Assembly: GCF_002160815.1 (NCBI RefSeq) | Contig: NZ_NFLH01000020.1 | Coordinates: 1 to 45,294 of the forward strand | DNA from: Massilimicrobiota sp. An134 | GTDB lineage: Bacteria > Bacillota_I > Bacilli_A > Erysipelotrichales > Coprobacillaceae | Direction: 5' to 3' | DNA: 45,294 bases | Made by a program: the position numbers and the translations under genes | The notes under the pieces: model-generated | What the model was told of the DNA's origin: nothing | Databases searched by the model: none | Seen by the model: only the letters and a program-made list of their open reading frames with translations | Shown here: one piece after another, positions 1 to 45,294 of the stretch | Layout: every line of letters begins with the position of its first letter | Position numbering within the stretch: position 1 is the first letter of the stretch

Positions 1-12
1 TTTATCAGTCAT
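1..12 (-). CDS. start of an unidentified gene running off the left edge
   Basis: Only four codons are visible (Met-Thr-Asp-Lys, reading leftwards from base 12). The start is supported by a GAGGTG ribosome site at 23-28 on the minus strand, 8 to 10 bases upstream of the ATG. Nothing can be said about function. It could be chance, but the site and its spacing match the real genes around it. Confidence 0.4.
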
Positions 13-334
13 AATATCTTCACCTCGATATAAGTATAGCACTGATGAAAATATCATGTTTTATTTTAAAGGGCTTTAACACCGTTTTTATGGAGTTAAA
101 ATCAATTACCAACATTTAATTGAAGTTAGATTTAAACACAAAAAAAGCTTTCTAGATATAAATTACAATTTCTTTATTTCAATCTATTTGTCTTACATAT
201 ATCCTATTTCTCGCTAAAATATTTTCCAATCTTAAACATAAAGATTTTATCTTTATACCCATTCCCACCGTTCTTCTATATTTAGATTCCAATACAACAT
301 TCCTTCATCCTTCACAGATAATTTAAAAATTAAT
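13..334. other. intergenic region without a recognised gene
   Basis: This AT-rich stretch of about 320 bases lies between the leftmost gene start and the terminator of the ABC exporter operon. I see no open frame with a ribosome site and no tRNA- or riboswitch-like fold. A TATACT-like element on the minus strand near 33-38 could be the -10 box of the leftmost gene, but no convincing -35 accompanies it. Confidence 0.5.
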
Positions 335-363
335 ATAAAAAACTTACTCAAAACGAGTAAGTT
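335..363 (-). terminator. intrinsic terminator of the left ABC exporter operon
   Basis: A perfect 9-bp stem (341-349 with 355-363, arms AACTTACTC/GAGTAAGTT) with a 5-base loop is followed on the minus strand by a run of T. It overlaps the stop codon of the upstream exporter gene. Confidence 0.85.
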
Positions 364-2185
364 ATTCATGACTAGATTCAAATTGTGACTGATAAAGATC
401 AGCATAGAAGCCACCTTTTTCCAATAATGACTCATGATTTCCTAATTCAACAATATCTCCATCTTTCATCACAATAATAGTATTGGCATCTTTGATTGTA
501 GAAAGTCTATGTGCAATAATAAAACATGTTCTTCCTTCCATTAATTTGTCCATACCACGCTGAATTAAAACTTCAGTTCTGGTATCAACAGATGATGTTG
601 CTTCATCTAATATTAATATCTTAGGATTAGCAAGGAAAGCTCTCGCAATCGTTAATAACTGTTTTTGACCTTGAGATATATTACTAGATTCTTCATTAAT
701 GATGGTATCATATCCATCTTCCAATGTATTAATAAAATGATCAGCATACGCCAAACGACAAGCTTCATACATTTCTTCATCTGTAGCATCCAATTTTCCA
801 TATTTTAAATTTTCACGGATTGTTCCACCAAATAGCCATGTATCCTGCAAGACCATTCCAAATAGACTTCTTAAATCACTTCTAGCAAAATGAGTAATAT
901 CTTCACCGTCAACTAAAATATGTCCACCATTCAATTCATAGAAACGCATCAACAATTTCACAATGGTTGTTTTTCCTGCACCCGTTGGCCCAACAATAGC
1001 CACACTTTGTCCAGCATGAACATGCATAGAGAAATCATGGATAATGGTTTTTTCTGGTGTATAACCAAATTGAACATGATTGAAAGTAACACTTCCCTGC
1101 ATATGGTTAACTTGTTCGCTTGTGACTAAAGCGTGTTCTTCTTCCATTTCTGTTTCATCTAAAAATTCAAAAACACGTTCAGCAGCAGCGGCTGTAGATT
1201 GTAATTGATTCATGATTTGAGCCAATTGTGTAATAGGCTGATTAAATTGACGCACATACTGAATAAAAGCCTGAATATCTCCAATAGAGATCATATTTCC
1301 TGTTGCTAAAAATCCACCTAATAAGCAGACACCAACATATCCAATATTTCCAACAAATGTTGTCAGTGGCTGTAATAAACCTGAAAAGAATTGTGACTTC
1401 CAAGCTGAATTATATAAATCATCATTATATTCTTCAAATCTGGCAACAGAATCCTCTTCACCATTAAAGGCTTTGACAACCTGATGAGCACCATACATTT
1501 CTTCAATATGACCATTGACATTTCCTAAACTTGTCTGTTGAGAAATAAAGTATTTTTGTGTTCTTTTCATGATTTTTGACATGAAAAACATAGAAACAGG
1601 TAACACACATAATGCTAATAATGTCATTGGAATACTGATTGTCAGCATCATGATAAAAATTCCAATAACCGTTACTGAAGATGTCACGATTTGCGTTAAA
1701 CTCTGATTCAATGATTGAGCAATCAAATCGACATCATTTGTTACACGTGATAATGTATCGCCACTCGAATGTGTATCAAAATAACTGAGTGGCAAACGAT
1801 CCATTTTTTCAGAAATTTCTTTTCTAAAATCATAAGCAACTTTTTGCGAAATACCAGAAGTTAAAAATCCTTGTATATAATTAAGAAGTGCACTTAATAA
1901 ATAAATACAAACCAGGAAAAAGAGAATCTGGAAAATAGCATCAAAATCAATACCACCAGTATGTGTGACTTTCGCCATAATTCCTTCGCTCAATTTATCT
2001 GTGGCTTGAGCTAAAACTTTTGGTCCAAAGATTAAAAAAACAGTTGAACCCGCAGCAAATATAAAAATAAATATAAATTTCACATAATAAGGTCGTAAAT
2101 GAGCAAACAATTTTTTAATTGTTCCCTTAAAGTCCTTAGCTTTTTCATTAGACATCTGTCTACCACCCATATGTCCTCTAGGCAT
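362..2185 (-). CDS. heterodimeric ABC exporter, subunit with canonical ATPase residues
   Basis: This 607-residue protein is a half-transporter of the type IV exporter fold. An N-terminal six-helix membrane domain (about residues 35-340) is followed by a nucleotide-binding domain with Walker A GPTGAGKTT, Q-loop VLQD, Walker B ILILDEA with the catalytic Glu, and H-loop IAHR. The signature is SQGQ rather than SGGQ, as is usual for the canonical-Glu partner in LmrCD/BmrCD/TM287-288-type heterodimers. The ATG overlaps the end of the partner gene by 8 bases and has GGAGG 9 bases upstream, so the two are translationally coupled. Drug or peptide export is likely from the family and the MarR gene upstream. 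The substrate cannot be told. Confidence 0.9.
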   Translation of the reverse strand: MPRGHMGGRQMSNEKAKDFKGTIKKLFAHLRPYYVKFIFIFIFAAGSTVFLIFGPKVLAQATDKLSEGIMAKVTHTGGIDFDAIFQILFFLVCIYLLSALLNYIQGFLTSGISQKVAYDFRKEISEKMDRLPLSYFDTHSSGDTLSRVTNDVDLIAQSLNQSLTQIVTSSVTVIGIFIMMLTISIPMTLLALCVLPVSMFFMSKIMKRTQKYFISQQTSLGNVNGHIEEMYGAHQVVKAFNGEEDSVARFEEYNDDLYNSAWKSQFFSGLLQPLTTFVGNIGYVGVCLLGGFLATGNMISIGDIQAFIQYVRQFNQPITQLAQIMNQLQSTAAAAERVFEFLDETEMEEEHALVTSEQVNHMQGSVTFNHVQFGYTPEKTIIHDFSMHVHAGQSVAIVGPTGAGKTTIVKLLMRFYELNGGHILVDGEDITHFARSDLRSLFGMVLQDTWLFGGTIRENLKYGKLDATDEEMYEACRLAYADHFINTLEDGYDTIINEESSNISQGQKQLLTIARAFLANPKILILDEATSSVDTRTEVLIQRGMDKLMEGRTCFIIAHRLSTIKDANTIIVMKDGDIVELGNHESLLEKGGFYADLYQSQFESSHE

Positions 2186-4400
2186 TGGCTAATTCCTCCT
2201 TTGAAAGTTGTGAATAAGCAATTTCCTGATAAACCTGACAATTCTTCATCAATTCATCATGAGTTCCTTTTCCAACAATTTTTCCATCATCTAAAACAAT
2301 AATCTGATCTGCATCCATGATAGAAGCGATTCTTTGTCCAACGATCAAAACAGTATTTTGATTTTTTTCCATCAATTGACTTAATTCTTTTCTTAAAATA
2401 GCATCTGTTTTAAAATCCAATGCTGAAAAACTATCATCAAAAATAAGAATTTCTGGATTTTTTGCTAAAGCTCTGGCGATAGCTAAACGTTGTTTTTGTC
2501 CTCCAGACACATTTGTTCCACCTTGTGAAATAGCTTCATCTAAACCATGTGGTTTTGCATCAACAAATTCTTTTGCCTGAGCCACACGAATGACTTCATT
2601 TAATTCTTCATCAGTAGCCTCATGAGCGCCATATTTTAAATTGGAACGAATCGTTCCTGAAAATAAGACTCCTTTTTGAGGAACAACACCAATACGTTCT
2701 CTTAAATCATGTTGATTCACATCTTTGACATTGACACCATCAACAATAACCTCACCTGCAGTGACATCATAAAAACGAGGAATCAAATTGATTAATGTAC
2801 TCTTTCCTGAACCCGTTGAACCAATAAAAGCCGTTGTCTGTCCAGGTTTAGCTGTAAAGCTAATATGACTCAAAACAGCTTCATGAGCTCCAGGGTATTG
2901 AAATGAAACATCCTTAAATTCAACAACACCTTTTTGTTGTGAATCAAATTCAACAGGTTGTTTTGGATCTTGAATTGTTAATTCTGTTGATAAGACTTCA
3001 TAAACACGATCAGCAGCCACACTGGCACGAGGAATCATAATGAAAATCATCGCAATAAATAAGAATGACATAATAATTTGCATTGCATATTGAATAAAGG
3101 CCATCATTTCTCCAATCGCAATATTTCCTAAATCTAATTGTTGAGAACCAACCCAAACAACCAAAACAGTCGCAAAATTCATGATAAACATCATGATTGG
3201 CATTAATGTTGCCATAGCGCGGTTAACAAATAAGTTAACAGTTGTTAAATCATCATTAGCTTTATCAAAACGTTCTTCACTGTGCTTTTCATTTCCAAAA
3301 GCTCTAATAACCAAAACTCCAGTTAAATTTTCACGCATTGTTAAATTCAATCTATCAATCAAAGACTGAATGACCTTAAACTTAGGTAAAACAACTTTCA
3401 TCAAAACCATAATGACAAGTGTAATGACAATGAGAATCATTAAAATAATCCATGTCATTGATGATGAATGCGTAAAGGCTTTGATTAATGCACCAATTCC
3501 CATCATAGGTGCAAACAATACAATTCTCAGTAACATAATCATTAACATCTGAACTTGCGTAATATCATTAGTTGTACGTGTAATTAATGAAGCTGTTGAA
3601 AATTTATTAAACTCGCTATTTGAAAAACTTTCAACTTTCTTAAAAACTGCTCGTCTTAAATCTCTCGCAAACCCAGCCCCTACTCTTGAAGATAAAAAGG
3701 CTGAAGCCATAGCTGCTAAAGAGCCTAATAAAGCAATGCCTAACATCTTTAACCCAGCTACAAATATATATTGTGTCTGTATCTGGTCAACATCTGCTCC
3801 TAAAGCCATATATTCATTTTTGACACCATTACCTGCAGCGACAAGCATTGTTGATTCACCCATTGTCTCAATTTGGGCATCAATTTTCTCTGTCATCTGA
3901 TGACGTGTCTGTTCATCCATCATTTCAAAAACCTGATAAATATCCATCCCCTCAGGAATATTTTGAAATTGTTGCTGATATTCCTTTGAATTGGGATCCA
4001 TTGAATCAATGGCAGAAACCATTAACATAGGTTTTATTAATGCACTTTCTAATTCTTCTGTTTCTTTTTGAGAAAGATCATGAAGTACATAGGCATCCTT
4101 TATTTTTGGAAATTTATCTTTTATATCTTGTGATAAATTGTCGTAAGAAGTCAAAGTATAGCTTGATTCAATCGTTTCTTTTTGCTTGTCATCAGCAAAA
4201 ATCAAGAGATGTTCAAAAGTATCCTGACTATAAACATCACCTATTGATGTATCAAATCCACCAGCTTGTATCCCATTTGTTACAATATCACTCATATAAT
4301 CTGGTAAGGCCAATTCTGATTGAGATTGAATAAAAACAAATCCAATACACAAAATGATTGGTAACCAAAACTTATATGCAAATTTTCGTAACTTAATCAC
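2178..4400 (-). CDS. heterodimeric ABC exporter, degenerate subunit with large extracytoplasmic insert
   Basis: This 740-residue exporter half is the partner of the following gene. The nucleotide-binding domain has Walker A GSTGSGKST and signature VSGGQ. Walker B ends in DD (ILIFDDS) instead of DE, and the H-loop His is Gln (IVGQR). This is the pattern of the non-hydrolysing site of heterodimeric exporters. Between the first helix (about 10-29) and the second (about 210-237) sits a polar segment of roughly 160 residues (about 45-205) that should lie outside the membrane. The paralogue at 9981-11717 lacks it. The start is a GTG overlapping the MarR stop (GTGA), with GGAGG upstream. Operon order is marR, this gene, canonical subunit. 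Confidence 0.9.
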   Translation of the reverse strand: MIKLRKFAYKFWLPIILCIGFVFIQSQSELALPDYMSDIVTNGIQAGGFDTSIGDVYSQDTFEHLLIFADDKQKETIESSYTLTSYDNLSQDIKDKFPKIKDAYVLHDLSQKETEELESALIKPMLMVSAIDSMDPNSKEYQQQFQNIPEGMDIYQVFEMMDEQTRHQMTEKIDAQIETMGESTMLVAAGNGVKNEYMALGADVDQIQTQYIFVAGLKMLGIALLGSLAAMASAFLSSRVGAGFARDLRRAVFKKVESFSNSEFNKFSTASLITRTTNDITQVQMLMIMLLRIVLFAPMMGIGALIKAFTHSSSMTWIILMILIVITLVIMVLMKVVLPKFKVIQSLIDRLNLTMRENLTGVLVIRAFGNEKHSEERFDKANDDLTTVNLFVNRAMATLMPIMMFIMNFATVLVVWVGSQQLDLGNIAIGEMMAFIQYAMQIIMSFLFIAMIFIMIPRASVAADRVYEVLSTELTIQDPKQPVEFDSQQKGVVEFKDVSFQYPGAHEAVLSHISFTAKPGQTTAFIGSTGSGKSTLINLIPRFYDVTAGEVIVDGVNVKDVNQHDLRERIGVVPQKGVLFSGTIRSNLKYGAHEATDEELNEVIRVAQAKEFVDAKPHGLDEAISQGGTNVSGGQKQRLAIARALAKNPEILIFDDSFSALDFKTDAILRKELSQLMEKNQNTVLIVGQRIASIMDADQIIVLDDGKIVGKGTHDELMKNCQVYQEIAYSQLSKEELANA

Positions 4401-4825
4401 TTGATTTCCTCCTTTAAATTCCTTTTTATTTTTTTGACAACATTCAAAACAGCCATATAATCTTCATCTGTCATCCCTTTACAGACAATCTGATGAACAT
4501 GATGAAAATCTTTCTTCATCTCGTCAATGACTGCTTCTCCTTGAGAAGATAAAACAATATAATAATATCTTTTATCATCTTCATTCAGCTTTCTTTCAAT
4601 AAGCCCCATATCCACCAATCTTTTGATCCTTACTGAAAGCGTAGCTTCAGTAATACGAAGTTTCTGTGCAATCTCTTTTTGATTCATCTGTTGATGAGCA
4701 ATCAAAAAAATCAATTTTGCCTGTTCCACTGTTAAATGATGACATTTTTGAGAGGTTAACTTTTGAATCATTTTATGAATCTCTCGCATCTCCTCCATCA
4801 TTTCACTAAAACAATCATATTCCAT
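4397..4825 (-). CDS. MarR-family transcriptional regulator of the exporter operon
   Basis: This 142-residue winged-helix protein has a helix-turn-helix around residues 55-80 (the run MNQKEIAQKLRITEATLSVR) and a wing with basic residues (RLVDMGLIERKLNEDDKRYYY). MarR dimers usually repress their own operon and an adjacent efflux system until a ligand binds. I chose the ATG at 4825 because AGGAGG lies 6 bases upstream. A longer frame to 4885 would run through the promoter. It overlaps the next gene by 4 bases, so it is co-transcribed and coupled with the exporter pair. The operator in its promoter implies autoregulation. Confidence 0.9.
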   Translation of the reverse strand: MEYDCFSEMMEEMREIHKMIQKLTSQKCHHLTVEQAKLIFLIAHQQMNQKEIAQKLRITEATLSVRIKRLVDMGLIERKLNEDDKRYYYIVLSSQGEAVIDEMKKDFHHVHQIVCKGMTDEDYMAVLNVVKKIKRNLKEEIK

Positions 4826-4839
4826 CAAATCCCTCCTAT

Positions 4840-4879
4840 TACTTAGCGTACTCATCATTATACTTAGTATACTAAGTAT
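4840..4879. promoter_or_regulatory. MarR operator: perfect 20-bp palindrome plus a second half-matching site
   Basis: A perfect palindrome of TACTTAGTAT and its complement fills 4860-4879 and overlaps the promoter spacer and the first bases of the -10. A second copy of the left arm, TACTTAG, begins at 4840, exactly 21 bp (two helix turns) away, and continues as an imperfect palindrome (TACTTAGCGTACT). Two MarR dimers could bind on the same face of the DNA. Confidence 0.8.
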
Positions 4880-4885
4880 TGTCAA
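4857..4885 (-). promoter_or_regulatory. near-consensus sigma-A promoter of the marR-exporter operon
   Basis: On the minus strand TTGACA (4885-4880) is separated by exactly 17 bases from TATAAT (4862-4857). The 17-base spacer is occupied by the palindromic operator. The -35 box directly abuts the T-run of the proA terminator. Confidence 0.88.
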
Positions 4886-4912
4886 TAAAAAAGCGAATCA
4901 TCATGATTCACT
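4886..4912 (-). terminator. intrinsic terminator downstream of proA
   Basis: A hairpin of about 10 bp (4892-4901 with 4903-4912, one G-T pair) is followed on the minus strand by CTTTTTT. It ends the proBA operon immediately before the marR promoter. Confidence 0.75.
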
Positions 4913-4914
4913 CT

Positions 4915-6156
4915 TTATTCTCTCACTTGTCCCTGACCATAGATTTTATATTGATATGATGTCATTTCTAACAAACCTAATGGTCCTCTGGCATGTAGTT
5001 TTTGCGTGCTGATACCAAGTTCCGCACCAAAACCAAATTGTCCTCCATCACTAAAACGTGTCGAAGCATTATGATAAACACATGCTGAATCTATACTATT
5101 TAAAAACATATGGGCAGTATCCTGATTTTCAGTAATAATAGCTTCAGAATGTTTAGTAGAATACTGATAAATATGTTCAATAGCCTCTTGTAAACTATCC
5201 ACAATTTTAACAGCCACAATATAATCGTCATATTCTGTCGCATAGTCTGTTAATGTAGCTAACTGACATGGAATGATCTTTTGAACTTTACTATCCCCAC
5301 GTATGTCAACACGTTCATGAAAAGCCTCATACAATAATGGTAAATACGTATCCGCTATATCCTGATGCACGAGAATGGTTTCAATGGCATTGCAGACAGA
5401 TGGTCTTTGAATCTTTGCATTGACGGTGATATCTATGGCCTTTTTCAGATCTGCTTCTTTATCAATATACAAATGACAATTTCCAGCACCTGTTTCAATA
5501 ACAGGAACAGTTGCATTTTGCACAACATGCTGAATTAAGCCAGCTCCTCCTCGTGGCACGACAACATCCACATAACCATAAGCATGAATCAATTCATCAA
5601 CCATTTCTCTTCCACCATAGTCAATCAATTGCACACAATCAACAGGTAATGTCTCTTTGATGGCTTCTCGCATAAGCTTTGTTAAAATGCGATTAGAATG
5701 CATAGCCTCTTTACCACCTTTTAATACACAGACATTTCCTGATTTGATACATAGACAGGCTATATCAACTGTTACATTTGGTCGAGATTCATAAATGATT
5801 CCAAAAATCCCAATAGGAACACGCACTTGTTTAATAAGCAATCCATTAGGTCTTTTGATCTCTCTAATTATATCACCAACTGGATCATCTAAACTTACTA
5901 ATTTCAAAACATCATCTGCCATTGCAACAATTCTATCTTCATTCAGCAACAAACGATCAACCATCGCATCTGACATTCCTGATGCTTTTGCATGTTCTAT
6001 ATCTTTTTGATTTTCATTGATAATCTCTAAGACATGGTCTTTTAAAGCTTGAGCAATCTTTATTAAAGCCTGATTTTTAGATTGCGTATTCATTGTCATC
6101 ATGTGACGGCTGGCTTGTTTTGCCTGTGTCAATTGTTTGAAAAGTTGTTCATTCAT
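4915..6156 (-). CDS. proA: glutamate-5-semialdehyde dehydrogenase (gamma-glutamyl phosphate reductase)
   Basis: This is the second step of proline biosynthesis: NADPH-dependent reduction of gamma-glutamyl phosphate to glutamate semialdehyde. The 413 residues match the usual length. Seen are the aldehyde-dehydrogenase-like fold segments (IFGIIYESRPNVTVD, CVLKGGKEA), the catalytic Cys in QRPSVCNAIETIL, and the C-terminal FGFGAELGISTQKLHARGP typical of ProA. The ATG at 6156 is favoured over an upstream GTG (6165) because the GTG lies inside the AGGAGG ribosome site. It overlaps the proB stop by 8 bases, so the pair is coupled. Confidence 0.96.
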   Translation of the reverse strand: MNEQLFKQLTQAKQASRHMMTMNTQSKNQALIKIAQALKDHVLEIINENQKDIEHAKASGMSDAMVDRLLLNEDRIVAMADDVLKLVSLDDPVGDIIREIKRPNGLLIKQVRVPIGIFGIIYESRPNVTVDIACLCIKSGNVCVLKGGKEAMHSNRILTKLMREAIKETLPVDCVQLIDYGGREMVDELIHAYGYVDVVVPRGGAGLIQHVVQNATVPVIETGAGNCHLYIDKEADLKKAIDITVNAKIQRPSVCNAIETILVHQDIADTYLPLLYEAFHERVDIRGDSKVQKIIPCQLATLTDYATEYDDYIVAVKIVDSLQEAIEHIYQYSTKHSEAIITENQDTAHMFLNSIDSACVYHNASTRFSDGGQFGFGAELGISTQKLHARGPLGLLEMTSYQYKIYGQGQVRE

Positions 6157-7282
6157 GAGATTCACCTCCTAATATAACCATATTATCAGCATGAATCACT
6201 TCATCATAATCATAACTTTCCAATATATTTTTAATATCCTGACTATGATGTCCTTTGATTAATGCGATTTCAAAACTTGTATACTGTACAATCCCTTTTG
6301 CAATTCTTTGTCCTTGTTGATTCATAACATCCACAACCTGTCCCGCTAAAAACTGTCCATGAACATCACTAATGCCTGAAGGCAATAAACTTTTATGATG
6401 TCTTAAAGCTTGACACGCCCCATCATCAACAATAATTTCACCTTTAGATTGTGTTCGATAAGTTAACCAATGAGCTTTCGCATTAAGATGTTTACCCGTT
6501 TTCCCATTAAACCATGTACCTTCTTCACACTCATCAAAAATATGCAACAAACTCTCTTTCTTTTGACCATTTACAATCACCATATGCTTACCATAATCAT
6601 TCACAATTTTCGCTGCTTTAATTTTTGTAGCCATACCACCTGTCCCTAATTTTGAAGTTGAACCGGAAGCCATGTTTTCAATCTTTTCATCAATCTGTTC
6701 AACATATTTTAAAAGCTGAGCCTGTGGATTATGATGAGGATTATCCGTATATAAACCATCTATATCACTAACCAAAATCAATAAATCGGCATCTATCACA
6801 GGTACTAACAATGCAGATAAAGTATCATTATCTCCTACTTTAATTTCATCTACTGCCAAAGCATCATTTTCATTCACAATCGGTATAACCCCATAATCAA
6901 TTAAAGCATTCATTGTATGTGAAAGATTTAAAAGACGTTGACGATGATCAAAATCATCATGGTTCACTAAAACCTGTGCACATTTTAAGTGAAACAGTTG
7001 AAATATTTCTTCATAAATCTGCATCAGCTGTGCCTGTCCAATAGCCGCTAAAGCCTGTTTTTGTGGTAACGTTTCAGGTTTTTTCTCTAATTTCATAGCC
7101 CCCATTCCAGCACTGATGGCACCTGAAGAAACGACCACAACTGTCATTCCCTGTTCAATTAATTGCGCTATTTGCATCACTAAATACAAAATCTTTTGTT
7201 GATCTATATAACCATTGGCATGACACAATGATGATGAACCAATCTTAATAATGACTTTTTTGATATTTTTAATCTCTCTCAT
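6149..7282 (-). CDS. proB: glutamate 5-kinase with C-terminal PUA domain
   Basis: This is the first and feedback-controlled step of proline synthesis, phosphorylating glutamate for ProA. The amino-acid-kinase fold starts with VIIKIGSSSL. It has the VVVSSGAISAGM loop, IPIVNENDA, VGDNDTLSA and the GTGGMATKIKAA motif, followed by a PUA domain in the last 100 residues (about 377 in all). The ATG at 7282 has GAGGA 9 bases upstream. The ATG at 7291 would place the ribosome site only about 2 bases away. Either start lies inside the end of the membrane protein gene, so translation is likely coupled. Confidence 0.95.
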   Translation of the reverse strand: MREIKNIKKVIIKIGSSSLCHANGYIDQQKILYLVMQIAQLIEQGMTVVVVSSGAISAGMGAMKLEKKPETLPQKQALAAIGQAQLMQIYEEIFQLFHLKCAQVLVNHDDFDHRQRLLNLSHTMNALIDYGVIPIVNENDALAVDEIKVGDNDTLSALLVPVIDADLLILVSDIDGLYTDNPHHNPQAQLLKYVEQIDEKIENMASGSTSKLGTGGMATKIKAAKIVNDYGKHMVIVNGQKKESLLHIFDECEEGTWFNGKTGKHLNAKAHWLTYRTQSKGEIIVDDGACQALRHHKSLLPSGISDVHGQFLAGQVVDVMNQQGQRIAKGIVQYTSFEIALIKGHHSQDIKNILESYDYDEVIHADNMVILGGESHE

Positions 7283-8099
7283 GATACTCATTCCTCATTT
7301 CCTTATAAAATAAGTATTTTGCGATTTCAAATCTTCCTTTAAAAACTTCAATATATAAAAATAAAGATGTCACAATACAAAACAACATCAAAATATCATT
7401 TAAATGTCCAATCCATAAAACAATACAACCAGTTATAACCCAATAACAGGCATGACGTAAAATATATAATATATACAGATGAGCAAATTGAAAAATTCTT
7501 GTTTTCATCAATTGAATTGAATAGCTCATACATTCGCTCCATGAAAGTTCTTCTAATTCCATCATATAAGGAACAGGCATAAATAATGCTGTTAAAAAAA
7601 GATAAACGGCAATACAGATCAGAATATTACCAACTAGAAATATATTTTGTAAAATCAATGCTATATATTCAAATTGAGGTACAAAATATTCTGTTTGTAT
7701 TAATGTATTCCCCAATGACGAAAACCATTCAATAGAAAATTCTGGTATCAATTCATGAATTGCCAAAAAAGATGGTAAAAAGCATATAAGCGTACACAAA
7801 ACAATAATAGCTTTACGCATTAAATATGCAGGAGCTACTTTGGGAAAACAGAAAATACCATTCAATGAATCATGATAATCAAGAACCGGCTTTTCTTCAT
7901 CAACCAGTTTCATTGCACATTTCACATAACCATGACTTATTGGACATAAAAACAGTGATACAAAAAAAGAGAAAATACCACTTCTTAAATATTGTGCTAA
8001 AATTCCAACATATCCAACATAGAAAAATTCAGGAATAACCTGTTTTTTATATTTTTGATATAACTGATTAGATTGTTGTTTAATGACATGAATATCCAT
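7269..8099 (-). CDS. polytopic membrane protein of unknown function, proBA operon
   Basis: This 276-residue protein has about six hydrophobic segments (near 40-55, 95-115, 140-175, 205-225, 230-250). The general layout resembles DUF975-type integral membrane proteins, but I cannot assign a family firmly. The start has AGGAG 9 bases upstream and follows a clear promoter at 8123-8151. The 3' end overlaps the start of proB by 14 bases, so it is the first gene of the proline operon. That position could point to a membrane role linked to osmoadaptation, which is inference only. Confidence 0.7.
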   Translation of the reverse strand: MDIHVIKQQSNQLYQKYKKQVIPEFFYVGYVGILAQYLRSGIFSFFVSLFLCPISHGYVKCAMKLVDEEKPVLDYHDSLNGIFCFPKVAPAYLMRKAIIVLCTLICFLPSFLAIHELIPEFSIEWFSSLGNTLIQTEYFVPQFEYIALILQNIFLVGNILICIAVYLFLTALFMPVPYMMELEELSWSECMSYSIQLMKTRIFQFAHLYILYILRHACYWVITGCIVLWIGHLNDILMLFCIVTSLFLYIEVFKGRFEIAKYLFYKEMRNEYHERD

Positions 8100-8122
8100 A
8101 AATCTATCTCCTTGTTGAAAAC

Positions 8123-8151
8123 ATTATACACAACTTCCTATCATTTGTAAA
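8123..8151 (-). promoter_or_regulatory. promoter of the membrane protein-proB-proA operon
   Basis: TTTACA (8151-8146) and TATAAT (8128-8123) are spaced by 17 bases on the minus strand, about 24 bases upstream of the first start codon. Confidence 0.8.
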
Positions 8152-8182
8152 AGAAGTTCATGAAAAATTATTTTTCTTCACA

Positions 8183-8212
8183 AAAAAAAGGCAGTTGAAT
8201 ACAACTACCTTA
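8183..8212 (-). terminator. intrinsic terminator of the right ABC exporter operon
   Basis: The stem AAGGTAGTTG/CAACTGCCTT (one mismatch), read on the minus strand, is followed by eight T. It overlaps the stop codon of the upstream exporter subunit. Confidence 0.8.
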
Positions 8213-9988
8213 TTCTTCTGCAAATTGTGCATTATATAATTGACTATAAAACCCATTTTGAGCCAATAATTCTTCATGTTTTCCCTGTTCTACAAGGTAA
8301 CCATCTTTAATGACTAAAATCAAATCAGCATTTTTAATTGTGGATAAACGATGCGCAATCACAAAGCTTGTACGACCTTTCATCACATTTTGCATAGCAT
8401 CCTGTAATCTCTTTTCCAGTCGTGTATCAACCGATGATGTTGCTTCATCTAAAATCATAATTTGTGGATCTTTTAACATCGCTCTGGCAATCGTCAGTAA
8501 TTGCTTTTCTCCTTGAGAAATATTATTGGCTTCTTCATTCACAATCATATCGTAGCCATCTGGCAATGTTCTGATAAAATGATCCACATTAGCCTGTCTA
8601 GCTGCCTCAATCACTTCATCTTTTCTGGCATCTAAACGTCCATAATGTATATTTTCATAAATAGTCCCATGAAATAGCCATGTATCCTGCAAAACCATCC
8701 CAAACATAGAACGTAACTGTTCTCTTGGAATCTGTCGAATATCAACACCATCAATGCGAATGCTACCAGAAGTTACATCATAAAAACGTAACAACAAACT
8801 AATCAATGTTGTTTTTCCTGAACCCGTTGGCCCAACGATAGCTACCATCTGTCCACTTTGAATATCAATATTCAAATCATGTAAAACTTCTTTATCATGA
8901 TATCCAAAACAAAGATGATCAAATTGAACATGCCCTTTTGCATGAGTTAAGGTTTGTGGATTTTCAACTGGTTTTTCTTCAGTTTCATTTAAAATTTCAG
9001 ATATTCTATGTAAAGCCGCAAAAGCCGATTGAATTTGTGAAGATAAATTGCTGACTTGAGATATAGGATCATTAACCTGCCATATATAGCGGACAAAAGC
9101 CTGCAATTCTCCTACAAGTATACTGCCATTTAAAACAAATAAGCTCCCAACAAAACCAATTGTTCCAATAACCATATATGTCACAAGAGAAATACATGGT
9201 GAAATAATTGATGACATAAATTGGGCCTGAAATGCATTACGATAAAGTGTCTGATTGATATCTTTAAATTTTTCAATAGCATCTTGTTGTTTATTAAACA
9301 AAAGAATTTCACGATAACCACCATACATTTCGGTAATAGCACCATTTAAGTTTCCTAAAGCATCCTGCTGGGCCTGGAATTTCTTTTGTGAACGTTTAAC
9401 AATAATCTTGGTAATGACCAATGCCACAGGAATGATCAATAAGACAATGCAAGTCATGACAATATGTATACGTACCATCATGACAATAGCTAAAATCAGC
9501 ATCAATACACCTCTTATGATTTCCGTGAGTGTCTGTTGTAAGGCATTCGAAAGTGTATCTACATCATTTGTAATACGACTTAAAACATCACCATATTTAT
9601 GTTTGTCAAAATAACTAACAGGTAATTTTCTAATCTTTTCTTGCAGGGCATTTCGCAAATCATGCATCGTTCTTTGAATAGAATTTGTCAAGGCTGTAAT
9701 TGTGATAGACTGAGATATTGTCTTTAATAAATAAATGCCAAACAACATCACCATAATATGAATCACACGATCAAATTCAACGTGTGCTCCTGGCACATTA
9801 TTCATCATAGCCATCGCATCTTCCATCAATAATGAAGTCATCATTCCTTCAATCATAGGTGCAACAGATAATGCAAAACATGTCACAACAATCATGAATA
9901 TAGCGATAATAAATTCCCACTTATAGGGCGATAAAAACGGAGAAATCTGTTGGACTGATTTTTTAAATGTCTGCCATTTTTTACTCAT
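8210..9988 (-). CDS. heterodimeric ABC exporter, canonical subunit (second pair)
   Basis: This 592-residue half-transporter is paralogous to the 607-residue protein at 362-2185. Helices lie about residues 25-45, 68-88, 155-200 and 260-300. The ATPase domain has Walker A GPTGSGKTT, Q-loop VLQD, signature ISQGE, Walker B IMILDEA and H-loop IAHR. It carries the catalytic Glu and His that its partner lacks. The ATG overlaps the partner's stop by 8 bases, with AGGAGG 9 bases upstream, the same arrangement as in the first pair. Export of a drug, peptide or lipid is the family expectation. No substrate is indicated. Confidence 0.9.
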   Translation of the reverse strand: MSKKWQTFKKSVQQISPFLSPYKWEFIIAIFMIVVTCFALSVAPMIEGMMTSLLMEDAMAMMNNVPGAHVEFDRVIHIMVMLFGIYLLKTISQSITITALTNSIQRTMHDLRNALQEKIRKLPVSYFDKHKYGDVLSRITNDVDTLSNALQQTLTEIIRGVLMLILAIVMMVRIHIVMTCIVLLIIPVALVITKIIVKRSQKKFQAQQDALGNLNGAITEMYGGYREILLFNKQQDAIEKFKDINQTLYRNAFQAQFMSSIISPCISLVTYMVIGTIGFVGSLFVLNGSILVGELQAFVRYIWQVNDPISQVSNLSSQIQSAFAALHRISEILNETEEKPVENPQTLTHAKGHVQFDHLCFGYHDKEVLHDLNIDIQSGQMVAIVGPTGSGKTTLISLLLRFYDVTSGSIRIDGVDIRQIPREQLRSMFGMVLQDTWLFHGTIYENIHYGRLDARKDEVIEAARQANVDHFIRTLPDGYDMIVNEEANNISQGEKQLLTIARAMLKDPQIMILDEATSSVDTRLEKRLQDAMQNVMKGRTSFVIAHRLSTIKNADLILVIKDGYLVEQGKHEELLAQNGFYSQLYNAQFAEE

Positions 9989-11717
9989 AGTTCAATTCCT
10001 CCTCACTTAATTGTGATAAAGCAATTTCATGATAAATAGGACATGTCTGTAAAAGTTCCTTATGTTTTCCATGCCCCACAATTTGCCCCTCATCCAATAC
10101 AATAATCTGATCAGCATCTTTAATCGTTGAAATTCTTTGAGCAACAATGAAAACAATAGAATGTTGCGTTTCTTCTTTTAAAGCATGACGTAAAATGGCA
10201 TCCGTTTTATAATCCAGAGCCGAAAAAGAATCATCAAAAATATAAATCTCAGGTTTTCTGATTAAAGCTCTCGCAATACTTAAACGTTGTCTTTGTCCTC
10301 CTGAAACATTCGTTGCACTTTCTGTAATCATTTCATCAAAACCATTTGGTTTTTCCATAATAAAATCATAGCTTTGAGAAACTTCAGCAGCATGTTCTAA
10401 CTCTTCTAAAGTTGCATCAGCCTTTCCATAACGTAAGTTTTCAGCTATTGTTCCTGTAAACAACATAGCTTTTTGAGGAATAAAACCAATTTTATTTCTC
10501 AAATCATCAATACGATAATCCTGTATATCAATACCATCAATAAGTATCTCTCCACTACTGATATCATAGAAACGTGGAATCAGATTAATCAGTGTACTTT
10601 TACCAGATCCAGTACTTCCAATAAAAGCAATCGTTTCTCCTTCATGGGCTTCAAAAGAGATGTTTTTTAAAACAGCTTCCTCACCATCAGGATAAGCAAA
10701 AGTCACATTTCGAAAAGATAAATGATGTTGAGATGTTGAAGACTGTGGTGTTTGTAAAACATGATCTTTAATATCACTTTGCGTTGATAAAACACTCATA
10801 ATACGTTTCGCTGAAACAGCGGCACGTGGATACATCACAAACACATTACAAAATAACATCATTGAAAACATGGCATGGAAAAGATATTCCTGAAAAGCAA
10901 TGAGTTTTCCAACCTGTAATGTTCCAGCATCAATCATATGACTGGCTACATAAAAAATAACAAGTGTAACCAAATTCATTAAAAAATAAAAGATGGGCTG
11001 AGTTAAAAGCATCAGTTTAAAAATCTTTCTTGTATAACTTGTAAATTCATCATTTGTCTGATTAAAACGAGCTTGTTCATAAGCATCATTATTAAAAGCT
11101 CTAATGACCTTTAAGCCTGATAAATTCTCTCTTGTAATACGATTTAAACGATCCAATGATAACTGCTGTTTTTGTGACATTGGTTCTGATATTTTAGCTA
11201 CCACGATAACCCCTACAACAATCACTGGTAATGTTGCGGCAATAATCAAAGAGAGTTCCAATGATGTACGCATTGTCATAAAAACACTAATGATAACCAT
11301 AACTGGTGTTAATAAAGCTGTTCTCAAGATGACATTGACAAACAGCTGAATTTGAAAAGCATCATTATTTGTACGTGTAATTAATGATGAAATCCCAAAA
11401 TGATTAAATTCATGTGGTGAAAATGTTTGAATATGACTAAAAATATCATTTCGCATATCTCTTGTAATAGATGTTGAAATTTTCGCACAACAATACCCTA
11501 AAACAATAGTTCCTGCCACTCCAATGATTGAAATCACAATCGCTAGAAACCACATAGAATAAAGATATTCCACATTTCGATTGGTAACCCCATTGTCAAT
11601 CATATTGGCAATGATTGTTGGTAAACCTAATTCAACCAAAGCAAAGCCAAAGACAGATATAATATTTAAAATCAATAACTTTTTATATCTTTTGAGATAA
11701 TGTAATATAAGTTTCAT
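9981..11717 (-). CDS. heterodimeric ABC exporter, degenerate subunit (second pair)
   Basis: This 578-residue half-transporter is paralogous to 2178-4400 but has only a short loop between helices 1 and 2. The nucleotide-binding domain has GSTGSGKST and VSGGQ, with a degenerate Walker B (IYIFDDS, Asp in place of Glu) and Gln for the H-loop His (IVAQR). It is the first gene of a two-gene operon. A purine-rich GGAAGGGGG site precedes the ATG, and a TATAAT lies on the minus strand at 11759-11754, though its -35 is weak. No regulator gene is adjacent, unlike the first pair. Confidence 0.9.
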   Translation of the reverse strand: MKLILHYLKRYKKLLILNIISVFGFALVELGLPTIIANMIDNGVTNRNVEYLYSMWFLAIVISIIGVAGTIVLGYCCAKISTSITRDMRNDIFSHIQTFSPHEFNHFGISSLITRTNNDAFQIQLFVNVILRTALLTPVMVIISVFMTMRTSLELSLIIAATLPVIVVGVIVVAKISEPMSQKQQLSLDRLNRITRENLSGLKVIRAFNNDAYEQARFNQTNDEFTSYTRKIFKLMLLTQPIFYFLMNLVTLVIFYVASHMIDAGTLQVGKLIAFQEYLFHAMFSMMLFCNVFVMYPRAAVSAKRIMSVLSTQSDIKDHVLQTPQSSTSQHHLSFRNVTFAYPDGEEAVLKNISFEAHEGETIAFIGSTGSGKSTLINLIPRFYDISSGEILIDGIDIQDYRIDDLRNKIGFIPQKAMLFTGTIAENLRYGKADATLEELEHAAEVSQSYDFIMEKPNGFDEMITESATNVSGGQRQRLSIARALIRKPEIYIFDDSFSALDYKTDAILRHALKEETQHSIVFIVAQRISTIKDADQIIVLDEGQIVGHGKHKELLQTCPIYHEIALSQLSEEELNYE

Positions 11718-11800
11718 ATAGTTCCCCCTTCCTTTTTAAACAGTATTAATCTTATTATATACTAAATAAAAATAAGAGTATAGCTCTAACATCATTCTAT

Positions 11801-11830
11801 TAAAAAAAGAATATCAACAAGATATTCTTT
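11801..11830 (-). terminator. intrinsic terminator of the rubrerythrin gene
   Basis: A perfect 10-bp stem (11806-11815 with 11821-11830, arms AAAGAATATC/GATATTCTTT) with a 5-base loop and a following T-run on the minus strand. Confidence 0.85.
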
Positions 11831-11837
11831 CTCTTCT

Positions 11838-12440
11838 TTACTGCTCTATTTCACAAGTGAATGGAGCATCTTTTAATCTGATAAAATAACCTTGATCATG
11901 TGAACAAACTGGACATAATTGAGGGGCACGTGTTCCTTCAAAAATAAATCCGCAATTCAGACACATCCAATAACAAGGCTGTTTGGATGCATAAAGTTGT
12001 CCATTTTCCAACAACGTCGCCATTTTTTCAAAACGATCACCATGTGTTTTTTCAATTTCAGCAATATTGAAAAAATCCTGTGCAATCTTATGAAACCCTT
12101 CTTCTTTTGCAATCGCTCCAAAATTCTGATAGACATCTTCATATTCTTCATATTCATTATGTCTGGCACTCTTTAATAATGATAAGACATCATCATAAGT
12201 ATCAACAGGATATCCTCCATCAATCACAATCGTTTCACCTGTTAACTCTTTTAAATGATTGTAGAAGATTTCAGCATGTTCCTTTTCCTGATTGGCTGTA
12301 AAATAGAAGACATCTGCCAACATATGATGACCTTTCTTGGCTGCCAATCCTCCTGCAAATGTATAACGATTTCTCGCTTGTGATTCACCTGCAAAAGCAC
12401 GCATTAAATTATCTTTTGTCTGACTATTTTTAAAATCCAT
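11838..12440 (-). CDS. rbr: rubrerythrin
   Basis: This non-haem diiron peroxidase protects anaerobes from hydrogen peroxide, using electrons passed through its rubredoxin-like domain. The 200 residues show the four-helix ferritin-like part with paired carboxylate motifs (FAGESQARNRY, EKEHAEIF, AKEEGFHKIA, IEKTHGDRF). A C-terminal Fe(Cys)4 site follows (CLNCGFIFEG, then CPVCSHDQGYF). A GAGGTG site lies just upstream of the ATG. It is monocistronic, with its own terminator. I do not see a clear PerR box. Confidence 0.95.
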   Translation of the reverse strand: MDFKNSQTKDNLMRAFAGESQARNRYTFAGGLAAKKGHHMLADVFYFTANQEKEHAEIFYNHLKELTGETIVIDGGYPVDTYDDVLSLLKSARHNEYEEYEDVYQNFGAIAKEEGFHKIAQDFFNIAEIEKTHGDRFEKMATLLENGQLYASKQPCYWMCLNCGFIFEGTRAPQLCPVCSHDQGYFIRLKDAPFTCEIEQ

Positions 12441-12486
12441 ATTTTCACCTCATCAAGAGTATGGACATTATTTTCATAAACATTCG

Positions 12487-12837
12487 CTATTTTTTATTTT
12501 TATTTTGAATCCACCCCATAATAAGTGTTGAAAATTTTGTCAGCATCCAAACAATGATGACCATCCATAAAATCCATGCAAAAATACCAATCATATCAAT
12601 TTGAACCCTAGCCAGATATAATTGCTTGCCTATCCCATGTTGGGCTGAAACAAAAACTTCTGCCATGACACCGACTTTAAAACTTAATGGTAAACATGTC
12701 TCAACAGCTGATAAAATATAACCTTTAATCAATGGTAAATAGGCATAACGAAGATTATAGTACAAAGGATGATGATACAAGGTGATGATATCCTGTAAAT
12801 GCTTACATATCAGACAAATATAAATAACCTGATACAA
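12487..12837 (-). pseudogene. 3' remnant of an ABC transporter permease (NitT/TauT or thiamine-precursor type)
   Basis: About 115 in-frame codons end at a normal stop. They contain the permease EAA-loop region (LSFKVGVMAEVFVS, HGIGKQLYLAR) and the last membrane helices (IGIFAWILWMVIIVWML), as in SsuC/ThiX-like permeases. The N-terminal half, about 130-150 residues, is missing. Reading upstream, homology-like sequence stops near 12838, where a different, oppositely oriented reading frame begins. No start codon with a ribosome site is visible. I infer a deletion or insertion breakpoint that removed the 5' part and probably the matching ATPase and binding-protein genes. Confidence 0.65.
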
Positions 12838-13071
12838 TTATTAAGGGCTAATCTTGCAAAACTCTTAAACATGAAAGATGAATTCAGGAGACTCATAAAT
12901 AAAATAATAAGAAAAGCCTCAAAAAATAAAGAGCCTATTCGACCCAATAGACTCTTTGGAAGATGGAATGTCTATACCAAGAAACCAACAACACTCAAAT
13001 ATAGAGTTGATGGCAAACGAAATCCCAAAGTTAGAAAAATGAAAAAGGGATATTTACGTATAAAACGCTAA
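12838..13071 (+). pseudogene. 3' fragment of an unrecognised, very basic protein (possible mobile-element remnant)
   Basis: About 77 open codons end at a TAA at 13069-13071. The translation is rich in Lys and Arg (stretches such as MKDEFRRLINKIIRK and VRKMKKGYLRIKR). No ribosome site precedes any ATG. It is the only plus-strand coding-like sequence in the first 25 kb and begins where the permease remnant ends, so it looks like the tail of an inserted gene, for example a transposase. I do not recognise the family and this could be non-coding. Confidence 0.35.
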
Positions 13072-13173
13072 TCGGTAGTATAGACATCATTTTCTAAAAA
13101 AATTATAACTTAAAAACTTAAAAAAATCATTAAAAATGATCAGTATCTTTTTGTGCTTTTTTAGCACAGAAAG

Positions 13174-13212
13174 AAAAAAGGGAGAATTTTGAATTTGATC
13201 AAATATTCTCTC
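13174..13212 (-). terminator. intrinsic terminator of the pst-pho operon
   Basis: Arms GAGAATTTTG (13182-13191) and CAAATATTCTC (13200-13210) form an imperfect stem, followed on the minus strand by CCCTTTTTTC. It lies about 30 bases downstream of the phoR stop. A second small hairpin, GTGCT/AGCAC, lies at 13153-13167. Confidence 0.65.
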
Positions 13213-13243
13213 TATTTTAATGTCATTAAATTGACGACATTGA

Positions 13244-14935
13244 CTAAGATTCAGTTCTTTTTTGTTGCGGTAAAACAATTTCAATCGTTGTTCCTATATT
13301 CAATTCACTCTTCAATGAAATCGTACCTTTATAATGCGATACTATATGTTTAACAATAGCCAAACCAAGTCCAGTTCCTCCGCGCTGTTTACTTCTTCCT
13401 TTATCCACACGATAAAATCTTTCAAACACACGTGCCTGATCTGCAAGTGGAATACCAATACCCGTATCTTTGACAACAATTTTCATACCATCGCCTTGCG
13501 CTTCAATATCCACAAAGACACTTCCATGATCTTTATTATACTTAATGGCATTTCCTATAATATTGTTTAATAATGTATAGATTTGTTGATGATTTCCTAT
13601 ATACACCATATCTTCAAAAGAATATTCCATATGGATATCATGTTTCGCTATTTCTACTTCATAACTTTCTAAAACTTCGTCCACGATACTTCGCATTTTA
13701 ATTGGCATCATTTCTGCTTCAATATCCATACTTTCTAATCTTGACAGCATCAATATATCATTAATCAATCGTGACATACTATCAACTTCTGTTTGAATCT
13801 TTTCTAACATAACTTGTTTTTGACTTTCATTTTGGACAACACCTTGAGCCAATAAATCACTATATCCCCTAATAGATGTCATTGGTGTTTTCAATTCATG
13901 AGAAACATTAGAGAAAAATTCACTACGCATTTTTTCTGCTTTTTTCGATGCCGTAATATCCACAAAAAGCAAAGTTGTCCCAAAATCAACTCGTGAAATA
14001 TAACAAGCATAAATATTATGATCTATTTTTAGCTCAACCTGTTGTTTTGTAATGTTATTTTGTAAAGCTTGTATAATATCAGGAAAATAAAGATAATCTA
14101 AAATACGATCATGTACTTTCATATCTCCTAATATAGATATTGCCTTTTCATTAATACTTAAAATTTGATAGTCTTCATCCAATAAAACAAATCCCTCATT
14201 CATTTGTTTTAAAATTTCATCTATTTTAATACGTTCCAGTTTGACCTGACGCATAGATTTACGTAATCGATGTGATAAATTATAAATCGTGTCTACAATC
14301 ACATTAAATTCCTGATAATCATAATCCTTCAAATCAACTCTAAAATCTTTACTCATATGATCAAGACTTTCACTAATTTCAATAATAGGTTTAGAGATTG
14401 TCACTGCCAGCTTACGTGATAGTATAAACGCAATTAAAAACGAAATAATACTGCTTACTGCAAAAGCTGGAATTAACGAACCTAAATAATCAGTAATACC
14501 GTGATAAGGAATAGCCAGTCTAATTATATAGTCTTCATGATTATATAAAGCTACATAAAGTGTATCCTCACCTGTTGTTTCAGATTTTCTTTGAGCATAT
14601 CCTTCACTGGATTTTAAAGCTTCCTGAATTTCCTCACGATTCAAATGATTTTCAGATATAGAATCTTTTGCCGTATCAGCAACAACATTACCTTCAAGAT
14701 CTATCACACTAATACGTGTATCATCACTATATGCCAAGGGATTTAACTTTTCAATTTGTCCATCAAGCGGCTGCTGATAATCCAAGGCATAATCGATCAG
14801 TTTTAAAGAATACAGCATATCGTGTTCAGTTGTATCTAAAATGCTATTAGATAACAGCGCTCCAGAAATCACACAACTGCTTAATAATGCAACAACCAGA
14901 ATCACAATAAAATAACGGAGGATAGATTTAGTCAT
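13244..14935 (-). CDS. phoR: phosphate-responsive sensor histidine kinase PhoR
   Basis: This 563-residue membrane kinase pairs with the response regulator encoded just upstream. Helix 1 (about 8-28) and helix 2 (about 155-175) bracket an extracytoplasmic sensor domain. A HAMP-like segment (about 175-225) and a PAS domain (about 235-330) follow, then the dimerisation/phosphoacceptor motif SHELKTP (His346) and an ATPase domain with N (NNIIGNAIKYN), G1 (DTGIGI) and G2 (GGTGLGLAI) boxes. It overlaps phoB by 8 bases. Position at the end of the pst operon supports a role in sensing phosphate through PstSCAB-PhoU. Confidence 0.93.
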   Translation of the reverse strand: MTKSILRYFIVILVVALLSSCVISGALLSNSILDTTEHDMLYSLKLIDYALDYQQPLDGQIEKLNPLAYSDDTRISVIDLEGNVVADTAKDSISENHLNREEIQEALKSSEGYAQRKSETTGEDTLYVALYNHEDYIIRLAIPYHGITDYLGSLIPAFAVSSIISFLIAFILSRKLAVTISKPIIEISESLDHMSKDFRVDLKDYDYQEFNVIVDTIYNLSHRLRKSMRQVKLERIKIDEILKQMNEGFVLLDEDYQILSINEKAISILGDMKVHDRILDYLYFPDIIQALQNNITKQQVELKIDHNIYACYISRVDFGTTLLFVDITASKKAEKMRSEFFSNVSHELKTPMTSIRGYSDLLAQGVVQNESQKQVMLEKIQTEVDSMSRLINDILMLSRLESMDIEAEMMPIKMRSIVDEVLESYEVEIAKHDIHMEYSFEDMVYIGNHQQIYTLLNNIIGNAIKYNKDHGSVFVDIEAQGDGMKIVVKDTGIGIPLADQARVFERFYRVDKGRSKQRGGTGLGLAIVKHIVSHYKGTISLKSELNIGTTIEIVLPQQKRTES

Positions 14936-15617
14936 ACTTATCCTCCTCTTTTTCTACAAAACGATAACCCACCGAACGAATTGTTTTAATATATTTTTCT
15001 CCATCATCATTTAACTTCTTACGAAGTGAACGAATATGAACATCTAATGCTCTTGATTCCCCAATAAAATCATATCCCCAAATATTATTTAATAATTCAT
15101 CTCTTTCGACAACACGATCTTTATTTTCTATTAAATAAACAAGCAATTGATATTCTTTATGTGTTAAATCCATAGTTTCTTGATGATGTTTTACCACATG
15201 TGTTGACTTGTCAATAGATAAGGATGGTGTTCTTAAAACTTTTGATTTAGGATGAACTCTTCTTAATAATGTACGAACGCGAGCACAAAGCTCCAATACA
15301 CCAAATGGCTTTGTCATATAATCATCACTACCACTATCTAAGCCATGAATCTTATCAATTTCACTATCTTTGGCACTTAAAATCAAGATAGGCATTTCTG
15401 TATTTGTTTCTCTAATCTTTTTGACAGCAGAAATCCCATCCATCTGTGGCAACATCACATCAAAAATAGCTAAATCTGGTGCCTCTCTTTTTATTTCTAT
15501 TATAGCATCAATAGCATTATCAAATAGTGTAACCTGATAACCATTAGATTCAAGAGATAGTTTAACTATCTCCTGAATATTTTCATCATCCTCTATGACA
15601 AAAATACGTTCGTTCAT
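14928..15617 (-). CDS. phoB: phosphate regulon response regulator PhoB/PhoP
   Basis: This 229-residue OmpR-family regulator has an acidic pocket (EDDE), phosphoacceptor Asp53 in IFDVMLP, a conserved Thr/Ser and Lys (LILSAKDS, TKPF), and a C-terminal winged helix (about 130-225, with RALDVHIRSLRKKL as recognition helix). It is expected to bind 11-bp-spaced TTAACA-type repeats, which are present upstream of pstC and pstS. AGGAGG precedes the ATG. It is downstream of phoU in the same transcription direction, so the operon is probably self-activated. Confidence 0.94.
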   Translation of the reverse strand: MNERIFVIEDDENIQEIVKLSLESNGYQVTLFDNAIDAIIEIKREAPDLAIFDVMLPQMDGISAVKKIRETNTEMPILILSAKDSEIDKIHGLDSGSDDYMTKPFGVLELCARVRTLLRRVHPKSKVLRTPSLSIDKSTHVVKHHQETMDLTHKEYQLLVYLIENKDRVVERDELLNNIWGYDFIGESRALDVHIRSLRKKLNDDGEKYIKTIRSVGYRFVEKEEDKYD

Positions 15618-15628
15618 TGTTAACCCTC

Positions 15629-16288
15629 CTAAATCAATCTTTGATCATTCACTGAACCAGTTTGATTAAATTCTAACCATTCACAGATATTGACTGCATG
15701 ATCTCCAACTCTTTCTAAGTATTTCGCAATCATTAAGAAATCAATACAGTAATCAATTCTTTCGCTGTTTTCTTTAATAATTTCTGCAACTTCCTGTTTC
15801 ACTTCTTCAAACAAAGCATCAATTTCATCATCCATGCTTTTCACTAAACGTGCAGTAGATAAATCTTTTTTAATAAATGAATCTATAGATTCATGAACCA
15901 TAATTTTAGCCTTTTTAGCCATTGTCGGAATATGCTCAACAGTCTTATAAGCATGTTCACCTTCAAAATTCATAATAATTTCTGCAATATCAGCAGCCTG
16001 ATCCCCAATTCTTTCCAAATCAGTAACAATTTTTAAAGCTGTTGTTACATTTCTTAAATCAGTTGCGATAGGTTGTTGACGTAAAATCAAATTAAATGCT
16101 CTTGATTCAACAGTTCTTTCCATATCATTAATTAAACGGTCATTTGTAATAATCTCTTTTGCAAGAGCTTTATCCTGATGTTTAAAAGCATCAATCATAT
16201 TTTCAATAGCAACTTCTACAAGATGCCCCATTTTTGTTAAATCAACATTTAACTTTTCTAATTCTTCGTCAAATAGTTTTCTCATCAT
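15629..16288 (-). CDS. phoU: phosphate transport regulator PhoU
   Basis: This 219-residue all-helical protein is made of two PhoU repeats (about 10-95 and 115-205, each with an E/D-x-x-x-D metal-binding pattern such as TDLERIGDQAADIAE and YLERVGDHAVNICE). It links the Pst transporter to PhoR and dampens the regulon when phosphate is plentiful. The ATG at 16288 has GGAGG 8 bases upstream. The frame extends five codons further, but that ATG overlaps the ribosome site. Confidence 0.95.
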   Translation of the reverse strand: MMRKLFDEELEKLNVDLTKMGHLVEVAIENMIDAFKHQDKALAKEIITNDRLINDMERTVESRAFNLILRQQPIATDLRNVTTALKIVTDLERIGDQAADIAEIIMNFEGEHAYKTVEHIPTMAKKAKIMVHESIDSFIKKDLSTARLVKSMDDEIDALFEEVKQEVAEIIKENSERIDYCIDFLMIAKYLERVGDHAVNICEWLEFNQTGSVNDQRLI

Positions 16289-16333
16289 TTTACATACCTC
16301 CATTATATTTGTTTTTCATGCAAAACACAACTC

Positions 16334-17089
16334 TTAACCAAAACGACCAGTAATATAATCTTCTGTACGTTTATCTTTAGGCATTGAGAAAATGTCCTTT
16401 GTTTCACCATATTCTACCATTTCTCCAACCAAGAAGAAAGCCGTATAATCAGCAATACGTGATGCCTGCTGCATATTATGTGTGACAATTGCAATTGTAT
16501 ATTTATCTTTTAATTCCATTAATAACTCTTCAATTTTCAATGTAGAAATAGGATCCAAGGCACTTGTTGGTTCATCCAATAAAATGACTTCTGGTTCTAC
16601 CGCTAAACATCTTGCAATACATAAACGCTGTTGTTGTCCACCAGATAAACCAAGTGCTGATGTATGCAAACGATCTGCAACTTCATCATATAAAGCTGCT
16701 GCTTTTAAACTTTTTTCAACAATTTCATCTAATTTCTTTTTATTTTTAATACCATGAATTCTTGGTCCATAAGCAATATTATCATAAATACTCATTGGAA
16801 ATGGATTAGGTTGCTGAAAAACCATCCCTACTTTTTTACGTAACACTGTTGTATCAACACGTGGATCATAAATATTTTCTCCATCTAATGTAATTTCACC
16901 ATCAATTTTGACATTATTTACATAATCATTCATTCTATTTAAAGTCTTAAGAAATGTAGATTTCCCACATCCTGAAGGACCAATAAATGCTGTGATTTTA
17001 TTTTCTACAATATCTAAATTCACATCTTTCAATGCATGTTTTTCTCCATAATGAAGATTTAAATTTTTAGAACTAATTTTTACACTCAT
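16334..17089 (-). CDS. pstB: phosphate ABC transporter ATP-binding protein PstB
   Basis: This 251-residue ATPase of the high-affinity phosphate importer has Walker [10 protein letters not shown], the PstB-specific RMNDYVNNV stretch, Q-loop [14 protein letters not shown], signature LSGGQQQR, Walker [14 protein letters not shown] and H-loop VTHN. GGAAGG precedes the ATG. It lies between pstA and phoU in the conserved operon order. Confidence 0.97.
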
Positions 17090-17103
17090 TTTTTTAACCT
17101 TCC

Positions 17104-17967
17104 TTAATCAATTTTATTGACATCAAATCTTTTAGAAATCCATTTTGCTAAGAAATTCAATACTAACACAACAACAATTAAAATTAATGCAATGACAAAG
17201 GCAACCTCATAATTCGCTTTTGCCATTTCTAGATAAAGTTGAATTGTTAAAGTTCCACCACTTGAGAATAAGTGTTCAAATAACCCTCTAGGTAATGTTG
17301 CTAAACTTCCTGCAGTGAATAGTAATGCAGCTGATTCAGCAACAATTCTTCCCATTGCCAAAATGATACCTGTTAAAATTCCAGGAATCGCACTTGGTAA
17401 TAAAACTGTACGAATCATATACCATTTTGTCGCTCCAATTCCTAGTGCTGCTTCACGATAACTTTTTGGTACTGCCTGCAAGGCAACCTGTGTATTTCTA
17501 GAAATGATTGGTAAAATCATAATAGCTAATGTTAAGGCTCCTGTTAAAATAGAATAACCTAATTTTAATAAATTTCCAAAAAACAACATACCGAATAAAC
17601 CATAAATAATAGATGGAATACCAGCTAAAACTTCAGTTGTAAATGAAATGATTTCAACAAATTTCTTATTTGTTGCATATTCATTTAAGTAGATTGCTCC
17701 CCCAATACTAATAGGACCAGCGATCAATAATGTCACAACAATCATATAAACTGTATTAATAATATTAGGTAAAATCCCTACTGTATCCTTTAATACACTT
17801 GTTGTATTGACAAGATATCCAAAATTGAAGCTTGGAATACCTCTTATTAATATATAACCAATAATAACGATCAATAGACCAACAGAAATGAAAGTGGATA
17901 ATTGAATAAGAAAACTTAAGACTTTATCACTTAATCTACTTTTTTTATCAAAAATACTATTTTCCAT
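17104..17967 (-). CDS. pstA: phosphate ABC transporter permease PstA
   Basis: This 287-residue inner-membrane subunit has six predicted helices and the typical EAA loop ([28 protein letters not shown]). The ATG at 17967 is preferred because GAGGTG lies a few bases upstream. The frame could extend to a GTG at 17976 that overlaps that site. It overlaps the pstC stop by 11 bases, so the two permeases are coupled. Confidence 0.95.
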
Positions 17968-18892
17968 CTTCTCCACCTCGTTTTAAAATAAATGTTAATA
18001 TCAAGTTAATTGCTAAAATAAAGATAAATAATACCAAACCAATTGTAAACAATACTTCACGATGTGTTCCTGAAGCATATCCCATTTCAGAAACGATACC
18101 AGTTGTTAAGAAACGAACTGAATTGAATGGTAATGGGAAATTGACTGAGTTCCCTGCCACAAGCAAGATAGCCATAGCTTCACCAATCGCACGACCAACT
18201 CCTAAAACAATCGCTGACATAATCCCATTTTTAGCAGCTGGTAAAACAACTTTAAAAATTGTCTGCATTTGACTTGCACCTAGCGCCAAAGAACTTTTAC
18301 GATAATCATCTGGTACTGATTTTAATGATGTTTCCGTAATATTAATTAAAGTTGGTAAAATCATAATGGCCAAAACCAAAATAGCTGAAATCAAATTGGC
18401 TCCACCTGTAAATTGATGTGTTTTTGATCCAGCAAAAATAGCCAGCTCCAATTGATACATTAATGGATTGATAATTAATATTCCTAAAAGTCCATAGACG
18501 ACTGATGGAATCCCTGCTAACAATTCAACTGCTGATTTTACAATATTTCTCACTTTTGGATTAGCAATTTCAGCTAAGTTGACAGCTGTTAAAATCCCAA
18601 TAGGAACTCCTATCAAAATCGCAAAGATTACCCCAACAATTGATGTTAAGATTATATTAAGAATTCCATAATGTGGATCAGCCGCAGTTGGTGCCCATAC
18701 ATTGCTGAATAAAATTTCAGTTAATCCAACTTTAAAAATAGCTGGCGTTCCTGAAACAAACATATACGCTGTAATCCCAACAACAGCTACAATAGAAACA
18801 ACAGCACAACAAGTAAAAATAATAGACGCTATTTTTTCTACCATTGATTTTGTTTTTCTATTTGCAATAATAGATATCATCTTCTTTTCCAT
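17957..18892 (-). CDS. pstC: phosphate ABC transporter permease PstC
   Basis: This 311-residue permease partner of PstA has six helices and the EAA motif (DDYRKSSLALGASQMQTIFKVVLPAAKNGI). An N-terminal cytoplasmic stretch precedes helix 1. AAGGGG lies upstream of the ATG. It is the first gene of the pstCAB-phoU-phoBR run and is preceded by its own Pho-box promoter. pstS upstream is separated by a terminator. Confidence 0.95.
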   Translation of the reverse strand: MEKKMISIIANRKTKSMVEKIASIIFTCCAVVSIVAVVGITAYMFVSGTPAIFKVGLTEILFSNVWAPTAADPHYGILNIILTSIVGVIFAILIGVPIGILTAVNLAEIANPKVRNIVKSAVELLAGIPSVVYGLLGILIINPLMYQLELAIFAGSKTHQFTGGANLISAILVLAIMILPTLINITETSLKSVPDDYRKSSLALGASQMQTIFKVVLPAAKNGIMSAIVLGVGRAIGEAMAILLVAGNSVNFPLPFNSVRFLTTGIVSEMGYASGTHREVLFTIGLVLFIFILAINLILTFILKRGGEDGK

Positions 18893-18938
18893 ATTTAACC
18901 CCTTCTTTTATATATAGCTCCACAAATCAATGCTAGTT

Positions 18939-19000
18939 TATATCTTTTCATGTAAAAGAAATAGCAATATTTTGTATAAAAAATGTTAAGATTATGTAAA
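18939..19000 (-). promoter_or_regulatory. Pho box (five 11-bp repeats) and promoter of pstC-phoR operon
   Basis: Read on the minus strand, hexamers TTTACA, TTAACA, TATACA, TTGCTA and TTTACA begin every 11 bases (plus-strand positions 18995, 18984, 18973, 18962, 18951). A GATATA -10-like box follows at 18944-18939. TTGCTA would serve as -35 with a 17-base spacer. The first three hexamers and the distance to the -10 are identical at pstS. This is the known layout of PhoP-binding sites in Firmicutes. Confidence 0.85.
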
Positions 19001-19106
19001 ATATTTAAATTTCTATGTATTTAATCCATGATTTTTGATGTTTTTTTACATTTGTTTCTTTACTTTTTCTTTACAAACAGTATAACTTTAAAATTTATTT
19101 TTATAC

Positions 19107-19136
19107 AAAAAAAGAGGCATAACCCTATGCCCCTTA
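19107..19136 (-). terminator. intrinsic terminator after pstS
   Basis: Stem GGGGCATA/TATGCCTC (one G-T pair) with a GGGT loop, then seven T on the minus strand. It separates the abundant binding protein transcript from pstC. Confidence 0.85.
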
Positions 19137-19141
19137 AAAGA

Positions 19142-19987
19142 CTATTTTGCTGAAACTAAACCAACAGATGAGATAACTTCTTGTCCTGCATCACTATTAA
19201 TGAATTCAAATACAGCTTGAACTTGTGCTGATTGTTCACTGATTTCACCTTTAGTTGCCATAACGAATGGTCTTTGTAAAGTATATGAACCATCTTTTAC
19301 TGTTTCTTCACTTGGTGCAACACCATCTAATTGTAATGCTTTAACTTTATCATTTAATGCATCTAATGAAATATATCCAATTGCTCCTGGTGTAGATTGT
19401 ACAGCTGCAGCAACTGCTCCAGTTTCATTTAATGTTTGAGCTAATTGACATTGATCAGCGATATCTAAGATTTCTTCAAATGCATCTCTTGTTCCTGAAC
19501 CACTTTCACGTCCAATAACAACGATATTTTGGTCAGCTCCACCAACTTCGCTCCAGTTAGTAATTTTTCCAGTGTAAATATCTTTTAATTGTTGAGTTGT
19601 TAAATTTGTAGCTGTGTTCGCTGTATCAGTAACAACTGCGATACCATCTAAAGCAACAATGTTTTCTACTAAACCACCTGCTTTTTCTTCATCAGTTAAA
19701 GCTCTTGATACATCTCCAATATCAGCAGTTCCATTTGTTACTGCTTCAACCCCAGCACTTGAACCTGTAAATTGTGGTTCTAATTGTAAATTTGGATAAG
19801 TTTCTACAATACCTTCTTTTAATCCATTAACAAGTTTTTCCATTGATGTTGAACCATTTAAAGCAACAGTTCCACTCACATCTCCACTTCCTGAAGCAGC
19901 CGCATCGCTACCTCCATCATTATTTCCGCATCCTACCAAGCTAAAGCTTAATACACATGCTAATAATAAAGCTCCGAATTTTTTCAT
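19142..19987 (-). CDS. pstS: phosphate-binding lipoprotein PstS
   Basis: This 281-residue phosphate receptor is anchored by a lipid. The signal peptide ends in the lipobox LVGC (Cys20), followed by a flexible Gly/Ser/Ala-rich linker. The mature part has the phosphate-contacting loops: LNGSTSMEKLV, FTGSSAGVEAV, IGRESGSGTRDAF and GAIGYISLD. GGAAGG precedes the ATG. A Pho box lies 90 to 117 bases upstream, so expression should rise on phosphate starvation. Confidence 0.96.
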   Translation of the reverse strand: MKKFGALLLACVLSFSLVGCGNNDGGSDAAASGSGDVSGTVALNGSTSMEKLVNGLKEGIVETYPNLQLEPQFTGSSAGVEAVTNGTADIGDVSRALTDEEKAGGLVENIVALDGIAVVTDTANTATNLTTQQLKDIYTGKITNWSEVGGADQNIVVIGRESGSGTRDAFEEILDIADQCQLAQTLNETGAVAAAVQSTPGAIGYISLDALNDKVKALQLDGVAPSEETVKDGSYTLQRPFVMATKGEISEQSAQVQAVFEFINSDAGQEVISSVGLVSAK

Positions 19988-20042
19988 ATTTTAACCCTTC
20001 CTTTTTATCATTTATCATTCGTCTTTATTGACAAACATAGTG

Positions 20043-20104
20043 TATATCTTTTTAAATGGTGGAAAAATCATATTTTTGTATAAAATTTGTTAAGATTATG
20101 TAAA
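20043..20104 (-). promoter_or_regulatory. Pho box (three 11-bp repeats) and promoter of pstS
   Basis: On the minus strand TTTACA, TTAACA and TATACA recur every 11 bases (plus positions 20099, 20088, 20077). Exactly 28 bases after the last comes GATATA (20048-20043), the same spacing as at pstC. The box begins only 10 bases past the stop codon of the flavoprotein gene upstream. Confidence 0.85.
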
Positions 20105-20113
20105 AGCACATGA

Positions 20114-21766
20114 TTATTGGAAGCAATAATCCAAATAAAATCCTAAGCCTCCGCTTAACACATAAACTTTCTGATATCCTCTTTGCATCAGAATTCTAGC
20201 ACAATTATAAGCTCTGACTCCAACTGCACAATATATCACAACGGTCTGTTTTGGATCTATTTCCTGATAACGATGAATCAATTCACCGTATGGAATATGA
20301 TAAGATCCTTCAATATATCCAGCTTTTCTTTCATCGTTTTCTCTGACATCCAATGTGATGACATGATCTTTGATTTGTTGATATTCATCAGGCAGCATCA
20401 ACTGTATATAACCATTTTGCATATTCTCAGCGACATATCCTACCATATTGATTGCATCCTTAGCCGAAGCAAACGGTGGAGCATAAGCGATATGAAGATC
20501 TTTTAAATCCGTTACTTTCCCATGATAATGAATAGCTGTGGAAATCACATCAATACGTTTATCAACACCTTCATAACCTATAACCTGTGCTCCTAATATG
20601 TTCTGTTCAAGGTCATAGATCACCTTTATTGTCAGTGGCTTGGCTCCAGGATAGTATCCCGCATGGGATTTTTGTTGGATAATAACCACTTCATAATCTT
20701 GATGTCTATGTAAATCTTGAGCCTGTAATTGTTTTTCATTGAAGCCGGTGCTTGCTGCGGCCATCTCAAAAACTTTAATAATACTACTTCCTAATGATCC
20801 TAGATATTTTTGAGGATGCCCTGCCAGATTATCTGCCAGAATTCGACCTTCTTTGTTAGCCGGACCTGCTAAAGGTATCATTGTTTTTTGATGATGAATA
20901 TAATGTTCAACTTCAATCACATCTCCAACTGCATAGATATCTGGAATATTTGTTTTTAAATATTCATCTACAACAATACCACCTCTTGCATTACAGTCAA
21001 TTCCAGCTTTTTTAGCTATTTCACTTTGTGGCTTTACACCGACTGAAAGAATGACCAAATCATAACTTTTTGTAAAAGAGTTCGTTTTGACTTGTATTTT
21101 GGATTGATGATCTTCAAAAGCTAATAATTCTGTATTCAAATATAAATGAATACCTTTTCGATTTAAATATTTATGTATGGGCTGAACCATCTCAAAATCT
21201 AAATTATTTAAGATTTGTGGTCCTTTTTCTATAACATCAACATCTACATTCAATTCTTTTAAATTTTCAGCTGTTTCAATCCCTACAAAGCCTCCACCAA
21301 TAATACATGCTGTGTGAATATTTTCCAGTTCCACTTTTTGGCGTATTTTTTCAAAATCATCAATTGTCCATAATTGTTGAATATCAGGATGATCAATTCC
21401 AGGAATCGGCAATTGAATAGGCGATGATCCTGTCGCAATAACCAGCTGATCATAATTTTCTTCATAAGTTTCTCCTGTCATATGATTATAAACGGAGATA
21501 CTCTTGTTTTCAGGATGAATCGCTGTGACTTCACTCGCCACTCTGACATCAATCTGAAAACGATCATAAAATAACTGTGGTGTCATCAACAGTAAATCAT
21601 CTTTACCTTGAATTTCACCAGACACATAATAAGGCAATCCACAATTGGCATAAGATACATAATTTCCCTTTTCAAAAACAATCATTTCTACATCTTTATT
21701 TAATCTTCTCAGTCTGGCAGCTGTTGTGGCTCCAGCAGCTACACCTCCAATAATTAAAACTTTCAT
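20114..21766 (-). CDS. cdr: CoA-disulfide reductase fused to a rhodanese domain
   Basis: This 550-residue flavoprotein belongs to the single-Cys pyridine nucleotide-disulfide reductase family. It has an FAD motif at the N-terminus (LIIGGVAAGATTAARLRR), the redox Cys42 in SYANCGLPYY, an NAD(P)H motif (CIIGGGFVGIETAE), a second FAD segment (IYAVGDV), and a C-terminal rhodanese domain from about residue 455 with active Cys513 (YCAVGVRAYN). Known relatives reduce CoA disulfide, CoA persulfide or polysulfide. The ATG at 21766 has AAGG 8 bases upstream; a GTG three codons earlier is inside the ribosome site. It points to thiol or sulfane-sulfur redox balance. An NADH oxidase role is the alternative. 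Confidence 0.88.
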   Translation of the reverse strand: MKVLIIGGVAAGATTAARLRRLNKDVEMIVFEKGNYVSYANCGLPYYVSGEIQGKDDLLLMTPQLFYDRFQIDVRVASEVTAIHPENKSISVYNHMTGETYEENYDQLVIATGSSPIQLPIPGIDHPDIQQLWTIDDFEKIRQKVELENIHTACIIGGGFVGIETAENLKELNVDVDVIEKGPQILNNLDFEMVQPIHKYLNRKGIHLYLNTELLAFEDHQSKIQVKTNSFTKSYDLVILSVGVKPQSEIAKKAGIDCNARGGIVVDEYLKTNIPDIYAVGDVIEVEHYIHHQKTMIPLAGPANKEGRILADNLAGHPQKYLGSLGSSIIKVFEMAAASTGFNEKQLQAQDLHRHQDYEVVIIQQKSHAGYYPGAKPLTIKVIYDLEQNILGAQVIGYEGVDKRIDVISTAIHYHGKVTDLKDLHIAYAPPFASAKDAINMVGYVAENMQNGYIQLMLPDEYQQIKDHVITLDVRENDERKAGYIEGSYHIPYGELIHRYQEIDPKQTVVIYCAVGVRAYNCARILMQRGYQKVYVLSGGLGFYLDYCFQ

Positions 21767-21787
21767 TATCTTCACCTTCCTATTTTT

Positions 21788-21816
21788 ATTGTAAAGAACT
21801 TTTGATATAAAGTAAA
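21788..21816 (-). promoter_or_regulatory. probable promoter of the CoA-disulfide reductase gene
   Basis: TTTACT (21816-21811) and TACAAT (21793-21788) are 17 bases apart on the minus strand, just upstream of the ribosome site. Confidence 0.5.
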
Positions 21817-21828
21817 ATAACGTGCATT

Positions 21829-21863
21829 AAAAAAGGCATTTTATGAGTTTTTCATAAAATACC
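21829..21863 (-). terminator. intrinsic terminator of the glycyl radical enzyme-aldolase operon
   Basis: A 12-bp stem with one mismatch (21835-21846 with 21852-21863), a 5-base loop, then TTTTTT on the minus strand. Confidence 0.85.
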
Positions 21864-21871
21864 TGACGACT

Positions 21872-22552
21872 CTATAAATCACATATTCCTTTGCCTTCTC
21901 CGTACATGCTATACCAGTCGGCATTGAAATCATCTACTGCTTTTTCTATGCTTGGATTCTTGAAAATCTGTTTCAAGATCTCTACTGGTGCTGTAATGGA
22001 CTGCGCTCCATAATTGAAGGCTTCTCTAATCTGTTGCACTCCCTTGAATGATGCTGCGACTATCTTTGTATCATATCCATCCATGACAATACGATTTGAT
22101 AATTCATTGATGAGCTCCATTGGATTTGCTCCTAGATTCCCAATTCTATTGACATATGGTGCAATATAGTCTGCCCCTGCTGCCAGTGCCATATAAGCCT
22201 GCATCAAATCATAGACAGCTGTCGCTGTGACATGAATGTTTTCTTCCTTCAACATCTTAATCGCTTTGATTCCTTCATAAGATACGGGTACTTTGATATA
22301 GACCTGTCTGTCTATTTCTTCAAGGATTCTATGTGCTTCCTTGACCATGCTTTGACAATCCTTAGAAATCACCTGAATATGAAGACTTCTATCCTTTCCA
22401 ATAATATCTCTGATTGCTCGCATATGTGCAAAGAAATCCTCTGGGCTTGTCTTCTTGACAATAGAAGGATTGCTTGTGACACCTACGATAGGCATATAAG
22501 AAACGGCTTCCTTAATTTCTTCTAAATCAACTGTATCAATAATAAATTCCAT
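21872..22552 (-). CDS. fsa: fructose-6-phosphate aldolase / transaldolase-like protein (FSA/TalC type)
   Basis: This 226-residue single-domain TIM barrel is the length of FsaA/TalC-type enzymes. The Schiff-base Lys87 lies in VYIKVPV. Other family signatures are the N-terminal FIIDTVDLEEIKEA, GVTSNPSIV, TATAVYDLMQAYMA, YIAPYVNRIGN and IVAASFKGVQQI. Members cleave or form fructose-6-phosphate-like ketoses to glyceraldehyde-3-phosphate plus dihydroxyacetone or hydroxyacetone. The ATG at 22552 has AGGGAG upstream and sits 10 bases after the glycyl radical enzyme stop, so the two are one operon. I infer that it cleaves the product made by that enzyme. Confidence 0.9.
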   Translation of the reverse strand: MEFIIDTVDLEEIKEAVSYMPIVGVTSNPSIVKKTSPEDFFAHMRAIRDIIGKDRSLHIQVISKDCQSMVKEAHRILEEIDRQVYIKVPVSYEGIKAIKMLKEENIHVTATAVYDLMQAYMALAAGADYIAPYVNRIGNLGANPMELINELSNRIVMDGYDTKIVAASFKGVQQIREAFNYGAQSITAPVEILKQIFKNPSIEKAVDDFNADWYSMYGEGKGICDL

Positions 22553-22562
22553 AATCTTCTCC

Positions 22563-24974
22563 CTATAAACTTTGTTCTGTTCTTCCAATAATATCATCTT
22601 GTGTTGCTTTTGATAACACATTAAAGAAAGCTGAATATCCTGCCACTCGCACAATTAAATCCTTATGCTTTTCTGGATGTTTTTGAGCATCAATTAAAGT
22701 TTCTTTAGACACAACATTATATTGGACATGATATCCTTCTAATCTATTAAAGAATGTCTTCATCAACATTTCCAGTTTCTGTTTATTTTCTTCTGTTGAT
22801 AACATCTGTGGTGTTACTTTCTGATTCAATAAAACACCACCCGTAATTTCATGAGTTGGTAATTTGGACACAGATTTAAAGACCGCTGTTGGACCACTTT
22901 TATCACAACTATGTGCTGGTGAACATCCTTCTGCCAATGGTGTATGAGCATGTCTACCATCTGGTGTTGCCATCGTTCCAAATCCCTGCCCTACATTAGC
23001 GGAAATAGAGGATGTTCCAGCATAACGAATACCTCCAATTGGCCCTCTGCCATAACGCGTATTTGGATACTTTTTCATTTCATCAATATAAGATGCATAG
23101 GCATCAACGACCAACTGATCCACTTCATCATTATCATTACCATATTTAGGCGCTTCTTCAATCAACATTCTTTGAATTCTTTGACTTTCTTCACTTTGAA
23201 AATCATCAACTAAAGCATCCCATAATTGTTGTTGAGTGATTTTCTTTTCATCAAAGACAAGTTTCTTAATTGCTGCCAGACTATCAGCCATATTCGCAAT
23301 ACCTACCTGCAATCCTGAAATGAAATCATAGACAGCTCCACCTTCTTTAATTGTCTTTCCACGACCAATACAATCTTCAGTAAGGGCTGAACATAAAACA
23401 TCAGGAACATCTTTTTCAGAAGCTAAATCAATTGCATTTTCAACAATCACACTCATACGTGTTAATTCTCTGACTACCTGATCCCATACTTGCATCAATT
23501 CTTCATAAGATTTCATTTCTGTAAAATAACCACATTCTTTTACAAAACGTTTTCCAGAAGTCATATCCACCCCATTATTCATCGCAATCAATAAAATTCT
23601 TGGGAAATTCATATAACTCATACCTGTACAACGATAACCCCATTTTCCTGGCACTGCTGTTTCCACGCAACCAATTGCAGAATAGTTATAAGCATCTTCT
23701 TCTTTGACACCTTTTTCAATAAATGAAGGAATAATCACTTCATCATTATTAAAGGCTGGCATACCAGTTCCTAATTTCATCACTTCAATAGCTTCATCAA
23801 AAAATTCCTGATTGATATGAGCATGGTATCTCACCGTTAAGTTTGGCTGAGGCAATCTTGTTTGTGCCACTGACTTCAAAACTAAGAAAGATAATTGATT
23901 CACGGCATCTTTTTGATCTGTTGTCTGTCCTCCAATTGTCACATTTTGATACATTGGGCTTCCAGCACTTGAAAATGTATGAGCCTGACTACGGACTTTA
24001 TTGATTGTGAGAGTCTTAATCCATAAATTTGTTAGTAATTCAACTGCTTCATCTTCTGTGATAATATTGTTATCTAAATCATGTTTTAAATAAGGATACA
24101 TATATTGATCAAAGCGACCATATGATAATGAATGTCCATTAGATTCAATCTGTAAAATCAATTGAATAAACCATACTGATTGAATCGCTTCATGAAATGT
24201 TTGAGCTGGCTGATAAGGCACTTTGTCACAAATACGACTGATTTCCAATAATTCTTCTTTTCTTTTTCCTGTTTCTTTTTCAGCTTTTTCTTTTGCTAGA
24301 ACACTAAAACGCTTTGCAAATGTTTTGACTGCTTCAATAACAATCAATACTGCATTATAAAATTGATATTTATTAAGATTTTCAGGAACACATAAATCCA
24401 AATGATTTTTGATATCTAAAACTCTGTCTTCATAACCCTTTAAACCGATTTCTAAGACTTTTTGATATTCAACAGCCAAATGAGCATCTCCTGAATTCAG
24501 TTTCCCTTCCATACCAAAAAATCCTGTTTCCATAAAAACACTGACTTCTTCAGGAAGTAAAGCTTCACCTTTAGCTCTTAGATTATTATTTTCCCAAAAT
24601 GGCGCAATAGAGCGTAAAGCTTCTTTTGTTTCTTCTGTAATATAAAAGACATCTCCATCACGTTTTTCAAACGTATCTAATTCATCCATAACAAACTTCA
24701 TTGTATACTCAGGAAAGATCGGTGCATCTTTATTTGATGAAGCCTGATTTCCTACAATTAAAGTTTCATCTTCAATATAAATAGACATTTTTTCCAATAT
24801 TTTTTTTAACATATAGGCACGTTTCATGACAGGTGTCTGATTCTTATATTTCTCATAAGCTTCTGTCACAAGCAATGCACGCTGAGCATCAATATAAGGT
24901 TTCTTATCCAATACAGCTTCTCTAAAATGATTCATACGTGGTGTTAAATCACCAAAATGTTCAACATTCTTCAT
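22563..24974 (-). CDS. glycyl radical enzyme, PFL-like (YbiW/PflD-type, C-O lyase candidate)
   Basis: This 803-residue anaerobic radical enzyme has the radical-bearing glycine in RVAGYSA (Gly779, 25 residues from the C-terminus) and the thiyl Cys436 in IGCVETAVPG. The single Cys followed by VE is the dehydratase/lyase pattern. True pyruvate formate-lyase has two adjacent Cys, so it is probably not PFL. Linkage to an FSA aldolase and a class with two extra ferredoxin clusters in its activase matches E. coli ybiW-ybiY-fsaA and pflD-pflC-fsaB. Those have been reported to open 1,5-anhydroglucitol- and 1,5-anhydromannitol-6-phosphate to 1-deoxyfructose-6-phosphate. The substrate here is inferred. 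The start at 24974 is fixed by AGGAG 7 bases upstream. Confidence 0.88.
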   Translation of the reverse strand: MKNVEHFGDLTPRMNHFREAVLDKKPYIDAQRALLVTEAYEKYKNQTPVMKRAYMLKKILEKMSIYIEDETLIVGNQASSNKDAPIFPEYTMKFVMDELDTFEKRDGDVFYITEETKEALRSIAPFWENNNLRAKGEALLPEEVSVFMETGFFGMEGKLNSGDAHLAVEYQKVLEIGLKGYEDRVLDIKNHLDLCVPENLNKYQFYNAVLIVIEAVKTFAKRFSVLAKEKAEKETGKRKEELLEISRICDKVPYQPAQTFHEAIQSVWFIQLILQIESNGHSLSYGRFDQYMYPYLKHDLDNNIITEDEAVELLTNLWIKTLTINKVRSQAHTFSSAGSPMYQNVTIGGQTTDQKDAVNQLSFLVLKSVAQTRLPQPNLTVRYHAHINQEFFDEAIEVMKLGTGMPAFNNDEVIIPSFIEKGVKEEDAYNYSAIGCVETAVPGKWGYRCTGMSYMNFPRILLIAMNNGVDMTSGKRFVKECGYFTEMKSYEELMQVWDQVVRELTRMSVIVENAIDLASEKDVPDVLCSALTEDCIGRGKTIKEGGAVYDFISGLQVGIANMADSLAAIKKLVFDEKKITQQQLWDALVDDFQSEESQRIQRMLIEEAPKYGNDNDEVDQLVVDAYASYIDEMKKYPNTRYGRGPIGGIRYAGTSSISANVGQGFGTMATPDGRHAHTPLAEGCSPAHSCDKSGPTAVFKSVSKLPTHEITGGVLLNQKVTPQMLSTEENKQKLEMLMKTFFNRLEGYHVQYNVVSKETLIDAQKHPEKHKDLIVRVAGYSAFFNVLSKATQDDIIGRTEQSL

Positions 24975-24991
24975 TTTTCTTCTCCTTTTTA

Positions 24992-25138
24992 TTTCATTTG
25001 AAAGTTTTATGTGTTTCATTTTCAAATATATCTTAACATATATCTAATTAAAGTCAATATTTATTTGAATAAAAACATATTATATTTCATTTGTAACTTA
25101 TTTATTTACTATTTAAAACATTTGTGATAACATATAAT
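24992..25138. promoter_or_regulatory. divergent promoter region with candidate DeoR-type sites
   Basis: Leftward, TTGACT (25057-25052) and TAAGAT (25035-25030), 16 bases apart, should drive the glycyl radical enzyme. Rightward, TATAAT at 25133-25138 lacks a good -35. Repeated motifs are TTTCATTTGAAAG (24992-25004, 5-bp dyad arms), TTTCATTTTCAAAT (25014-25027) and TTTCATTTG (25085-25093). The piece TTTGAAAGTT recurs upstream of the deoR-type gene (26858-26867), suggesting common control. Confidence 0.55.
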
Positions 25139-25154
25139 CAAAAGGAGAATGACT

Positions 25155-26051
25155 ATGACAAAAGGTATCATTTTTAATATTCAAAAATTTAGTATTCATG
25201 ATGGCCCTGGTATCCGTACAACAGTCTTTTTAAAAGGTTGTCCATTAAGATGTGAGTGGTGTTCTAATCCGGAATCACAAAATGAAAATATACAGATTCT
25301 ATGTCATCACGACACATGTTTACATTGTTGCCATTGTGTAAAAACTTGTCCTCAACAAGCAATCTCATTTCAGGATGGATATATCCATGTTCATTTTGAT
25401 CAATGTATTGGTTGTTTACAATGTGTTCAGCAATGTCCTTCACATTCTTTATCATGTGAAGGAGAGTATCAGGACATTGATGAAATTGTTCGTATCTGCA
25501 AACAGGATCTTCCTTTTTATGAAGAATCTCAAGGTGGCGTGACGATTTCTGGTGGTGAAGGTATGGGACAACCCCAATTCGTTGAAGCACTCATTCAGGC
25601 ATTAAAAAAAGAACATATCCATACTGCAATTGAAACGACAGGATATGTTCCAGAAGAAACATTTCAACATTTAGCCCCACAGTTTGACCTTTTATTATTC
25701 GATGTCAAGCACTACGACAGTCAACAACATTTCTTAAAAACTGGCGTTCATAATGAACTGATTATAAAAAACTTAACCTGGGCTTTTCAACAGGGTATAG
25801 ATATATTACCACGTATCCCTGTCATTCCTGATTTCAATTATTCTTTAGAAGATGCAAGAGGACTTGCTGGAATGTTACATAAGATTGGATTAAAACGTGT
25901 GCAACTCTTGCCTTTCCATCAATTTGGTGAAAAAAAATATGACATGTTGAATAAAGAATATACCTATAAAAATCAAAAAGCCCTCCATAATGAGGACTTA
26001 AAAGATTATCAGCAAATTTTTATTGATGAAGGTTTAGATTGTTTTATTTAG
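25155..26051 (+). CDS. glycyl radical enzyme activating enzyme (radical SAM, with two ferredoxin-like clusters)
   Basis: This 298-residue activase abstracts a hydrogen from the glycine of its partner using S-adenosylmethionine. The radical-SAM cluster motif CxxxCxxC is at Cys29-Cys33-Cys36 (CPLRCEWC). An insert of two [4Fe-4S] ferredoxin motifs follows (CLHCCHCVKTCP, CIGCLQCVQQCP), then the SAM-binding TISGGEG. The insert distinguishes YbiY/PflC- and dehydratase-type activases from PflA. AGGAG lies 7 bases before the ATG at 25155, which I prefer to the ATG two codons upstream. It is transcribed away from its partner, from the shared intergenic region. Confidence 0.92.
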   Translation: MTKGIIFNIQKFSIHDGPGIRTTVFLKGCPLRCEWCSNPESQNENIQILCHHDTCLHCCHCVKTCPQQAISFQDGYIHVHFDQCIGCLQCVQQCPSHSLSCEGEYQDIDEIVRICKQDLPFYEESQGGVTISGGEGMGQPQFVEALIQALKKEHIHTAIETTGYVPEETFQHLAPQFDLLLFDVKHYDSQQHFLKTGVHNELIIKNLTWAFQQGIDILPRIPVIPDFNYSLEDARGLAGMLHKIGLKRVQLLPFHQFGEKKYDMLNKEYTYKNQKALHNEDLKDYQQIFIDEGLDCFI

Positions 26052-26067
26052 GAGCATTGCTCCTTTT
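26049..26067 (+). terminator. intrinsic terminator of the activase gene
   Basis: Stem AGGAGC/GCTCCT with a 3-base ATT loop followed by TTTATTATA on the plus strand, starting at the activase stop codon. The DeoR-type gene converges on it. Confidence 0.75.
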
Positions 26068-26068
26068 A

Positions 26069-26824
26069 TTATACCTTTTTGACAATCACATTTTGACTTT
26101 GTAAATATTCTTCACTTTCTTGAGGAATCATTCCATCTGTAACAACACAATAGACATCTTGTGTGGGCAATAAATTAACCAAACCTACTTGTTGAAACTT
26201 AGAAGACTCTGTCACAACAATCACATGAGCAGCCTGACGAGCCATATCTCGCACTGTTTCACTACGCATATAATCATTTCCAGTAAATCCCGTATTTCTT
26301 GAAAAACCATCTGTACCAATAAAAAACTTATCAACAAAGAACGCTTCAACGCAACGTCTTGTCATTGGACCTACAACAACCTGTGCTTCTTTTTGATATT
26401 CTCCGCCAAGTAAAATCAGTTTGACTTGAGAATATTGACGAATGTAATCAGCAATAAAAGAAGAATTCGTAATAATTGTAACATCTTTTTTTGTTGAAGC
26501 AATTTCTTGAGCCAGTAAGGCACAACAGGAACCAGATTCAATCATAATTGTTTCACCATCTTCAATCATCTGACAAGCTGATTTGGCTAATTGTTGTTTA
26601 ATATCATAATGATAGGCTAATCTATTATTCATATCATCCTGTCCATTCAGCGTCGCAAAGCCATGTTCTCTAACAATCAATCCTTTTTTCTCTAACATAT
26701 CCAAATCTTTACGTATTGTCACTTGTGACACACCAAGATTTTGAGATAATTCTGTAACATCCACTTTATTCTTTTCAGTTAATAACTCCAATATTTTTGT
26801 ATGACGCAATTCCATTTTCTTCAT
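26069..26824 (-). CDS. DeoR-family transcriptional regulator
   Basis: This 251-residue protein has an N-terminal helix-turn-helix (about residues 5-60, with VTELSQNLGVSQVTIRKDLDMLEKKG) and a DeoR effector domain with the conserved pattern IESGSCCALLAQEI, TNSSFIADY and FFIGTDGFS. DeoR proteins bind phosphorylated sugars, so control of the neighbouring sugar-phosphate locus is likely. The ATG at 26824 is preceded by AAGGTG 6 bases away; the frame runs further upstream through promoter-like sequence. A TTTGAAAGTT element upstream is shared with the glycyl radical enzyme promoter. Confidence 0.88.
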   Translation of the reverse strand: MKKMELRHTKILELLTEKNKVDVTELSQNLGVSQVTIRKDLDMLEKKGLIVREHGFATLNGQDDMNNRLAYHYDIKQQLAKSACQMIEDGETIMIESGSCCALLAQEIASTKKDVTIITNSSFIADYIRQYSQVKLILLGGEYQKEAQVVVGPMTRRCVEAFFVDKFFIGTDGFSRNTGFTGNDYMRSETVRDMARQAAHVIVVTESSKFQQVGLVNLLPTQDVYCVVTDGMIPQESEEYLQSQNVIVKKV

Positions 26825-26887
26825 ATTCATCACCTTAACATTTAGATTATCACATTCAACTTTCAAACGCAACTTTATATACCAAAG

Positions 26888-26914
26888 AAAAAAAGTAATC
26901 CGAAGATTACTTTT
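26888..26914 (-). terminator. strong UUCG-loop terminator of the 42-codon unit
   Basis: On the minus strand, a perfect 10-bp stem AAAAGTAATC/GATTACTTTT closes on a TTCG tetraloop and is followed by TTTC. It starts 3 bases past the stop of the 42-codon frame. Confidence 0.88.
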
Positions 26915-26916
26915 TA

Positions 26917-27045
26917 TCATACACAAAATGTGTCTGTTAAAGGATAGAATATATCATAGTTACAAGTATGTCTAGATCTAATCTGGCTTTTTAATCTAAA
27001 ATGACGATGAATAGGAGTATGAGGGCAACTATTTCTATCATTCAT
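26917..27045 (-). CDS. candidate 42-residue His/Cys-containing small protein under metal-type operators
   Basis: The open frame has 42 codons starting at ATG 27045, with GAGG close upstream (only about 2-3 bases, a weak ribosome site), and ends at TGA just before a strong terminator. The product is basic, with five His and three Cys (NSCPHTPIHRHFR, SRHTCNYD, a C-terminal FCV) and no membrane helix or signal peptide. It sits alone in a transcription unit of about 255 bases driven by a promoter with two GTTAG-N6-CTAAC dyads. I do not recognise the family. The transcript could instead be a small regulatory RNA with a fortuitous frame. Confidence 0.5.
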   Translation of the reverse strand: MNDRNSCPHTPIHRHFRLKSQIRSRHTCNYDIFYPLTDTFCV

Positions 27046-27090
27046 ATCCTCTTTTATTCTTTATATATCTTTACACGCTTAGATATATCG

Positions 27091-27177
27091 GTTAGGATTT
27101 GCTAACTTTTAGATATTATTAATAGTTAGCTTTAACTAACTCTATAATCAGTATACTATATATAATAAATTTGTCAA
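27091..27177 (-). promoter_or_regulatory. promoter with two metal-regulator-type operators for the 42-codon unit
   Basis: On the minus strand TTGACA (27177-27172) and TATACT (27155-27150) are 16 bases apart. Nine bases past the -10 lies GTTAGTTAAAGCTAAC (27140-27125). A second dyad, GTTAGCAAATCCTAAC, is at 27106-27091, 34 bp further on. Spacing of both sites relative to the -10 and to each other matches the feo promoter exactly. A DtxR/MntR-type iron or manganese repressor is the likely ligand. Confidence 0.75.
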
Positions 27178-27242
27178 TAGTTTATATGATTTTTTAATCA
27201 ATAAATTCATTGTTTTCCTTGTTGATTCAGCTATCAAAACAT

Positions 27243-27282
27243 ATTAAAAAAGATGTTATAAAACATATCATCTATAACATCT
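27243..27282 (-). terminator. intrinsic terminator of the feo operon
   Basis: A perfect 10-bp stem (27251-27260 with 27273-27282, arms AGATGTTATA/TATAACATCT) is followed by TTTTTT on the minus strand, downstream of the heavy-metal-domain gene. Confidence 0.85.
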
Positions 27283-27310
27283 CTTGATTACGATCATCTT
27301 CGACACTTTT

Positions 27311-27676
27311 CTATGAACAACTTATTGATTGAATATGATAACCAGCACTTTTTACAGCCTGATATAGCTCATTATCATTGATTTCTCGATCATAGAAAAT
27401 CGTCGCTGTCTGTGATTGAAGATCAACCTTTGCACTAACTCCATCAATCTTATTTATAGCATCCATGACCTGTTTGGCACAGTGATCACAATGCATTCCT
27501 TCAATTTTTAATAATTTCTTCCCAATAACAGGTGAAGTCAATTTCTTTTCTTGCATATCTAAACTTTCATGATTTCCACCACAACATGCTCCTTCACCTT
27601 TAAAGTGTCTGATACTTCCTTTTAATGCAAATCCTAATAAGACAATCACAATAATGATAATAATGGCATCAACCAT
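27311..27676 (-). CDS. membrane-anchored heavy-metal-associated (HMA) domain protein of the feo operon
   Basis: This 121-residue protein starts with one membrane helix (about 3-20) followed by a CC pair (Cys31-Cys32), like FeoB-associated Cys-rich proteins. A ferredoxin-like HMA domain (about 55-120) carries GMHCDHC (Cys63, Cys66), the metal-binding loop known from CopZ-type chaperones. The fusion of a FeoB-type anchor with an HMA domain suggests metal handling at the membrane near FeoB. Which metal it carries is not shown. It overlaps the 52-codon gene upstream by 8 bases and is the last gene of the operon. Confidence 0.8.
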   Translation of the reverse strand: MVDAIIIIIVIVLLGFALKGSIRHFKGEGACCGGNHESLDMQEKKLTSPVIGKKLLKIEGMHCDHCAKQVMDAINKIDGVSAKVDLQSQTATIFYDREINDNELYQAVKSAGYHIQSISCS

Positions 27677-27827
27677 GACGATCCCTTCTTTCCTGGAACT
27701 TTAAATCACGACGCTTATGAAACCACTTCTTTATTCGTTGAAATCCTAGAAAGGCTAACATTCCTATAATATAAACACCAATCACAATGATGAACATATA
27801 AAACATTGAACCTGTTGAATTACCCAT
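27669..27827 (-). CDS. small single-helix membrane protein (52 residues) inside the feo operon
   Basis: The short N-terminus (MGNSTGS) is followed by one hydrophobic helix (about residues 8-29) and a strongly basic tail with many Arg and Lys, predicting N-out/C-in topology. AAGGA lies 8 bases before the ATG. The ATG directly follows the stop of the Cys-rich gene, and its own stop overlaps the HMA gene start (8 bases), so it is certainly placed as a translated operon member. No metal ligands are obvious. I know no name for it; a small FeoB accessory subunit is possible. Confidence 0.75.
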   Translation of the reverse strand: MGNSTGSMFYMFIIVIGVYIIGMLAFLGFQRIKKWFHKRRDLKFQERRDRHG

Positions 27828-28022
27828 CTATAATTTCCTTTCTTTTTTCATTTTATCAGCAAAATATGTTTCTTTTAAATGACTCAAATCTCCACACCCA
27901 CTACATCCATCACATATTCCATGACAATCATTTTGTGCTCCATTTTTCTTTTGACGATGTCGCTGAAAAATGACAAATCCACAATATCCTATTATCAATA
28001 TAAGCACAATTATATCTGCCAT
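27828..28022 (-). CDS. FeoB-associated Cys-rich membrane protein
   Basis: This 64-residue protein has one membrane helix (about 3-20) and a cytosolic Cys cluster (Cys33, Cys37, Cys40, Cys43) in a CHGIC-x2-C-x2-C arrangement, typical of the small protein found downstream of FeoB in Firmicutes. The ATG at 28022 has AAAGGAG 9 bases upstream; a longer frame to 28061 lacks such a site. It probably assists ferrous iron passage or FeoB assembly. Confidence 0.85.
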   Translation of the reverse strand: MADIIVLILIIGYCGFVIFQRHRQKKNGAQNDCHGICDGCSGCGDLSHLKETYFADKMKKERKL

Positions 28023-28078
28023 TTTTTTCAACTCCTTTGATATGTCAAAACTGGACACCAAGGTATCCAGTTATTTGA

Positions 28079-30259
28079 TTATGAATTCACTTGAACTGAT
28101 CTTCTTGAATAAACTTTTTGATTTTTATATGGATCAGGTCTAAACAATAAGAATAATATCACAGCTGCTAAGACAAATGCAATAGCAGTCCAGATTCCAA
28201 AGGCTCCTCCCATCAGGAATGTTCCAATCTGATAAATACATAAACATACAACATAAGCGAAGACATTTTGGAAAATGATGGCAAACCAGAACCATTTACG
28301 AGATTGCATCTGTTGAGCCATAGTTGCAATAGCCGCAAGACATGGTGAATCTAATAAGTTGAAAATCAAGAATGATAAAGCAGATAAAGTTGTAGGGAAC
28401 CATGCTTGGACACCTTGAGCAACATTGACTGCATCTTCGACATCTCCAGCAACATTCGCCAATAATCCCATTGTTGAAACAATCGCTTCTTTCGCTGTAA
28501 ATCCTGAAAGCGAAGCAGCCACTGCCTGCCAGCTTCCAAATCCAAGTGGTGCAAAGATTGGAGCAATCAATCCACCAATCATTGCTAATAAACTATCGCC
28601 ACTCTCTACTAGTCCAAATTGTCCATCTACAAATCCATATGCACCTAAGAACCACATCACAACACAAGCTAAGAACAAGATTGTTCCAGCTTTAATAATA
28701 AATCCTTTTAATCTTTCCCATACATGTAATAAAACTGTTTTGGCAGATGGAATATGATATTGTGGTAATTCCATAACAAATGGTGCAGGTTTTCCAGAGA
28801 ATGGTTTTGTTTTCTTCAAAATAATAGCAGCAACCAATACGGCAACAATTCCCATAAAGTACATCATTGGCGCAACAAATGAACTTTCTGTATATCCAGC
28901 TGCTTCTCCTGCAATCACACCACCCATCAGTGCAATAACAGGAAGCTTCGCACCACATGGAATGAAAGTGGCTGTCATGATTGTTAAACGACGATCATTA
29001 TCCTGTTCAATTGTTTTAGAAGCCATGATTCCTGGAATACCACATCCTGAAGAAATTAATAATGGAATAAAGCTCTTTCCAGATAATCCAAAATGTCTAA
29101 ACACACGATCCATCACAAATGCAATACGAACCATGTATCCACAATCTTCTAAAATGGATAGGAATAAGAATAAAATAGCCATCTGTGGTACGAAACCAAG
29201 TACAGCTCCTAAACCACCAATAATTCCATCGACAACAAGTCCCTGAACAACTTCTCCAGTTCCAATACTTGTCAAGAAAGATCCAACAGCATCCTGAATC
29301 GCTACAACAAAGACATCATTTGTCCAATCTGTCACCCAAGTTCCTACTGTTGTGACAGATACATAATAAACAATAAACATCACAGCAATAAAGATAGGAA
29401 TACCTAAAATACGATTTGTTACAATTTTATCAATTTTATCTGATACTGTTAATTTTTCTCCACCTTTTTTTACAGTTGTAGAAATAATTTTTTGAATAAA
29501 TTGATAACGTTCATCAGTGACAATACTTTCCATATCATCATCATGTTTCTTTTCCAATGCTTCACGTTGTTGATCAATAAGAGTTTTATTCTGAATTTGA
29601 TTTCCAATACTTTCAACAACTTTACTATCATTTTCCAATAATTTAACAGCGTACCATCTCTTTTTACCTTCACTCATAGAAACAGGAAGCAATTTTTCAA
29701 CTTCTGCAATAGCTTTTTCCAATTCAGAAGAGAAGATATCTTTTGGTAAAGCCACTTCTTTTTTACGCGCAACTTTAATTGCTTCATCCATTAAATCATT
29801 TAACCCTGTCTGTTTTAAAGCTGATGTTTCAATAATTGGACAATTCAATAACATTGAAAGACGTTTTGTATCAATCTTAATATTTCTTTTTTTCAATAAA
29901 TCAGCCATATTTAAAGCAATCACAACCGGTACCCCAGTTTCAATCAATTGTGTTGTTAAATATAAGTTTCTTTCAATATTTGTAGCATCAACCAAATTAA
30001 TAATAACAGCTGGATTTTCATTTAAAATATAATCACGGCTGACCACTTCTTCTAATGTATATGGTGAAAGAGAATAAATACCAGGTAAGTCGGTAATAAT
30101 GATATCTTCATCTTTTCTCTTCCCTTTTAATTTTCCTTCTTTTTTCTCTACTGTAACACCAGGCCAGTTTCCAACATATTGGTTCGCTCCAGTAAGAGCA
30201 TTGAACATTGTTGTCTTTCCACAGTTAGGGTTACCAGCAAGAGCAATTTTCATATTCAT
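28079..30259 (-). CDS. feoB: ferrous iron transport protein B
   Basis: This 726-residue Fe(II) transporter has an N-terminal G-protein domain with G1 GNPNCGKTT (about 8-16), G3 DLPG and G4 NMAD, a helical GDI-like spacer (about 165-270), then the membrane part. The two Gate motifs each have a conserved Cys-Gly: LLISSGCGIPGIMA and TFIPCGAKLPV. The C-terminal tail is basic. A GGGGG-rich site precedes the ATG. The operon is feoA, feoA, feoB, Cys-rich protein, 52-residue membrane protein, HMA protein. Iron-responsive repression is suggested by two dyads at its promoter. Confidence 0.97.
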   Translation of the reverse strand: MNMKIALAGNPNCGKTTMFNALTGANQYVGNWPGVTVEKKEGKLKGKRKDEDIIITDLPGIYSLSPYTLEEVVSRDYILNENPAVIINLVDATNIERNLYLTTQLIETGVPVVIALNMADLLKKRNIKIDTKRLSMLLNCPIIETSALKQTGLNDLMDEAIKVARKKEVALPKDIFSSELEKAIAEVEKLLPVSMSEGKKRWYAVKLLENDSKVVESIGNQIQNKTLIDQQREALEKKHDDDMESIVTDERYQFIQKIISTTVKKGGEKLTVSDKIDKIVTNRILGIPIFIAVMFIVYYVSVTTVGTWVTDWTNDVFVVAIQDAVGSFLTSIGTGEVVQGLVVDGIIGGLGAVLGFVPQMAILFLFLSILEDCGYMVRIAFVMDRVFRHFGLSGKSFIPLLISSGCGIPGIMASKTIEQDNDRRLTIMTATFIPCGAKLPVIALMGGVIAGEAAGYTESSFVAPMMYFMGIVAVLVAAIILKKTKPFSGKPAPFVMELPQYHIPSAKTVLLHVWERLKGFIIKAGTILFLACVVMWFLGAYGFVDGQFGLVESGDSLLAMIGGLIAPIFAPLGFGSWQAVAASLSGFTAKEAIVSTMGLLANVAGDVEDAVNVAQGVQAWFPTTLSALSFLIFNLLDSPCLAAIATMAQQMQSRKWFWFAIIFQNVFAYVVCLCIYQIGTFLMGGAFGIWTAIAFVLAAVILFLLFRPDPYKNQKVYSRRSVQVNS

Positions 30260-30274
30260 AATCCAATACCCCCT

Positions 30275-30496
30275 CTATTTCACTTGGACACACTGCGCAT
30301 CCATTTTTCTTACAGATAATTCATATCCTCTGACTGTAATTTCTACAGGATCACCTAATGGTGCAACTTTTCTAATATATAGACTCGTTCCTTTAGTGAT
30401 TCCCATATCCATGATGCGTCGTTTATAAGCACTGTCCCCTTCTATTTTTGTAACAGTGACTGTACTTCCAACTTTCGCTTCACTTAAATTCATCAT
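30275..30496 (-). CDS. feoA: FeoA domain protein (second copy, next to feoB)
   Basis: This SH3-like small protein of about 73 residues is required for FeoB activity. It shows the FeoA pattern: leading NLSEAKVGSTVTVTKIEG, then RRIMDMGITKGTSLYIRKVAPLGDPVEI, and a last strand RGYELSVRK. There are three consecutive ATG codons; GGAGG is 4, 7 or 10 bases away. I chose the middle one (7). It is 15 bases upstream of feoB. Confidence 0.92.
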   Translation of the reverse strand: MMNLSEAKVGSTVTVTKIEGDSAYKRRIMDMGITKGTSLYIRKVAPLGDPVEITVRGYELSVRKMDAQCVQVK

Positions 30497-30528
30497 CATC
30501 TCTCCTCCCTTTTCAAACACCCTAAAAG

Positions 30529-30741
30529 CTATACCATGATATGACGTGCCATATCTTTGTTAATGGCAATTCTAGAATCTTTAATATTGACAATGACATT
30601 ACCTTCAATGGCAGATAAAACAGTAATTTCACTTCCAGCAACGAAACCAAGATTTTCCAAAAAACGCCTTGTTTCTTCATTGCCACCTATTCTGCGAATT
30701 GTATTCACTTCTCCAACACCAGCTAATGTTAATGGCATCAT
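30529..30741 (-). CDS. feoA: FeoA domain protein (first gene of the feo operon)
   Basis: This 70-residue FeoA-type protein (PLTLAGVGEVNTIRRIGG, RRFLENLGFVAGSEITVLSA, then NIKDSRIAINKDMARHI) differs clearly from the second copy. The ATG at 30741 has AAGGG 6 bases upstream; an ATG two codons before is too close. Paired FeoA proteins upstream of FeoB are known in Firmicutes and may form a heteromeric regulator of FeoB. Confidence 0.92.
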   Translation of the reverse strand: MMPLTLAGVGEVNTIRRIGGNEETRRFLENLGFVAGSEITVLSAIEGNVIVNIKDSRIAINKDMARHIMV

Positions 30742-30758
30742 AATCATCCCTTCTTTAT

Positions 30759-30846
30759 ATTAGTGTATGCTAACTCTTTGTTAAAAATATAAGTTAGACT
30801 TTACTAACCACATCATTAGAATACTCTTATTTCCTATCATTGTCAA
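30759..30846 (-). promoter_or_regulatory. feo operon promoter with two metal-regulator-type operators
   Basis: On the minus strand TTGACA (30846-30841) and TATTCT (30823-30818) are 17 bases apart. Nine bases past the -10 is GTTAGTAAAGTCTAAC (30808-30793). A second copy, GTTAGCATACACTAAT, with one mismatch, is at 30774-30759, 34 bp from the first. Binding there would block transcription of feoAAB. Confidence 0.82.
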
Positions 30847-31160
30847 TATTCAAAAGCAAAAAAGTAGCTATTTTCATGTATTCATGTATAATAATTTTTT
30901 TAGTTAACTTGATTTCAATTATCATTATATTCATTGAAAACCTCATTAAACATGCATTTTGTGATAAAATACTCTTATATGATCATTTTGTTATTCTTAT
31001 TTCGACATTAAAATGTAATATATTACATCAGTATTTCATATCATTTATTAATATAATGTTCAACTATTTAGTATTCTAAATCACACACCCTCATCTTTTA
31101 TAAACCCAAATATTCTATTTTATAAGTATTTAGAAGATTATAAAGCAAGAAAAAAATAGA
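30847..31160. other. AT-rich divergent intergenic region, no supported gene
   Basis: This region lies between the leftward feo promoter and the rightward 43-codon gene promoter. A hydrophobic open frame on the plus strand (30840-31079) starts only with TTG, lacks a ribosome site and overlaps the feo -35, so I do not call it. No hairpin terminator or RNA gene is evident. Confidence 0.5.
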
Positions 31161-31190
31161 GTTGACCATGACTAACTCATAATATATGAT
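31161..31190 (+). promoter_or_regulatory. promoter of the 43-codon / DUF1835-like operon, with a degenerate dyad
   Basis: TTGACC (31162-31167), a 17-base spacer and TATGAT (31185-31190). The -35 lies inside GTTGACCATGACTAAC (31161-31176), which matches GTTAG-N6-CTAAC with two mismatches in one arm. It could be a weaker member of the same regulon. Confidence 0.6.
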
Positions 31191-31233
31191 AATATTGTAA
31201 AAGCTTTTACACCATATTTAGGAGGAAAATTTT

Positions 31234-31365
31234 ATGAGAACAAACAAATTTACAAAAGGGCATAAAATCAAATGTACATTAGATTATACAGTGTCTTTAG
31301 TTAGTGGTCGTGTCCTTAATGGTGGACATATTACCAATACTGAACATGTCACAATTGTAAGATGA
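31234..31365 (+). CDS. small basic protein (43 residues), translationally coupled to the next gene
   Basis: AGGAGG lies 8 bases before the ATG, the clearest ribosome site in this stretch. The product is basic and beta-rich in appearance (KFTKGHKIKC, YTVSLVSGRVLNGGHI, EHVTIVR), with no helix, signal or metal motif beyond one Cys and three His. Its TGA overlaps the next ATG (ATGA), so the two proteins are made together. I do not recognise the family. Function is unknown; possibilities are a small partner or a leader peptide for the downstream protein. Confidence 0.7.
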   Translation: MRTNKFTKGHKIKCTLDYTVSLVSGRVLNGGHITNTEHVTIVR

Positions 31366-32069
31366 TTATGTTAGAATTATGTTTTGATATCAATACATAT
31401 CATATTTTGAAAATTCTTCAAGCTGAAAATGTTATTGATTCTTTTCATCGGATTATATATTTATATGATGATTTATCCATTGGTTCTTTGAATGTTAAAA
31501 ATCTAGAAGAACGTATAACTTCATTACAAAAGTTAAAAGTCAATTATGATTTTCATAGGATGATTCAAAATTATAAAGACATATTATCACAACTCAAAAA
31601 TCATCAGCAAATCAGAATATGGACTTCATCTTATGCCCATGAAAAAATAGGATTTTACATGATATGCTATATCTTATGTCAATTAAAACTTTATGATAAA
31701 CAGATATATTTATGTCAATCTGCCAAACTTCATAACAACAAATATGCAACGATGTTTTTAACTGCACCTGATGATTTTGTAACCTTGATGAAAAAAGCTG
31801 AAATCATAGACCCAAGTCAATATATCAAATTTGCTGAAAAATTGATTCAAGAAAATACACCATTAAGATTGAAAATCAATAACGAAATCGTTTCAGAACA
31901 AATTGATTATTTTGATAATATGATTCTATCATACAAAAAACAGTGCCCAAATATATCTGATCAAGATTTATGCAGTCACATATTATTTGATTATCATAAA
32001 CAAAATGATGCATTGATAAGAGATGATATGATATTGAATAGAATAAAATATTTGAAAAACAATCACTAG
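31362..32069 (+). CDS. DUF1835-like protein of unknown function
   Basis: This 235-residue soluble protein resembles DUF1835 proteins: an early strand-helix unit, then YLYDDLSIGSLN, a helical stretch, and IRIWTSSYAHEKIGFYMICYIL, with a helical C-terminal part (about 150-230) that may correspond to DUF3658. The similarity is from memory and not strong. The gene is coupled to the 43-codon gene, and a bidirectional terminator follows. The promoter may respond to the metal-type regulator. No enzymatic motif stands out. Confidence 0.6.
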   Translation: MIMLELCFDINTYHILKILQAENVIDSFHRIIYLYDDLSIGSLNVKNLEERITSLQKLKVNYDFHRMIQNYKDILSQLKNHQQIRIWTSSYAHEKIGFYMICYILCQLKLYDKQIYLCQSAKLHNNKYATMFLTAPDDFVTLMKKAEIIDPSQYIKFAEKLIQENTPLRLKINNEIVSEQIDYFDNMILSYKKQCPNISDQDLCSHILFDYHKQNDALIRDDMILNRIKYLKNNH

Positions 32070-32071
32070 TC

Positions 32072-32116
32072 AAAAAGTCCTCACATAGTCAAATCAACTA
32101 TATGAGGACTTTTTTA
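32072..32116. terminator. bidirectional intrinsic terminator
   Basis: A long stem (AAAAAGTCCTCA with TGAGGACTTTTTT, extended by ATAGT/ACTAT across one mismatch) has A- and T-runs on both sides. It serves both the DUF1835-like gene (plus) and the ABC pair (minus), which converge. Confidence 0.88.
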
Positions 32117-33859
32117 TTAATCAATTTGCCATTGAGCACTCTCATTTTGTAAATCAAGCATATGACGATAGAGTCCATTTTGCTTATATAATTGTTCTGG
32201 ACTTCCTTCTTCTTTCACTTTTCCATCTTCTAAAACAATGATTTTATCTGCAGATTGAACAGTTCGCATACGATGTGCAATAACCAAGACAGTTTTTTTG
32301 GCTAATAGTCTTGATAAAGCTTCTTGAATCTTTGTTTCATTTTCAACATCAAGACTAGCAGTTGCCTCATCTAATAAAATGATAGGTGCATCTTTTAAAA
32401 GTGCTCTTGCAATTGAAATTCTTTGTCTTTCTCCTCCAGATAGTTTTGCACCATTTTCACCAATAAGGGTGTCATAACCATTTGGTAGTTTTTGAACAAA
32501 TTCATCACAATTTGCCGCTTTTGCAGCTTGATATACTTCTTCGTCCGTTGCGTTTCTTTTTCCCAGACGAATATTTTCTTTAATGCTGTCATCAAATAAA
32601 ACAACGTCTTGAAATACCATGGAATAGTCACTCAACAAAACTTCAGGATCAACTTCATTTATGTCAACACCACCAACTGTTATCTTCCCCTTTTGAACAT
32701 CAAATAGACGTGCAGCTAGTTTAGCACAGGTACTTTTACCAGAACCAGACGGTCCAACTAAAGCCGTCACTTCACCTTCCTTTGCTGTAAAACTGACATC
32801 TTTTAAAACATCTTGTAGATCATAGGCAAAGGAAACATGATGAAACTCAATGTTATGTCCTTTTGGTTCAAAGGTTTCTTTTCCTGATGCAACAGGTGTA
32901 TCATAAATTTCCATCATACGATTGGCTGATACCTGTGATACAAACATCTCTGCAATTAATGCTAAACTTTGGTCAAATGGTGCATAAATTCTTGTAATAA
33001 CCAACAAAAACATAAACAGTATCATGAAGTCAACTTGCCCTTGAACAATCAAATGTGCTCCAACCAAAATTGTCGTTGCTACACCTAAACGCATGATAAC
33101 ACTTGCAGCATTCACAAATATACCCGCCACAAGTTCTCCTTTTACCATTACCTTTTCATGCTCATCAATTTTTTGATATAGACCTCGAAGATAAGTCTTT
33201 TCTTGATTTGTAGCTCTAATTTCTCTAACATTTTCTAATGTTTCCTGGATTCCATCAGATACCTTAATTGCAGCTTGTTTAAGTTTTTCAGAGGCTTTTG
33301 AAGTCCATTTGCGTGAACCAAACAAAAGTCCAAATGCGACAGGTACACCCCAAAGACAGGCTATCGCTAAACGCCAATCATAAATAAATAGGAAAACAGC
33401 AATAATACCAGTTGAAATATAAGATCCATACAAATAACCTAAAACATGTGACCAGACATGTTCCATACGATTGACATCTCCCATGATTGTTTCTGTTAAA
33501 TCAGCAATATCCTTTTTATTAAAATATCCTAAAGGTAATTGACGAAGTTTTTCAGCCAATGCAATTCTAGTAGCTTTTACTTCCCCATAAACAAGTCCAT
33601 AAGTGGCTGTATACTGTTGAAGATGCGTTACAAATGATAAGAATACAAATACAACTAATAAAATAAAAATTGTTATTGTATTCATTTCTGTTTGATTACC
33701 AATAAAAACTGCCATCAAATCTTTCATCAGTAAATACAATACACTGACACCACCCATAACAACAATATTTACTACGACTGTCCAAAATGTTCCCTTTTTG
33801 ACATTCTGAACGCCTTTCTCTGTTAAGGCATATTTTCGCTTAAATTCTTTTCCAAACAT
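32117..33859 (-). CDS. ABC transporter, membrane-ATPase half (IrtAB/YbtPQ-like), second subunit
   Basis: This 580-residue half-transporter has a membrane domain at about residues 20-310, Walker A GPSGSGKST, signature LSGGERQR, Walker B IILLDEATASLD and H-loop IAHR, all canonical. It starts 1 base after its partner's stop, with GGAGG 8 bases upstream. Pairs of this kind, exporter-folded with two full sites, include IrtAB and YbtPQ, which import iron-siderophores. A GTTAG-N6-CTAAC dyad upstream of the operon supports a metal link. Export of a drug under TetR control is the alternative. Confidence 0.85.
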   Translation of the reverse strand: MFGKEFKRKYALTEKGVQNVKKGTFWTVVVNIVVMGGVSVLYLLMKDLMAVFIGNQTEMNTITIFILLVVFVFLSFVTHLQQYTATYGLVYGEVKATRIALAEKLRQLPLGYFNKKDIADLTETIMGDVNRMEHVWSHVLGYLYGSYISTGIIAVFLFIYDWRLAIACLWGVPVAFGLLFGSRKWTSKASEKLKQAAIKVSDGIQETLENVREIRATNQEKTYLRGLYQKIDEHEKVMVKGELVAGIFVNAASVIMRLGVATTILVGAHLIVQGQVDFMILFMFLLVITRIYAPFDQSLALIAEMFVSQVSANRMMEIYDTPVASGKETFEPKGHNIEFHHVSFAYDLQDVLKDVSFTAKEGEVTALVGPSGSGKSTCAKLAARLFDVQKGKITVGGVDINEVDPEVLLSDYSMVFQDVVLFDDSIKENIRLGKRNATDEEVYQAAKAANCDEFVQKLPNGYDTLIGENGAKLSGGERQRISIARALLKDAPIILLDEATASLDVENETKIQEALSRLLAKKTVLVIAHRMRTVQSADKIIVLEDGKVKEEGSPEQLYKQNGLYRHMLDLQNESAQWQID

Positions 33860-35662
33860 CTACGCTGCCTCCTTTCCACTTGTGATTTTCCATTTCACTG
33901 CTTGATTATAATCAGTCCACATCTTATGATATAGACCATTTTTATCTAATAATTCTTTATGAGTACCTTCTTCAATTATATGTCCCTCTTCTAAAACAAT
34001 AATTTTATCCGCATTGACAATAGTTGATAAACGATGAGCAATCATGATAACTGTTCGATCATTGCATAAAACACTAAGAGCTTTTTGAATTAAAACTTCA
34101 TTCTCAGGATCAGCAAATGCAGTAGCCTCATCCAATACCACGATTGGAGCATTCTTTAAAATGGCACGAGCTAAAGCGATACGTTGCTGTTCCCCTCCAG
34201 AGAGATAAGTACCTTCACTTCCAATGATCGTATGGACACCGTTCGGTAGTTTATCAATAATATCCTTACATCTTGCAGCCTTTAATGCATGCATAACATC
34301 ATCATCTGAGGCGTTAGGATTAGCAATTTTAACATTTTCCAAAATTGATGTTTTAAAAAGCTTTGTATTTTGGAAAACAAAAGCAACCTGATCCATGAGA
34401 ACATGCTGGTCAATTTCTTTAACATTAACATGACCTACCTCAACTACACCCTCGCTTACATCCCAGAATCGTGGAATCAAACTGGCAGCCGTTGTTTTAC
34501 CACCTCCTGAGGGACCAACAAGTGCAACAGTTTGACCTGGTTCAACTCTAAAGGATATATGTGATAACGCAGGTGTCCTTGAGCCTTCATAGGTAAAACT
34601 GACATCTTTGAAAATCACGCTATTATCTTCTGGCATTTTTGGATGAATACATTTTTCAAGTGTTGGTGCTTTCATTACTAAATCAATACGGCTTAGTGCT
34701 GTACTTGCCAGCATAATGCCTGATGATGCAAACATAATCTTTGCCAATGCAGTCGAAATGATAGCAGAAAAAACAGCATAGAATACGAAATTTATGACAA
34801 GATTGCTGAAGTTCCCATCATGTAATGTACTTGGAACTAGAAAAATGACAAGTGGTACTAAAAAGATAAAGGCGCCTTCAGTAAATGTCAGGTTAATTGA
34901 TTGGGGAACACGACAAACTTCTCCCTGATAATATTCAGCCTTATTGCTATATTCTTCAATTGCTTTTTTAAAAGTCTTAAATGAATAAACTGTCTGTTGA
35001 AAAATCTTAACAACCGGAACACCTCTGACATACTCTGTTCCTGCTTTTGTCATTCTATCCTGTGCAGCCTGATATTCTTCCATCAGTTTAGCATTTTTAC
35101 CTCCCATCATGGAAAACATAGCAACGATGGATATAACCGCTGATAATAGACAAGCCGCTCCCATACGCCAATCAAATACAAACATTAAGATGACCATACC
35201 AGCAAATAACACGATTGTTCCAATGATATCCGCCAAATTGTGTGCCAAAAGCGTTTCCGTATCATTAGCAGCACTATCAAGTCTTCCTCTAATAAGTCCC
35301 GAAGCATTATTATCAAAATAACCAAGAGGTGCTTTCATGATATGATTCATCCCAATTTTTCGAATATTCTCCGCAGTTCTAAAAGCTGCCAAATGGGTAC
35401 ATAACAAACCAATAAAATAAAGCACAATCCCCAGCATAGCAAAGCCAAAAGCAATCCATCCATAGGTTTGGACATTTTGAACTTTGCTGAAATTTGGCAT
35501 TGCTACAATCAAATCTCTCACAACAAGCCAAATACAAACATATGGCACAATACTACAAAACATCGAAATTGCTGACAAAGCAAGACCAACAAAAGTCAAT
35601 GCTTTATAGTTTCCAGCATAAGCTAATAAAATTGATATTGTTCTCTTTTTCTTATCTTTCAT
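33860..35662 (-). CDS. ABC transporter, membrane-ATPase half (IrtAB/YbtPQ-like), first subunit
   Basis: This 600-residue half-transporter has Walker A GPSGGGKTT, signature LSGGEQQR, Walker B IVVLDEATAFADPENE and H-loop IAHR. The DEATAFADPENE wording is, as I recall, common in the YbtP/YbtQ and IrtA/IrtB group. Six helices span residues 15-310. AGGAGG precedes the ATG. A perfect GTTAG-N6-CTAAC dyad lies 31 bases upstream of the start, between tetR and this gene. It forms an operon with the next gene. A heterodimeric importer for an iron-siderophore or similar metal complex is my best guess. Confidence 0.85.
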   Translation of the reverse strand: MKDKKKRTISILLAYAGNYKALTFVGLALSAISMFCSIVPYVCIWLVVRDLIVAMPNFSKVQNVQTYGWIAFGFAMLGIVLYFIGLLCTHLAAFRTAENIRKIGMNHIMKAPLGYFDNNASGLIRGRLDSAANDTETLLAHNLADIIGTIVLFAGMVILMFVFDWRMGAACLLSAVISIVAMFSMMGGKNAKLMEEYQAAQDRMTKAGTEYVRGVPVVKIFQQTVYSFKTFKKAIEEYSNKAEYYQGEVCRVPQSINLTFTEGAFIFLVPLVIFLVPSTLHDGNFSNLVINFVFYAVFSAIISTALAKIMFASSGIMLASTALSRIDLVMKAPTLEKCIHPKMPEDNSVIFKDVSFTYEGSRTPALSHISFRVEPGQTVALVGPSGGGKTTAASLIPRFWDVSEGVVEVGHVNVKEIDQHVLMDQVAFVFQNTKLFKTSILENVKIANPNASDDDVMHALKAARCKDIIDKLPNGVHTIIGSEGTYLSGGEQQRIALARAILKNAPIVVLDEATAFADPENEVLIQKALSVLCNDRTVIMIAHRLSTIVNADKIIVLEEGHIIEEGTHKELLDKNGLYHKMWTDYNQAVKWKITSGKEAA

Positions 35663-35692
35663 CTTATCCCTCCTGTATCAACGCTCACTGTC

Positions 35693-35708
35693 GTTAGCAT
35701 AAGCTAAC
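35693..35708. promoter_or_regulatory. metal-regulator-type operator upstream of the ABC pair
   Basis: GTTAGCATAAGCTAAC is a perfect-arm copy of the dyad found twice each at the feo and 42-codon promoters. It lies between the ribosome site and the tetR stop. I see no good -10/-35 adjacent, so it may act as a roadblock for transcripts coming from tetR or hide a weak promoter. A weak hairpin with a T-run (about 35719-35737, minus strand) precedes it. Confidence 0.7.
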
Positions 35709-35743
35709 TGTAGAGGTAAAAAATTGCAGGTTGCTGCATTCAT

Positions 35744-36364
35744 TTATTTTTCTTCCATTAATGCTAACCAACCAGCAGTATAAAATGCTCGAAGTTGTCC
35801 TACATCACGCATAGCTTGATTTTTGGGAATATCATGAATAACAACTTCAAAGATTCCTCCAAACATGCCACTTGCAATAATATGACATAAAGTCCTGTCA
35901 AGTCTAGGTACCTTATGTCCCAATTCTCTAAGAACATCTATATATTTAAGCGTATATTCCACTTCAACCTCAACAATGTTATGAACAAAATTTTCATAAC
36001 TTGTACCTTCTGCCTTTAATAATAAAAGTTTGAACGGTTCACGATGATCACAGATATAATCAACCATCCAGTCTACACATGCGCTCGATTCGATTCCCAT
36101 ATGTGAAGGTTGTTCATCTTTTGGCAAATCAGCAAATTGGAGTTGTGCTTGCATGAAATGGGCCATCAAAGCCTGTGCATGAGGTTCGACAATCGAAGCG
36201 AACAAAGCCTCCTTACTAGAAAAATACCCGTAAAATGCCCCTGTTGTCACCCCGGCATGTTTAACAATTTGGCGTAAAGAAGCTCCTCTAAATCCTTTTT
36301 CCAAAAACTCATCAATAGCCGCCTGTTGAATTTTATTCAGTGTCAAATTTGATGTATCTTGCAT
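35744..36364 (-). CDS. TetR-family transcriptional regulator
   Basis: This 206-residue repressor has a typical TetR N-terminal helix-turn-helix (IQQAAIDEFLEKGFRGASLRQIVKHAGVTTGAFYGYFSSKEALF, in segments about residues 8-52) and an all-helical ligand domain. The ATG at 36364 has GGAGG 5 bases upstream; a longer start at 36376 contains that site. It precedes the ABC pair in the same direction. Its promoter holds a perfect palindrome, implying autorepression. Confidence 0.92.
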   Translation of the reverse strand: MQDTSNLTLNKIQQAAIDEFLEKGFRGASLRQIVKHAGVTTGAFYGYFSSKEALFASIVEPHAQALMAHFMQAQLQFADLPKDEQPSHMGIESSACVDWMVDYICDHREPFKLLLLKAEGTSYENFVHNIVEVEVEYTLKYIDVLRELGHKVPRLDRTLCHIIASGMFGGIFEVVIHDIPKNQAMRDVGQLRAFYTAGWLALMEEK

Positions 36365-36379
36365 TTCTACCTCCATATG

Positions 36380-36432
36380 TAACAGTGTTATATAACACTG
36401 TTATGATACACCTATATTCTTCTTTTTGTCAA
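36380..36432 (-). promoter_or_regulatory. tetR promoter with a 24-bp perfect palindromic operator
   Basis: On the minus strand TTGACA (36432-36427), an 18-base spacer and TATCAT (36408-36403). The palindrome at 36380-36403 (arms TAACAGTGTTAT, each the complement of the other) follows the -10 and covers the expected start site. This is a classic TetR autoregulation layout. Confidence 0.85.
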
Positions 36433-36509
36433 GGAAAAATAAAAACACGTCCCTGTTCATCTCTTATTTGACAAACCAGAATTGACTAAAAATCTATTAT
36501 TGATGTTCA

Positions 36510-36543
36510 TGAAAAGACTTGAAAATTCTCCACTTTCAAGTCT
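36510..36543 (-). terminator. terminator of the lipoprotein gene
   Basis: A perfect 10-bp stem (36515-36524 with 36534-36543, arms AGACTTGAAA/TTTCAAGTCT) followed by TTTTC on the minus strand. Confidence 0.7.
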
Positions 36544-36553
36544 ATACGCTTCT

Positions 36554-37516
36554 TTAATTTTGGGACTGATAAATTTCAAATACATCTCCTTCTACAAATA
36601 ATGTCATTGTCCCCTCTGTATCAGCCTGAGTTTTTAAAATAGGCATAGCCAAATAAAGCGTTCTTGTTTGTCCAGCTAATATACTGCCACTTTCTGAAAT
36701 TGATTGATGATCCTCACTCTCTAAAATAATTTGAGAATGAATGATTTCATCATTCATTTGATATTCACAATAAATATACTCTGCAGGATCTATATCCAGG
36801 GATGATTGATTTTGAATTTCTAATGACAACACAACAAAAATCTGGTCTTCACGATCGGTAGGATGATAACTATAAAAGAATCCTTTTTGTGATGGCTCAA
36901 TACGTTCACTTTCCTGGCAATCTAATATGGTGATTTGTGAATTGGAACAGTTTATCACATCACCAATAGACTTCACTTGATTATCTTCCTGTACTTCTTC
37001 TAAAGAAAAAGTATATTGATAATCTTTTTGGTTCATAACTTGAAGAGCTAGCTGTGCCTGTTGTTTCGTATTATTTTTGGCGACTTCACAATAAAGATGT
37101 ATATAGCGTTCTTCTTGTGGTTTTAAAGTATCTGTGGTACTCATTTGTGTATAATGGATTGATTCTATAGCCAACTGAACATCATGTTTTTCATTATTGA
37201 ATTCAATGTTTCCACTATATAAATCTGATAACTCATACTCATTTTCTGATAAATTATGAGTTCTCACGATAATATCAATAAATATATGTTGATTATCCGC
37301 TGGCTTTAAATATTGATATGTTCTATTTTTATTAGCAGGTGCAATCTCATCGGTCAATGACGTTTTTATCATTTCAAATTCCAACCGATTATCAATTGTA
37401 TAAACCTCTGTCATTTCCAGCTCTGTTTGTGTTGGTGTCACTTTTGTTTCCGTCGATTTTGGAGAAGAGCACCCTGATAGCATGAAAGCTACCAGCAAAA
37501 TGATTATTTTCTTCAT
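36554..37516 (-). CDS. lipoprotein with two tandem DUF4352-like beta domains
   Basis: This 320-residue predicted surface lipoprotein has a signal peptide ending in LSGC (Cys16). It then shows two similar halves, about residues 40-165 and 185-315. Each has an aromatic-Y-x-x-x-P start (RTYQYLKPAD; FFYSYHPTD), a strand of the form IFIDIIVRTHN / IFVVLSLEIQN, and a late turn followed by a hydrophobic strand (LKPQEERYIHLYC / ILAGQTRTLYLAMP). This looks like an internal duplication of an immunoglobulin-like DUF4352 fold. Function is unknown. The ATG at 37516 is placed so that the signal peptide begins MKKIIILL. Confidence 0.75.
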   Translation of the reverse strand: MKKIIILLVAFMLSGCSSPKSTETKVTPTQTELEMTEVYTIDNRLEFEMIKTSLTDEIAPANKNRTYQYLKPADNQHIFIDIIVRTHNLSENEYELSDLYSGNIEFNNEKHDVQLAIESIHYTQMSTTDTLKPQEERYIHLYCEVAKNNTKQQAQLALQVMNQKDYQYTFSLEEVQEDNQVKSIGDVINCSNSQITILDCQESERIEPSQKGFFYSYHPTDREDQIFVVLSLEIQNQSSLDIDPAEYIYCEYQMNDEIIHSQIILESEDHQSISESGSILAGQTRTLYLAMPILKTQADTEGTMTLFVEGDVFEIYQSQN

Positions 37517-37589
37517 AAATATCAGTCCCCTTTGACAATATTTTACCATAAATGAATCTTTTAGCGAAAAAAATAATCTCTTCTATAAA

Positions 37590-37622
37590 TAAAAGGCTAA
37601 GTCAAAATTTGATTTAGCCTTA
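37590..37622 (-). terminator. intrinsic terminator of the serC-serA operon
   Basis: Stem AAGGCTAA-TCAAA / TTTGA-TTAGCCTT, interrupted by one G-T pair (37593-37621), is followed by a T-run on the minus strand. It overlaps the serA stop. Confidence 0.85.
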
Positions 37623-38771
37623 TTTAATCACTCTTACTCTAATAACATTTTCTAAAGTTTCTAATTCTTCTAACCCTGCAATATCTTGTGTATCAATCAT
37701 TGTATAAGCATACTCACCCTTGGCTTTATTGACCATATTTTCAATATTGATATGTTTATTCGCAAGAATTGTCGCAAATTGAGCTAACATATTAGGAACA
37801 TTTTTATGAATTAAACAAATACGATATTGTGTTGTGCGTGGTTCTTTCACTGAAGGAAGATTCACAGAATTTGTAATATTTCCATTTTCTAAATAATCCA
37901 TCATTTCTCTAACAGCCATGATTGCACAATTATCTTCTGATTCAGGTGTAGACGCACCTAAATGAGGCATCACAATCACATCTTTTTGATCAATGATATC
38001 TTCTGTCGCAAAGTCTGTTATATATTTTTTGATTTTTCCCTGAGCAATTCCATCTAGAATATCCTGAGAGTTCACCAAATCTGCTCTAGCAAAGTTCAGA
38101 ATACGAACTCCATCTTTCATTTTTTGAATACTTTCTTGATTGATCATTCCTTTTGTTTCTGGCGTGCTTGGTGCATGCAATGTAATATAATCACATTCAG
38201 TGAAAATCGTATCAACATTTTGAGCATTTTTGACCCATTTACTCATACCCCATGCTGCATCTACTGAAATATATGGATCATATCCATAGACTTCCATACC
38301 TAACTTAATCGCTGCATTCGCCACACTCACACCAATAGCCCCTAGACCAATAATTCCTAATTTCTTACCATCAATCTCAGGACCAACAAACTGACTTTTC
38401 CCCTTTTCTACCAGTTTTCCAACATTTTCCTGTCCTTTTAAAGTTTTGACCCAGTCAATGCCTTCAACAATCTGTCGTGAAGATAAAAACAAGGCACATA
38501 AAACCAGTTCCTTAACAGCATTCGCATTTGCGCCTGGTGTATTAAAAACAACAACACCCTGTTCACTGCATTTTTCAATAGGAATATTGTTGACACCTGC
38601 TCCTGCACGCGCAATAGCTTTTAATGATTGTGGAAACTTATAATCATGTAACGTAGCAGAACGAACAAGAATTCCATCTTCATCCTTCTGATCTTCTCCA
38701 ACAAGATAATCCTGATTAAATAACGCTGTCCCTACTGAAGAAATTTTATTCATTAATTTGATTTTATACAT
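37620..38771 (-). CDS. serA: D-3-phosphoglycerate dehydrogenase
   Basis: This is the first step of serine biosynthesis, NAD-dependent oxidation of 3-phosphoglycerate. The 383-residue short form has the substrate domain (IARAGAGVNNIP), Rossmann NAD site GLGAIG, catalytic segments NFARADLVN and PHLGASTPES (His), and one C-terminal ACT domain (about 315-383) that may sense serine. It lacks the large intervening domain of long forms. The ATG at 38771 has AGGTG 6 bases upstream; two earlier in-frame starts overlap this site. It follows serC within 6 bases in the same operon. Confidence 0.95.
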   Translation of the reverse strand: MYKIKLMNKISSVGTALFNQDYLVGEDQKDEDGILVRSATLHDYKFPQSLKAIARAGAGVNNIPIEKCSEQGVVVFNTPGANANAVKELVLCALFLSSRQIVEGIDWVKTLKGQENVGKLVEKGKSQFVGPEIDGKKLGIIGLGAIGVSVANAAIKLGMEVYGYDPYISVDAAWGMSKWVKNAQNVDTIFTECDYITLHAPSTPETKGMINQESIQKMKDGVRILNFARADLVNSQDILDGIAQGKIKKYITDFATEDIIDQKDVIVMPHLGASTPESEDNCAIMAVREMMDYLENGNITNSVNLPSVKEPRTTQYRICLIHKNVPNMLAQFATILANKHINIENMVNKAKGEYAYTMIDTQDIAGLEELETLENVIRVRVIK

Positions 38772-38776
38772 TTTCA

Positions 38777-39862
38777 TCACCTATTTTCTTCTTCAAATTT
38801 TTTCATGAAGGCAACTAATGTTTCAACGCCTTCTTTTTCCATTGCATTATAAATAGAAGCTCGAATACCTCCTACAGAACGATGACCTTTTAAATTCGTC
38901 ATCCCTGCTGCTACTGATTCCTTCACAAACTTTGCATCTAAATCCTTGTTAGGACAAGTAAAAGTCACATTCATTAAAGAACGGTTATCTGGATCACTAT
39001 GTGCAATATAAAAGTCTGACTGATCTAAATAATCATATAATAGCTTTGCTTTTTCTTCATTTCTTTTTTTCATAGCTTCTAACCCACCTAAAGAATCAAT
39101 CCATTTTAAGACTTCTCCTAATACATAGATTGAAAAAGTTGGTGGTGTGTTATACATAGAATCATTTTGAGCGATTGTATCATATTCCATCAGCACTGGA
39201 ATTTTTTCCTGATGGTCTTTGATTAAATCTTCTCTGACAATCACAACTCCCAGTCCTGCAATCCCCATATTTTTCTGTGCTCCAGCATAAATCATGCCAT
39301 AATCATTCACATTGATTGGCTGAGATAAAATATTAGAAGACATATCCGCTACAATAGGTATTCCATGTGTATCTGGAACATACTTCCATTCCGTACCATA
39401 AATAGTATTATTTGAACATAAATGCACATAAGAAGCATCTTCTCTTATATCTAATTCATCTTGAGTTGGAATATGTTTAAAGTTCTGTGCACTGCCATCA
39501 TAAACAATATGCACATCACCAAATTTCTTTGCTTCCTGAGCAGCTTTCTTTGAAAAAGATCCTGTAATGATATAATCAGCTTTTCCATTTTTCATCAAAT
39601 TCAGTGGAATCGTTGAAAATTGTTGTGTCGCCCCACCTTGAATAAATAATATCTGATAATGATCAGGAATATTCATTACCTTTTTTAACATAGCTTTTGT
39701 TTCATTAAAAATGTCAAGATAGGATGATGATCGATGACTCATTTCCATTACGCTCATCCCACTATCGTTATAGTTCAACATTTGAGATGCGATTTTTTCT
39801 AATACAGATACAGGTAATGTTGATGGACCTGCTGAAAAGTTATAAACTCTTTTTTTTGTCAT
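38777..39862 (-). CDS. serC: phosphoserine aminotransferase
   Basis: This is the second step of serine synthesis, PLP-dependent transfer of an amino group to 3-phosphohydroxypyruvate. The 361 residues carry the SerC N-terminal NFSAGPSTLP, the phosphate loop GGATQQFS, the PLP-binding Lys197 in YAGAQKNMGIAG and a C-terminal LKGHRSVGGIRASIYNA. AGGAGG lies 8 bases upstream of the ATG. It is first in the serC-serA operon, behind a good promoter. Confidence 0.97.
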   Translation of the reverse strand: MTKKRVYNFSAGPSTLPVSVLEKIASQMLNYNDSGMSVMEMSHRSSSYLDIFNETKAMLKKVMNIPDHYQILFIQGGATQQFSTIPLNLMKNGKADYIITGSFSKKAAQEAKKFGDVHIVYDGSAQNFKHIPTQDELDIREDASYVHLCSNNTIYGTEWKYVPDTHGIPIVADMSSNILSQPINVNDYGMIYAGAQKNMGIAGLGVVIVREDLIKDHQEKIPVLMEYDTIAQNDSMYNTPPTFSIYVLGEVLKWIDSLGGLEAMKKRNEEKAKLLYDYLDQSDFYIAHSDPDNRSLMNVTFTCPNKDLDAKFVKESVAAGMTNLKGHRSVGGIRASIYNAMEKEGVETLVAFMKKFEEENR

Positions 39863-39894
39863 ATCGACACCCTCCTTTTTAAAATATTGATGTC

Positions 39895-39923
39895 ATTATA
39901 TATGATTTATACAAATTTATCAA
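39895..39923 (-). promoter_or_regulatory. promoter of serC-serA
   Basis: TTGATA (39923-39918), 17 bases, TATAAT (39900-39895) on the minus strand. Confidence 0.78.
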
Positions 39924-39964
39924 ATGATTTTATAATTTTTCATAATTTGTAATTATTTTTATAT

Positions 39965-39980
39965 AAATTGTATACAATTT
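39965..39980. promoter_or_regulatory. 16-bp perfect palindrome upstream of serC (possible operator)
   Basis: AAATTGTATACAATTT reads the same on both strands. It lies 42 bases upstream of the serC -35. The core TTGTATACAA is typical of GntR-type or similar dimeric regulators, so it could be an activator or repressor site. In AT-rich DNA it could be chance. Confidence 0.4.
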
Positions 39981-40024
39981 CATCCATTTATCACCCATCC
40001 TTTAAACTATATTCATCTTTATAA

Positions 40025-40052
40025 CAAAAAAGAACTAGCTTTTCACTAGTTC
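40025..40052 (-). terminator. intrinsic terminator of the PHP phosphatase gene
   Basis: Stem GAACTAG/CTAGTTC (40032-40038 with 40046-40052) followed by TTTTTTG on the minus strand; it overlaps the stop codon. Confidence 0.78.
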
Positions 40053-40837
40053 ATCTGTAATGTTGCTTCACGAATATAATTGCCTACATCCTGTGGCTGA
40101 TGAGCATCAGAAGCATAAATCAAATCCACATGATTGTCTTTAAAAATCTGTAAAAGTTCCTGAGATAATCCCATATCCGGATGATGATAACGATAATAAC
40201 ATCCCACATTGTTTTCAGCTTTCATATGATGTGCTTTTAAAAGCTCTGCCATTTTTTGGTAAGTTGGCTTTAAATCATATGTAGGATAAATCTGAAAAAG
40301 TTTAATCGTATCTGGATGTGCCAGTTGGGTAAATAATTGTGATTCTATTAATTGAAAGACAAGTTCGTAATAACGTTTATAGATATCATTGGCATCATAG
40401 CGATTCCATAATAAATCTTTTGAAAAACTCATATCATATAAAATACCATCAATAGAATGAATAGCACCTACCAGAAAGTCGAAAGAATATTGTCCTAATA
40501 ATTCTTTTAAAAAGTTCTCATACTCTGGAACATAACAGACTTCCAGTCCATATTTGACTTTAACAGGCAAGTCCATTTGTTGGATATCTTTCATCAAATC
40601 AATGAAATCACTTAAATGATCTTTAAATTTCATGTCTTTATTTGCTAACCATGTCTTTTGTACATCATATTGTTTGAGTCTTTCATAGATGGGTTCAAAT
40701 TCAATAAAACGATGTGTATGATCTAAAATTTGAATTTCATCTAATCCCTTTTGATGTGCTGCTTCTACAAATTGTAAAACATATTCTTTTGTGAGTGGCC
40801 CATTTTCTAGATGCATATGTCCATCAATATACTTCAT
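40046..40837 (-). CDS. PHP-domain phosphoesterase (histidinol-phosphatase-like)
   Basis: This 263-residue metal-dependent hydrolase of the PHP superfamily has the metal-ligand motifs in order: DGHMHLE, ILDHTHRF, YGLEVCY, GAIHSIDG, AHPDTI and YASDAHQP. It resembles HisJ/HisK-type histidinol phosphatase, but no histidine genes are nearby, so the substrate may be another phosphomonoester. Next to serC-serA, a phosphoserine phosphatase role would complete the pathway, which is speculation from position. It is monocistronic with its own promoter and terminator. Confidence 0.82.
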   Translation of the reverse strand: MKYIDGHMHLENGPLTKEYVLQFVEAAHQKGLDEIQILDHTHRFIEFEPIYERLKQYDVQKTWLANKDMKFKDHLSDFIDLMKDIQQMDLPVKVKYGLEVCYVPEYENFLKELLGQYSFDFLVGAIHSIDGILYDMSFSKDLLWNRYDANDIYKRYYELVFQLIESQLFTQLAHPDTIKLFQIYPTYDLKPTYQKMAELLKAHHMKAENNVGCYYRYHHPDMGLSQELLQIFKDNHVDLIYASDAHQPQDVGNYIREATLQMN

Positions 40838-40860
40838 TATTTCATCAACTCCTTTGATTT

Positions 40861-40922
40861 ATTATATGAAGATATTTGAGATTTGTAAAATCTTATCATC
40901 AATTATTTTTTCATGATATAAT
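40861..40922. promoter_or_regulatory. divergent promoters of the PHP gene and the glucosidase gene
   Basis: Leftward: TTTACA (40889-40884), 17 bases, TATAAT (40866-40861). Rightward: TATAAT at 40917-40922 with only a poor -35 (TATCAT at 40894-40899, 17-base spacer). No catabolite-repression site is obvious. Confidence 0.7.
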
Positions 40923-40941
40923 CATTTTAGAGGTGATCAAT

Positions 40942-42399
40942 ATGCCACAATGCTGGAAAGAAGAAATTGTTTATCAAATTTATCCAAAAAGTTTTCAAGA
41001 TAGTAATCATGATGGAATCGGTGATATTCAAGGAATCATTCAAAAACTTGATTATTTAAAAGATTTAGGTGTCACTATGCTTTGGATTTGTCCAATTTAC
41101 TGTTCTCCTATGGATGATAATGGCTATGATATTGCTGATTATTATCAAATTCATCCTGATTTTGGAAGTATGGAAGATGTCGATGAACTGATTGTCAAAG
41201 CGAAAGAAAGAGATATCAAAATCATTATGGATCTTGTTATTAATCATACATCCGATGAACATGCCTGGTTTCAGGAAGCATTAAAAAATCCTGATAGTCC
41301 TTATCGACAATATTATATTTTTAAAGAAGGTCAAGATAACCAGCCTCCTACAAACTGGCGTTCTGTTTTTAGTGGTTCTGTTTGGGAAAAAGTCCCTCAC
41401 GAAGATAATATGTATTATTTTCATTCTTTTTCTAAAAAGCAACCTGATTTAAACTGGGAAAATCCACAAATGAGAGAAGACATCTATCGCATGATTAACT
41501 GGTGGTTAGATAAAGGAATTGCAGGATTTAGAGTTGACGCTATTAACTTTATAAAAAAGGATCAATCCTGGCAAAATGGTCCTGTTGATGGCGCAGATGG
41601 ACTCTCATCATGTTTTGAATTCACAAGAAATCAGCCCGGTATAGAAGTCTTTTTCAAAGAATTGAGAGAAAAGACATTTGATATTCATCATTGTATGACA
41701 GTGGCGGAAGCTGTGGGTGTTCCTTATGATCAGCTAGGCATTTTTATCGGTCAAGATGGATGCTTTTCAATGATGTTTGATTTTAATTATTCACATATTG
41801 ATATTACTGAACATGAAGAATGGTTCCCACTTCAAAATTGGACAATGCAGGAATACAAAGAAAAGCTCTTTTTAAGTCAAAAGGAAATCTTTAAAACAGG
41901 ATGGTGTGGAACTTTCCTGGAAAATCATGATATGCAAAGAAGTTTAAACAGACTTATTCGTAACCCTCAAGAACGTACGCCAAAAGCCGCAAAAGCTTTA
42001 GGTCAAATGTTTATGTTTTTAAAGGGGACTCCTTTCATTTATCAAGGCGAAGAAATTGGAACCATCAACAATCATAGACTTTCTATCCATGATTTTGATG
42101 ATCTTAATTCACATGCTCAATATCGTAGAGCTTTACAGGAAGGTTATAGCGAAGAAGAAGCTTTAGATTTTGTCAATCGTCGCAGTCGAGATAATACCCG
42201 TTCTCCTATGAGCTGGAATTCACAGTTATATGCAGGTTTTAGTGATGTTCAACCTTGGCTTGCGAATAATGAATATTATCAAGATATTAATGTTGCTAAA
42301 CAGGCGAATGATCCCGATTCTGTTTTATCTTATTATAAACAGATGATTGCTTTAAGACAGAATCCTTTGTTGTTGAATGCCAAATTAAATGATAAATAG
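40942..42399 (+). CDS. GH13 alpha-glucosidase (oligo-1,6-glucosidase type), C-terminally truncated
   Basis: This 485-residue enzyme is related to oligo-1,6-/alpha-glucosidases, which are usually about 550-560 residues. The (beta/alpha)8 barrel is complete, with nucleophile Asp199 (GFRVDAINF), acid/base Glu256 (TVAEAVG) and transition-state Asp330 (LENHD). The frame leaves the family pattern after RQNPLLLN and stops five residues later, so the C-terminal beta-sandwich domain of about 70 residues is missing. The loss coincides with the start of a transposon, so insertion is the likely cause. AGAGGTG precedes the ATG. Activity is doubtful. Confidence 0.85.
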   Translation: MPQCWKEEIVYQIYPKSFQDSNHDGIGDIQGIIQKLDYLKDLGVTMLWICPIYCSPMDDNGYDIADYYQIHPDFGSMEDVDELIVKAKERDIKIIMDLVINHTSDEHAWFQEALKNPDSPYRQYYIFKEGQDNQPPTNWRSVFSGSVWEKVPHEDNMYYFHSFSKKQPDLNWENPQMREDIYRMINWWLDKGIAGFRVDAINFIKKDQSWQNGPVDGADGLSSCFEFTRNQPGIEVFFKELREKTFDIHHCMTVAEAVGVPYDQLGIFIGQDGCFSMMFDFNYSHIDITEHEEWFPLQNWTMQEYKEKLFLSQKEIFKTGWCGTFLENHDMQRSLNRLIRNPQERTPKAAKALGQMFMFLKGTPFIYQGEEIGTINNHRLSIHDFDDLNSHAQYRRALQEGYSEEEALDFVNRRSRDNTRSPMSWNSQLYAGFSDVQPWLANNEYYQDINVAKQANDPDSVLSYYKQMIALRQNPLLLNAKLNDK

Positions 42400-42428
42400 T
42401 TCTTCAATTTATTTGGTTAGGATACAAG

Positions 42429-42497
42429 GTGAGATAACTATAATATTCAAATTAAATTGTCCTGGCTATTCATATTATTTGCTACGTGAGATAACTA
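42429..42497 (+). repeat. two 12-bp direct repeats near the transposon end
   Basis: GTGAGATAACTA occurs at 42429-42440 and 42486-42497, 57 bp apart, in the non-coding strip between the glucosidase and the transposon genes. Tn7/Tn402/Mu-type transposons carry such repeated transposase sites at their ends. Confidence 0.6.
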
Positions 42498-42525
42498 AAA
42501 AATGCATCTAAGATGCACTTTTTTT
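42497..42525. terminator. hairpin terminator at the end of the transposon operon
   Basis: TGCATCT/AGATGCA (42503-42517) with A-runs on one side and T-runs on the other. It can terminate leftward transcription from the transposon and rightward read-through from the glucosidase. It overlaps the stop of the small gene. Confidence 0.7.
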
Positions 42526-42822
42526 GTTATAGTTTTCAAACACCGATTTGATTCCATATGCAATTCTAAGACTTATATCTAAATCTTCGAACACCTCGTA
42601 TATTGCCTCTGTATTCCAGAATATATCCGTTGGGTGGGCAAGCCCTATTGTCATATCTCTCATAACGAAACATATTTCCCAGTCAAGTTCATTCTCTATT
42701 AAACGACACCATTCACTTCGATTATTAATGACAATATCAAATGAATAATAAGCGAATGTTTCTATGCTCCTGATTGTACCAACACATTTGACCTCATCTT
42801 TATTTTTATATATATAATCCAT
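42508..42822 (-). CDS. small transposon-encoded protein of unknown function
   Basis: This acidic soluble protein of about 104 residues has many aromatic residues (YYSFDIVINNRSEW, DWEICFVMRDMTIG, NTEAIYEVFEDLD). The ATG at 42822 lies 4 bases after the ATPase stop with GGGAT upstream; an in-frame ATG at 42846 would overlap the ATPase gene. It has no DNA-binding motif that I can see and I do not recognise it. Its position corresponds to TniQ or accessory genes in related transposons, but it is much shorter than TniQ. It could be cargo. Confidence 0.6.
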   Translation of the reverse strand: MDYIYKNKDEVKCVGTIRSIETFAYYSFDIVINNRSEWCRLIENELDWEICFVMRDMTIGLAHPTDIFWNTEAIYEVFEDLDISLRIAYGIKSVFENYNKKSAS

Positions 42823-42826
42823 TTTC

Positions 42827-43630
42827 TTATCCCAACTCATTATCATTAAAGGCCATCATGACAGTATCTGTATCTATGATATTCTGATTTCTATTATTGC
42901 CTGCCAATAGACTTTTATTGCACAATTGATTAATCAATCGTGGTACACCATTTGATACATTTATAATGGCCTCTATGGCACTTGCTTCAAATACCTGTTG
43001 ATGGCATCCAGCTCCTTTAAGCTTCTCCTGAATATATTTTCGTGATTCCTCTTTGTTAAGATTTTCTATATGATAGTTCATGACTATTCTCTGTTTTAAT
43101 GGCTCGTGTATCGCCAGATTAAACGTATTATTGAGCTGCGGCAGTCCTGCTAACAGAACGACTGCCTGATCACTTGAATCCATTTCAAAATTAAAGAGTA
43201 TTTTTAGATCGTTAAGTATTCCATTTCTTAAATAGTTTGCTTCATCGAGAATGATAATCAGTGTCATTCTTTTTTCGATGGTATATCTTTCTATGGCTTT
43301 TTGAATGGCCTTGAAATTATCGCTTTTTCGATGATATGCTTCCAGTCCCAATGCTTCTGCCAGCTGTCTATAGAATTCCATCACTGTTAATGTTGACATG
43401 GGTATATAGATAACTTTATATGCTGATTGATTAAGACTCTTGACCCAATGCCTTATCATGGTTGTTTTGCCTCGACCTGGACCTCCAGTTAAGACACCAA
43501 ATCCTTTTGTCTGTACAAGATAGTTCAATCTGAATATCAGTTCCTTATAATCATTTGTTTCTACTAGGACATCTTTTGAATTCTTGATGAATGGATTGAA
43601 TTCCAGTCCATATCTGCTGGTATAGTTCAT
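42827..43630 (-). CDS. AAA+ ATPase, transposition regulator (TniB/TnsC/ExeA-like)
   Basis: This 267-residue ATPase has Walker A GGPGRGKTT (Gly49-Thr57), Walker B LIIILDEA (Asp129-Glu130), a sensor region (VVLLAGLPQL) and a C-terminal lid (SNGVPRLINQLCNKSLL). In DDE transposons of this type it selects target DNA and activates the transposase. The length matches Tn552 p271-type proteins. It follows the transposase gene by a single base, so the two form an operon. Confidence 0.88.
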   Translation of the reverse strand: MNYTSRYGLEFNPFIKNSKDVLVETNDYKELIFRLNYLVQTKGFGVLTGGPGRGKTTMIRHWVKSLNQSAYKVIYIPMSTLTVMEFYRQLAEALGLEAYHRKSDNFKAIQKAIERYTIEKRMTLIIILDEANYLRNGILNDLKILFNFEMDSSDQAVVLLAGLPQLNNTFNLAIHEPLKQRIVMNYHIENLNKEESRKYIQEKLKGAGCHQQVFEASAIEAIINVSNGVPRLINQLCNKSLLAGNNRNQNIIDTDTVMMAFNDNELG

Positions 43631-43631
43631 G

Positions 43632-44873
43632 TTATTTTTCCTCCGTAAATTTTATTTTATTTCGTTTAACAGTTGCATTTGCCTGTTTGTCAAGCAGATG
43701 TATTTCTTCCAGTTCACCTGTTTCCTTATCGACGATATAAATTTTAGATAAATCTGGTGAATATCTTAAAAGCAGTTTCTGTCCTGCATATCTGTAATTG
43801 ACCTCATATTCTTTTTGATCTATCATGATGACGTTATCGTTAGATACTTTTCTCTCTTTTTCTATAAGGAATATTTTGTCTATCTTTTCATCATCATATC
43901 TTTGGATGAGTGATGATTCTTCAAAGAATCTATCCTGTGGTGTCTTTTTGTTCAAGGACCTGTGGATGGTTTGATTATATCGTTGCACATACTGCATTAA
44001 TGATTCCCTCAATTCATCAAGACTCTTATAATCATTCATATGAAGTCCTGACATCCATTGTTCCTTCATCGTTTTAAACCATCTTTCTATCTTGGCTTTT
44101 GATGTAGGTGTCCTTACGGCACAGTAATTGATAACTGTTCCCATTCGTGCTGCTAATAATGTCATTTGATTGCATCTGTAATTTGCACCATTGTCGAAGT
44201 TAAATATCTTTGGTTTTCCATGCTTTTTTACCGCACTTTTAATGACACTCATCAGATTTATGTAATTATCATTTAAGAATATATCTATGCCAACGATATA
44301 TCTTGAGGCATCATCTATTAATGCGATAATATATGTTCGCTCTTTTTTTCCATCAATTTTGAGGTATGGTCCTACACTCGAATCCCCACACCAGACTTCG
44401 TTGATATGTTTTCTTTCATATCTTCGCATATCCCTGTTTCTTGTAGGTGTATCTTCTTTTTTGAGTCGATTGACGACTCTATTGACAGTGGATAGGGATA
44501 TTTCTTTTGACCTGATGGTACCATTATCTTTTAGCTTTTGATAAACGAGTGTTGCGGGTAGCCTAGGATATTCCTTAATTAAATAGGATATTTGAGTCAT
44601 GATATCCTCATCTACCTTTCTATATGTCGCCTTGTCACTTCTTGACTGTGGCTTCAATCCATCAAAGCCATTTTTCATATATGCTCGATACCATCTTGCA
44701 ATCGTATATGCACTTATCTTATAGTCCTCACCATTTGGATGCTCATATACCCTGGAAGCTGCCTGAGTAAAAAATGCTGACTTGGATAAATTATCATCAA
44801 TTGTCCCAGTGACCAGCGGGGCTATGATTCCATATCGAAATAAAGCGATATCTGTTGATTTTTTTGCGTTCAT
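43632..44873 (-). CDS. DDE-family transposase (TniA/TnsB-like, integrase core)
   Basis: This 413-residue transposase has N-terminal helix-turn-helix units (about 10-140), then an RNase H-like integrase core with Asp164 (WCGDSSVG), Asp227 (FNFDNGAN) and Glu263 (SKAKIERWFKT), i.e. a D-D-35-E arrangement. A C-terminal Mu-type beta-barrel follows (about 345-400, KEYEVNYRYAGQKLLLRY). AAGGAGG lies upstream of the ATG. Frame and motifs look intact, so the element may be active. Confidence 0.9.
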   Translation of the reverse strand: MNAKKSTDIALFRYGIIAPLVTGTIDDNLSKSAFFTQAASRVYEHPNGEDYKISAYTIARWYRAYMKNGFDGLKPQSRSDKATYRKVDEDIMTQISYLIKEYPRLPATLVYQKLKDNGTIRSKEISLSTVNRVVNRLKKEDTPTRNRDMRRYERKHINEVWCGDSSVGPYLKIDGKKERTYIIALIDDASRYIVGIDIFLNDNYINLMSVIKSAVKKHGKPKIFNFDNGANYRCNQMTLLAARMGTVINYCAVRTPTSKAKIERWFKTMKEQWMSGLHMNDYKSLDELRESLMQYVQRYNQTIHRSLNKKTPQDRFFEESSLIQRYDDEKIDKIFLIEKERKVSNDNVIMIDQKEYEVNYRYAGQKLLLRYSPDLSKIYIVDKETGELEEIHLLDKQANATVKRNKIKFTEEK

Positions 44874-44931
44874 TTGTCTTGTTCCTCCTTATACAGCTGC
44901 CATTGTATATGAAGTTTAAGGTATTCGAAAG

Positions 44932-45294
44932 TCAGGCTATGTGGGTAAGATTATATAGAATATTTGGTGTGCATTTAATTTGCATAAACTGTCTTTTAAA
45001 ATGAAAAAAGCACTGAAAAACCAAAGAACTATCTAATTGAATATTTTCAGATAGTAGTCTTTGTTTCCAATGCATCGTATACTGTTTCTTTATGTAGGAA
45101 ATATTGGATTCATCTATATTTGGATTTTCAATCATAAGCTGATTCAAATCCTGCATAGAATTTGAGCGAATAATGGATAGAGTGTCATGAAATAGAATTT
45201 GACTATAAGGAATAATGACAGATAGTAAAAATGCATGTGTATGATGACAATGCTTACATTTGAATCTTTGGATTTTAAGGGGAATGATGCCATC
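44932..45294 (-). CDS. zinc-ribbon protein (DUF6431-like), cut by the right edge
   Basis: 120 codons are open from the window edge to the TGA at 44932; the N-terminus is outside. Near the visible start is CKHCHHTHAFLLSVIIPYSQ, a CxxC knuckle followed by the T-H/F-x-LLP-x-x-PY pattern that I associate with DUF6431. The rest is helical (TLSIIRSNSMQDLNQLM, then YTMHWKQRLL). It is the first visible gene of the transposon operon, 58 bases before the transposase. A DNA-binding or targeting role is plausible but not shown. Confidence 0.6.
   Translation of the reverse strand, partial: DGIIPLKIQRFKCKHCHHTHAFLLSVIIPYSQILFHDTLSIIRSNSMQDLNQLMIENPNIDESNISYIKKQYTMHWKQRLLSENIQLDSSLVFQCFFHFKRQFMQIKCTPNILYNLTHIA

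Follow-up and report, generated by a model that had tools for sequence, protein, structure and literature searches.

A conserved, probably iron-responsive small RNA in Massilimicrobiota and its relatives, with apparent descent from a gene for a FeoB-associated protein

Our analysis of a 45,294-nucleotide stretch of Massilimicrobiota sp. An134 (contig NZ_NFLH01000020.1, hereafter the window) points to a transcription unit that encodes a conserved small RNA with an anti-Shine-Dalgarno seed and that, to judge from its operators, is metal-repressed, a reading that we regard as reasonably probable. The RNA appears to descend from a gene for a FeoB-associated protein, an origin that is well supported by both sequence and place. 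The origins of bacterial small RNAs are mostly untraceable, as these molecules evolve too fast; here a coding relative survives at the same locus in sister genera, such that the passage from protein gene to RNA would be traceable base by base. If the reading is correct, it would also supply an iron-responsive small RNA for a gut-bacterial family in which our search of the open literature, limited in extent and incomplete in coverage, found none reported.

The promoter, two operators, 42-codon frame and UUCG terminator that a sequence-only reading had assembled into one self-contained unit are all present where it had placed them (Table 1). The promoter gave 11 of 12 matches in a promoter scan and is alignable in relatives, and the UUCG terminator was missed by the terminator scan, which demands three G-C pairs. 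At the level of sequence the unit has its own promoter and terminator, and these are kept in relatives. Operator 1 was found at nine of the ten loci that carry the RNA, including loci without conservation of the leader, and the copy in G042 has no recognisable operator. The predicted transcript has a better fold than any of 200 shuffles (z -3.3).

Table 1. Positions in the window of the small RNA unit, its parts and the neighbouring genes
Feature	Position	Strand	Remarks
Promoter TTGACA-16-TATACT	27177-27150	minus	-35 TTGACA 27177-27172, 16-nt spacer, -10 TATACT 27155-27150
Transcription start	~27142	minus	predicted
Operator 1 AGTTAGTTAAAGCTAACT	27141-27124	minus	at +1; could also fold as 5' hairpin in the RNA
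Operator 2 AGTTAGCAAATCCTAACC	27107-27090	minus	34 nt downstream of operator 1
Small RNA transcript	27142-26888	minus	~255 nt predicted; 185-263 nt in relatives
Covarying stem, 5' arm AUAGUUGC	27032-27025	minus	structure-guided alignment
Covarying stem, 3' arm GUAACUAU	26963-26956	minus	structure-guided alignment
Seed CCUCAUACUCCUAUUCAUCGUC	27024-27003	minus	conserved, predicted unpaired; anti-Shine-Dalgarno CUCCU
Second conserved block AAGCCAGAUUAGAUCUAGACAUAC	26989-26966	minus	putative relic of codons around KSRHTC
Intrinsic terminator, UUCG loop	26914-26888	minus	stem AAAAGTAATC-UUCG-GATTACTTTT and T run
42-codon frame	27045-26917	minus	not conserved; judged no gene
Promoter of downstream DeoR gene, TTGCGT-17-TAATCT	26872-26844	minus	read from sequence; aligned in relatives
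DeoR gene	26830-26069	minus	downstream of small RNA
FeoB-associated Cys-rich protein gene, intact	27828-28031	minus	PF12669, E 7e-10; paralogue of the putative ancestor gene of the RNA core

The RNA was found in ten genomes of four genera. A DNA search located the unit in the congeners G002, G003 and G004, with partial matches in G009, G010 and G011; G034 and G035 came from a pattern search; and G042 came from a covariance model of the core, which was applied to 315 genomes of the order and returned nothing convincing outside this bacterial family. When an 18-mer of the core was scanned in approximately 85,000 species genomes, the matches comprised this group and one in Sporosarcina, which at just 21 bits was taken as chance. 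Matches of the RNA model below about 31 bits (G029, G039-G041, G044, G046, G047 and the f2 genomes) were likewise set aside as apparent chance matches within genes, judged from their sequence. No RNA was found in the congener G001, whose assembly is 87% complete, and Rfam 15 gave no family at or above its gathering threshold.

Common to the ten genomes is the core CCUCAUACUCCUAUU(CAUCGUC), which is nearly invariant and predicted to be unpaired; CCTCATACTCCTATT is almost invariant across them, the exceptions being one substitution and one deletion in G010. The 25-nt core of the window shares 92-100% identity with seven of the eight relatives compared (80% with G003, which has a deletion), whereas outside the core identity falls to 16-80% in the leader and 40-78% in the tails. 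The loop in which the core is placed is closed by an 8-bp stem with 98.6% pairing and compensatory changes at four of its eight pairs. The covariation score of this stem, obtained on an alignment fitted to the model and hence biased toward the structure, is 0.517 versus 0.308 +/- 0.045 in shuffles; it was reached by none of 500 shuffles, and slid controls gave at most 0.22. RNAalifold on the raw MAFFT alignment, in which the right arm was misaligned, returned no structure, and the structure-guided alignment resolved this arm. The stem was also recovered in free single-sequence folds of all eight species folded. In each of the nine full transcripts folded, the mean unpaired probability of the seed is 0.72-0.89 versus about 0.4 for the whole RNA, and the seed is thus both conserved and single-stranded in the predicted folds.

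The operators suggest a connection of the unit with iron. The feoA promoter carries the same operator pair with the same 34-nt spacing (30809-30792 and 30775-30758), so that the double operator marks the RNA promoter as a putative member of the iron regulon. With up to two mismatches allowed, the operator motif has six matches in the window versus 1.5 expected, a number reached by none of 100 shuffles. Exact GTTAG-N6-CTAAC sites also precede a siderophore-type transporter, NrdI, AhpC, enolase and ABC transporters, names that were read from translations without a profile test; genome-wide there are 11 such sites versus 8 for the reversed control, a slight excess which implies that some of them are chance. 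The genome contains both operators of the TTAG-N6-CTAA type and a single detected DtxR-family protein (122 aa). From this one repressor and from the operators shared with feo, the siderophore-type transporter and NrdI, we infer that the small RNA is repressed by iron via a DtxR-family repressor. Two further features of the region are two FeoA-like genes in tandem before feoB (30275-30747) and an operator-like site CGTTAGCATAAGCTAACT (35692-35709, plus-strand reading) just before a minus-strand ABC transporter gene.

The coding relatives of the RNA suggest its probable history. The RNA model R1 also picks out two intact genes that immediately follow feoB, one in G021 (E 5.9e-8) and one in G038 (E 7.7e-5); their products, MLQFIQNNLSTIIVSLILLFIIYKIIKFQLKSRHRCHGGCEGCSMGCQDHKKDHR and MNNLSTIIVAVILLIIVIMIIKHQIQTRHTCSSGCGGCPMAGKCHTHKK respectively, are both FeoB_associated (PF12669) by profile match. 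The G021 gene aligns along nearly the whole RNA core, with local DNA scores of 63-66 versus a maximum of 26-28 in 1000 shuffles, and the window encodes IVALILLFIVI and SQIRSRHTC in two different frames. Exactly the position that the RNA has in the window, behind feoB, assoc1, a frame of 52 aa and the gene for an HMA protein, is taken in G044 and G050 by a PF12669 gene, in the order feoB-assoc1-52aa-HMA. Homologous DNA and the same place in the feo locus are what the RNA shares with the gene for the FeoB-associated Cys-rich protein, from which it differs in having lost the frame and in being conserved at the RNA level. On such a descent, the His and Cys residues that the sequence-only reading had noted in the 42-codon frame are explained as relics of the Cys-rich protein code. 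The FeoB tree contains two feoB types and the RNA adjoins both, which indicates a history that included operon exchange rather than a simple single loss. The two FeoB types (L245, L247, L242-L244, L246) are approximately 50% identical and have exchanged operon tails, and in G044 and G050 the FeoB of one type is followed by the FeoB-associated gene of the other.

That a protein gene was converted to a trans-acting regulatory RNA, its transmembrane-helix codons becoming the seed, perhaps via a transcript that both coded and paired with mRNAs, has in our estimation an even chance of being correct. In G021, which still encodes the protein, 15-nt stretches of each block are unchanged. As a separate observation, ATACTCCTATTCATC and AAATCTAGACATA in this intact gene (L063:795-959) are identical to those of RNA-bearing relatives, and by eye the gene can form seven of the eight stem pairs, as a possible dual-function transcript might. 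SgrS/SgrT of enteric bacteria is a dual-function regulatory RNA with a coding part in its history. The SgrS seed is not known to descend from protein code, whereas the seed here would itself be former coding sequence. No account of a bacterial small RNA derived from a protein gene came up in our limited and incompletely covering search of the open literature, and translation of FeoB-associated frames is undetermined according to PMC8749426.

With a protein gene as the apparent ancestor of the RNA core, one alternative is a translated small protein, either the 42-codon frame, which was one of the two options of the sequence-only reading, or the 16-codon hydrophobic frame MIEIVALILLFIVILD with its better-spaced ribosome site. 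Both frames have in the window a start codon preceded by AGAGG, and in G004 a 45-codon frame stays open through both blocks, but neither candidate frame is kept across the ten genomes, the stops and indels that break them differ by genome, and only G002 among the relatives retains the 42-codon frame, which refutes this option as it was proposed. Four loci (G034, G011, G009 and G042) have no start codon for either frame, and in G010 a 1-nt deletion within CTCA-ACTCC disrupts the hydrophobic frame while the flanking nucleotides are retained. Set against the open frame, transmembrane helix and Cys-rich motif of PF12669, the RNA-bearing loci have broken frames and have lost the CGGC-type Cys motif, and the 42-aa product matched no Pfam family; we leave a translated product very little probability. 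The lost frame and clear homology would equally suit a decaying, functionless pseudogene of the FeoB-associated protein, but the core and stem are conserved far above their flanks in four genera, with compensatory changes, the unit has its own promoter, operators and terminator, and it persists apart from the feo operon in G003 and G011, which makes simple decay barely credible. A broken frame combined with unconserved RNA structure had been named in advance as the outcome that would count against the unit; the frame is indeed broken, but the RNA core and stem are conserved. A transcription attenuator or riboswitch-like leader of the downstream DeoR-family gene would account for the presence of that gene in nine of ten genomes and for a terminator just before it. 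This too is very unlikely, as the DeoR gene has its own conserved promoter past the terminator, such that the small RNA is not needed as its leader; a similar DeoR promoter occurs in G038, whose locus has the coding gene instead of the RNA; and no alternative antiterminator pairing was seen. In G042 the core is present with no DeoR gene within 1.5 kb after the RNA, in G011 the gene preceding the RNA is another gene and not feo, and in G003 about 15.5 kb separate the RNA (C37:43318) from the FeoB-associated gene that belongs to the feo operon (C37:27663); from these positions the small RNA is an independent unit.

We return, then, to a unit that is real and conserved as a small RNA and that probably responds to iron. 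In the mechanism that we favor, a metal repressor, presumably of the DtxR family and under iron shortage, would leave both operators and allow the RNA to be made; the loop of the conserved stem would present the unpaired C/U-rich seed, which could pair with the ribosome-binding sites on mRNAs of iron-using proteins that the cell can dispense with; and this pairing would block translation and spare iron, as with FsrA and IsrR. The open, CUCCU-bearing seed suggests Shine-Dalgarno pairing, and anti-Shine-Dalgarno pairing would be the likely mode of action. The existence and regulation of the iron-sparing RNA proposed in the sequence-only reading are supported, and its targets are only suggested. 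Duplex energies over 1378-1467 G004 ribosome sites and 202 orthologue pairs showed no enrichment over shuffled seeds, and in genome-scale scoring iron-sulfur genes paired no better than other genes. The ribosome site of rubrerythrin, an iron protein, carries TGAATAGGAG in the RNA-bearing congeners G000, G002, G003 and G004, where its pairing with the seed spans 10-14 bp, and the site is thereby kept within the genus; G010 has AATAGGAG (8 bp), and apart from 8 nt matched in G048 the site is absent from the rubrerythrin leaders listed for other genera. We consider rubrerythrin the best candidate for an iron-sparing target. A second candidate, the mnmG ribosome site AGGAGTGTGAGG (L238, G000:C19:14833; L233), is complementary to the seed over 12-13 bp in the genomes G000 and G004, with 13 bp for the window genome, and is the same in G003; this match is strong and conserved in congeners, but mnmG was set aside as an iron-sparing target as it is not an iron gene and the site also occurs in G001. 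G001, where no RNA was found, carries the same rubrerythrin and mnmG sites, and GAATAGGAGG is also common as a ribosome site (groEL, rpoC, metS). A DUF362-like [4Fe-4S] protein, whose site pairs perfectly over 12 bp in G004, was rejected as not conserved, with no close homologue found in G000 and a changed site in G003. Long complements of the full seed (up to three mismatches) gave no target conserved between genomes except a T-box-like leader, considered unrelated when judged by eye; a leader with GATGAAAAGGAGTAGTAG (L040, L042, L048) is identical in three congeners and resembles a T-box leader. The lack of enrichment, together with the conservation of the second block, leaves some room for a conserved RNA that acts otherwise, by protein binding, as an RNA sponge or on the feo mRNA. 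We consider this unlikely, as an anti-Shine-Dalgarno seed usually takes the form of a long, unpaired, nearly invariant stretch with CUCCU and as the rubrerythrin and mnmG sites match the seed in congeners.

Iron-responsive small RNAs are known from other bacteria. MrsI of Mycobacterium is one under the DtxR-family repressor IdeR; the putative DtxR-family control of the RNA here would be alike, and the locus is unrelated. IsrR of Staphylococcus is iron-repressed, Fur-controlled and has tested targets, and resembles the RNA described here in its low-GC Gram-positive host, two repressor boxes at the start site, own terminator and single-stranded C-rich regions that meet Shine-Dalgarno sequences (PMC9410917). 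It differs in being under Fur, whereas the operators here are of the DtxR type and the core would derive from a protein gene, and no relation of sequence or synteny was seen between the two. FsrA of Bacillus subtilis shares the C-rich motif directed at Shine-Dalgarno sites and the iron-sparing idea (PMC9410917); it differs in its Fur control and FbpABC helpers (PMC9410917), and the small RNA here matches no Rfam family. As to the immediate surroundings of the RNA, a glycyl-radical enzyme (820 aa) and its activating enzyme (22563-26051) adjoin it, with the DeoR-family regulator, in several relatives.
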